The notes beneath the pieces are model-generated. The model saw nothing but the letters and a program-made list of their open reading frames with translations. It had not been told where the DNA came from and did no database searches. Source: Elusimicrobiota bacterium (GTDB lineage: Bacteria; Elusimicrobiota; Elusimicrobia; Elusimicrobiales; UBA9959). From it: a stretch of 32,909 bases of DNA. Below are positions 1 to 32,909 of this stretch, in pieces. The position numbers were made by a program, and so were the translations under genes. How positions within the stretch are numbered: the first letter of the stretch is position 1; each line of letters starts with the position of its first letter. The DNA lies in the NCBI GenBank assembly GCA_016234365.1, contig JACRER010000041.1:1-32909 (forward strand), read 5' to 3'.

Positions 1-1
1 G

Positions 2-1675
2 GCGCTGCTGGCTTTCAGCGCGCTGACCGCCTTCTTCAACTCGCTGACGCCCGAGATCTTCTTCGACGCGCTGTTCTACCACCTGGGCATGCCCAACTTC
101 TACGTCAGGGAAGGGGCCGTGGTAGCCGCCCCCTGGAACCTCAGCTCCGCGTTCCCTTACCTGATGCACATGCTCTACGCGCTGGCGCTGGCCGTTTCCG
201 ACGGGGTTTTGGCAAAACTGCTGCACTACGCCACCGGGCTCCTGCTCGCCGTCACGGTATTCAGCTTCGCGGCGAGGTTTTCTAAGCTCTCTTCCGGCAT
301 CCTGGCTGCGGCCATTTTCTTCTGCACGCCGATGGTGGTCCTTAACTGGTCCGTCGCCGGCGTGGAAATAGCCTCGGCCCTGTTCACCTTCGCCGCCGTC
401 TTTTCGCTGGTACTGCTGCTGGAAAGCCCCGCGGAGGGACGCACCGGGCCGCTGCTGCGCGCGGCGCTGTTCACGGGGCTGGCCTGCAGCACCAAGTATC
501 CGGCCTTTTTCACCGGAGTGGCCGGCGCGGTGCTGCTGCTGCTCTACGGAGGCACAGCGGCCGGGACGCCGCTGCCCGGGGCCAGGCGCCGCACCGAATT
601 CCTGATCTACTCCGCCGTGGTCCTGCTGGTGGTGTCGCCCTGGCTCATAAAGAACCTCGTCTTCTTCGGTAACCCGCTCTATCCGTTCCTCGGAAAACTT
701 TTCGGCGCGGGCCCCGACCCGGACAAATGGCAATTTTTCCTCTCGGACGGCCTCACGCGGGACCTGCCGCAGACGCTGCGCAGCTGGCCGCTCCTGCGCG
801 ATATGCTGCTGCACCCCTGGAACACGGCCATGAAGGGGACCAGCAACGCGGACTTTATCGGGGTCGCCTACCTGGCCCTGCTCCCGCTCCCTTTCCTGAT
901 CAAAGGCGGCTCCCGTGTCAACCGCTGCCTCGCGGTCTTCTGCCTGGTGATGTGGGTCTCCTGGTTCACCACCACGCGCATGCCGCGCTACTTCATCCCG
1001 ACGCTGGCCGTGCTGGCCTTCCTGCTGGCCGACGCGCTGCGGCGCGCCCGGTACGCGGCCGTGCGCTGGCCGCTGGGGGTGGCCCTCTGGGGCATTATGT
1101 TCTGCGGCGTGCAGTGGGCCGGTTTCCTGATGGCCAGGCAGGACGGCTGGCAGCCGGTCTTCGGCTACACCGACGAGGCCGCCTACCTCGGCATCTGGCA
1201 TTCCACCTACCCCAACCCCTATTACCAGGCTATGGAGTTCGTAAACAAATCCCTTCCGGCCGACAGCCGCGTGCTGTTCGCCGGGGAAACGCGCTCGCTC
1301 TACTGCCGGCGGCGCTACATAGCGCCCTCCGTGCACGACGTGCACCCGCTGGTGACCTGGGCGCGCAAAGCCCCCGACGCGGAGGCGCTGCAACGCGAGG
1401 TGCGCGCCAACGGCGTCACGCATCTCTTCCTGAACCTGAGCGAAGCCATGCGCCTGCGCAGCTACCGGCTCTTCCAGTGGGACGACCGCTCCAACAAGGT
1501 CTTCTCCGAGTGGTGGCGCAAACACGTAAAACTGGTCTGGCAGCAGGCCGACCAGCGCAACCCGGACAGGTCGCTGCTTTTTGTCTATGAAATAACGGAC
1601 TCGGTGCCGCCCGGGAAGGCCGAACAGGACCTGCTCTCCTCCCTCTACGAGCTCGAAAAAAAGGCGCCGAAATGA
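2..1675 (+). CDS. GT39-like integral membrane glycosyltransferase, 5' end outside window
   Basis: The frame is open from base 2, so the gene begins before the window; the ATG at 89 is only an internal methionine. The visible 557 residues contain many hydrophobic segments (roughly the first 330 residues of the visible part) followed by a soluble C-terminal domain of about 170 residues. The early stretch FFDALFYHLGMPNFYV resembles the loop of GT-C/GT39-type mannosyl- and arabinosyltransferase-like proteins, where an acidic residue precedes a YHL-P motif. Such enzymes move a sugar from a polyprenyl-phosphate carrier to a lipid or protein acceptor on the outer face of the inner membrane. The stop overlaps the next gene by four bases (ATGA), so the two are translationally coupled. 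The family-level call is an inference from layout and this motif; the sugar and acceptor cannot be told. Confidence 0.65.
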   Translation, partial: ALLAFSALTAFFNSLTPEIFFDALFYHLGMPNFYVREGAVVAAPWNLSSAFPYLMHMLYALALAVSDGVLAKLLHYATGLLLAVTVFSFAARFSKLSSGILAAAIFFCTPMVVLNWSVAGVEIASALFTFAAVFSLVLLLESPAEGRTGPLLRAALFTGLACSTKYPAFFTGVAGAVLLLLYGGTAAGTPLPGARRRTEFLIYSAVVLLVVSPWLIKNLVFFGNPLYPFLGKLFGAGPDPDKWQFFLSDGLTRDLPQTLRSWPLLRDMLLHPWNTAMKGTSNADFIGVAYLALLPLPFLIKGGSRVNRCLAVFCLVMWVSWFTTTRMPRYFIPTLAVLAFLLADALRRARYAAVRWPLGVALWGIMFCGVQWAGFLMARQDGWQPVFGYTDEAAYLGIWHSTYPNPYYQAMEFVNKSLPADSRVLFAGETRSLYCRRRYIAPSVHDVHPLVTWARKAPDAEALQREVRANGVTHLFLNLSEAMRLRSYRLFQWDDRSNKVFSEWWRKHVKLVWQQADQRNPDRSLLFVYEITDSVPPGKAEQDLLSSLYELEKKAPK

Positions 1676-2592
1676 CCACGCCCGAACGGAACATGGAAAC
1701 GGTCAACTGCAACCTGTGCGGGGGGGATTGCGCCGAGCCGTACCTGGAACTCAACGGGCTCACCATCCGCAAGTGCCCTGGCTGCGGCCTGCTCTACGTG
1801 AATCCGCGCCCCAGGCCGGAAGCCCTTAAAGAGCTGTACACCGCCGATTATTTTTCCAACCGGGATAACTGCTTCAAGGGCCGCTACTTCGGCTACGTCG
1901 ACTACGCCGGCAACCGCGGCGAGATCACGGATTCTTTCCGGCCCCGGCTGGAACGGATAGAGGCCGTCCTGGGCGGCCGGCGCGGCCGGCTGCTGGACAT
2001 CGGCTGCGCGCTCGGCTATTTCCTGCACCTGGCGGCCCAGAACGGCTGGCAGGTTTACGGCACGGACGTTTCCGCGGCCGCCGCGGCCAGCGCCGCCGGC
2101 GTCCCAGGCGCCTCCGTGTTCTGCGGGCCGGTGGAGGCGGCCGGCTTCGCGCCCGGCTCCTTCGACGCGGTCACCATGTGGGACGTGATAGAACATCTGC
2201 CGGACCCCGCGGCCACCGTTCGGCACGCCAACAAACTCCTTAAACCCGGCGGCGTCTTCGCCCTGGTCACGCCGGACGCCGGCAGCCTGGCGGCGCGGCT
2301 GCTGCGCTCGCGCTGGCCGGAATTCCGCCGCATAGAGGAACATATTTACTTCTTTTCGCGCGGAACGCTGGCCGCGCTGCTGAAAAAACACGGCTTCGAA
2401 GTGGTGCGGGTGGAAGGGGCGGGGCGCATCTTCGACGTGACCTCCATCATCAACGAGATGAAGATCTATAACTTCAAATTCTTCGGCGCCCTCAGTTCCC
2501 TCAGCGAACGCCTGGGCCTGTCGAACCTGAAGATCTACGTCAAGCCCGGCTACAAGCTGGCCATGTACGCGCGCAAGATAAAGGAAATATAA
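1672..2592 (+). CDS. Class I SAM-dependent methyltransferase with N-terminal zinc ribbon
   Basis: The 306-residue protein begins with a four-cysteine ribbon (C13, C16, C35, C38) followed by LLYVNPRP, the usual start of sugar or lipid methyltransferases of the Methyltransf_23 type. The Rossmann SAM-binding motif LLDIGCALGYF lies near residue 107, with GTDVS as the acidic ribose-binding strand and WDVIEHLPDP as the post-II motif. It should transfer a methyl group from S-adenosylmethionine, probably to a glycan or polyisoprenoid-linked substrate given the upstream membrane glycosyltransferase. ATG at 1672 overlaps the upstream stop; an AAAGG stretch sits about 10 bases before it. A second ATG eight codons in is possible but less likely. 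The substrate is unknown. Confidence 0.85.
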   Translation: MTTPERNMETVNCNLCGGDCAEPYLELNGLTIRKCPGCGLLYVNPRPRPEALKELYTADYFSNRDNCFKGRYFGYVDYAGNRGEITDSFRPRLERIEAVLGGRRGRLLDIGCALGYFLHLAAQNGWQVYGTDVSAAAAASAAGVPGASVFCGPVEAAGFAPGSFDAVTMWDVIEHLPDPAATVRHANKLLKPGGVFALVTPDAGSLAARLLRSRWPEFRRIEEHIYFFSRGTLAALLKKHGFEVVRVEGAGRIFDVTSIINEMKIYNFKFFGALSSLSERLGLSNLKIYVKPGYKLAMYARKIKEI

Positions 2593-2610
2593 GGACTTCC
2601 GGGAGAAAAA

Positions 2611-2648
2611 AAAGGCCGGGCCCATATGGACCCGGCCTTTCTTTTTTT
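2611..2648. terminator. Bidirectional intrinsic terminator
   Basis: AAAGGCCGGG (2611-2620) pairs perfectly with CCCGGCCTTT (2631-2640). A T-run follows at 2642-2648 and an A-run precedes at 2606-2613, so it can act on both strands. It lies between the converging ends of the methyltransferase (stop at 2592) and the minus-strand gene ending at 2659. Confidence 0.9.
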
Positions 2649-2658
2649 GCGGCGCCCG

Positions 2659-3783
2659 TTACTTCTCCAGCACCTCTATGTTGGCGCGGGGCACCACTAT
2701 CACCTCGCCGCCGTCCAGCGTAACTTCCAGCACGCGCGCGTGGGACTCGCTGCCTATCATGGTCAGTTCGGGCGGCAGGGACTTTACCGTGCCTATCACG
2801 CCGAAGTGCGGCTCGCGGATGATGCGGATAGGGTCGCCCGGTTCTATCCAGCCGCGGCCCTGGTCGCGTTTGCACTCCGTGACGTTCTTGGGGAAACCGG
2901 GGACAATGATCTCGGGGCGCATCACGCCGGCGCGGATCTGGGTGGCGCCGGAAACGCTGGCTTTCTCGCCGTTGCGCGAAGCCAGCAGTTTGAAGGTGTA
3001 CTCGGCCATGGGGATCATGCCGAAACCCTCGGTCACTATCAGGGTTATGCCCACCTGCTCGGTGCCGGTCACGGCCACGCCGATATCGTAGCCCAGCAGC
3101 TGGCGCAGGTCGCGGTCGTGGATGCCGCCCACGACTATCGCCTTTACGCCGAGTTCCACGGCGCGCTTGATAGTGGACAGGCCGGCGTGCTTGCCGCCTA
3201 TCACGATCTTGCCGCGGGCGGCCTCGGTAAGGGCCTCCGGAGCCAGCTCCTCGTCGGGGCTCTTGGCGGCCATCAGGATCTCGCCGTTAACCTCGCCGCC
3301 GATGCCGAAGATACCCTGGATGAAGGTGCCCTCGGCTTCCACGGTCACGCCGAAGTTGGGGGTGACTTCCACCACCTTGCCCTTGATATAGGCCTGCAGC
3401 GGCAGCACCTTGGGCGGCTCGCGCAGCATCATCTGCCCGGTCACATAAGAGAGCGAATCCACGGTCCCGTCGATAGGCGACTCGATGGCGGTCTTGAACC
3501 ACGCGATGAAAGGCTTGTTCTCCGCGATGATCTCGCCTTTCTTCACGGGGTCGCCTTCTTTCTTGAGCAGGTATCCCTTGATCTCCTCGGGCTGGCAGCC
3601 CAGGCGGTTGGCGATGTTGACCGGGAACACCTTGCCTGGCAGTTCGGTCTTGGCCACTACGTCGGTAGCGTCCACCTGCTTGCCGTCCTCCACCAGCACC
3701 GTGCCGGGTATCGGCAGCAGGCGCTTTTTGCGGAACAGCGTGCAGGGCATTACTTTAAGTCCGGGGGTATATGCGTGAGCCAT
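2659..3783 (-). CDS. Barrel-sandwich-hybrid/KOW-like protein partnered with MutL-type ATPase
   Basis: This 374-residue soluble protein has no signal peptide or membrane segment. Residues about 45-120 resemble a biotinyl/lipoyl-like sandwich hybrid: KKEGDPVKKGEIIAE, followed by ESPIDGTVDSLS, as in RnfC-type and transporter sandwich domains. No lysine in a canonical biotin or lipoyl motif is evident. A glycine-rich middle part (residues about 190-240) holds KAIVVGGIHDRDL. Near residues 315-335 the string GDPIRIIREPHFGVIGTV looks like a KOW motif. The start is supported by a GGAG Shine-Dalgarno box at about 3789-3792. The gene lies 33 bases after the MutL-type ATPase gene and ends the operon at the shared terminator. 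I recognise no named family; a structural or regulatory partner of the ATPase is an inference from position alone. Confidence 0.8.
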   Translation of the reverse strand: MAHAYTPGLKVMPCTLFRKKRLLPIPGTVLVEDGKQVDATDVVAKTELPGKVFPVNIANRLGCQPEEIKGYLLKKEGDPVKKGEIIAENKPFIAWFKTAIESPIDGTVDSLSYVTGQMMLREPPKVLPLQAYIKGKVVEVTPNFGVTVEAEGTFIQGIFGIGGEVNGEILMAAKSPDEELAPEALTEAARGKIVIGGKHAGLSTIKRAVELGVKAIVVGGIHDRDLRQLLGYDIGVAVTGTEQVGITLIVTEGFGMIPMAEYTFKLLASRNGEKASVSGATQIRAGVMRPEIIVPGFPKNVTECKRDQGRGWIEPGDPIRIIREPHFGVIGTVKSLPPELTMIGSESHARVLEVTLDGGEVIVVPRANIEVLEK

Positions 3784-3816
3784 AAATTTCTCCTTTGTCT
3801 TTCGGGGAAAACTTCC

Positions 3817-5610
3817 CTAAACCGGGTACATCCCCATGGATTTGTACCACTTGTTAAGGTCGTCGCGGCGCTTGCCGTGGTCCTTGGCCAGGTTGAAAGG
3901 CCGGCCGCGGCCGTCGAGCACCAGGCCCACCACGCCGCCTTCGATATCCGCTTCCACCTTATTGCCGGAACCGGCGCCCATGTCGAAACCCTTAACGGGC
4001 TTTGCCACCAGTTTGGCCTTGGGCGCGGCGAAGGGCACGTGGATGATGTCGCCGAAGCGCAGCTGCCCGGCCTGCCGGGAGCCGTCGGAGCCGGTCACTT
4101 CCCACTCCATTATGAGCTGGCCTTCCTTGGCCAGGCCCTTGGGGGCGAGGCAGGTGCCCAGGCGCACCAGGCAGTCGTTATAGAACACGTCGAGCGCGGC
4201 CTTCTCGCTGATCTGCGCCAGCACGCCCAGGTGCGGCATCATGAAGATGGAGTCGACCGCCATGCGGGTCACGCCCTCGGGCTGGTAGGCGTCTATCATC
4301 ATCAGCATCGACTGCGTGCGGCGGGGGGAATGCGCCAGGATGCCTCCGGAACCTATCACGTAGTCTAGTTTCATCACGTTGATGAGGCTGGCGCCGGACG
4401 CGGTCTGGTCGAAGGCGTCGGAGATGGAGCGTTCCTGCTGCACGCCCTTAAGGCCCACGGCCAGCGCCTTGTGCTGGTCGAAAGCCAGGCGCAGCGCTTC
4501 GCGCGATACCGCGTGCTCGATCTGCAGGTCTTCCACGGTCTGCGGGATGGTGGTGGGGCGGATCATCTTGTTCTTGAGGCGGTTGCGCAGGTCCTGCTCC
4601 TCGATGTCGAAGGGCAGCCAGCGCAGGATGTTCGCCAGGCCCGCCTCGGCCATAACGTTGGAGATGGAGTAGCTCATGCCCAGGTTGGCGCTGACGGTGC
4701 GGTTGAAGACCTCGCTGAACACGGAGAACACGTCGGTGGTGGCGCCGCCGATGTCCACGGCCAGCACGTTGAAGTTATTGGCCTTGGCGAACTTCTCGGT
4801 CATGGTGCCGACGGCCGCGGGGGTGGGCATGATGGGCGCGCCGACCATCTTCATCAGGCGCGGGTAGCCGGGAGCCTGCTGCATCACGTGCTCCAGGAAG
4901 ATGTCGTGGATCTTGTGGCGCGCGGGCATCAGGTTCTCGCGCTCCAGCGTGGGGCGCAGGTTTTCGGTGATGATGAGGGCGGTGCGGTCCCCGAGTATTT
5001 CCTTGATCTTGTCCTGCGCTTTGTTGTTGCCGGCGTAGATGACGGGCAGCTTGTAGGAGGCGCCCAGGCGCGGCTTGGGGTCCGCGGCCTTCAGGAACTG
5101 CGCCAGTTCCACCACGTGCGTCACGGTGCCGCCGTCGGTGCCGCCGGAGAGCAGCATCATGTCGGGGCGCAACTGGCGGATGCGCTCTATCTTTTCGTGG
5201 TCCGCGCGGCCGTCGTTGGAGGCCAGCACGTCCATCACTATGGCGCCCGCGCCTAGCGCGCAGCGCTGGGCGGATTCGCCGGTCATGGCCTTCACGGCGC
5301 CGGCCACCATCATCTGCAGGCCGCCGCCGGCCGAGGAGGTGGAAACGTAGATGTCCGCGCCGACGTTGCCGTTATTGGGGGTGATTATCTTTTCGCCGTC
5401 GAGGATCTTGCGGCCGGAGAGCTCCTCCACTTCGGTGATGGAGTTCAGCACGCCTTTCGTGACGTCCTCGAAGGGGGCCTCCACGGTAGTGGGGGCTTCG
5501 CCGCGGAAGGTCTGGCGGTAAGTATCGCCTTTCTTCTCGATAAGGATGGCCTTGGTGGTGGTGCTGCCGCAGTCGGTGGCTATAATGACTTCAAGGTCTT
5601 TTTTTGACAT
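3817..5610 (-). CDS. MutL/GlmL-family ASKHA ATPase (glutamate mutase accessory-like)
   Basis: The 597-residue protein carries the two phosphate motifs of the actin/Hsp70/hexokinase fold: ATDCGSTTTKA (D13 to K20) and LAVDIGGATTDVFSV (D286 onward). A third family stretch, LSGGTDGGTVTHVVEL, lies at residues 155-169. This arrangement is typical of GlmL/MutL, encoded beside B12-dependent carbon-skeleton or amino mutases and thought to maintain or reactivate them. GlmL proteins are usually about 460 residues; this one has roughly 110 extra C-terminal residues including GGVVGLVLDGRGRPF. An AAGGA Shine-Dalgarno box precedes ATG. The start overlaps the upstream small gene by 20 bases. No mutase large or small subunit is encoded in the window, so its client is unknown. 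The family call is firm; the client role is inferred. Confidence 0.9.
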   Translation of the reverse strand: MSKKDLEVIIATDCGSTTTKAILIEKKGDTYRQTFRGEAPTTVEAPFEDVTKGVLNSITEVEELSGRKILDGEKIITPNNGNVGADIYVSTSSAGGGLQMMVAGAVKAMTGESAQRCALGAGAIVMDVLASNDGRADHEKIERIRQLRPDMMLLSGGTDGGTVTHVVELAQFLKAADPKPRLGASYKLPVIYAGNNKAQDKIKEILGDRTALIITENLRPTLERENLMPARHKIHDIFLEHVMQQAPGYPRLMKMVGAPIMPTPAAVGTMTEKFAKANNFNVLAVDIGGATTDVFSVFSEVFNRTVSANLGMSYSISNVMAEAGLANILRWLPFDIEEQDLRNRLKNKMIRPTTIPQTVEDLQIEHAVSREALRLAFDQHKALAVGLKGVQQERSISDAFDQTASGASLINVMKLDYVIGSGGILAHSPRRTQSMLMMIDAYQPEGVTRMAVDSIFMMPHLGVLAQISEKAALDVFYNDCLVRLGTCLAPKGLAKEGQLIMEWEVTGSDGSRQAGQLRFGDIIHVPFAAPKAKLVAKPVKGFDMGAGSGNKVEADIEGGVVGLVLDGRGRPFNLAKDHGKRRDDLNKWYKSMGMYPV

Positions 5611-5923
5611 CGGTTTCGTCCTTTTCTTTTTTCTCGGCGCTGAGCCGGCTTACCAAATATGCTACGGCCTTGCGGTTCTCCAGCATGGCCCTGTACTTCT
5701 CTACGTCTTCTTTCTTAAAGATCGCGGCAAGGGCAGGTTCTATGAAGGTCAGCCCCTGGGCGCCCAGTTCGTGCAGCGGGCCGGTGCTTTCCACCGCGAA
5801 GGCGGCTATGTCGTTAAGCCCGCGCGCGCGGACCTTTTCGGCCAGCGCGTCCAGCAGCGCCTTCTCTTGCGAAGTGGGCTCGGGGGGCTCCGGTATTTTA
5901 AAAGCGTTATCCCAGATTCCCAT
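5591..5923 (-). CDS. Small helical protein of unknown function, first gene of MutL operon
   Basis: A 110-residue protein starting MGIWDNAFKIPEPPEP. A longer reading from 5989 adds 22 residues, but these are Arg/Cys/Pro-rich and precede the apparent promoter, so ATG at 5923 is preferred. The body is predicted helical: residues 16-30 are charged, then an amphipathic helix and a hydrophobic stretch TFIEPALAAIF near residues 60-70, and a lysine/glutamate-rich tail. The hydrophobic stretch is too short for a confident membrane span. The stop lies inside the MutL-type gene, an overlap of 20 bases, so the two are coupled. No Shine-Dalgarno box is visible; the AT-rich leader carries -10-like hexamers close to ATG. 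I recognise no family. Confidence 0.75.
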   Translation of the reverse strand: MGIWDNAFKIPEPPEPTSQEKALLDALAEKVRARGLNDIAAFAVESTGPLHELGAQGLTFIEPALAAIFKKEDVEKYRAMLENRKAVAYLVSRLSAEKKEKDETDVKKRP

Positions 5924-5930
5924 TATTTTT

Positions 5931-5941
5931 ATTTTACTATA
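5931..5941 (-). promoter_or_regulatory. Candidate -10 of the MutL operon, nearly leaderless
   Basis: On the minus strand TATAGT (5941-5936) and an overlapping TAAAAT (5936-5931) lie 12 and 7 bases before the ATG at 5923. Either would leave a leader of only about 0-6 bases, and there is no Shine-Dalgarno box. No clear -35 is seen. Confidence 0.45.
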
Positions 5942-5960
5942 AAAGGGGCAGAGCCCGCAC

Positions 5961-6019
5961 CGGCATGGCCTTGGCCGCCTGATGCGCATAGCGCCTGATG
6001 CGGCACTGGCATGGCCTTG
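5961..6019. repeat. Short direct repeats and small palindrome between divergent promoters
   Basis: GGCATGGCCTTG occurs at 5962-5973 and 6008-6019, spaced 46 bases. CGCCTGATGCG occurs at 5976-5986 and 5992-6002, spaced 16 bases. Between them GCGC-ATA-GCGC (5984-5994) is an inverted repeat. The second long copy runs into the -35 box of the downstream promoter, so these could be operator sites; that role is inferred. Confidence 0.6.
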
Positions 6020-6045
6020 AAACCCCCGCGGCGGTGGTGTATACT
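6017..6045 (+). promoter_or_regulatory. Sigma-70-type promoter of the Ig-like protein gene
   Basis: TTGAAA (6017-6022), a 17-base spacer and TATACT (6040-6045) form a near-consensus promoter. The expected start near 6052 leaves a leader of about 36 bases with GGAGG at 6074-6078, nine bases before ATG. Confidence 0.75.
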
Positions 6046-6087
6046 CTGTTCAGGGGACCGGCGCCCGGAACGCGGAGGCCTGCTTTT

Positions 6088-7788
6088 ATGGATATTAAAA
6101 AGAATTTCAACTGGAAAACGGCGGCTGTACCGGCCGTCGCGGCCACGGCCGCCCTGGCCGTGGGGATCGCCTACTACGCAGGCGGTTCCACGCAGGACGC
6201 GGAAACCGGCTCGAAGCCGGCCGAAGTCAACTTCTCCCAAAGCCCCAACTACGCCCCCGGCCAGAACCCGCTGGCGCGCTCGGCCCAGCCTCAGGCCTCC
6301 TCTATAGAGATATTCCGCTCGGTCAATAAAGGCTATTCCACCGATGCCGCGGCCGCGCCCGTCAAGCTCAGGCAGGCCGTGAAGCCGAAGAACCGCAAGG
6401 ACCTGCAGGATTTCCTGGCGCAGGTGCGCCACAACATAAATTACGAGACCGAGGCCCCGGAGGCTCCGGATGGGGGCGGCGTGACGCCTCAGCCCGGGGA
6501 GCGACGCGTCTACAACCCCGCCGGGCTGGGCAGCCGCTCGGCAGGGAAAGCGGCCGCGCTCCGGCAGAGCTCCATACCCAGGCTCAACGCTTCGGCGGGC
6601 GGCCAGCAGGCCGGCGGCCTGGGCGAAAAAAACTCGTCTTTTACGGTGGGAACTTTCGGCGGGGACGGCCCGCCCCCGGCGCTGCACGGCCCGGCGGCCG
6701 CGCGGCAGCAGCATGAGGCCGACGTGGCGGCCGCGGCTTCGGGCGGGGATGGCGCGGGAGCCTCTTCTTCCGGAAACGGCCAGGGAGGGGCGGGCGGCGG
6801 CTCCGGCCTGGCGGCCGGAGAATACGGTTCCCACGGCGGGGGCGGGGGCTCCAGGACCAGCACGGCAGGGGCCATGAAACAGGCTCAGGCAGAAGAAAAA
6901 GCGCCGCCGGCCCCGGTGGCCTATATCTGGCCCCGCAGCGTAGATTTCGGCGGCATGGCCATCAACGAGACTTCCAACCGCCTGGTGGTCGTCATGAACA
7001 TCGGCGACGCCCCGCTCGTCATAGGCGGCATCGAAAATATCGACGACGCTTCGCAGTTCTTTCTGCAGGCCGACAAATGCAGTTCCTCCACGCTGGCGCC
7101 CGGCAAGAGCTGCACTTTCCAGATAAAGTTCGCCCCGCAGGCCGCCAAGGAGCACGTGACGGCTTTCTATATCCCCACCAACGACGAAGGCTCCTCCTAC
7201 TACCAGACGTACATGGAGATAAAAGGCAAGGCCGCGGCTTCGCAATGGACGTCCTGGTGGGGACATTGGGGCGGACAGGCCGCGGGCCGCGTGAACAAGG
7301 CCGACTTCGGCATGGTCTCGGAGGGACAGAGCCTTACAGAAACCGTACGCGTTACCAACACCTCCGGCCAGGGCTGGTACAACCTCAAACTTAATTCGGC
7401 CAAACTCCCGGCCTGCTTCAGGATCTCCGGCGACAACTGCACCGGGACCACCCTGGGCGCGGGCCAATCCTGCGCCGCAACGGTCACCGTCACGCCCAGC
7501 GGTGCCGTTAACGCCAGGTTCGCCGGCGCCAACTACGGGCAGTACCTTTCACAGAACACGGAAACCAAGGCAAAGGTGTACAGCGCCCGCCCCAAGTACC
7601 CGCCGCTGCTGATGGAAGCCCCGGTGGAAGCGGAGCCGGCGGGCAGCTTCGCCGTGCTGGCCAGCTACAACGAGGAATTCTATACCGGCCAGCAGGAAGT
7701 GGCCGAGGTGCGGGTTTCAGGCAGGAGCACGGCACCGTTCCCGGTGCAGGGCCTGACGCGCATACACGTGTATTATTATTTCAAGTAG
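6088..7788 (+). CDS. Membrane-anchored protein with two choice-of-anchor/ASH-type Ig domains
   Basis: A 566-residue protein starting at 6088, chosen because GGAGG lies nine bases upstream and the promoter at 6017-6045 fits; an in-frame start at 5998 lies upstream of that promoter. Residues 11-31 form one hydrophobic segment (signal anchor). Residues about 35-270 are a low-complexity region rich in Pro, Ala, Gly and Gln, with several glycine runs. From residue 277 two related Ig-like domains follow, each with paired cysteines around a turn: DKCSSSTLAPGKSCTF and DNCTGTTLGAGQSCAATV, as in ASPM/SPD-2/Hydin and choice-of-anchor D domains. The protein most likely sits in the inner membrane with its folded part in the periplasm. 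Its role is unknown; it stands alone between a divergent operon and a terminator. Confidence 0.85.
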   Translation: MDIKKNFNWKTAAVPAVAATAALAVGIAYYAGGSTQDAETGSKPAEVNFSQSPNYAPGQNPLARSAQPQASSIEIFRSVNKGYSTDAAAAPVKLRQAVKPKNRKDLQDFLAQVRHNINYETEAPEAPDGGGVTPQPGERRVYNPAGLGSRSAGKAAALRQSSIPRLNASAGGQQAGGLGEKNSSFTVGTFGGDGPPPALHGPAAARQQHEADVAAAASGGDGAGASSSGNGQGGAGGGSGLAAGEYGSHGGGGGSRTSTAGAMKQAQAEEKAPPAPVAYIWPRSVDFGGMAINETSNRLVVVMNIGDAPLVIGGIENIDDASQFFLQADKCSSSTLAPGKSCTFQIKFAPQAAKEHVTAFYIPTNDEGSSYYQTYMEIKGKAAASQWTSWWGHWGGQAAGRVNKADFGMVSEGQSLTETVRVTNTSGQGWYNLKLNSAKLPACFRISGDNCTGTTLGAGQSCAATVTVTPSGAVNARFAGANYGQYLSQNTETKAKVYSARPKYPPLLMEAPVEAEPAGSFAVLASYNEEFYTGQQEVAEVRVSGRSTAPFPVQGLTRIHVYYYFK

Positions 7789-7809
7789 GTCCGCGCGGCT
7801 CGCGGAAGG

Positions 7810-7838
7810 CGGCGGGGCTAGGCCCCGCCGTTCTTTTT
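7810..7838 (+). terminator. Intrinsic terminator after the Ig-like protein gene
   Basis: CGGCGGGGC (7810-7818) pairs with GCCCCGCCG (7822-7830) over a three-base loop and is followed by TTCTTTTTT. The loop contains the stop codon of the converging DUF192 gene. No T-run exists on the minus-strand side, so it acts mainly on plus-strand transcripts. Confidence 0.88.
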
Positions 7839-8303
7839 TGCCGAGGGAAAAACGGCCTTAAGCGCGGCCCCGGGACGCACCCGGTGGGCCCGGGCGGCCC
7901 CGGCGGGCAGTTCCAGCACCAGCGTGGCCGGCGCGGCGGCGCGGGCCACCTCGCTCTCCGGCTGCCCCGCGTAGGAACGCGGCACGCGGTGAAAAACTTT
8001 CAGCACCTTCAAAGCGCCGTCCAGGAAAACCATGTCCAGGTCTATCAGCGTATTCTTCATCCAGAAGGTCTTCACGTCCGGACTGGAGAAAACGAACAGC
8101 ATCCCCCGGCCCGGGGCGAGTTTTTCGCGGAACATGAGGCCGCGGGCCTGTTCCTCCGGCGTGAGCGCCAGCTCGGCCGTCACGGCGGCCCCGTCCGGCA
8201 GCGTCAGCACCACCTCGCGGGCCCCTGGCGGGACCGTGAGCGCATAAGCGGCGGCGAGACAGCACAGCAGGGCCGCGCCGGCGAGGCTAATCTTCTTCGT
8301 CAT
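7818..8303 (-). CDS. DUF192 family secreted protein
   Basis: A 161-residue protein with a signal peptide (residues 1-21, hydrophobic core ISLAGAALLCCLAAAYA). The rest matches the DUF192 family: QARGLMFREKLAPGRGMLFVF near residues 52-72, then FWMKNTLIDLDMVFLD near 80-95, the most conserved block. DUF192 proteins are small periplasmic or extracellular beta-barrels with no settled biochemical function. The start overlaps the upstream gene by 17 bases, and the gene ends in the terminator loop of the converging neighbour. It is the last gene of a three-gene minus-strand operon. Confidence 0.9.
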   Translation of the reverse strand: MTKKISLAGAALLCCLAAAYALTVPPGAREVVLTLPDGAAVTAELALTPEEQARGLMFREKLAPGRGMLFVFSSPDVKTFWMKNTLIDLDMVFLDGALKVLKVFHRVPRSYAGQPESEVARAAAPATLVLELPAGAARAHRVRPGAALKAVFPSAKKNGGA

Positions 8304-8826
8304 CTTTTTCGAGTTTCTCTATAACGGCGGGAGCCGGCGCGGTGGAAACGGACGGCGGGGAAGCCGCGAAAGTGGAAACCGACACCAGGAAGAGCGGCGT
8401 GAGTTTCTCCACCTCCGCCTTAAGCTTCCCGCCTTCGGCGAAGAGGGCCATCGCGTCGGCCTTATGCTTCTTCGCCAGCGCGCGGAAACTGCCTTCCCTG
8501 GAAAGTTCGGCCGCGAGTTTTTTAAAGGGCACCGCGGTTTTTTCCGACATCAGGACCAGGGCCGTCAGTTCCTGGCGGTAGATGCCCTGGCGCAGGTATC
8601 TCAACGCTTCCCGCTCCGGGGCGGTGGATTCGAACACGGCGGCCAGCGTGGTACTGCTCACCTCCGAAGCCAGCGCCCAGGCGAAGGCGTCCTCGCCGGA
8701 GGTGTCCATTTTGCCTTCTTCGGAACGCAGGAAGGCGTCCGGCCCTACCTCGGCGCCAAGAAAGACCTGCGCGGCGGCCGGAGCGGCCGCCAGCATGAAC
8801 ACCAACAGGACCGGCGTCAGGCGCAT
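8287..8826 (-). CDS. Secreted helical protein of unknown function
   Basis: A 179-residue protein with a clear signal peptide (LLVFMLAAAPAAAQ; cleavage probably after about residue 19). The mature part is predicted helical, with repeated Ala/Glu/Lys/Leu patterns (residues about 90-140), and a Pro/Ser/Thr-rich stretch before an acidic tail ending DDEED. I recognise no family or catalytic motif. It begins 19 bases after the Lrp/AsnC-domain gene and overlaps the DUF192 gene by 17 bases, so the three are probably one transcript. A periplasmic role is inferred from the signal peptide only. Confidence 0.8.
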   Translation of the reverse strand: MRLTPVLLVFMLAAAPAAAQVFLGAEVGPDAFLRSEEGKMDTSGEDAFAWALASEVSSTTLAAVFESTAPEREALRYLRQGIYRQELTALVLMSEKTAVPFKKLAAELSREGSFRALAKKHKADAMALFAEGGKLKAEVEKLTPLFLVSVSTFAASPPSVSTAPAPAVIEKLEKDDEED

Positions 8827-8845
8827 AGGGGAACCCGGGAAGGCT

Positions 8846-9079
8846 TCAGAGCGACGTGGTCACCAGCGTCTCGGTGGAGAGCACGCCGGGAATGCCGCGG
8901 ATCTCCTGCACTACGAGGTTGGAGAGGGTGGGAAGGTCGTCGGTCTCCATATCCAGCACCAGGTCCCAGCGGCCGAAGACGGCCGACATGTGCACCACGC
9001 TCTTGAGGGCCTTGAGCTTCTGGAGCGTCTGCTTCTCCTTGCCAGGCATGAGTTTGACGAGCACGAGTCCGGTTACCAT
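8846..9079 (-). CDS. Stand-alone Lrp/AsnC ligand-binding (RAM) domain protein
   Basis: A 77-residue protein covering only the alpha-beta sandwich ligand-binding and oligomerising domain of Lrp/AsnC regulators: GLVLVKLMPGKEKQTL, then VFGRWDLVLDMETDD and a C-terminal IPGVLSTETLV. The N-terminal helix-turn-helix is absent, and no upstream in-frame sequence supplies one. Stand-alone RAM-domain proteins are known and can bind amino acids or pair with full-length Lrp proteins. AAAGGA lies about seven bases before ATG. A TATAAT on the minus strand at 9139-9134 gives a leader of about 48 bases. Which ligand it senses, and its link with the two secreted proteins downstream, cannot be told. Confidence 0.88.
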   Translation of the reverse strand: MVTGLVLVKLMPGKEKQTLQKLKALKSVVHMSAVFGRWDLVLDMETDDLPTLSNLVVQEIRGIPGVLSTETLVTTSL

Positions 9080-9133
9080 AATTTTTCCTTTTTCAGGCGC
9101 GCAGCATTCTGTCCCGCGCCTTGTCCAGACTTA

Positions 9134-9139
9134 ATTATA
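9134..9139 (-). promoter_or_regulatory. -10 box of the Lrp-domain operon
   Basis: A perfect TATAAT on the minus strand, preceded by TTG. It predicts a start near 9127 and a leader of about 48 bases that includes the Shine-Dalgarno box. No good -35 is seen 17 bases upstream. Confidence 0.6.
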
Positions 9140-9146
9140 CAACCGG

Positions 9147-9172
9147 CCGCCGCCTTATTCAATAGGCGGCGG
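9147..9172. promoter_or_regulatory. 9-bp inverted repeat between divergent promoters
   Basis: CCGCCGCCT (9147-9155) and AGGCGGCGG (9164-9172) form a perfect inverted repeat around an 8-base AT-rich centre. It occupies the -35 position of dtd and lies just upstream of the divergent TATAAT. It is suited to be an operator for both operons; no T-run makes it a terminator. The role is inferred. Confidence 0.5.
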
Positions 9173-9185
9173 GCGGTAAATAATT

Positions 9186-9191
9186 TATAAT
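9186..9191 (+). promoter_or_regulatory. -10 box giving a leaderless dtd transcript
   Basis: TATAAT is followed by six bases and then the ATG at 9198. With the standard -10 to start distance, transcription begins at the A of ATG. No Shine-Dalgarno box is present. Confidence 0.7.
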
Positions 9192-9197
9192 TTAACC

Positions 9198-9641
9198 ATG
9201 AGGGCCCTTATACAGCGCGTCAAGCGCGGCGGCGTCAGCACGGAAGGGACGCAGCGCACTATCGGCCCCGGCTTCGTAGTGCTGCTCGGGGTGGGCGCAG
9301 GCGACACGGAGGCGGACGCGGACCTCTTGGCGGAAAAGACGGCCAACCTGCGCGTCTTCTCCAACTCAGGCGGCAAGTTCGACCACTCGCTGCTGGACGT
9401 GAAAGGCGAAGCCCTGGTGATCTCCCAGTTCACTCTTTACGGCGACGCCGCGCGCGGCCGCAGGCCCGATTTCACGGCGGCGGCCAGGCCGGAAGAGGCT
9501 AACCGCCTGTACGAATATTTCGTGAAAACCCTCGGAGCGAAAGGCGTGCCGGTAAAGACCGGCGTCTTTGCCGCGGACATGCAAGTGGAGATAATCAACG
9601 ACGGCCCCGTCACCATCTGGCTGGACAGCCGTCAGCTCTGA
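9198..9641 (+). CDS. dtd: D-aminoacyl-tRNA deacylase (D-Tyr-tRNA deacylase)
   Basis: A 147-residue protein, the normal length for DTD. It begins MRALIQRVKRGGVS and has the two active-site signatures: SQFTLYGD near residue 75 and NDGPVTIWLDS near the C-terminus, where the cross-subunit Gly-Pro excludes L-amino acids. The enzyme hydrolyses D-aminoacyl-tRNA (and Gly-tRNA(Ala)) in the cytoplasm as a translation quality-control step. A TATAAT box six bases before ATG and the absence of a Shine-Dalgarno box indicate leaderless translation. It is the first gene of an operon with a lipoprotein (gap 4 bases), a cupin and RNase R. Confidence 0.97.
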   Translation: MRALIQRVKRGGVSTEGTQRTIGPGFVVLLGVGAGDTEADADLLAEKTANLRVFSNSGGKFDHSLLDVKGEALVISQFTLYGDAARGRRPDFTAAARPEEANRLYEYFVKTLGAKGVPVKTGVFAADMQVEIINDGPVTIWLDSRQL

Positions 9642-9645
9642 AAGT

Positions 9646-10353
9646 ATGAAGAACAAAACACTGCTCCTTTTAACCCTGGCCGCGGCGTTCGCCGCCGCCG
9701 GCTGCCTCAGCCCCATCATGTTCAAGAAGGGCGCGTACGCGATGGACGACTGGGAGACCTGGACCGGCTGGAACGACGCTTACGGCTCCCACGAGGTGCT
9801 GCCGGACGGCGTCTATTACCGCCTGACCGACCGCCAGGACGACACCCGCGACGAGACCTCCGACGGGTATTCCCCCGGGCTCATACTGTCCCGCGAGCTC
9901 ATGACGGACAAATGGACCGTCGACCTGGAGGCGGATTTCAAATTGCCTCCCGGCCAGATCAAGCGCTTCTCCTACGGCATCTGGGTAGGGGGAGACGCTT
10001 CCCGCCCTTCGATGGGCAACCCTTCGGCTGTGATCAAGGTGGTGGCGCAGCGCCAGAACGGGCCGCGCCCCGCAGACGATTCGCTGACCCTTTATTACCT
10101 GCCGGGCGGCAAGCCGTTCCCGGTGCCCACGGACGCGAAAGTGCTGCGGTTCACGCGCTCCGGCAACGTCTTCAGCGCGGCCTACGCCCTGAACCGGAAA
10201 AAGTTCGTTCACCTGTTCTCCGTTAACGCCCCGCCCGCGGCCGGCGCCCCGTCCCAGAAATTCTTCATCGGCGGCTTTGCCGGCGGCCCGCCGGAAGGCG
10301 CCTACGCCAGGCTGACCAGCCTTAAGATAAACGGAAGGGAAACGCTCAGATGA
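9646..10353 (+). CDS. Lipoprotein of unknown function
   Basis: A 235-residue protein with a lipoprotein signal peptide ending FAAAGC; C20 would be the acylated cysteine. The mature part is beta-rich, with WTVDLEADFKLPPG and FSYGIWVGGD near residues 90-115 and a C-terminal ARLTSLKINGRE. This resembles a concanavalin-like or jelly-roll beta-sandwich of the LamG/DUF1349 kind, but no signature is firm. The protein should be attached to a membrane, facing the periplasm or cell surface. It lies four bases after dtd and overlaps the cupin gene by four bases (ATGA). Confidence 0.85.
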   Translation: MKNKTLLLLTLAAAFAAAGCLSPIMFKKGAYAMDDWETWTGWNDAYGSHEVLPDGVYYRLTDRQDDTRDETSDGYSPGLILSRELMTDKWTVDLEADFKLPPGQIKRFSYGIWVGGDASRPSMGNPSAVIKVVAQRQNGPRPADDSLTLYYLPGGKPFPVPTDAKVLRFTRSGNVFSAAYALNRKKFVHLFSVNAPPAAGAPSQKFFIGGFAGGPPEGAYARLTSLKINGRETLR

Positions 10354-10856
10354 AGCCACGCCGCCCCGGCGCCGCCAGCCTTATAAGACTTTACCGCCTT
10401 AAACCGCACCCCGAGGGCGGCTACTTCAGGGAAACCTACCGGGCCTCCGGCAAAACCGTCACCGCGCGCGGCGCCCGCAATTTTTCCACCGCGGTATTAT
10501 TCCTGCTGTCAAAAGGGCAGACCTCGCGCCTGCACCGCATAGCCTCGGACGAGGTCTGGCATTTCTACTCCGGAGGCCCGCTGAAGGTCTCGGCCGTCCA
10601 TCCCGACGGGAGCACGAGCAGCGCGATACTGGGGCCCGATCCCTCGGCCGGGCACAAACCCCAGCACGTTGTCCCGGCCGGCTGCTGGTTCGGCGCGGCG
10701 CCGGAACCCGGAACCGCCTATTCGCTGGCCGGCTGCACCGTGGCGCCCGGCTTCGACTTCCGGGATTTCGAGCTGGGCGACAGGGGGGAATTGCTTAAAA
10801 AATTCCCTCGCGCCGCGAGAACTATAAGAAGCTTTACAGAACAAAGGATAAAATGA
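10350..10856 (+). CDS. DUF985/Cupin_5 family protein
   Basis: A 168-residue single-domain cupin. The family signature HPEGGYFRETYRA lies near residues 24-36; the cupin core follows with FLLSKGQTSRLHRIASDEVWHFYSG and VVPAGCWFGAAP, and ends in GCTVAPGFDFRDFEL. DUF985 proteins are double-stranded beta-helix proteins that may bind a metal and small ligands such as sugars; the biochemical reaction is not established. A GGAAGGG stretch precedes the ATG, which overlaps the lipoprotein stop; its own stop overlaps rnr by four bases. Confidence 0.93.
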   Translation: MKPRRPGAASLIRLYRLKPHPEGGYFRETYRASGKTVTARGARNFSTAVLFLLSKGQTSRLHRIASDEVWHFYSGGPLKVSAVHPDGSTSSAILGPDPSAGHKPQHVVPAGCWFGAAPEPGTAYSLAGCTVAPGFDFRDFELGDRGELLKKFPRAARTIRSFTEQRIK

Positions 10857-12886
10857 GAAAACACTGGAAACAAAAAGAAAAGCGCGGCGCCTCCGGCGGC
10901 CACGAAGCGATAGTAGAGGGCGTGATACAGCATAAAGGCACTTTCGCCTTCCTGCTGTCGGAAAAGCCCGGCGTAGAGGACGTTTTCATCCGCGGCCGCG
11001 GCCTGGACCTGGCCATGGACGGCGACAGGGTACAGGCGAAGGTGCGGCCCGAAAAGACCGGCCGCCTCGCCGGAGAGATCATAAAAGTGGTAAAGCGGGC
11101 GCACACCTCCATGGTAGGCATCCTGCGGCGCGTCAACAATTCCTGGGCGCTGTTCCCCGAGAAAGGCAGCGCGCCCCCGGCGCTGGTAAGCGGCTTCGCC
11201 CAGAAGCTGGTCCCGGTGGAAGGCTCTTTCGCGGTGCTGGAAGTAAAACGCTGGCCCGAGTCCGGCGCCGGCGCCTCCGGCATAGTCACCGAGATCCTCG
11301 GCGATCCCGGCGACATCCGCGCGCGCATAGACTCCATCCTGCGGGCCCGCGGCATCAACGAGGTTTTCCCTAAAGAAGTAACGGACCAGGCGGCCGCTTA
11401 CGGTTCCCGGCTCGAGCCGGCGGCCTGGAAAGGCCGCGAGGTCCTCTTCGACCTGCCGGTCTGCACCATAGACGGCGCCGACGCCAAGGACTTTGACGAC
11501 GCCGTTTCGCTGGAAGACCTGGGCAACGGCATGCTGCGCCTGGGCGTGCATATAGCCGACGTGGCCAATTACGTGAAGTTGGGGACCGCGCTGGACAAGG
11601 AAGCGTACGAACGCGCCACCAGCGTCTACCTGCCGGACCGCGTGGTGCCCATGCTGCCGCCGGCCCTGTCGGACAATCTCTGCAGCCTCGTACCGCGCCA
11701 GGAGCGCCTTACCCTGTCCGCCTTCATGGACATAGACCGCAACGGCAAGGTGACAAAACGCCGCCTGGCCGAAACGGTGATCCGCTCATGGCGCCGCTTC
11801 ACTTACGAGGAAGTGCAGGCCCTGCTGGACGGCGCCAGCGTGCCGGACGTCCACAAAAGCATCGGCGAAGCGGTGCTGCGCATGGGCGCGCTGATGGAAA
11901 CGCTCTACCGCCGCCGCGTGCAGCGCGGTGCACTGGACTTTAACCTGCCGGAATACAAAGTGAACGCGGACCCGCACGGCAGGCCGCTGGGCGTGTCGCT
12001 GCGGCCGCGGCTGAAAAGCCACCGGCTGATAGAGGAGTTCATGCTGCTGGCCAACGAGGCCGTGGCCACCGAACTCTACAACGCCAAGATGCCTTTCCTT
12101 CACAGGCGCCACGACACGCCGGACCCGCTGAAACTGAAGGCGCTCTCTTCTGCGCTGGGAGAACTGGGGCTGACCGCCGGCCACATAGAGGGCAAGAACG
12201 CCGCCAAAGGGCTGCAGGACGTGCTGCGCCAGGCGTCCGACCACCCGCTGACCAACCTCATAAACTCGCTGATGGTGCGCAGCATGCGCCAGGCCGTTTA
12301 CTCGCCGGAATCCGAGGGGCATTTTGGCATCGCCACGCGCTTCTACTCGCACTTCACGTCGCCCATACGCCGCTACCCCGACCTGATGACGCACCGCGCC
12401 GTAAAGTCGCTGCTGCGCGGCAAGAAAGAGAACCACGGCGCGCTGCCGCTGGACAAGGCCGGCGTGCATTGCTCCGAGCGGGAACGCGCGGCTTCCGACG
12501 CCGAGCATAAGTCGGTGGATATCATGCGCGCCGAGATGCTCAAGGAACTCGTGGGCTCCGTCATCGACGGCGCCGTCACCACCGTCATCGACAGCGGCGC
12601 CTTTGTAATGCTGGGCGAGACCGGCGCGGAGGGCCTGCTGCGCGTGAACGGGCTGAAGCCCGGCACCAAGGTGAAGGTGATGATAGCCGGCGTGGACACC
12701 GCCGAAGGGAAAATAGACCTGTCGCTGGAAGGGCGCCCGGCGCCCTCCGCCGGCGGCAAGCCGCAGGGCGGCGGCCAGGGGCAACCCAAGCCCGGGCGCG
12801 ACCGCTGGAAATTCTCGGACTGGAAAAAGGGCAAAGGCGGCGGTAACCGCGGCGGCGGACGCGGCCGGGGCCGCGGAAGGCGGTAA
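10853..12886 (+). CDS. rnr: Ribonuclease R (RNB-family 3'-5' exoribonuclease)
   Basis: A 677-residue RNase II/R protein. An N-terminal cold-shock-like OB fold (about residues 15-75) precedes the RNB domain, whose Mg2+ site is D207, D213, D215 and D216 in IDGADAKDFDDAVS. Other family blocks are PDRVVPMLPPALSDNLCSL and YSHFTSPIRRYPDL. It degrades structured RNA from the 3' end. The C-terminal S1 domain (from about residue 565) looks short: after AEGLLRVNGL it passes directly to KVKVMIAGVD, lacking about 25 residues usual between these strands. The last 50 residues are a Gly/Arg/Lys-rich tail. AAAGGA lies four bases before ATG. It ends the dtd operon and is followed by the structured element at 12913. 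Confidence 0.95.
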   Translation: MRKHWKQKEKRGASGGHEAIVEGVIQHKGTFAFLLSEKPGVEDVFIRGRGLDLAMDGDRVQAKVRPEKTGRLAGEIIKVVKRAHTSMVGILRRVNNSWALFPEKGSAPPALVSGFAQKLVPVEGSFAVLEVKRWPESGAGASGIVTEILGDPGDIRARIDSILRARGINEVFPKEVTDQAAAYGSRLEPAAWKGREVLFDLPVCTIDGADAKDFDDAVSLEDLGNGMLRLGVHIADVANYVKLGTALDKEAYERATSVYLPDRVVPMLPPALSDNLCSLVPRQERLTLSAFMDIDRNGKVTKRRLAETVIRSWRRFTYEEVQALLDGASVPDVHKSIGEAVLRMGALMETLYRRRVQRGALDFNLPEYKVNADPHGRPLGVSLRPRLKSHRLIEEFMLLANEAVATELYNAKMPFLHRRHDTPDPLKLKALSSALGELGLTAGHIEGKNAAKGLQDVLRQASDHPLTNLINSLMVRSMRQAVYSPESEGHFGIATRFYSHFTSPIRRYPDLMTHRAVKSLLRGKKENHGALPLDKAGVHCSERERAASDAEHKSVDIMRAEMLKELVGSVIDGAVTTVIDSGAFVMLGETGAEGLLRVNGLKPGTKVKVMIAGVDTAEGKIDLSLEGRPAPSAGGKPQGGGQGQPKPGRDRWKFSDWKKGKGGGNRGGGRGRGRGRR

Positions 12887-12912
12887 AAAGCAGCGGGACG
12901 GGAAAGCGCTAA

Positions 12913-13043
12913 AAAAGCGGCAGGGCAGTGCTTCTGAGGGTTGTCGCGCAGGCCGAGGCTTACGAAAGCGACGAGGCCGAGCGACAAGGTGCGAGCACGG
13001 TGTGCGAGACACCGACCCGAAGAAGCATTGCCCTGCTGCTTTT
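12913..13043 (+). ncRNA. Structured RNA element A: three-way-junction fold, copy 1
   Basis: The 131-base segment starts 26 bases after the rnr stop. Closing stem P1 is 12913-12935 with 13021-13043: 23 pairs, 21 Watson-Crick and two G-U in the plus sense (on the minus strand they would be A-C mismatches). Inside, TTGTCGC (12941-12947) pairs with GCGACAA (12981-12987) and encloses a 28-base GGCC...GGCC hairpin (12951-12978). A second hairpin, 12988-13013, has GGTG/CACC and GCAC-GGT-GTGC. The same plan, spacing and 11-mer GCACGGTGTGC recur at 19779-19908. No open reading frame fits. It could be a cis-acting 3' end, a small RNA or a REP-like repeat; the function is unknown. Confidence 0.65.
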
Positions 13044-13051
13044 ACTGCCGG

Positions 13052-13777
13052 CTACTTTACCAGCAGGGACTTCATCTTTTCAATATCCTTGCGGTAAGCT
13101 TCCGACGCCAGCAGCTTGGCGTGGTACAGGTCGCCAAAGCGCTTGCCGGCCTCTATGTCAGTCAGGTAATGCACGCCGCCTATCACGCGGTCCTGCGCTA
13201 TCTCGTCGGCCTTGGCAAAGAACTCCGCCTTCCGCTCCGGCGCGATATCCGTAAGCACGTTGGCGAACACCCGCGAGAAAGTGGAATGCCCGCTGGGGTA
13301 CGAGAAGCCGCTGCTCTTCTTTATGCAGGGCTCGGCCTGGCCGGGATAGGCAACGAACGGCCTCGGGCGCTCCCAGCGCTCTTTCATGTTCGTAACGGCC
13401 TCGTCCAGGTCCAGCGCCAGCCGGTCGAAGAATTCTTTAACTTCCTTAGGCAGCGGTTCCGGGAACGGGCTTTTGGCTCCCCAGAAAGAATCGTAAGTTG
13501 CCTTGGCCGTGATCGCGGCCTTGTCGCAGTCGGCCTTAGTGCGTTTTTTCTGCCACCCCATCGTTACGGCTATGTCGGCCTTCTGCGCTTCCGAGGCCGG
13601 GGCGGGGGGAGGCGCGAAGTCCAGCGCCTTGAACTGCTCCGCCGGCACGTAATAGACCCGCTGCGATATCAGGTGGGCCCGCTTCAGGGCTATCTTGGAG
13701 GAAGGCGAAGAGCACGCGCCGCCGCCGAGGGCCAGCGCGAGGAAAACCAGTAAGAACTGTTTTTTGCGTAAAGTCAT
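13052..13777 (-). CDS. PAP2/class A acid phosphatase-type lipoprotein
   Basis: A 241-residue protein from ATG at 13777 (an in-frame TTG two codons earlier is less likely because the -10 box ends beside it). The N-terminus is a probable lipoprotein signal with LGGGAC and C22 as the acylation site. All parts of the PAP2 phosphatase signature are present: K132-x6-R139-P140, P161-S162-G163-H164, and R197-x5-H203-x3-D207. The histidines should form a phospho-enzyme and release phosphate from a soluble or lipid phosphate ester outside the cytoplasm. The mature part has no obvious membrane spans, so a soluble class A acid phosphatase type fits better than a lipid phosphatase. Substrate unknown. Confidence 0.92.
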   Translation of the reverse strand: MTLRKKQFLLVFLALALGGGACSSPSSKIALKRAHLISQRVYYVPAEQFKALDFAPPPAPASEAQKADIAVTMGWQKKRTKADCDKAAITAKATYDSFWGAKSPFPEPLPKEVKEFFDRLALDLDEAVTNMKERWERPRPFVAYPGQAEPCIKKSSGFSYPSGHSTFSRVFANVLTDIAPERKAEFFAKADEIAQDRVIGGVHYLTDIEAGKRFGDLYHAKLLASEAYRKDIEKMKSLLVK

Positions 13778-13783
13778 GCGCAA

Positions 13784-13789
13784 ATTATA
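13784..13789 (-). promoter_or_regulatory. -10 box giving a leaderless PAP2 transcript
   Basis: TATAAT on the minus strand is followed by six bases (TTGCGC) and then the ATG at 13777. This is the same geometry as dtd and predicts a transcript starting at the start codon. Confidence 0.65.
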
Positions 13790-13800
13790 TCACTTTGTAA

Positions 13801-13806
13801 TATAAT
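13801..13806 (+). promoter_or_regulatory. -10 box of the tocopherol-cyclase-like gene
   Basis: TATAAT lies nine bases before the ATG at 13816, giving a leader of about three bases. No Shine-Dalgarno box is present. It is divergent to the PAP2 -10 box, with 11 bases between the two hexamers. Confidence 0.6.
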
Positions 13807-13815
13807 TCCATTACC

Positions 13816-14982
13816 ATGACGAAACGTATCCTCTTTGTGCTGGCGCTCGGCGCCGCCTTTACCGCCCAGGCCGGCGCGCAGAGCGCCCTGCAACAGCTCG
13901 GCCCGGTTAAAACCGTAATGGTGCCCGCACCGGGAACCCCGCTTCCCGACGGCGGCCTGGACGCGCAGGGCATTTTCTCCACGGACAAATACAACTACCT
14001 CATCTGGGACGGCAAGTACAAGGGCGACTGGTACGAGTGGTGGTATTACAAGGTGGTGCTGCCCGGCACGGACAAGGCTTTTTACTTCTGCTACGGCGTG
14101 GTGAACCCCTGGGACAAGGCGCAGGCCAGGCCCGCGTCGCGCTCCTACGTAAGCGCGGGCAACTTTGAGACTGCCGAAACCTACGAACTGAAAGGCCCGG
14201 TGAAGGATTTCACGGCGAGCTCCGCCGCCACGCTGGTAAAGGTAGGCAGGAACACCGCCACCGACAAACAGCTGAAGGGCCGGATGAAACTTGCCGACGG
14301 CACGGAGGTCTCCTGGGACCTGGCCGTAGAAAAGGAATGGGGAGTGAACGCCATGGGCTGGACCATGTTCCAGCCCGTCATCTCCAACATCTTCTGGTTC
14401 CCGGCGCAGGCTTCCGCTTACATGACCGGCACGGTGAACTGGCGCGGCAGGATCTACAACATACAGCGCGCGCCGGCCTACCAGGACCGCAACTGGGGCA
14501 GCAGCTTCCCCAAGTGGTGGGCATGGCTGGTCTCCAACCATTTCAAGAATTCTCCCGGCACGGTACTTGCCGCCGGAGGAGGCCTGCCGACGGTGCTGGG
14601 GGGGATAGACTTCCCCAACGCCATGGGCATAGGCCTGCGCCATAACGGCCGCGAATACGCCTTCAGCCCGGGCAAGGGTGACGTTATAAAGTTGGACATT
14701 AATTTTGGCAAGTGGGAAGTGACCGCGCGCAACCGCCGCGGAGAACGCCTGGCTATTTCCGCCTGGGCGCCCCGCGAAAAATTCCTGCTCCTCAAGTTCA
14801 TGGCCCCGCAGGGTAAAGAGTTCTACGACTACGAGGCCCTTAAGGGCAACATCAAGGTGAGGCTCTACGAGAACGACCAGCTGACGGCCGACCTGGAGAC
14901 CGACGAGGGCGGCATAGAGTTCGGCTCCGCCGAACCCCAGGACTTCGGCGCCCTTTTCACCGGCGACCATAAACTCCAATAG
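13816..14982 (+). CDS. Secreted tocopherol-cyclase/CrtC-like lipocalin-fold protein
   Basis: A 388-residue protein with a signal peptide (residues 1-21, ending AQAGAQ). The motif GDWYEWWYYKVVLP near residues 70-83 and the later QDRNWGSSFPKWWAWLVSNH near 226-245 correspond to the two conserved blocks of tocopherol cyclase and hydroxyneurosporene-synthase (CrtC)-like proteins, which fold as paired lipocalin barrels and bind hydrophobic ligands. In plants and cyanobacteria such proteins act on tocopherol or carotenoid precursors; here the signal peptide puts the protein outside the cytoplasm, so a different hydrophobic substrate or a binding role is likely. No carotenoid or quinone gene lies nearby. 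The stop codon lies at the edge of a long hairpin. Confidence 0.85.
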   Translation: MTKRILFVLALGAAFTAQAGAQSALQQLGPVKTVMVPAPGTPLPDGGLDAQGIFSTDKYNYLIWDGKYKGDWYEWWYYKVVLPGTDKAFYFCYGVVNPWDKAQARPASRSYVSAGNFETAETYELKGPVKDFTASSAATLVKVGRNTATDKQLKGRMKLADGTEVSWDLAVEKEWGVNAMGWTMFQPVISNIFWFPAQASAYMTGTVNWRGRIYNIQRAPAYQDRNWGSSFPKWWAWLVSNHFKNSPGTVLAAGGGLPTVLGGIDFPNAMGIGLRHNGREYAFSPGKGDVIKLDINFGKWEVTARNRRGERLAISAWAPREKFLLLKFMAPQGKEFYDYEALKGNIKVRLYENDQLTADLETDEGGIEFGSAEPQDFGALFTGDHKLQ

Positions 14983-15047
14983 AGAAGCCGGGCTGTTTCC
15001 CTCGTCCGCCTAAGCGGGCGCGGCCTCGGGAAACAGCCCGGCTTCTC
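14982..15047 (+). terminator. Perfect 20-bp hairpin at the 3' end of the lipocalin-like gene
   Basis: Bases 14982-15001 and 15028-15047 are exact reverse complements (20 pairs). The 26-base loop holds a second hairpin, GTCCGC/GCGGGC (15004-15009 with 15014-15019). The last base of the stop codon is the first base of the stem. No T-run follows, so it is an atypical terminator or a 3'-end protecting structure. Confidence 0.6.
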
Positions 15048-15083
15048 CGCATCATTTATATTGTAAACGCGTGGGAAAAATTA

Positions 15084-15089
15084 AATAAT
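15084..15089 (+). promoter_or_regulatory. Candidate -10 box giving a leaderless peptidase transcript
   Basis: AATAAT (five of six consensus bases) is followed by six bases and the ATG at 15096, the same spacing as dtd, folE and the PAP2 gene. No Shine-Dalgarno box is present. Confidence 0.5.
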
Positions 15090-15095
15090 ACACAT

Positions 15096-16265
15096 ATGAC
15101 CCCGGCCATTAACGAAAAGCGCATGGTCCAGTTCTTCTGCGACCTCGCCAAGATAACCTCGCTTTCCGGCAAGGAAGGCGCCATCGCCCGCCGCCTCTCC
15201 ATCCTCCTTAAATTCATGGGCGCGGAAGTCTTCATAGACGACGCCGGCCGCAAGATAGGCGGCGAGACCGGCAACCTCATAGCGCGCTTCCCCGGCACCA
15301 TCCCCGGCGAGCCCTTCCTGCTGTCGGCCCACATGGACACCGTAGGCCCCGCCGACAACGTAAGACCCGTAGTCCACAAGGACCGCGTCACCTCCGACGG
15401 CACCACCATCCTCGGCGCCGACTGCAAGGCGGGCATAGCCATCATCCTCGAGGTCTTAAAGACCATCGAGGAGAACCACATGCACCACCCGCCCATCGAG
15501 GCCGTTTTCACCATCAGCGAGGAAATGGCGCTGATGGGCGCCAAGTACCTGGACTATTCCAAGCTCCGCTCGCGCTACGGCCTCATCTTCGACAACGAGC
15601 AGTCCCTGGAACACGTGATCACCAGCGCGCCGGCCGCCGACAAGATGGACATTAAGGTTTACGGCGCCGCCGCCCACTCCGGCGTGGCTCCGGAAAAAGG
15701 CATTTCCGCCATAAAGGTGGTAGCGGGAGCCATAGCCGGCATGAAGCTGGGCCGCATAGACAGCGAGACCACCGCCAACATAGGTTTCATAAACGGCGGC
15801 AACGCCATCAACATAGTCCCGCCGCTGGTGGAACTCTCCGGCGAGGCCCGCAGCCACGACCCGGCCAAACTGAAAAAGCAGACCCGCCACATGGAAGACT
15901 GCCTGAAGAAGGCGGTAAAGAAAATAAAGGTGCGCGCCGACGGCAAGCTGGTCACGCCGCGCTACGAATTCCAGGTGGAACAGAAATTCCCCAACCTGCG
16001 CATAGACAAGGCAAACCCCGTGCTGCCGCTCATCGCCGCCGCCATGAAAGAGAACGGCCTGAAGATGAAGCCCTCCTCCTCCGGAGGCGGCACGGACGGC
16101 AACATCATGTACGGCCACGGCATAAAGGCGCCGATACTTGCCACCGGCATGCGCGAAGTGCACACCACCCACGAATACCTGGACCTTAAGGATTTCTTCG
16201 CCTGCGCCCGCCTCACGCTCAGCGTCCTGGACGCCTGGGGCCGCCGGGGCAGCGACCGGAACTGA
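15096..16265 (+). CDS. M20-family metallopeptidase, peptidase T-like
   Basis: A 389-residue cytoplasmic protein. The two-zinc site of M20 peptidases is visible: SAHMDTV (H79 ligand, D81 assisting), GADCKAGIA (D109 bridging), TISEE (E142 base, E143 ligand), IFDNEQ (D166) and HTTHEYLDLKDF near the C-terminus. The dimerisation or lid domain lies between about residues 180 and 290 (AAHSGVAPEKGISAI, INGGNAINIVPP). The order matches PepT-like di/tripeptidases rather than M42. It should remove N-terminal residues from short peptides. It begins an operon with a methyltransferase (gap 10 bases), lnt and an MFS transporter. Confidence 0.93.
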   Translation: MTPAINEKRMVQFFCDLAKITSLSGKEGAIARRLSILLKFMGAEVFIDDAGRKIGGETGNLIARFPGTIPGEPFLLSAHMDTVGPADNVRPVVHKDRVTSDGTTILGADCKAGIAIILEVLKTIEENHMHHPPIEAVFTISEEMALMGAKYLDYSKLRSRYGLIFDNEQSLEHVITSAPAADKMDIKVYGAAAHSGVAPEKGISAIKVVAGAIAGMKLGRIDSETTANIGFINGGNAINIVPPLVELSGEARSHDPAKLKKQTRHMEDCLKKAVKKIKVRADGKLVTPRYEFQVEQKFPNLRIDKANPVLPLIAAAMKENGLKMKPSSSGGGTDGNIMYGHGIKAPILATGMREVHTTHEYLDLKDFFACARLTLSVLDAWGRRGSDRN

Positions 16266-16275
16266 CGGAGCACAT

Positions 16276-16851
16276 ATGCCGCATATTTTCGATCCCGAAG
16301 ACAGACACAAGCTGGATAATCCCGAGCGCCGCTCGGTCATGCCGCCGGACGAGACGCTGGTGAAAGCCGGCATCAAGCCCGGGGACGTAATCCTGGACGT
16401 CGGCTGCGGCATGGGCTACTTCGCCATACCGGCCTCGCGGATGGTGGGGCCCAAGGGGATGATCTACGCCGTGGACGCCTCCGGGGTAATGCTGGCGGAA
16501 CTGCGCTCCCGTACCGCCCACGAAGGCATTTTCAACATCCAGACCTCGCAGACGCGGCAAAGCAAACTGGAGATACCCGCGGCCGAGTACACGCTGGCCC
16601 TGCTGGTCAACGTCCTGCACGAAGTGGAAGACCGGAAGGCCTTTCTCTCCGCCCTCGCCGCCGCGCTGAAGCCGGGGGTAAAGCTTTCGGTCATAGAGTG
16701 GAAAAAAGCGGAAACTCCCGCCGGGCCTCCGCTGAAAGAGCGCCTCTCCGAGGACGAGATCCAGGTGCTGCTCAAGAAGGCCGGTTTCACGGAACCTGCC
16801 ATGACGGAACTCACGCCGTCGAGCCTGCTCTACACCTGCTCAAAGAAATGA
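16276..16851 (+). CDS. Class I SAM-dependent methyltransferase
   Basis: A 191-residue protein from the ATG at 16276, supported by GGAG at 16267-16270. A longer in-frame start inside the peptidase gene is rejected. Motif I is VILDVGCGMGYFAIP (residues about 39-53), followed by IYAVDASGVMLAEL and a post-motif LLVNVLHEVEDRKAFL. This is the ordinary Methyltransf_11/31 fold. The substrate is not indicated. The stop overlaps lnt by four bases (ATGA), so expression is linked with lipoprotein maturation, though a functional link is not shown. Confidence 0.92.
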   Translation: MPHIFDPEDRHKLDNPERRSVMPPDETLVKAGIKPGDVILDVGCGMGYFAIPASRMVGPKGMIYAVDASGVMLAELRSRTAHEGIFNIQTSQTRQSKLEIPAAEYTLALLVNVLHEVEDRKAFLSALAAALKPGVKLSVIEWKKAETPAGPPLKERLSEDEIQVLLKKAGFTEPAMTELTPSSLLYTCSKK

Positions 16852-18314
16852 CAGAAAAACGCTTTTTCCATTATTTCCTTTCCGCCCTGTCCGGTTTGAT
16901 GTTGGCCGCCGCCTACGCCCCTTTCGGGCACGGGCGCCTGGCCTGGGTGGCGCTGGCGCCGCTTTTCTACGCCGTGCTGGACAGCCGGGGCGCCTGGGCC
17001 GCCTTCAGGCGCGGGGCCGCCGCCGGCCTGGTCTTTTACGTCCTGTCCCTGATCTGGATGGCCAACGTGGTGCACTGGCTGGCCCTCGTTTTCTGGGGCG
17101 TCTTTGCCGGCTGGGTGGCGCTGCACGCCGGCCTTATGCGCGGGCTGCGCGACTGGGAAGGCGAGGGCCGCGGCCATTTAAAAGCGCTGCTGTGGGCCGC
17201 CGCCGCCGGCGCCGCGTGGACCGGCATAGAATATTTCCGTTCCGAGCTCTGGCCGCTGCGCTGCCCGTGGCTGGGCCTGGGCTATAGCCAGACTGACGTC
17301 CCTTCCATTTTCCAATCCCTGAGTTTCTGGGGCGTCTACGGCCTTTCCGGCTTCATGGCCGCGGCCAACGCCGCCTGGGCGCTGGCGGTGCGCCGGCGTT
17401 CCTGGCTGCCGGCGGCCGTTTTCGGCGCGGGGCTGGTGCTGCTGGCGGCGTGGGGCCGCCACAGGCTGGACTCGGTAATGGCCGAGAACGGTGAACCGCT
17501 CAAGGTGGCCCTGGTGCAGGCGGAAAGCGCCAGCCTGGATAAACTGTTGAAGTTCAGCCTCACGCCGGAGGCCAGGCAGGCGGACCTGCTGGTCTGGCCG
17601 GAGTATTCCTTTTACACGCCTTCGGACGCGGCGGGGGAAAAAGCCGTCCTGAATTACCTGCGGAAAGGACTTAAGCCTTCCAGGGCCGTAGCCGTGCTGG
17701 GCGCGGCGGTAATGGCGGACCCGGAACGCGGCGTAACGCGCGCCAACTACACGCTGGTGCTGGGCCGCGACAAGAAGCCCGCCGGCCGCTACGACAAAAT
17801 GCACCCGGTGCAGTTCGTCGAGGCCGGCCTGCCGGAAAATAAAAAGCCGGCGCCGGTAAACACCGAACTCGGCCTGCTCGGACCGCAGATCTGCTACGAC
17901 CTGGCCTTCGAGGACGGGACGCGCAAGGTGGCCCGCCAGGGCGCGCGCCTGCTTATTGTCCCGACGCTGGACCCGGCCGAATGGGGCCGCTGGCAGCACC
18001 TGCAGCATTCCGACATGTCCGCCGCGCGCGCGGTGGAATCCGGCCTGTGGCTGGTGCGTTCCGCTTCGTCGGGCTGGTCGCAGGTGATAGACCGCCTGGG
18101 CTTCACGCGGGCCTCGCTGGCGATGGGCCGGGAAGGCGTGCTTACGGCTACCGCCTACGCCGGACCCGGCGGCACCTTCTACACGCACCTGGGCTGGCTG
18201 CTGGCGCCGCTCTGCTTCCTTTTCACGCTGGCGGCCGGCGCGCTGCTGGCGTTCGTCAATTTCAGATCCACAGACGCAACCAAGGGAGACCGCACGAATG
18301 ACCGACACGACTGA
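16848..18314 (+). CDS. lnt: Apolipoprotein N-acyltransferase
   Basis: A 488-residue protein with several N-terminal membrane segments (to about residue 205), a nitrilase-like domain (residues about 215-450) and a last C-terminal span. The catalytic triad of Lnt is present: E252 in LLVWPEYSF, K317 in RYDKMHP, and C349 in GPQICYDLAFED. The enzyme adds the third acyl chain to the N-terminal cysteine of lipoproteins in the inner membrane, using phospholipid as donor. Start at 16848 overlaps the methyltransferase stop; a longer reading from 16698 lies within that gene. It overlaps the MFS gene by 17 bases. Lipoproteins encoded at 9646 and 13052 are likely clients. Confidence 0.95.
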   Translation: MTEKRFFHYFLSALSGLMLAAAYAPFGHGRLAWVALAPLFYAVLDSRGAWAAFRRGAAAGLVFYVLSLIWMANVVHWLALVFWGVFAGWVALHAGLMRGLRDWEGEGRGHLKALLWAAAAGAAWTGIEYFRSELWPLRCPWLGLGYSQTDVPSIFQSLSFWGVYGLSGFMAAANAAWALAVRRRSWLPAAVFGAGLVLLAAWGRHRLDSVMAENGEPLKVALVQAESASLDKLLKFSLTPEARQADLLVWPEYSFYTPSDAAGEKAVLNYLRKGLKPSRAVAVLGAAVMADPERGVTRANYTLVLGRDKKPAGRYDKMHPVQFVEAGLPENKKPAPVNTELGLLGPQICYDLAFEDGTRKVARQGARLLIVPTLDPAEWGRWQHLQHSDMSAARAVESGLWLVRSASSGWSQVIDRLGFTRASLAMGREGVLTATAYAGPGGTFYTHLGWLLAPLCFLFTLAAGALLAFVNFRSTDATKGDRTNDRHD

Positions 18315-19767
18315 GACCTCTTTTATAGGCAAGTTCACCGTACTTAAAGGCGCGGTACGCGAACTCTGGATAATCTTCGGCACGAAGATCATGACCATCC
18401 TGGCCTACAGCCTGGTGAACTCCGTGCTGGTGTTGTGGCTTTCCTCGGACCTGCGGCTCAGCGACAAGGGCGCGGGCTGGATAATAGGTTACTGGTCCAT
18501 AATCATGACCGCCTTCACCATCATGGTCGGCTCCTTCGTGGACGCCGTCGGCGTGCGCAGGTCCCTGATGGCCGGCTTCGGGCTGGCCGCGCTGGCCCGC
18601 CTTGTAATGGCTTTCTTCGCCGCTAAATGGATAGCCATCCCGTTCGGCCTCTTCCCGCTGGCGCTGGGCGAAGCCCTGCAGACCCCGGTAATGGCGGCGG
18701 CGGTAAAGCGCTTCACCACCACCAAGCAGCGCTCCATAGCCTTCTCGGTCTATTATTCCATGATGAACGTGGGCTTTGCCATAGCGGCCTACGTGGTGGA
18801 CAAAGTGCGCGGCGGCATGGGCGAATACGGCCATTTTACGGTGCCATATCTCGGCGTCCAGGTCAGCACTTACCAGACCATCATCCTCCTGGGTATGGCA
18901 TGCACCCTGCCTAACCTCATCCTGACCTGGCTGGCCATGCGCGAAGGCGTGGAAGCCACCGACGAAGGCGTCAAAATAGTCCCGCTGGTCCCCAAATACC
19001 CCGGCGAATCCTTCCTGAAAGCTTTCCTGCTGGCCAGCCGCGACGCGCTGAAGGACTGGTGGCGCATCTTCAGTTCGCTGTGGTCGCAGCAAACCTTCTA
19101 CCGCTTCCTCGCTTTCTTCGCCTTCGTGGTCTTCGCCAAGCTCATCCTGTTCCACTTCTACTACACCTTTCCCAAGGTGGCCATCCGCGAACTCGGCGAA
19201 GGCGCCCCTTTCGCCCGCCTCTTCGGCTTCCTGAACGCGGTGGTGGTCATTATCCTGGCGCCGGTGATAGGCGCGCTGACGCAGAAGTTCACCGCCTACA
19301 AGACCGTGGTCATCGGCACGGCCCTTACCGCGCTGTCCGTCTTCCTGATGGCCCTGCCGGCCGGCCTGTTCCAGGGCCTGGCCGACGGCTACTTCGGCTC
19401 GTCCATAGTCTGGTGGCTCGGCCTGGTGCGCCCGCTTAACCCGCTCTACGCGGCCATTGTGATGTGCGTGCTTATCTACTCCGTCGGGGAATGTTTCTAC
19501 TCGCCGCGCCTTTACGAATACCCGGCCGCTATAGCGCCCAAGGGGCAGGAGGGTTCCTACCTGGCGCTCTCCATGCTGCCTTATTTCGTGGCCAAGTTCT
19601 TCGCCGCGCCGCTGTCCGGCTACCTGCTGGCGGCCTATTGTCCGGCCGAAGGCCCTCGCAACTCGCAGATAATCTGGCTGATAGTGGGCTCCATGGCGCT
19701 GATAGCGCCCATCGGCCTGCTGCTGGCCAGGCGCTACATCCAGGTGCACGAAGCCGGCCGGGAGTAG
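18298..19767 (+). CDS. MFS transporter
   Basis: A 489-residue membrane protein with about 12 predicted hydrophobic spans. The loop between spans 2 and 3, GSFVDAVGVRRSLMAG, is the MFS A-motif (GxxxDxxGxR). A long cytoplasmic loop of about 60 residues lies between spans 6 and 7 (residues about 215-265). The overall feel resembles peptide/POT or sugar-phosphate carriers, but no substrate motif is seen. The start is preceded by a GGGAG box inside lnt. It closes the peptidase-lnt operon; co-transcription with an M20 peptidase is compatible with a peptide or amino acid substrate, which is only a suggestion. Confidence 0.88.
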   Translation: MTDTTETSFIGKFTVLKGAVRELWIIFGTKIMTILAYSLVNSVLVLWLSSDLRLSDKGAGWIIGYWSIIMTAFTIMVGSFVDAVGVRRSLMAGFGLAALARLVMAFFAAKWIAIPFGLFPLALGEALQTPVMAAAVKRFTTTKQRSIAFSVYYSMMNVGFAIAAYVVDKVRGGMGEYGHFTVPYLGVQVSTYQTIILLGMACTLPNLILTWLAMREGVEATDEGVKIVPLVPKYPGESFLKAFLLASRDALKDWWRIFSSLWSQQTFYRFLAFFAFVVFAKLILFHFYYTFPKVAIRELGEGAPFARLFGFLNAVVVIILAPVIGALTQKFTAYKTVVIGTALTALSVFLMALPAGLFQGLADGYFGSSIVWWLGLVRPLNPLYAAIVMCVLIYSVGECFYSPRLYEYPAAIAPKGQEGSYLALSMLPYFVAKFFAAPLSGYLLAAYCPAEGPRNSQIIWLIVGSMALIAPIGLLLARRYIQVHEAGRE

Positions 19768-19778
19768 CCCGGCCAGGA

Positions 19779-19908
19779 GCGCGCCGGCAGGGGGCCGGGT
19801 TAGCAAAACCATCAGAAGGCCGGGCCTTGCGTAAGCGGCCCGGCCGGATGAGGAGTGAGGGCACGGTGTGCCCGAACGTTTTTGCGTTCCGGCCCCCTGT
19901 CGGCGCGC
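19779..19908 (+). ncRNA. Structured RNA element B: three-way-junction fold, copy 2
   Basis: The 130-base segment starts 11 bases after the MFS stop. P1 pairs 19779-19799 with 19888-19908: 21 pairs, 19 Watson-Crick and two G-U in the plus sense. P2 is a 28-base hairpin (19818-19845): GGCCGGGCC pairs with GGCCCGGCC and encloses GC-GTAA-GC, a GNRA-type tetraloop; CATC (19810-19813) and GATG (19847-19850) extend it. P3 is GGGCAC-GGT-GTGCCC (19859-19873), sharing the 11-mer GCACGGTGTGC with element A at the same offset of 82 bases. P2 has the same length as in A. No open reading frame fits. Function unknown. Confidence 0.65.
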
Positions 19909-19962
19909 CAAAGCCCCCGTTACCTTTGTTACAGCCCCTTTAATATCTCCTTGCGAATTATC

Positions 19963-19968
19963 TACAAT
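19963..19968 (+). promoter_or_regulatory. -10 box of the acyl-CoA ligase operon
   Basis: TACAAT lies eight bases before the ATG at 19977, giving a leader of about two bases and no Shine-Dalgarno box. No convincing -35 is seen. Confidence 0.55.
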
Positions 19969-19976
19969 ATAGGCAT

Positions 19977-21593
19977 ATGACCGAACCCAAAGACCTCTAC
20001 TCATGCCTGGCCAGAACGGCCGAAAGGGACCCTGAAGAAACCGCCTACGTTACCGGCGACAAGCGCATGTCCTGGCATGAGGTTTTGTTCTCCGTGGACC
20101 GGGCGGCCGACATGTTCTGGCAGCTGGGCCTGCGCAAGGGCGACCGCGCCGCCATAGTGCTGCGCAACTCCACGGAATTCATCATTTCCTATTTCGCCAT
20201 GGCCAAGATAGGCGCCGTGGCCGTGCCGATAAACTTCATGGTCTCCAAGGGCGAGGAGATCTCCTACATCCTGGAAAACTCCGCCTGCAAGGGCGTGGTG
20301 ACGGAAAAAGAGTTCATCAAGAACTACACGGCCGTAAAAAAGAACCTGCCCGGCCTGAAGTTCATGATCTCCGCGGATTTCTGCGGCGTGGACGGAGTGG
20401 TGGATTTCTGGCATTACCTCAAGCACGCCCATTACCACCCCCAGACCCAGAAGCCGGCCGCCGACGAACACGACCTGGCGTCCATCCTTTACACCTCTGG
20501 CACCACCGGCCACCCCAAGGGCGTGCTGCTCTCGCATCATAACATGACCGAGAACGCCAAGTCGGCCATTTCCGTGATAGACCCCACCAAGAAGGACGTC
20601 TTCATGGCGCTGCTGCCCATGTTCCACACCTTCTCGTGGACCGGCAACGTCATAGCGCCCATCCTGGTGGGCTGCAAGACCATGATAGTGAAGAACCTCA
20701 CGCCGCCCAAGCCCTGGCTGCAGGCCATGGGCCGCGAGGGCGTGACCATAATGATAGCCGTGCCGCAGATCTACGGCGTGCTGGCCAAGGAGGCCAAAGG
20801 CCTCAAGAAGTTCTTCCTGAAGTTCTGGAGCCTGCGCAAGGTGCGCTTCTGCCTGTCCGGCGCGGCGCCGCTCAACAAGACCATAACGGAGCACTTCAAC
20901 AAGGCTTTCGGCCTGCACATCCTGGAAGGCTACGGCCTCACCGAAACCAGCCCCGTGGTTACCATCAACCCGCCCAAGGGCCGCAAGCACGGCTCGGTGG
21001 GCCGCGCCATCCCCGGCGTGAAGATCCGCATAGTGGACGAGCAGGGCAACCACCTCAAGCACGGCGAGGAGGGGGAGATCTGCGTGATGGGCCCCAACAT
21101 CACCCGCGGCTACCACGGCAACGACCAGGCCACGCGCGAACTGTTCACGCAGGACGGCTGGCTCAAGACCGGCGACATAGGCGTGCTGGACACCGACGGC
21201 TTCCTCTTCATCCGCGACCGCAAGAAGGATATGGTGATAGTGAAGGGCCTCAAGGTGTTCCCGGCCCAGATCGAGCACACCATCTGCACCCATCCCAAGG
21301 TGCTGGAGAACGCCGTAATAGGCATTCCCGACGGCTCCGGCAACGAGACCATGAAATGCTTCGTGGTGGGCAAACCCGACGTGGCGCTGGAGAAAGCCGA
21401 GATCATGCAGTTCATAAAGGCGAATTTCGACGCCTACAAGCGCCCGCGCGACGTGGAGATAGTCCACGCCCTGCCCAAGAACGCCCTGCAGAAGGTGCTT
21501 AAGCGCGAGCTCCTGCGCAAAGAGCTGGAGAAACGCGCGGCCGCGGCCGGCGCGGCGCACCATGAAAAACACCCGCACGCGGCGCACGGCTGA
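19977..21593 (+). CDS. Long-chain acyl-CoA ligase (AMP-forming)
   Basis: A 538-residue member of the ANL adenylating superfamily. The P-loop-like A3 motif LYTSGTTGHPKGVLLSHHN lies near residues 171-189, the A5 motif GYGLTETSPV near 320, and the hinge and C-terminal motifs GWLKTGDIG and RDRKKDMVIVKGLKVFP near 390-425. The catalytic lysine is expected near the C-terminus in KNALQKVLKR. It should activate a fatty acid to acyl-AMP and then acyl-CoA in the cytoplasm. The last residues form a short His-rich tail (HHEKHPHAAHG), which is unusual. It is followed after 32 bases by the tRNA nucleotidyltransferase gene. Chain length cannot be told. Confidence 0.93.
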   Translation: MTEPKDLYSCLARTAERDPEETAYVTGDKRMSWHEVLFSVDRAADMFWQLGLRKGDRAAIVLRNSTEFIISYFAMAKIGAVAVPINFMVSKGEEISYILENSACKGVVTEKEFIKNYTAVKKNLPGLKFMISADFCGVDGVVDFWHYLKHAHYHPQTQKPAADEHDLASILYTSGTTGHPKGVLLSHHNMTENAKSAISVIDPTKKDVFMALLPMFHTFSWTGNVIAPILVGCKTMIVKNLTPPKPWLQAMGREGVTIMIAVPQIYGVLAKEAKGLKKFFLKFWSLRKVRFCLSGAAPLNKTITEHFNKAFGLHILEGYGLTETSPVVTINPPKGRKHGSVGRAIPGVKIRIVDEQGNHLKHGEEGEICVMGPNITRGYHGNDQATRELFTQDGWLKTGDIGVLDTDGFLFIRDRKKDMVIVKGLKVFPAQIEHTICTHPKVLENAVIGIPDGSGNETMKCFVVGKPDVALEKAEIMQFIKANFDAYKRPRDVEIVHALPKNALQKVLKRELLRKELEKRAAAAGAAHHEKHPHAAHG

Positions 21594-21625
21594 CGCGCGG
21601 CGCCCCCTGGGCGCGTAAGGCAACT

Positions 21626-23107
21626 ATGGAACTGGCGGCACGTATCCTCGGCGTTTTCCCGGAAGCCTGGCTGGTGGGCGGCGCCCTGCGCGACGCCCTG
21701 CTGGGCCTCCAGTTCAAAGACATAGACCTCGCCGTCCCGCCCTCCGCGGATTTCCGGGAACGCCTGGCGCGCCTGGCGCGGGAGCTGGACGCGGCCTGCT
21801 TCCCGCTCGACGAAGAAAGCCAGGTCTGGCGGCTGACCGGCCGCGGCAAACCCGCTTTCCAGCTGGACATAATGCCTTTTGTGGGGGGCACGCTGGAGTC
21901 CGACCTGCTCCGCAGGGATTTCACCGTCAACGCCCTGGCCGCGCGGCTCTCCGACGCCGCCGGGCTGAAAGCCGACCGCAAGACCGGCGCTTTCTCGTTC
22001 AAACCGGCGCGAGGCGCGGTAAAAGACCTCTGCGGGGGCCTTAAGGACCTGGCCGCAAAAAAGATCCGTCCCGTCTCGCCCGGAGTCTTTAAAGAAGACC
22101 CGCTGCGCCTGCTGCGCGCTTTCCGCATAGCCGCGGCCCTGGATTTCAGTATAACCCCGGAAGCCCTGAAGGCCGTAAAGAAACACGCCGGCCTCATTAC
22201 GAAAGCGGCAGGCGAGCGCGTACGCGAAGAACTGCTGCGCCTGCTGGAAAGCCCCGACTCCGCTTGCTGGCTGGCGCTGCTGCACAAGCACGGCCTGCTT
22301 TGTGCCGTCTTCCCGGACCTCGCCGCGCAGGAAACCTGCGCCATCAATTATTACGGCAAAGGCGGCGTGCTCAAACACACGCTGCTGGTGGTGGAGCGGC
22401 TGGATTGCCTCTTGGGCGACCTGCCCGCCTGGCTGCCGGAGCACCGCCGGGCGGCGCCCCTGCTGCCGGCGCCGCGCCTGCTCAAGTTCGCGGCGCTGCT
22501 GCACGACATCGCCAAGCCGCCCAAGGCCGCCATGGTAAAGGGCCGCCTGCGCTTCTTCGGCCACGAGGAATACGGCGCCGTCATGGCGGAGAAGGTGATG
22601 GGGGAACTGCGCTTCTCCCGCGAAGAGACCCGCCTCGTCATGAGCGTCATCGGCGCGCACCTGCGCCCCGGCAACCTGGCCGCCAACGATTCCATCTCGG
22701 ACCGGGCGATGTTCCGCTTCTTCCGCGCGATGGGGGAATACACCGTGCCGCTGCTGGCGCTCTCCTGGGCCGACCACGCCAGTTACGTCTCCGCCGAAAA
22801 ACTCCGGACGTTCCGCAAAAAACTCCAGGCCGCCCCGGGCCCGCTCAAACCGGGCCTGCCCTACGATTCGCCGCTCAAGACACTGCACTACATGCAGGTG
22901 CTGGGCCTGCTGCTCAGGACCTACCTTAAAAAGGACCTCAAACTCTCCGCCCTGCGCCTGGTGGACGGCAATGACGTGATAAAGACCCTGAAGGTAAAGG
23001 AAGGCCCGCGCGTGGGGGAACTGCTGGACAAAGTGCGCCTGCTGCAGTTCGAAGGTAAAGTCAAAACCCGGGAACAGGCGCTGAAGGCCCTTAAGGGCAT
23101 GCGCTGA
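21626..23107 (+). CDS. tRNA nucleotidyltransferase/poly(A) polymerase family protein with HD domain
   Basis: A 493-residue class II nucleotidyltransferase. The head has LVGGALRDALLG (about residues 16-27) and KDIDLAV (about 31-37), whose two aspartates bind metal, then RRDFTVNALA near residue 95 and LRLLRAFRIAAALDF near 165. An HD domain follows with LLHDIAKPPKA (H293, D294) and later HLRPGNLAAND. The family includes CCA-adding enzyme, A-adding or CC-adding enzymes and poly(A) polymerase; which one cannot be decided by eye. The tRNA in this window lacks an encoded CCA, so a CCA-adding activity is needed somewhere in the genome. No strong Shine-Dalgarno box precedes ATG. Confidence 0.9.
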   Translation: MELAARILGVFPEAWLVGGALRDALLGLQFKDIDLAVPPSADFRERLARLARELDAACFPLDEESQVWRLTGRGKPAFQLDIMPFVGGTLESDLLRRDFTVNALAARLSDAAGLKADRKTGAFSFKPARGAVKDLCGGLKDLAAKKIRPVSPGVFKEDPLRLLRAFRIAAALDFSITPEALKAVKKHAGLITKAAGERVREELLRLLESPDSACWLALLHKHGLLCAVFPDLAAQETCAINYYGKGGVLKHTLLVVERLDCLLGDLPAWLPEHRRAAPLLPAPRLLKFAALLHDIAKPPKAAMVKGRLRFFGHEEYGAVMAEKVMGELRFSREETRLVMSVIGAHLRPGNLAANDSISDRAMFRFFRAMGEYTVPLLALSWADHASYVSAEKLRTFRKKLQAAPGPLKPGLPYDSPLKTLHYMQVLGLLLRTYLKKDLKLSALRLVDGNDVIKTLKVKEGPRVGELLDKVRLLQFEGKVKTREQALKALKGMR

Positions 23108-23123
23108 ACGCCCTTTTTACCCT

Positions 23124-23152
23124 AAAGGCCCACCCGCGAGTGGGCCTTTTTT
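23124..23152 (+). terminator. Intrinsic terminator after the nucleotidyltransferase gene
   Basis: AAAGGCCCAC (23124-23133) pairs with GTGGGCCTTT (23140-23149) over a six-base loop, and a T-run continues to 23152. Confidence 0.93.
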
Positions 23153-23236
23153 CTTGCCCCTGGTAAGCCGCCGGGCTCATGTGGCGCAGCGCCTTTGAAG
23201 GTACACTATAGATAGAACAGTCGGGAGGCTCAATTT

Positions 23237-23854
23237 ATGATGAAGAGATTCGCGCTTTCAGCCGGTCTGGTCCTGTTAGCCGGGATGGGGCTCGCTTTCG
23301 CCGCCAAAACCGAAGCCGCTCCCGCGCCCGCCGCGGCCGTGCAGGAAGACCCGAAGGCCCGCGAGTTCAAGAACATCCTCTTCAAGCTGGTGCGCCAGGA
23401 CGAGTATCTCGACGAGGCGCTGGACACTCTGGACGCCTCCAAAGGCCGCCTCAGCGCCCACGACGCCTCCGCGATGGGCCTCAGCCTCAAGATGATAGCG
23501 GGCAACCTCAAGCAGGTAGCCGCGCTGAACAAGGCGGAGTTCGCCGCCGTCCAGCCCGGGTCCGCCAACGCCAAGTACATCAACACCATCTTCAGCTACA
23601 GCCGCAAAGTGGACCGCAAGGCCGGCAAGGTGGGCGCTATGGTAGCCCAGCTCGCCGCCAAGAACAAGAAGTCCGCCATGCGCGACGCCGTCTCCTCGAA
23701 AAAAGGCGCCAAGAAGCGCGGCGCGAAGAAACTCACGCAGCTCCTGGAGGAGCAGAAAGCCATGCAGGCGCTGGCCTCCGACGTGAAGGGCCTGCGGGCC
23801 GCCTCGCGCGGCCTCAGCGCCACCAGCAAGTGGCTCTACATCGCCTCCAAATAA
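23237..23854 (+). CDS. Secreted helical basic protein of unknown function
   Basis: A 205-residue protein with a signal peptide (ALSAGLVLLAGMGLAFA, cleavage near residue 23). The mature part is alanine- and lysine-rich and almost wholly helical, with a basic cluster SSKKGAKKRGAKKL near residues 153-166. It contains no cysteine or recognisable catalytic motif. GGGAGG at 23223-23228 supports the ATG at 23237; a second ATG follows directly. It stands between two terminators, so it is a single-gene transcript. I recognise no family; a periplasmic helical-bundle protein is all that can be said. Confidence 0.82.
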   Translation: MMKRFALSAGLVLLAGMGLAFAAKTEAAPAPAAAVQEDPKAREFKNILFKLVRQDEYLDEALDTLDASKGRLSAHDASAMGLSLKMIAGNLKQVAALNKAEFAAVQPGSANAKYINTIFSYSRKVDRKAGKVGAMVAQLAAKNKKSAMRDAVSSKKGAKKRGAKKLTQLLEEQKAMQALASDVKGLRAASRGLSATSKWLYIASK

Positions 23855-23878
23855 ACCAAGGCTTTTTACGCCTCCCTT

Positions 23879-23906
23879 CCCCCGCCGTGAGGCGGGGGAT
23901 TTTTTT
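23879..23906 (+). terminator. Intrinsic terminator after the secreted helical protein gene
   Basis: CCCCCGCC (23879-23886), a GTGA loop and GGCGGGGG (23891-23898) are followed by seven T residues. The T-run lies where the -35 of folE would be. Confidence 0.93.
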
Positions 23907-23923
23907 GCGGGGGGAAAAACTGA

Positions 23924-23929
23924 TAAAAT
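23924..23929 (+). promoter_or_regulatory. -10 box giving a leaderless folE transcript
   Basis: TAAAAT is followed by six bases and the ATG at 23936, so transcription should start at the start codon. No Shine-Dalgarno box is present. Confidence 0.65.
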
Positions 23930-23935
23930 TAGCGT

Positions 23936-24493
23936 ATGAAAGACCCGCTGGAAACCGCGACACTGCAGATATTGAAAGCCCTGGGGGAAAACCCCGCGCG
24001 CGAAGGCCTGGAAAAGACGCCGCGCCGGGTGGCGCGCGCCCTGAGGGAGATCACTTCCGGCTACGGGGCCGACATCGACAAGGTCTTCAACGGCGCCTTC
24101 TTTAAAGCCGACTACCGCGAGATGGTAATAGTGAAGGATATCGCCTTCTACTCTTTGTGCGAGCACCACATGCTGCCCTTTTTCGGCAAGGCGCACGTGG
24201 CCTACATCCCGGACGGGCGCATAGTGGGGCTTTCTAAACTGCCCCGCCTGGTGGAAACCTTCTCCCGCCGCCTCCAGGTACAGGAACGGCTGACGCAGCA
24301 GGTGGCCCAGACGCTTTTCAAGAAGCTCAAGCCTCGCGGCGTAGGCGTGGTGCTGGAAGCCGAACACCTCTGCGTAAGCATGCGCGGCGTGAAGAACGAA
24401 ACCTCTTTCGCCACCACCAGCGCCATGCTGGGGTCTTTCCGCACCGACAGCGCGGTGCGGGCCGAATTCCTGAACCTTATAAAGAGACAATAA
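23936..24493 (+). CDS. folE: GTP cyclohydrolase I
   Basis: A 185-residue protein of the normal short FolE length. Zinc ligands are C75 and H78 in CEHHMLPFFG and C146 in EAEHLCVSMRGV; the signature VGLSKLPRLVETFSRRLQVQ lies between them and forms the GTP-binding and subunit interface. The enzyme converts GTP to 7,8-dihydroneopterin triphosphate, the first step of tetrahydrofolate (or tetrahydropterin and queuosine) biosynthesis. No other folate gene is near. The -10 box six bases before ATG implies a leaderless message. Confidence 0.97.
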   Translation: MKDPLETATLQILKALGENPAREGLEKTPRRVARALREITSGYGADIDKVFNGAFFKADYREMVIVKDIAFYSLCEHHMLPFFGKAHVAYIPDGRIVGLSKLPRLVETFSRRLQVQERLTQQVAQTLFKKLKPRGVGVVLEAEHLCVSMRGVKNETSFATTSAMLGSFRTDSAVRAEFLNLIKRQ

Positions 24494-24498
24494 TATTA

Positions 24499-24527
24499 TT
24501 GAATTGCCTCGAAGTTTTAAGTAAAAT
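24499..24527 (+). promoter_or_regulatory. Promoter of tRNA-Gly
   Basis: TTGAAT (24499-24504), a 17-base spacer and TAAAAT (24522-24527) predict a start near 24534, about 21 bases before the tRNA. Confidence 0.75.
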
Positions 24528-24554
24528 TTACGAGTCGTAAATTAAAGGGCTTTT

Positions 24555-24625
24555 GCGGGTGTAGTTCAATGGTAGAACGAGTGCTTCCCAAGCATTAGAC
24601 GTGGGTTCGATTCCCATCACCCGCT
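24555..24625 (+). tRNA. tRNA-Gly, anticodon CCC
   Basis: A full cloverleaf can be drawn: acceptor GCGGGTG with CACCCGC, D arm GTTC-AATGGTA-GAAC, anticodon arm AGTGC-TTCCCAA-GCATT with CCC at positions 34-36, and T arm GTGGG-TTCGATT-CCCAT. T is the discriminator. CCA is not encoded. Confidence 0.96.
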
Positions 24626-24796
24626 ATTCAGTTGTTCAAGTTCGCGGAGTATCGTCGTGGTTTGTAGTAAAGTCAGGGATTTCCATTTCAGTGCTGGACG
24701 CGGGTGATGGGAATTTTCCTGATAGGGGAAGCTCGCTGACGCTCGCATGTCACCCGCTAGCAGATTAAGAGTTCGCTGTCACCCGCTTTCAGATTA
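24610..24796. repeat. Copies of the tRNA-Gly 3' end in the downstream spacer
   Basis: The tRNA tail recurs in diverged direct copies: TCACCCGCT followed by AGCAGATTA at 24750-24767, and by TTCAGATTA at 24779-24796; the tRNA itself reads TCACCCGCTATTCAG from 24617. Starts of the last two copies are 29 bases apart. An inverted copy of 15 bases lies at 24700-24714, exactly complementary to 24610-24624. No open reading frame was seen between 24626 and 24826. Such repeats are typical of old attachment sites or tRNA duplication remains. Confidence 0.7.
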
Positions 24797-24826
24797 CCGC
24801 AGAGAGACTCGGGGACTTATCAAGAA

Positions 24827-25339
24827 ATGACAAAATCAAAAACTTTCTGGGCTGCCGCGGCGTTAGTCAGCCTGGCGCTCATGGCTTTTGCCGGCTACTC
24901 CATTTACGAGCGGCTCACCCTGCACTTTTCCGGGGACAGCACCGGCATAGAGGTGCGCCCGGTGCCCATGCCGCCCGCGGAGACCGTAGAGGACTCCAAG
25001 CTGCCGGAACTCTCCGAAGCGGCTAAAGAAGCCACGGCCAAACCCGCCGAGGCCGCCAAACCCGCCGAGGCCAAGCCGGCCGCGGAGGGGGACAAGCAGA
25101 AGGCCGTGAAGACCGTTTTCGAGTACAAGGACGCCAAGGCAAAGTCCGTCAAGATCGCCGGCAGCTTCACCTCCTGGAAAGACAAGCCCATGACCAAGAA
25201 GAACGGCGTCTGGAAGGCGGATATCTTTATCCTGCCCGGCACCTACCCGTACCATTTCACGGTGGACGGCAAGAAGAAGCTGGACCCGGGTAAACCCAAG
25301 AACCCGGTTACCGGGGACTCGCTGGTGGACGTTAATTAG
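24827..25339 (+). CDS. Membrane-anchored protein with CBM48/AMPK-type domain
   Basis: A 170-residue protein. One hydrophobic segment (residues about 6-24) is an uncleaved signal anchor or signal peptide. A spacer rich in Ala, Glu, Lys and Pro (residues about 45-88, with AAKPAEA repeats) leads to a C-terminal domain of about 80 residues: VKIAGSFTSWKDKPM, then GVWKADIFILPGTYPYHFTVDG and a final VNP-less D-V-N. This is the early-set Ig/glycogen-binding fold of CBM48 and AMPK-beta. In this family the W and the aromatic residues contact alpha-glucan. No catalytic domain is present, and the expected location is periplasmic. ATG at 24827 has neither a Shine-Dalgarno box nor a clear -10. Confidence 0.85.
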   Translation: MTKSKTFWAAAALVSLALMAFAGYSIYERLTLHFSGDSTGIEVRPVPMPPAETVEDSKLPELSEAAKEATAKPAEAAKPAEAKPAAEGDKQKAVKTVFEYKDAKAKSVKIAGSFTSWKDKPMTKKNGVWKADIFILPGTYPYHFTVDGKKKLDPGKPKNPVTGDSLVDVN

Positions 25340-25384
25340 GCGTTGTTTTCACTAAAGCGTAACAAAGTTGTAACAGGCTTAGAG

Positions 25385-25390
25385 TAGAAT
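25385..25390 (+). promoter_or_regulatory. Candidate -10 box of the giant kelch/FN3 gene
   Basis: TAGAAT lies 15 bases before the ATG at 25406, giving a leader of about nine bases without a Shine-Dalgarno box. No -35 at the standard spacing; TTGTAA at 25368 is only 11 bases away. Confidence 0.4.
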
Positions 25391-25405
25391 ATTTCCGGGC
25401 GCATT

Positions 25406-28400
25406 ATGAATCTCAGAAAGGCCATCCCTTTATCTTTGCTGGCGCTGTTGCTTTGCGCGCCGGCCGCGCGCGCCCTTAACTTCGGGCGCCACGGCCACAC
25501 CACCACGCTGCTGCCCAACGGCAACGTCCTGGTGACCGGCGGCGTCACCGGCATAGCTAACGCCCAGACCAACATCGACGAGGTTTTCTTCACCTCCGCC
25601 TCGGCTTTCGGCTACGGCTCCAATTCCGGCATGCCGGTCAGCATCGCGTCGCACACGGCCACGCTGATGGGCAACGGCATGGTGCTGGTGGCCGGCGGCT
25701 TCAACGGCGTGCTGCCGGTTGATGCGGCCTCGCTGTACAGCCCCAAGACCGGTCTCTGGACCAACCTGAACCCCATAGTAATGACCACCCGCCGCGGCGG
25801 CCACACCGCCACGCTCATAAACAAAGGCCCCAACTCCGGCAAGGTGCTCATCTGCGGCGGCCAGACCAACGTCGCCGGCGCACCGGTCATCGCTAACAGT
25901 TGCGAATTATTCACGCCCAATCCCGGCAACCCGCTCACCGGCTCTTTCGCCGCCGCCCAGGGCATGTCCAGCGAACGCATGGGCCACACCGCCAGCTCCA
26001 TAGCGGGGGGAAGGGTGTTCGCCTCCGGAGGCCGCCGCTGGGACGCCGCCAACTCCACCTGGACCTACCTGTCCACCAACGAGATCTACAACCCCGATAA
26101 CGACCAGTGGCAGCCGGTCACCGCCCTCGCCTCAGGCAGGGCCGAGCATACCGCCGTAGTCCTGAACAACGGGAACATACTTATTTCAGGAGGCTTCAAC
26201 GGAGCCAACAGGTTCGACGCGCCGGAAGAATACTGGTACCGGACCGCCGCCGGGATGTCACAGCAGCAGACTGCCGGCAGCCGTGGCTTCATGGAGAGCG
26301 CTGAGATCTTCGACTCCAACGGCGGCCGCGTCCCCGTTACCGGGGATGACTTCTCCGTAATGCCGTACAGGGTAGCCCGGCATTCCGCAGTGCTGCTGCC
26401 CGACGGCAAACAGCAGATCTACGGCGGTTACGGCAATATCCCGCCCACGTTCTTCGAGCAATCCCCGACCTTTGAACCAGGCTCCCAGGTCAATACCCAA
26501 AAAACAAATACCATGACGGCCAATGTGCTGCCAAGCAGCATCCTCCGTTATCTGCTGGAGTTCAACCTTTCCCGGCCCGTCAGCGGTCGCCTTGTGGAGG
26601 CGGACCTGTACTTCCCGGATTACCTGTCCGAAATTCCCTCCATCTCAGTTGCCAACGCCGAGATCTATATCAACAGGGGCAGGTCCGTCGCCGACAGTAT
26701 GGGGGTGGGCGGCACTATTGGATACGGCGGAGGCGTCTTCAAGAACGTCGTCCTGTTCGACAGCCCCACCGGAACGGCCGTATTCTCGCGCACTAAAGTT
26801 TCCGCGGACAAGACCCCCGCGACGGCCGGGTCCACCTTCATCTTCGTCCCGAACCCGATCCCGCCCAAAAATCCGGCCGTGCCATTGTCGGCCGGCTCTA
26901 TCCTTAACCTTTCGCTCACCATCCCGGTCCCCAGGGCTTACGTGGGCGGTATTATCAGCGGCACCATGACCATCACCGGCGGCCAGGTACTGGACGACGC
27001 CCTTGGCTACTGGAACGTGAACCTGCTGGGCGGGTCTGCCCCGTTCACCAGCGGCGTGGTAACCGACGACGTGCTTAACGGCACAGGCTGGGCCACCGGC
27101 AACATCTCTTTTACGAGTTTGGTGGGGGAGATAATAAACTCCACAGAAACGGCCCTCAGCAGCCCCAGGAACCCGACTGGAAACTTTGTAAGGGGGCTCT
27201 CCCTTACCGCGGATTACACCTCCACCGTGATCGATGTTGAGGACGCTAAATTCACGCTGACCGGTTCCTCCATGATAGTGCGTGAAATGATCTTCGCCGA
27301 CGCGCTGGCCTATGATCCGGCCACCGCCAAGTGGGAATTCGGCCCCACGGTCTTCCCCATCTTCAACCACTCCACCCTGGTCACGCCGGGAGCCGACGCC
27401 TTTATCATAGGCGGCCGCAATTGCGAACTTGCCCCCGATCCCGATTGCCTGCGCGCAAACAAGACCTTCACGGCCTCCGCGGCCGGCGCCGCCTACATAG
27501 AGCAGAACAGCAATGACTGGCAAGCGGCCGGTAAGTTGGGGCATAAGCGGGCCTTCCATTCCAGCACGCTGCTGGCCAACGGCAAGATCCTGGCCTGCGG
27601 CGGCTCCGACGGCACCGTAACCCTGGACTCCTGCGAACTTTTCGACCCGGCCACGGCCATCTGGACCGCCGCGGGCCCCATGACCTCGCCCCGCTCGCGC
27701 CATACCGCCACCATGCTGCCCAACGGCCGGGTGCTGGCTGCCGGCGGCACCGTGCACGCCTCCACACAGGTGATAGCCACGGCGGAGATCTACTACCCCG
27801 ACACTAACCGCTGGATAGCCATAAACTCCATGGTCACCCCGCGCGCCAACCACTCCGCCGTGCTCATGCCGGACGGCAACGTGCTGGTGACCGGCGGCGA
27901 CACCATCAACGGCTACACCAACACCTCCGAGATCTACCTTACCACCAGCTCCGTGTGGATAACCGCCGGCAACCTGGGCACAGGCCGGGCGCAGCATACC
28001 GCCACCCTGCTGCGCAACGGCAACGTGCTGGCAACAGGCGGCATAAACGGCACCGGCGGCCTGCGGTCCACCGAGATCTTCGACTTTGCGGCCAGGACCT
28101 GGTCCGCCGGAACCAACATGGCTTCCAGGCGCTACGGCCATACCGCCAACCTGCTGATGGACGGCCGGGTCATGGTGATCGGCGGTTCCGACGGGATCTC
28201 TCCTTTGGAAACCGGCGAGATCTACGCCGGCGCCAACTGGAACGCTATAAGCGGCATGCTGGTACCACGCGCCAACCACCGCACAACCCTGCTGCCCAAC
28301 GGCAAACTGCTGCTGACCGGCGGCGAGCGGCCCGGTATCGCACATTCCGTGGTCGAGGGCTACGACGTGGATTTCAGCACTTTCCAGACCCAGGGCGGTA

Positions 28401-31072
28401 TCTACAACCGCACTAACCACACAGCCGTACTGACCTCCAGCAACATGGTGGTGGTGGCCGGCGGCTGGAACGGGTCGCAGTACCTGGATTCCACGCAACT
28501 GGCATATTTCAGCTACTACCCGGACTCCTCCGGCTACCCGTCGGCTATCCAGCGCAACCCGCTGGTCTCCACCGCTACCGCCATCCTGGACCGGGGCGAC
28601 AGGCTGACGCTGCTCAGCGGCACCTCCAATTTCCACGGCATTTCAGAAGCCGCCGGCGGCGGCGCCGGGTCCATGAATGCTTCGCATCACAACCCGCGCG
28701 TCTACCTGCAGCAGATAGACAGCCCCAGCGGCTACCTGCTGGACATGACCACCCGCCTGTACACTCTTTACGGCGGCCCCAACTCTACCTGGGACACTAC
28801 CGTCTCTTCCATAACAATAACCCTGCCGCCCAACGCCTGGGAAATGCCCTACGGCTGGTATCACGCCCGCGTGGCGGCCAACGGCCAGTTCTCGCCCGGC
28901 ATACCCGTGCAGGTCTCGCAGCCGCGCCCCGCCGGCGTCCCTACCGCGCCCACCGCCTCCAATATCAGCCCCAGCTCCATCACCTGGTCCTGGACCAACG
29001 GCGGCGTCGCTACCGCCGACGGCTACGCCATCTACGCCTCCAGCGACGGGGTGTTCATTTCCACCATAGCTTTCGGGGCGGCGCCGTCCTACACGCAGAC
29101 GAACCTGCAGCCCAACACCATCATCTCTATCAAGGTGAACGCCTACAACACCGGCGGCGGCGGCCCGCTGGCGCAGTCCTCCACCTATTACACGCTGGCG
29201 TCCTCGCCCACTTTCCTGGCGGTCACGCAGGCCAACTTCACCACGGCTTCGCTGGCCTGGGGGGACAATAATAATTCCCCTTACACCCAGTACGAGCTGT
29301 CCATGTGCAAGGACTCCAACTTCGCCAGCCCGGTGGCCATTTCCACGCCCATACCGTTCAATCTCAACTACACCAGCACTTCCGCAACGGTGACCAGCCT
29401 CTCGGCGGACAAGATGTATTACTTCCGCGTCAGGGCGCGCAACGGCGCGGGGATAACCACTAACTTCCAATCCAAAGACCTGCTGGGCAACACGGTCTCC
29501 ACCATAACCGTTTCCGCGATGAACAACTTCTCCGGGACCGCCGTCAGCACGCACGCCATCAACTGGGCGTGGAGCGCCTCCGACGGCGCGGACTACTACG
29601 AGCTTTTCGACATCACCGTGGACACTTCGCTGCCGGTCTTCGTGGGCTCCACCACGTTCACCGACCTGACGCAGGCCGGCCTGCTGGCCAACGTCCCGCA
29701 CCTGGTGGCCGCCCGCGCCGCCAAGAACAACCCCGGGTTTGGCGCGGTCTACGGGCCCCTCACGCCCCCGCAGTTCGTCTATTCCCTCGCGTCACCGCCG
29801 CTGCCCCACCCTACCGACCCGTTCATCGACGTGACCACCGGCAGCTTCACCATGAACTGGCTGGACAACGGCAACTCCACCTGGACCGTCTACAGGGTAT
29901 CCATCTCCACCGCCAGCGATTTCACGGCCAACGCCACCAGCACGGTCTCCGTGGTCGGGACCACCCGGGCCTTCGGCAAACTGGGCGCCAACACGCGCTA
30001 CTACGTCAAACTCGCCGCCATTAACGGGGACGGCGTCTATTCCTCCTATCTCTCCATGGGCACCAAGTACACGCTGGCCCGCGCGCCCGCCGGCGTTACG
30101 CCCACCGACATACAGATGTCCGGAGTCACCATCGCCTGGGACAAGAACAACAATTCCCCGGAAACCATCTACGAGGTGCGCGGCACTACCGGCAGCTTCC
30201 TGGACACGGTGGTCACCCACCTGCCGTTCTACCTGGGCTACACCGGCAACACCCACACCATGAGCGGCCTGCTCACCGCCACCACTTACTATTTCGACGT
30301 CGCCGCGAAGAACGGAGAAGGGATCATGTCCCCGAGGGCGCAGGCCGTACCGGCCGCCTTCACCACCCCCGGGCCCGCCGGCTCGCCCGCCGGCTCCATC
30401 GGCGGCGTAGCCTCGCCCACGGTCCAGACCGTGATCTCGGGCACGCTGCCCAACGCCCGCTCCGTCACCCTTACGGTCCCGCCCGGTTCTTTCCCGGTAG
30501 CCACGGCCATCGCCGTTTCGTCCTCGGTCAGGAGCAGCTGCGGCTCCTATACCGTCTGCGGCCAGACGGTGGACGTGGAGGTCTTCAGCCAGAACGCCGC
30601 GCAGCCGCAGGTGCCCGTGACGCTGCAGCTCGGCTACGGCTGCACCATCCCCGACACTTCGAAGCTGGTCATCGCGCGCTACAACGAGGTTTCAGGCGAA
30701 TGCCTGCCGCTCGAGACCCGCATAGACCCGGGCGCGCGCACCATCACCGCCACGCTCAACCACTTCAGCGAGTTCCAGCTGATGCTGCGCACCGCTTCCA
30801 CAAGCCTCACGGACGTCAAGATCTACCCCAACCCGTTCCGCACCAACCGCGGCAACGGCTTCATGACCATCGCCAACATGCCCGCCGGCGCCAGCGTGCG
30901 CCTCTACACCCTGTCCGGCGACAAGGTGTGGGAAGGCACCGCGGACGGCACCGGCATCATCATCTGGCGCGGCGTCAACAAATCCGGCCAGCTGGTGGCC
31001 AGCGGCGTCTACCTGGCCGTTATCGATTCCACCGCCGGCAAGAAAGTTTTCAAACTGGCGGTTGAAAGGTAA
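25406..31072 (+). CDS. Giant secreted kelch/fibronectin III protein with type-A-sorting-like C-terminus
   Basis: An 1,888-residue protein with a signal peptide ending PAARA. At least 14 kelch-like motifs of the form HTATLLPNGNVLVTGG occur, six in residues about 28-345 and eight in about 640-1030. A beta-rich region of about 300 residues (350-640) with no recognised family separates them. Residues about 1040-1170 resemble the galactose-oxidase early-set domain. Five fibronectin III domains follow (about 1175-1660), then a ZU5-like segment with VPPGSFPV, and a C-terminal domain from about 1802: VKIYPNPFR, VRLYTLSGDKVWEG, LVASGVYLAVID and KKVFKLAVER. That end matches FlgD-Ig/type-A sorting domains cut or anchored during secretion. 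The PorV-like gene starts two bases after its stop. It is probably exported to the cell surface. Confidence 0.9.
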   Translation: MNLRKAIPLSLLALLLCAPAARALNFGRHGHTTTLLPNGNVLVTGGVTGIANAQTNIDEVFFTSASAFGYGSNSGMPVSIASHTATLMGNGMVLVAGGFNGVLPVDAASLYSPKTGLWTNLNPIVMTTRRGGHTATLINKGPNSGKVLICGGQTNVAGAPVIANSCELFTPNPGNPLTGSFAAAQGMSSERMGHTASSIAGGRVFASGGRRWDAANSTWTYLSTNEIYNPDNDQWQPVTALASGRAEHTAVVLNNGNILISGGFNGANRFDAPEEYWYRTAAGMSQQQTAGSRGFMESAEIFDSNGGRVPVTGDDFSVMPYRVARHSAVLLPDGKQQIYGGYGNIPPTFFEQSPTFEPGSQVNTQKTNTMTANVLPSSILRYLLEFNLSRPVSGRLVEADLYFPDYLSEIPSISVANAEIYINRGRSVADSMGVGGTIGYGGGVFKNVVLFDSPTGTAVFSRTKVSADKTPATAGSTFIFVPNPIPPKNPAVPLSAGSILNLSLTIPVPRAYVGGIISGTMTITGGQVLDDALGYWNVNLLGGSAPFTSGVVTDDVLNGTGWATGNISFTSLVGEIINSTETALSSPRNPTGNFVRGLSLTADYTSTVIDVEDAKFTLTGSSMIVREMIFADALAYDPATAKWEFGPTVFPIFNHSTLVTPGADAFIIGGRNCELAPDPDCLRANKTFTASAAGAAYIEQNSNDWQAAGKLGHKRAFHSSTLLANGKILACGGSDGTVTLDSCELFDPATAIWTAAGPMTSPRSRHTATMLPNGRVLAAGGTVHASTQVIATAEIYYPDTNRWIAINSMVTPRANHSAVLMPDGNVLVTGGDTINGYTNTSEIYLTTSSVWITAGNLGTGRAQHTATLLRNGNVLATGGINGTGGLRSTEIFDFAARTWSAGTNMASRRYGHTANLLMDGRVMVIGGSDGISPLETGEIYAGANWNAISGMLVPRANHRTTLLPNGKLLLTGGERPGIAHSVVEGYDVDFSTFQTQGGIYNRTNHTAVLTSSNMVVVAGGWNGSQYLDSTQLAYFSYYPDSSGYPSAIQRNPLVSTATAILDRGDRLTLLSGTSNFHGISEAAGGGAGSMNASHHNPRVYLQQIDSPSGYLLDMTTRLYTLYGGPNSTWDTTVSSITITLPPNAWEMPYGWYHARVAANGQFSPGIPVQVSQPRPAGVPTAPTASNISPSSITWSWTNGGVATADGYAIYASSDGVFISTIAFGAAPSYTQTNLQPNTIISIKVNAYNTGGGGPLAQSSTYYTLASSPTFLAVTQANFTTASLAWGDNNNSPYTQYELSMCKDSNFASPVAISTPIPFNLNYTSTSATVTSLSADKMYYFRVRARNGAGITTNFQSKDLLGNTVSTITVSAMNNFSGTAVSTHAINWAWSASDGADYYELFDITVDTSLPVFVGSTTFTDLTQAGLLANVPHLVAARAAKNNPGFGAVYGPLTPPQFVYSLASPPLPHPTDPFIDVTTGSFTMNWLDNGNSTWTVYRVSISTASDFTANATSTVSVVGTTRAFGKLGANTRYYVKLAAINGDGVYSSYLSMGTKYTLARAPAGVTPTDIQMSGVTIAWDKNNNSPETIYEVRGTTGSFLDTVVTHLPFYLGYTGNTHTMSGLLTATTYYFDVAAKNGEGIMSPRAQAVPAAFTTPGPAGSPAGSIGGVASPTVQTVISGTLPNARSVTLTVPPGSFPVATAIAVSSSVRSSCGSYTVCGQTVDVEVFSQNAAQPQVPVTLQLGYGCTIPDTSKLVIARYNEVSGECLPLETRIDPGARTITATLNHFSEFQLMLRTASTSLTDVKIYPNPFRTNRGNGFMTIANMPAGASVRLYTLSGDKVWEGTADGTGIIIWRGVNKSGQLVASGVYLAVIDSTAGKKVFKLAVER

Positions 31073-31074
31073 GT

Positions 31075-32124
31075 ATGAAAAGGCCCACGACCAGCTTCAC
31101 GCTGAAGGCGCTCGCCGCCGCGGGCCTCCTTGTCTGCCTGCGCGCCGCAGCTTTCACCGCGGAAGAACCCCGCTATTTCTCGGGCAAAGCCGCCGGCACC
31201 ACCACGGCGGACTTCCTGAACCTGCAGGTGGGCGCCCGCGCGGCCGCCATGGGCGGCGCCTACTCCGCCGTCAGCGAAGAGGCCTCCGCCATCTACTGGA
31301 ACCCGGCCGGCCTGGTGCAGATCCCCAAGCTTTCCGCGGTGTTCATGCGCGCGCAGTACGTGGAAGAGATCAGCTACCAGTACGCCGCCTACGCGCACCG
31401 CCTCAGCTACGACTCCGTGCTGGCCGGCTCGGTGCTGCTGACGGACATCGGCTCCATCAAACGGACCGACATCTCCGGCAACACGCTCGGCAGCTTTACG
31501 CCGCGCGACCAGGTGGTGACGCTGTCCTACAGCAAGGCCATCCTGGAATTCTCCGACAAGGACATAGACGTCTCCATCGGCGTCAACGCCAAGTACATCA
31601 AGTCCCAGATAGTAGGCTCCGCGCGCAGCTACGCCGGGGACATAGGCATAATGACCTACAATTTCGGCGACATCCCGTACCGCCTGGCCGTAGTGGCCAC
31701 CAACATGGGCGGCGGCATGAAGTACGACACCGAGTCCAACCCGCTGCCGCTCACGTTCAAGATGGGCGCGGCCGTGAACCCCTTCCGCAACATGCTCTTC
31801 ACCACCGACGTGGTGTTCCCCAAGCAGAACAAGCCCAACCTGCTGGTGGGCACGGAACTGGCCACCGCCCCCAACGAACTCACGCGCTTCTGCGTGCGCG
31901 CCGGCATGAATTCCCAGCAGATGCGCGACGGCCTCACCGGCATGACCTTCGGCCTTGGCGCCACGCTGCACTTCTTCTCCCTGGACTACGCCTTCGTCCC
32001 GATGGGGGAACTGGGCACCACCCACCGCATCTCGCTCACTTTCGACTTCCCTTTCCGCAGCCCCGTCTTCCAGCGCCGCGACCGCACCATTTTCACCAAA
32101 ATGAAAGGCATCTCCTTCAAATAG
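31075..32124 (+). CDS. PorV/PorQ-family outer-membrane protein
   Basis: A 349-residue protein with a signal peptide (residues 1 to about 25). The first mature block, FLNLQVGARAAAMGGAYSAVS then ASAIYWNPAGL (residues about 45-82), is the signature of the PorV/PorQ (UPF0164) beta-barrel family, related to FadL. The rest is beta-rich and ends in FDFPFRSP, followed by about 15 polar residues. In Bacteroidota, PorV shuttles type IX substrates from the translocon to the attachment complex; PorQ-like proteins occur in many other phyla. Its gene begins two bases after the giant kelch/FN3 gene, whose end provides a GAAAGG Shine-Dalgarno box. A role in export or anchoring of that neighbour is inferred. 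Confidence 0.88.
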   Translation: MKRPTTSFTLKALAAAGLLVCLRAAAFTAEEPRYFSGKAAGTTTADFLNLQVGARAAAMGGAYSAVSEEASAIYWNPAGLVQIPKLSAVFMRAQYVEEISYQYAAYAHRLSYDSVLAGSVLLTDIGSIKRTDISGNTLGSFTPRDQVVTLSYSKAILEFSDKDIDVSIGVNAKYIKSQIVGSARSYAGDIGIMTYNFGDIPYRLAVVATNMGGGMKYDTESNPLPLTFKMGAAVNPFRNMLFTTDVVFPKQNKPNLLVGTELATAPNELTRFCVRAGMNSQQMRDGLTGMTFGLGATLHFFSLDYAFVPMGELGTTHRISLTFDFPFRSPVFQRRDRTIFTKMKGISFK

Positions 32125-32150
32125 GGAAACCCGGTGGCGGGGGGGAACAA

Positions 32151-32184
32151 GGCGGGGGTCCCGAAAAGGCCCCCGCCCTCTTTT
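32151..32184 (+). terminator. Intrinsic terminator after the PorV-like gene
   Basis: GGCGGGGG (32151-32158) pairs with CCCCCGCC (32170-32177), followed by CTCTTTTT. Confidence 0.88.
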
Positions 32185-32192
32185 TCCCCGGA

Positions 32193-32221
32193 TTGACACC
32201 CCCCGGCAAATAATATAGATT
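32193..32221 (+). promoter_or_regulatory. Promoter of the DksA/TraR gene
   Basis: A consensus TTGACA (32193-32198) is followed after 17 bases by TAGATT (32216-32221). The predicted leader is about 62 bases and contains GGAG (32281-32284) five bases before ATG. Confidence 0.65.
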
Positions 32222-32289
32222 ATCAGACCGGAAAACCCGAGAAACCCCCGGACATTTTAAAGCACCTGATAAGCATTAACGGAGCCGAT

Positions 32290-32766
32290 ATGAAAAAAAC
32301 AAAGAAGCCAGTGAAGAAAGCCGCGGCCAAGTCCGCCGTGAAGAGCAAGCCGCGCGCCGCCGCGCCGGCCAAGAAAGCCGCCCCCGCCAGGAAGGCCGCG
32401 CCTGGCAAGGACGCGCTGACCGCGCAGGAACTGGCCGAGATAGCGGCCAAACTCACCGAAATGCGGATCGACCTAGCCAAGAACGTAGAGGACAAGCGCA
32501 ACCTGGACATGGGCGAACCCGAAGTCGGCGACTCCATAGACCAGGCCACCCAGAGCCTCGACAAGGAGATCCTGTTCGAACTCTCCGACAACGAGCGCAA
32601 GATGCTCGGCGACATCGAGGGCGCGCTGCGCAAGATGTCCAAGGGCACCTACGGCAGCTGCGAGCACTGCAAACGGACCATAGAGAAGAAGCGCATCAAG
32701 GCGCTGCCTTCGGCCCGTTACTGCATGGCCTGCCAGAGCGGCTCGGAAAAGACCCGGGGGGAATAA
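32290..32766 (+). CDS. DksA/TraR C4 zinc-finger protein with histone-H1-like N-terminal tail
   Basis: A 158-residue protein. Residues 1-42 are almost only Lys, Ala, Pro and Arg (KKAAPARKAAPGK), like histone H1 tails. A coiled-coil region follows (about 43-115) with the tip motif D-S-I-D-Q-A, which keeps the two aspartates of DksA (DxxDxA) that reach the RNA polymerase active site. The zinc finger is YGSCEHCKRTIEKKRIKALP then RYCMACQ (C-x2-C, C-x2-C). It should bind the secondary channel of RNA polymerase and adjust transcription, perhaps with ppGpp; the basic tail could also hold DNA. GGAG lies five bases before ATG. Confidence 0.9.
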   Translation: MKKTKKPVKKAAAKSAVKSKPRAAAPAKKAAPARKAAPGKDALTAQELAEIAAKLTEMRIDLAKNVEDKRNLDMGEPEVGDSIDQATQSLDKEILFELSDNERKMLGDIEGALRKMSKGTYGSCEHCKRTIEKKRIKALPSARYCMACQSGSEKTRGE

Positions 32767-32786
32767 ACCCGGACGGCCGCGAACAA

Positions 32787-32817
32787 AGAACCCCGCCGGA
32801 AGGCGGGGTTCTTTTTT
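32787..32817 (+). terminator. Intrinsic terminator after the DksA/TraR gene
   Basis: AGAACCCCGCC (32787-32797), a GGAA tetraloop and GGCGGGGTTCT (32802-32812) are followed by a T-run (32812-32817). Confidence 0.93.
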
Positions 32818-32846
32818 GAGTTAAGTGACATAAAGTGTTGGTTTTT

Positions 32847-32875
32847 AAGGGGCTTCCCCGTCGGGGAAGCCCCTT
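32847..32875. other. Perfect 13-bp hairpin without T-run
   Basis: AAGGGGCTTCCCC (32847-32859) pairs with GGGGAAGCCCCTT (32863-32875) over a three-base loop. Only a weak T stretch follows on the plus strand, and none on the minus strand. It may be a second terminator or an RNA end structure. Confidence 0.55.
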
Positions 32876-32878
32876 TAC

Positions 32879-32898
32879 TTATACTTCTGCTAGTATAA
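32879..32898. promoter_or_regulatory. Operator-like palindrome at the window end
   Basis: TTATACT (32879-32885) and AGTATAA (32892-32898) are a perfect inverted repeat around six bases. They contain -10-like hexamers (TATACT, TAGTAT) just before an ATG at 32903 that may start the next gene, of which only ATGAAAA is in the window. Confidence 0.4.
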
Positions 32899-32909
32899 CC
32901 CAATGAAAA

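Follow-up and report, generated by a model that had tools for sequence, protein, structure and literature searches.

The locus and its two folded copies

The window, the whole stretch of 32,909 nucleotides analysed here, comes from a genome of 2.7 Mb (G000) and contains two copies of a folded intergenic element (Table 1). Copy 1 is placed between the convergent rnr and PAP2 genes, while copy 2 lies between a tandemly arranged MFS gene and the gene of an AMP-binding enzyme. Also encoded in the window, on the plus strand at 25436–31072, is a protein of 1878 aa rich in Kelch and fibronectin type III repeats.

The segment containing copy 1 (12900–13060) has a minimum free energy of −87.6 kcal/mol (z −8.0), and that containing copy 2 (19765–19925) one of −104.7 kcal/mol (z −7.4); none of 200 shuffles was as good in either case. 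The coordinates agree with the preliminary description of copy 1 as a 131-nt fold with a 23-bp stem and two inner hairpins. The homologous second copy named there was also confirmed, and both segments belong to one dispersed family.

The fold consists of a long closing stem (P1; 23 bp in copy 1), an arm (P2) that ends in hairpin 2, and hairpin 3. In copy 1 the three-way junction has at its foot, in the modelled fold, a candidate tandem G-A mismatch and three G-C pairs between 12936–12940 and 13016–13020. The apex of hairpin 2 in copy 1, C-GAAA-G, is readable as a GNRA tetraloop, with the minimum-energy fold drawing a slightly different loop. The corresponding GGCC...GGCC hairpin of copy 2 occupies 19818–19845, and the 11-mer GCACGGTGTGC is found at 12995–13005 in copy 1 and at 19861–19871 in copy 2.

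Table 1. Features of the two element copies and of the genes flanking copy 1 (positions in the window).
Feature	Position	Strand	Evidence or remark
Element copy 1, whole	12913..13043	+	fold z −8.0; covariance-model match 132.6 bits, E 6e-24
Copy 1, P1 closing stem, 5′ arm	12913..12935	+	pairs with 13021–13043; P1 covaries across the family
Copy 1, junction foot GA-GGG, opposite CCC-GA (13016–13020)	12936..12940	+	sequence and fold
Copy 1, P2 junction arm (TTGTCGC with GCGACAA), encloses hairpin 2	12941..12987	+	fold; covariation
Copy 1, hairpin 2 (28-nt GGCC...GGCC)	12951..12978	+	invariant columns in alignment A1
Copy 1, hairpin 3, GGTG-CGA-GCAC-GGT-GTGC-GAG-ACACC	12988..13013	+	loop GGT in 50/50 copies; stem covaries
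Copy 1, P1 closing stem, 3′ arm	13021..13043	+	pairs with 12913–12935
Element copy 2, subfamily B	19779..19908	+	fold z −7.4; model match 78.2 bits
rnr-type RNase, RNB domain; next to copy 1 on its 5′ side, outside the element	10853..12886	+	Pfam RNB, E 8.6e-105
PAP2-family protein; next to copy 1 on its 3′ side, convergent, outside the element	13052..13777	−	Pfam PAP2, E 5.7e-10

Family size and distribution

A DNA search of the source genome with copy 1 gave 14 matches, itself included. The covariance-model search of this and related genomes that the preliminary description had suggested was carried out with a model (R1; 125 positions, three helices) built from 18 copies, and it recovered 38 copies in the source genome at E ≤ 1.1e-5; copies 1 and 2 are thus no chance pair. 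Copy 2 falls in a sister subfamily that has its own near-identical relatives (identity up to 96% in the DNA search). Across 31 genomes of the same genus, between 8 and more than 56 copies were counted per genome, the upper figure being limited by the number of candidates scored, and a deeper search of one genome (G019) found about 100. A single element measures approximately 130–200 bp; within the model most span 120–150 bp, and those with P1 extensions are longer.

In a survey of 248 genomes of the phylum, copies were found in genera g1, g10, g12 and g13, singly in g3 and rarely in f7; family f13 yielded one weak copy, and f2, a family of small genomes, gave none. Genera g2, g4, g5, g6, g11 and g14 rank as non-carriers. 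The genus of copy 1 has more copies than the three further carrier genera of its family. A pattern scan of GTDB contigs placed 79 of the 80 listed loci in Elusimicrobia MAGs or in MAGs titled only 'bacterium', and the one Marinobacter match among the listed loci is probably due to chance. At the Rfam gathering cut-off, the window matches only a tRNA and other copies match nothing, in keeping with the earlier failure to recognise a known RNA family; permissive searches returned matches at chance level only. A literature search on Elusimicrobia repeats found nothing relevant.

Covariation, conserved loops and the folded strand

The covariation anticipated in the preliminary description stands well clear of its controls: the score for 104 copies was 0.520, whereas shuffling gave 0.139 ± 0.005 and sliding the partners no more than 0.095; for 18 copies it was 0.382, with 0.161 ± 0.013 after shuffling. 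Alignment A2 was fitted to the covariance model and hence leans towards structure; alignment A1, made by sequence only, gives the same signal. The folded shape is clearly preserved, in that the stems co-vary and the loops stay fixed. The GGT loop of hairpin 3 is present in every one of the 50 copies read in the source genome and in the sister species G002 and G011. The commonest reading of hairpin 2 is RC-GNAA-GC, with a loop spectrum of GTAA/GCAA/GAAA, as counted in 50 copies outside the pattern scan; loop counts from the GTDB loci were left out, since those letters were prescribed by the scan pattern itself. P2 may carry an extra extension of approximately 20–40 nt, which sister species have gained or lost at the same site.

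RNA folding energy is lower on the plus strand in 46 of 50 copies, with a mean difference of −7 kcal/mol, compared with 46 of 99 flanking controls. Mismatches in P1 are likewise asymmetric (129 copies: 64 G-A against 3 C-T, and 47 G-T against 30 A-C). Together, the energy bias and the mismatch asymmetry identify the plus strand as the single strand under selection, which the preliminary description had proposed from two G-U exceptions. Its further claim of selection on RNA structure holds in part: covariation supports selection on a single-strand structure, but the plus-strand evidence would fit RNA or single-stranded DNA alike, and sequence cannot separate the two.

Gene context, doublets and element ends

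About 80 copies were placed relative to genes called with a simple hexamer gene caller, doublet members being counted separately. Of these, 27 lie in sense and 27 in antisense to genes, 21 between convergent and 5 between divergent genes; the background comprises 148 tandem gaps, 39 convergent ones and 45 divergent ones. Copies are thus randomly oriented to genes and avoid divergent promoter gaps. Placement on either gene strand at equal frequency, together with dozens of copies per genome, identifies a dispersed repeat and is at odds with the discrete RNA element tied to rnr that had been proposed.

Close pairs are all arranged head-to-head (−,+), which holds for 14 of 14 database loci, for 21 of 21 pairs in G019 and for all 4 pairs of G029; four of the database pair loci come from the same genome as G019, so that at least 35 pairs are distinct. 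Several doublets have a similar spacer of 45–60 nt. Read by eye, the element has recurrent ends, either CGGAGGGG / GACTNNGCATCTCGCGG or GGGAGCGGG / CTTGCAGGCCTGCC, and T-runs after P1 are rare, copy 1 having TTTT inside its stem end. In this respect the element does not fit an intrinsic terminator, and the earlier doubt about a terminator, raised by the missing T-run at copy 1, extends to most copies.

On the large contigs of G019 and G029, single copies share the strand of their neighbour in 50 cases and differ from it in 28 (hand count), a clustering that neither gene direction nor GC skew explains. A replication-strand bias was considered and rejected: two contigs of G029 (C41 and C51) seemed matched to gene-corrected GC3 skew, but on other contigs the agreement was limited to 7 of 18 singles, and no such bias appeared among 67 database loci.

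At one locus of another genome (L336:6028–9365; G234:C66), four tandem ORF6N-domain genes each have a same-orientation element beside them, at approximately 850 bp per unit, and one copy in the source genome (C26) likewise adjoins an ORF6N gene. In the comparison with integron attC sites, no array was found other than that of G234, in which a single ORF6N gene is repeated together with the element; a cassette array was rejected there in favour of tandem duplication.

Turnover of sites and evolution in place

At the rnr site, all 12 relatives listed, including the nearest (G013), have a hairpin where the source genome has the element. This hairpin is bidirectional and terminator-like, mostly CCGGAGG...CCTCCGG, with A and T tracts; in the source genome the element sits between A6 and T4. 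The stereotyped CCGGAGG...CCTCCGG terminator downstream of rnr is kept in most of the same-genus species read (L083–L105). The site of copy 2 holds an element in the same orientation in G000, G013, G021 and G014 and an inverted one in G026, and a small hairpin or nothing in other relatives.

Most element sites are common to the sister species G002 and G011, so movement must be slow or old. At unshared sites a gene or another perfect hairpin stands in the element's place. One such hairpin, TGGGGTCAGGTCTTGCATTTCAAC...GTTGAAATGCAAGACCTGACCCCA, occurs at the sister species' element position at L339 (G011:C35) and L344 (G002:C203) and looks like a separate REP-like repeat. Elsewhere, two elements approximately 1.4 kb apart in G011 (L314) correspond to one in G002 (L297/L299), which suggests that copies bounded a deletion or an insertion here. 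Clean insertions flanked by a target-site duplication were not found. In the best candidate, G011 L307 against G002 L296, the G002 sequence may be a deletion remnant, because its outer arms recur at another copy (L323/L329); an inverted target duplication at insertion was rejected on the same recurrence.

Eight orthologous copies were compared between G002 and G011, whose flanks are 4.8% diverged. Among their 448 stem pairs there are 20 double changes, 17 of them still paired, where 2.4 double changes are expected if the arms change independently. This excess indicates that pairing is maintained in place and that the copies are not decaying freely; dead mobile elements would not be expected to show so much upkeep of pairing in settled copies. 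Some new P1 segments have no counterpart among the other copies fetched and so speak against a simple conversion from a paralogue.

Candidate mobilising enzymes

Y1 (RAYT-type) transposases are present in most carriers and also in non-carrier genera. They were not found in the draft genomes of carriers G003, G016, G024, G026 and G031, which have 29–55 copies each, and none of 12 fetched Y1 genes, four to five of them from non-carrier genera, had an element within 1.5 kb. Reverse transcriptases were not found in most of the carriers' draft genomes. Both enzymes were rejected as partners, their distribution being mismatched with that of the element.

Comparison with known repeats

REPs are single hairpins of 20–40 bp tagged GTAG or CGTC, of which the GTAG class is associated with RAYT genes (PMC3116915, PMC3733652). 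REPINs are inverted doublets with compensatory stem changes (PMC3116915), and GTAG and CGTC REPs form head-to-head dimers (PMC3733652). The Elusimicrobia element is similarly intergenic and present in many copies, with predicted single-strand hairpins, compensatory changes and head-to-head doublets with a short spacer. It differs in its 130–200 bp and three helices, in ends that carry no GTAG or CGTC tag (judged by eye and not by a formal scan) and in having no consistent RAYT link. Of the four features compared for the REP/REPIN system with RAYT, namely size, end tag, nearness to Y1 genes and doublet order, only the inverted doublet order fits. The REP-like repeat family that the preliminary description gave as its main alternative was nevertheless closer to the truth in predicting a dispersed repeat, even though REP size, tag and RAYT features are absent.

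ERIC/IRU repeats are 127 bp long, with a stem joining the 5′ and 3′ ends, a 7-bp TIR and a TSD (PMC2229807). In size and general architecture, the only respects compared, the Elusimicrobia element is alike, with intergenic placement and a long end-to-end stem. It belongs to another lineage and seems to have another sequence, its closing stem is hypervariable with covariation while its inner loops are conserved, and no ERIC-type 7-bp TIR and TSD were found in it. The CIR repeats of Caulobacter and Brucella consist of two arms joined by a linker, contain a GANTC motif and lack a stem between the 5′ and 3′ ends (PMC2229807). Like the Elusimicrobia element they are dispersed, fit a conserved model of RNA secondary structure and have a loop motif that is conserved, but only the Elusimicrobia element has a closing stem. 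Set against bacterial MITEs, the P1 arms are paired yet variable in sequence, and no clean empty site was found. By analogy, the element resembles the REP and ERIC families in its working, although membership in any of them is not established.

Interpretation and rival explanations

The family is probably a new dispersed, non-autonomous, REP/ERIC-like mobile structured repeat. Several observations weigh against this reading: clean insertions with a target-site duplication were not found, most sites are common to sister species, neither Y1 transposases nor reverse transcriptases track the element consistently, and pairing is upheld in settled copies. Such an element would spread as a folded single strand, either ssDNA or RNA, its conserved loops being recognised by a putative mobilising enzyme. 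Gene 3′ ends would tolerate it, and ordinary terminator hairpins could be replaced there; in settled copies, selection or arm-to-arm correction would continue to uphold the pairing. A bolder version, offered tentatively and as rather doubtful, is a new class of mobile element defined by a three-helix single-strand fold and not by sequence, in which stems are rewritten and two loops are recognised by a putative enzyme, and which exists as singles and head-to-head doublets in the intergenic regions of one Elusimicrobia lineage.

An element that serves the host at gene 3′ ends, as a large terminator acting in both directions, as an insulator or as a structure that blocks RNases, selected locus by locus, would account for the enrichment between convergent genes and depletion from divergent gaps, for the pairing maintained at orthologous copies, and for the replacement of a bidirectional terminator at rnr, where the A6 and T4 tracts remain around P1. 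This is unlikely, given that most copies are without a T-run after P1, that many relatives have small hairpins instead of the element at the same gene pairs, and that 8 to 100 copies per genome is too variable for a required part. A structured RNA with its own function, made from the plus strand as a small RNA or SINE-like retroelement, appears quite improbable. It would suit the strong plus-strand fold preference, the GNRA-type apical loop, the G-A mismatches and the invariant loops, but G-A pairs and GNA-type loops are tolerated in DNA hairpins too, no Rfam relative was found, and no reverse transcriptase was found in most carriers, G019 with its roughly 100 copies among them.

Covariation could also arise free of selection, if copies converted one another ectopically or if one arm of a palindrome served as the template for correcting the other. 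The double changes are indeed bursty, with approximately five in one stem at L310/L293 and none at L316/L311, and some hairpin-2 variants recur among copies; however, several of the altered P1 segments are unique among the fetched copies, and the invariant loops and strand asymmetry would be left unexplained, which makes this origin very improbable.

The mobile structured repeat that we favour is kept by its fold more than by its sequence, in a poorly studied phylum, and pairing is kept at individual settled copies. It makes testable whether such repeats are selfish, serve the host or owe their lasting pairing to a copying mechanism, and it provides a marker for finding the putative mobilising enzyme. 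Several copies are located at contig ends, and the element may explain some breaks in MAG assemblies.

Follow-up and report, generated by a model that had tools for sequence, protein, structure and literature searches.

REP sequences have been proposed to play a role at gene 3' ends, against exonuclease decay or read-through, and ERIC/RU-1 is an imperfect palindrome of which insertion variants occur. In one account, REP and BIME sequences are dispersed intergenic palindromes lying 3' of genes, in codirectional or convergent settings and often as close inverted pairs (PMC3733652); paired inverted units are also described for the REPIN/RAYT system (PMC3116915), while ERIC/RU-1 is presented as an element of about 127 bp, MITE-like in character (PMC2759123). 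Our literature searches found no paper on such repeats in Elusimicrobia, and the family-wide repeat system presented here, from a phylum that has received little attention, seems not to have been described before. Its starting point is an element of an Elusimicrobiota contig, called copy B, which lies in a stretch of 32,909 nucleotides (the window; Table 1) and is a member of a mobile-looking repeat family rather than a private 3' UTR RNA.

The structure of copy B is confirmed as a real, strongly structured feature: its minimum free energy is -97.9 kcal/mol, compared with a mean of -60.2 (sd 3.6) for shuffled sequences (z = -10.5), and 0 of 200 shuffles equalled it. Fold prediction reproduced the drawing of the initial annotation, namely the closing stem of 21 pairs with two G-U, the P2 hairpin with 9 perfect pairs and an inner GC-GTAA-GC cap, and P3 with 6 pairs on GGGCACGGTGTGCCC. 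The covariance model R1 matches copy B at 19782-19905 with 107.6 bits. The P2 arm is, in other copies, the place of optional small hairpin inserts.

Table 1. Coordinates of the two repeat copies of the window, their parts and the neighbouring genes.
Feature	Position	Strand	Basis
Repeat copy B, subfamily S1, three-way junction, 21-pair closing stem	19779-19908	+	fold, covariance model
Closing stem 5' arm, copy-specific sequence	19779-19799	+	fold, arm comparison
Closing stem 3' arm, complementary to 5' arm within copy B	19888-19908	+	fold, arm comparison
P1b 5' side GCAAAA, partner TTTTGC at 19880-19885; conserved in S1	19803-19808	+	fold, alignment
P2 arm, GC-GTAA-GC tip	19809-19853	+	fold
P3 arm with family cap CACGGTGTG (GCACGGTGTGC at 19861-19871)	19855-19877	+	fold, cap pattern
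Repeat copy A, subfamily S4; outer stem preceded by an A-run and followed by a T-run	12913-13044	+	model R1, context
MFS transporter, neighbour of copy B, stop codon 11 nt before 5' arm	18298-19767	+	
AMP-binding ligase, neighbour of copy B, same strand	19977-21593	+	
RNase R-like (RNB domain), neighbour of copy A	10853-12886	+	
PAP2-family protein, neighbour of copy A, convergent; start uncertain (13777 from gene caller)	13052-13783	-	

Copies A and B had been taken for relatives, and indeed R1, which was built from the 23 sequences of the alignment A2 described below, among which copy A is absent, matches copy A at 12915-13041 (63.1 bits, E 1.4e-12). A plain repeat finder run on the window did not report the pair. 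The sequence TTTT follows the stem of copy A and not that of copy B. Both copies had also been placed after the last gene of an operon; this holds for copy A, where the RNase R gene is followed by the convergent PAP2-family gene, and is uncertain for copy B, since the ligase gene begins 209 nt past the MFS gene on the same strand. The window contains another long hairpin, at 14982-15047, directly at a gene end and devoid of a three-way junction, with 28-nt arms that are 89% complementary and a 10-nt loop; a very long ORF (25406-31072; 1888 aa), perhaps encoding a repeat-domain protein, includes ten copies of a 56-nt DNA repeat, many of them about 140-150 nt apart.

The reading of these elements as an RNA present in two copies did not survive the search of the genome (2.72 Mb in 100 contigs), where the 36 matches to R1 reveal a dispersed repeat family. 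Of the 27 sequences matched by a blastn-type search with a limit of E ≤ 10, those that are unambiguous and lie beyond the window have identities of 96% (108 nt), 94% (110 nt), 84% and 76%; the P3 cap pattern SCACGGTGTGS gave 49 hits, against 2 for the reversed control, about 35 of the 49 being element-like by eye and fold and the remainder lying in genes or unfolded. At E ≤ 0.01, R1 found the repeat in 32 of the 32 genomes of the genus, with 9-101 matches each; at E ≤ 0.001, 50 of 340 genomes of the phylum were positive, that is, the 32 of the genus, 15 of the 27 others of the family and three of the same class beyond the family, the latter with weak E-values (1.9e-9 to 7.8e-7). Among the matches listed by a scan with a 20-base pattern, most came from MAGs of Elusimicrobia or Elusimicrobiota, some of them groundwater- or lake-named, and a few matches assigned elsewhere seem to reflect chance or mis-binned sequence. 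Over 1830 nt, one such record (L170, entitled Magasanikbacteria GW2011_GWA2_37_8) aligns at 83% identity to L208, a contig of an unclassified MAG in which the element is present, which suggests that L170 was mis-binned. Rfam 15 gave no match at gathering score.

Four or five subfamilies share a common plan: the stem P1 closes the element, there is an internal loop, and of the other two arms P2 is long and P3, which bears the cap CACGGTGTG, is short. The constancy of the cap is partly due to the choice of loci, because most of them were recruited via the cap motif. The versions of P2 are interchangeable, some of them carrying a small extra hairpin, and outer and inner parts recombine, as in a copy that is S3-like outside and S4 inside (L063). 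The GNRA cap proposed for P2 stands for copy B and fails as a feature of the family, in which it is found in 54 of 109 distinct aligned copies (GTAA 43, GCAA 9, GAAA 1, GTGA 1; other loops include ATA 11, GTA 10 and ATAA 10). Inside P2, the loci L035, L038, L041, L042, L046, L051 and L107 carry small hairpins patterned on GTGGAGCGAAGCGACAC, after which comes TTTCTTG or CGCAGTG; these hairpins occur across otherwise unrelated subfamilies and resemble a mobile cassette nested in the element.

The interpretation that we favour, to which we assign a probability of about 0.66, is that of a family of mobile hairpins, non-coding and non-autonomous and akin to REP, BIME and MITE elements, that our searches found in one Elusimicrobiota family, with a few weak matches in other families of the class. 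One trace of insertion was found in pairs of loci chosen by an all-against-all comparison that served only this choice: L173 holds, at 7100-7420, an element with its own arms, and its orthologue L256 (91% identical over 6.8 kb) is devoid of both the element and any hairpin; an 18-bp stretch, single in L256 with one base different, flanks the element of L173 on both sides. By eye, this insertion lies at the start of an ABC permease-like gene; a similar 18-bp repeat was observed at L240. No target-site duplication emerged as a general feature: except for two 18-bp cases, direct repeats on either side of the 132 copies compared were at their longest no longer than with shuffled partners.

In two relatives (G014 and G019), paired termini CCGCGAGAWGCNNAGTCGGG, also written CCGCGAGA..., form terminal inverted repeats that bound composite units of about 320-440 bp in 8 of 8 fetched examples, which had been selected for terminal matches a few hundred bases apart; each unit contains one or two elements, which in most cases lie head to head across a spacer or next to a related hairpin. 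A stretch of about 317-341 nt is common, at 91-95%, to five loci of G029 (L362-L365 and L369), the outer flanks of which are unaligned in that comparison. The units L382-L389 of G014 and G019 mostly contain two inverted hairpins, with a predicted single-strand fold of -180 to -260 kcal/mol. No terminal inverted repeats were seen for the copies of the window, and the genome has a single weak match to the composite termini, so that the window copies are regarded as solo copies. As to the mobiliser, the matches listed for four genomes revealed no long pair of terminal repeats with room for an autonomous element between them, nor was an autonomous long copy with its half-ends apart seen in the listed cases of the fetched loci. 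RAYT/Y1_Tnp was discarded as a candidate, being unlinked: the cap motif occurs in 0 of 42 Y1_Tnp loci, within about 1-2 kb, and the five of the 32 genus genomes in which no Y1_Tnp was detected still carry copies. Y1_Tnp (RAYT-like) genes are otherwise common and varied, being present in 27 of the 32 genomes with up to nine in each.

The sites orthologous to those of the window bear on a different proposal, which we consider unlikely, namely that the core lands in, or replaces the core of, hairpins already present at gene ends, the arms belonging to the site and only the core being mobile. Among 23 loci examined at the MFS/ligase site, a copy is present in the same orientation in our genome, G021, G013 and G014, and inverted in G026; simple hairpins occupy the site in G022, G023 and G001, others have nothing there, and several show a different gene order. 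G009, looked at separately, has a terminator-like hairpin nearby. The outermost arm reads GGCGTGAC in three relatives and GGCGCGCC in our genome; this motif is shared round cores that differ, ours being 77%, 72% and 59% identical to those of the three relatives and 98% and 92% identical to copies elsewhere in its own genome. At the site of copy A, the cap motif was found within 300 nt of the end of the RNase R match in our genome only, among 29 loci (a few of which are cut off early, so that the scan there falls inside the gene), and about 20 of the 29 have a bidirectional terminator of the type AAAAAACCGGAGG..CCTCCGGTTTTTT; at both sites, relatives without the element have ordinary terminator-like hairpins. 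The shared outer motif, the inverted core of one relative and the terminator-like position of copy A, between an A-run and a T-run, all speak for a mobile core; however, arm length is nearly constant within a subfamily, unlike that of random host hairpins, and the only clean empty site, that of L256, lacked a hairpin, the insertion having brought its own arms. Insertion into pre-existing hairpins is thereby weakened as the whole story.

Returning to the mobile hairpin family as a whole, its fold is conserved and carries compensatory changes, as had been anticipated from the window. In A2, an alignment of 23 distinct S1 sequences (15 of the 38 first collected across many genomes having been removed for excessive similarity), 95.4% of cells are paired, a two-sided compensated change is found in 25 of the 38 consensus pairs, and the covariation score is 0.421, against 0.109 for shuffled and at most 0.063 for slid controls. 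A3 covers 100 loci with 109 distinct matches to the model; 94.3% of its cells are paired and 34 of the 38 pairs show two-sided change, figures that lean towards the model because A3 was fitted to R1. The existence of one defined folding strand is likewise supported: within the stems (positions 2-16 of S2, 1-16 of S3 and 1-17 of S1, the fixed wobble at position 1 of S2 being excluded), G-U pairs number 99 and A-C mismatches 31, compared to 92 and 128 outside them (positions 20-26), all of these being non-independent events since the copies are related. S3 alone runs against the trend (8 against 11), and the excess is weaker in the outermost 12 pairs of 170 copies (105 against 71); one wobble column of A3 contains UG 33 times, GU 23 times and A-C never. 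A lenient arm search (185 copies; G-U 868, A-C 618) ran the arms too far, into genes, and its counts were set aside in favour of those from a strict search, which retained 170 of the 185.

Outside the anchors of the core, pairing within a copy is high up to about 16-19 nt and then drops, reaching background 17-20 nt outside the S2, S3 and S1 anchors, with a near-uniform arm length per subfamily; pairing with the arm of another copy is clearly lower at the majority of the variable positions. Pairs of copies whose cores differ by at most 6% and whose flanks are unrelated were scored at 16 positions of the arms (the unpaired class comprising positions where pairing is absent in one or both copies); the 20 pairs of S1, with a mean core difference of 2.3%, gave 154 positions that were the same, 113 with two-sided paired change, 10 with one-sided paired change and 43 unpaired; the corresponding figures are 149, 33, 12 and 30 for the 14 pairs of S3, and 904, 226, 121 and 157 for the 88 pairs of S2, in which one-sided change is common. 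The arms thus differ as complementary pairs round near-identical cores: in several cases the cores are identical and the arms differ at 8-10 of the 16 positions, and copy B shares a core 97.8% identical with L002 and only 6 of 16 arm pairs. For copies that separated so recently, stepwise compensation is difficult to believe. The changes may come from arms exchanged as blocks, from replaced cores or from one arm being copied off the other; a speculative and rather improbable version is that of a selfish hairpin rewriting both arms at once, the core being copied faithfully, one arm freshly drawn and the other copied from it, as might happen by self-primed or template-switched synthesis on the folded single strand during movement. 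Such a mode of replication or insertion has, to our knowledge, not been described for REP or MITE elements and, if true, would provide a private matched stem at each landing site.

The preponderance of two-sided over one-sided change, in the arms of S1 pairs with near-identical cores (113 against 10) as well as in the S1 alignment (128 against 19 cells), together with random orientation, would also be expected if the element were an inverted repeat at the level of DNA only, its palindrome maintained through template switching at the replication fork (quasi-palindrome correction), without selection on a folded strand; this explanation is nevertheless quite improbable, in view of the G-U excess confined to the stems and of the wobble column devoid of A-C, and such correction alone yields neither dispersal nor conserved internal loops. 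The initial annotation had held that copies in random orientation relative to genes, with A-C mismatches as common as G-U, would point to a DNA-level repeat; orientation is random, whereas A-C is clearly the rarer of the two. The combination of random orientation and G-U excess fits a mobile repeat to which the folding of one of its strands, as RNA or ssDNA, is itself of importance.

The genomic setting of the copies was analysed with a home-made codon-usage gene caller, 162 of the 170 strictly defined copies having two neighbours and the other eight being left out, their neighbour missing or the copy inside a called gene. The expected location near gene 3' ends is borne out: 77 of the 112 copies between same-strand genes, made up of 28 of the 53 in sense and 49 of the 59 in antisense orientation, are nearer to the stop than to the next start, 60 of the 112 lying within 30 nt of the stop and 31 within 30 nt of the start, and 36 copies are in a convergent setting against 14 in a divergent one, gaps of at least 20 nt in those loci numbering 38 and 34, respectively. 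The same 112 copies, 53 sense and 59 antisense, do not support the idea that the RNA is the plus-sense 3' end of the upstream operon, which given this random orientation cannot be the general explanation; indeed, counted in the sense of the element, G-U exceeds A-C both in antisense (125 against 34) and in sense copies (107 against 44), so that the excess must have a source other than the transcript of the upstream gene. An intrinsic terminator was rejected as the general identity of the element, no T-run being seen in general and the fraction of T being 0.17-0.39 per position over the 14 nt that follow it (89 copies with the upstream gene on the element's strand). A host-encoded 3'-end RNA module of plus-strand operons, kept for the benefit of the host (stability, attenuation or sRNA release), is quite improbable for, whereas the preference for gene ends, the conserved fold with its G-U excess and the position of the window copies after plus-strand genes, where relatives have terminator-like hairpins, would suit it, the orientation is random, antisense copies share the G-U preference, only 5 of the 23 MFS/ligase loci carry a copy, one of them inverted, and our genome is alone in having the cap motif among the 29 RNase R loci, a few of these being cut off early.

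For the mobile hairpin family, we infer that a trans-acting enzyme would move the element while it is folded as a single strand, RNA or ssDNA, whose polarity is fixed, and a form of this kind would produce the G-U preference whatever the direction of the gene. Between stop codons, the element would be tolerated and perhaps useful, as a 3'-end hairpin limiting exonuclease decay or read-through. The hundreds of copies in 32 genomes are enough to count selection at the RNA level apart from the upkeep of palindromes at the DNA level, and the occurrence of near-identical cores with rewritten complementary arms raises the question of how the two sides of a stem can be altered jointly. In a repeated element, covariation may have a source other than stepwise compensation, which calls for caution in pipelines that take covariation as proof of a cis-acting RNA.

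Compared to the known systems, the Elusimicrobiota repeat shares with REP/BIME the downstream, codirectional or convergent placement and the inverted pairs. It differs in its branched unit of about 110-180 nt (REPs being of 20-40 bp with an unpaired GTAG or CGTC tag) and in its copy-specific outer arms, some of which contain GTAG as a string of letters (GCGGTAGG); it is thus set apart from REP proper by size and by the lack of RAYT association (0 of 42 loci). With REPIN/RAYT it has in common the paired inverted units and the presence of Y1_Tnp in 27 of the 32 genus genomes, whereas its copies lie away from the sampled Y1_Tnp genes and persist where none was detected. As far as a comparison by description allows, it is, like ERIC/RU-1, an intergenic, MITE-like imperfect palindrome with insertion variants, but it belongs to another phylum and forms a three-way junction with the CACGGTGTG cap. 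In common with MITEs, it is short and non-coding, and it has terminal inverted repeats in its composite form of about 320-440 bp; as to the other MITE traits, no autonomous partner was noticed among the matches listed for four genomes, and 132 copies gave two direct repeats of 18 bp and no general target-site duplication. In place and dispersal, the Elusimicrobiota repeat works like the REP/BIME and MITE elements, which it resembles.
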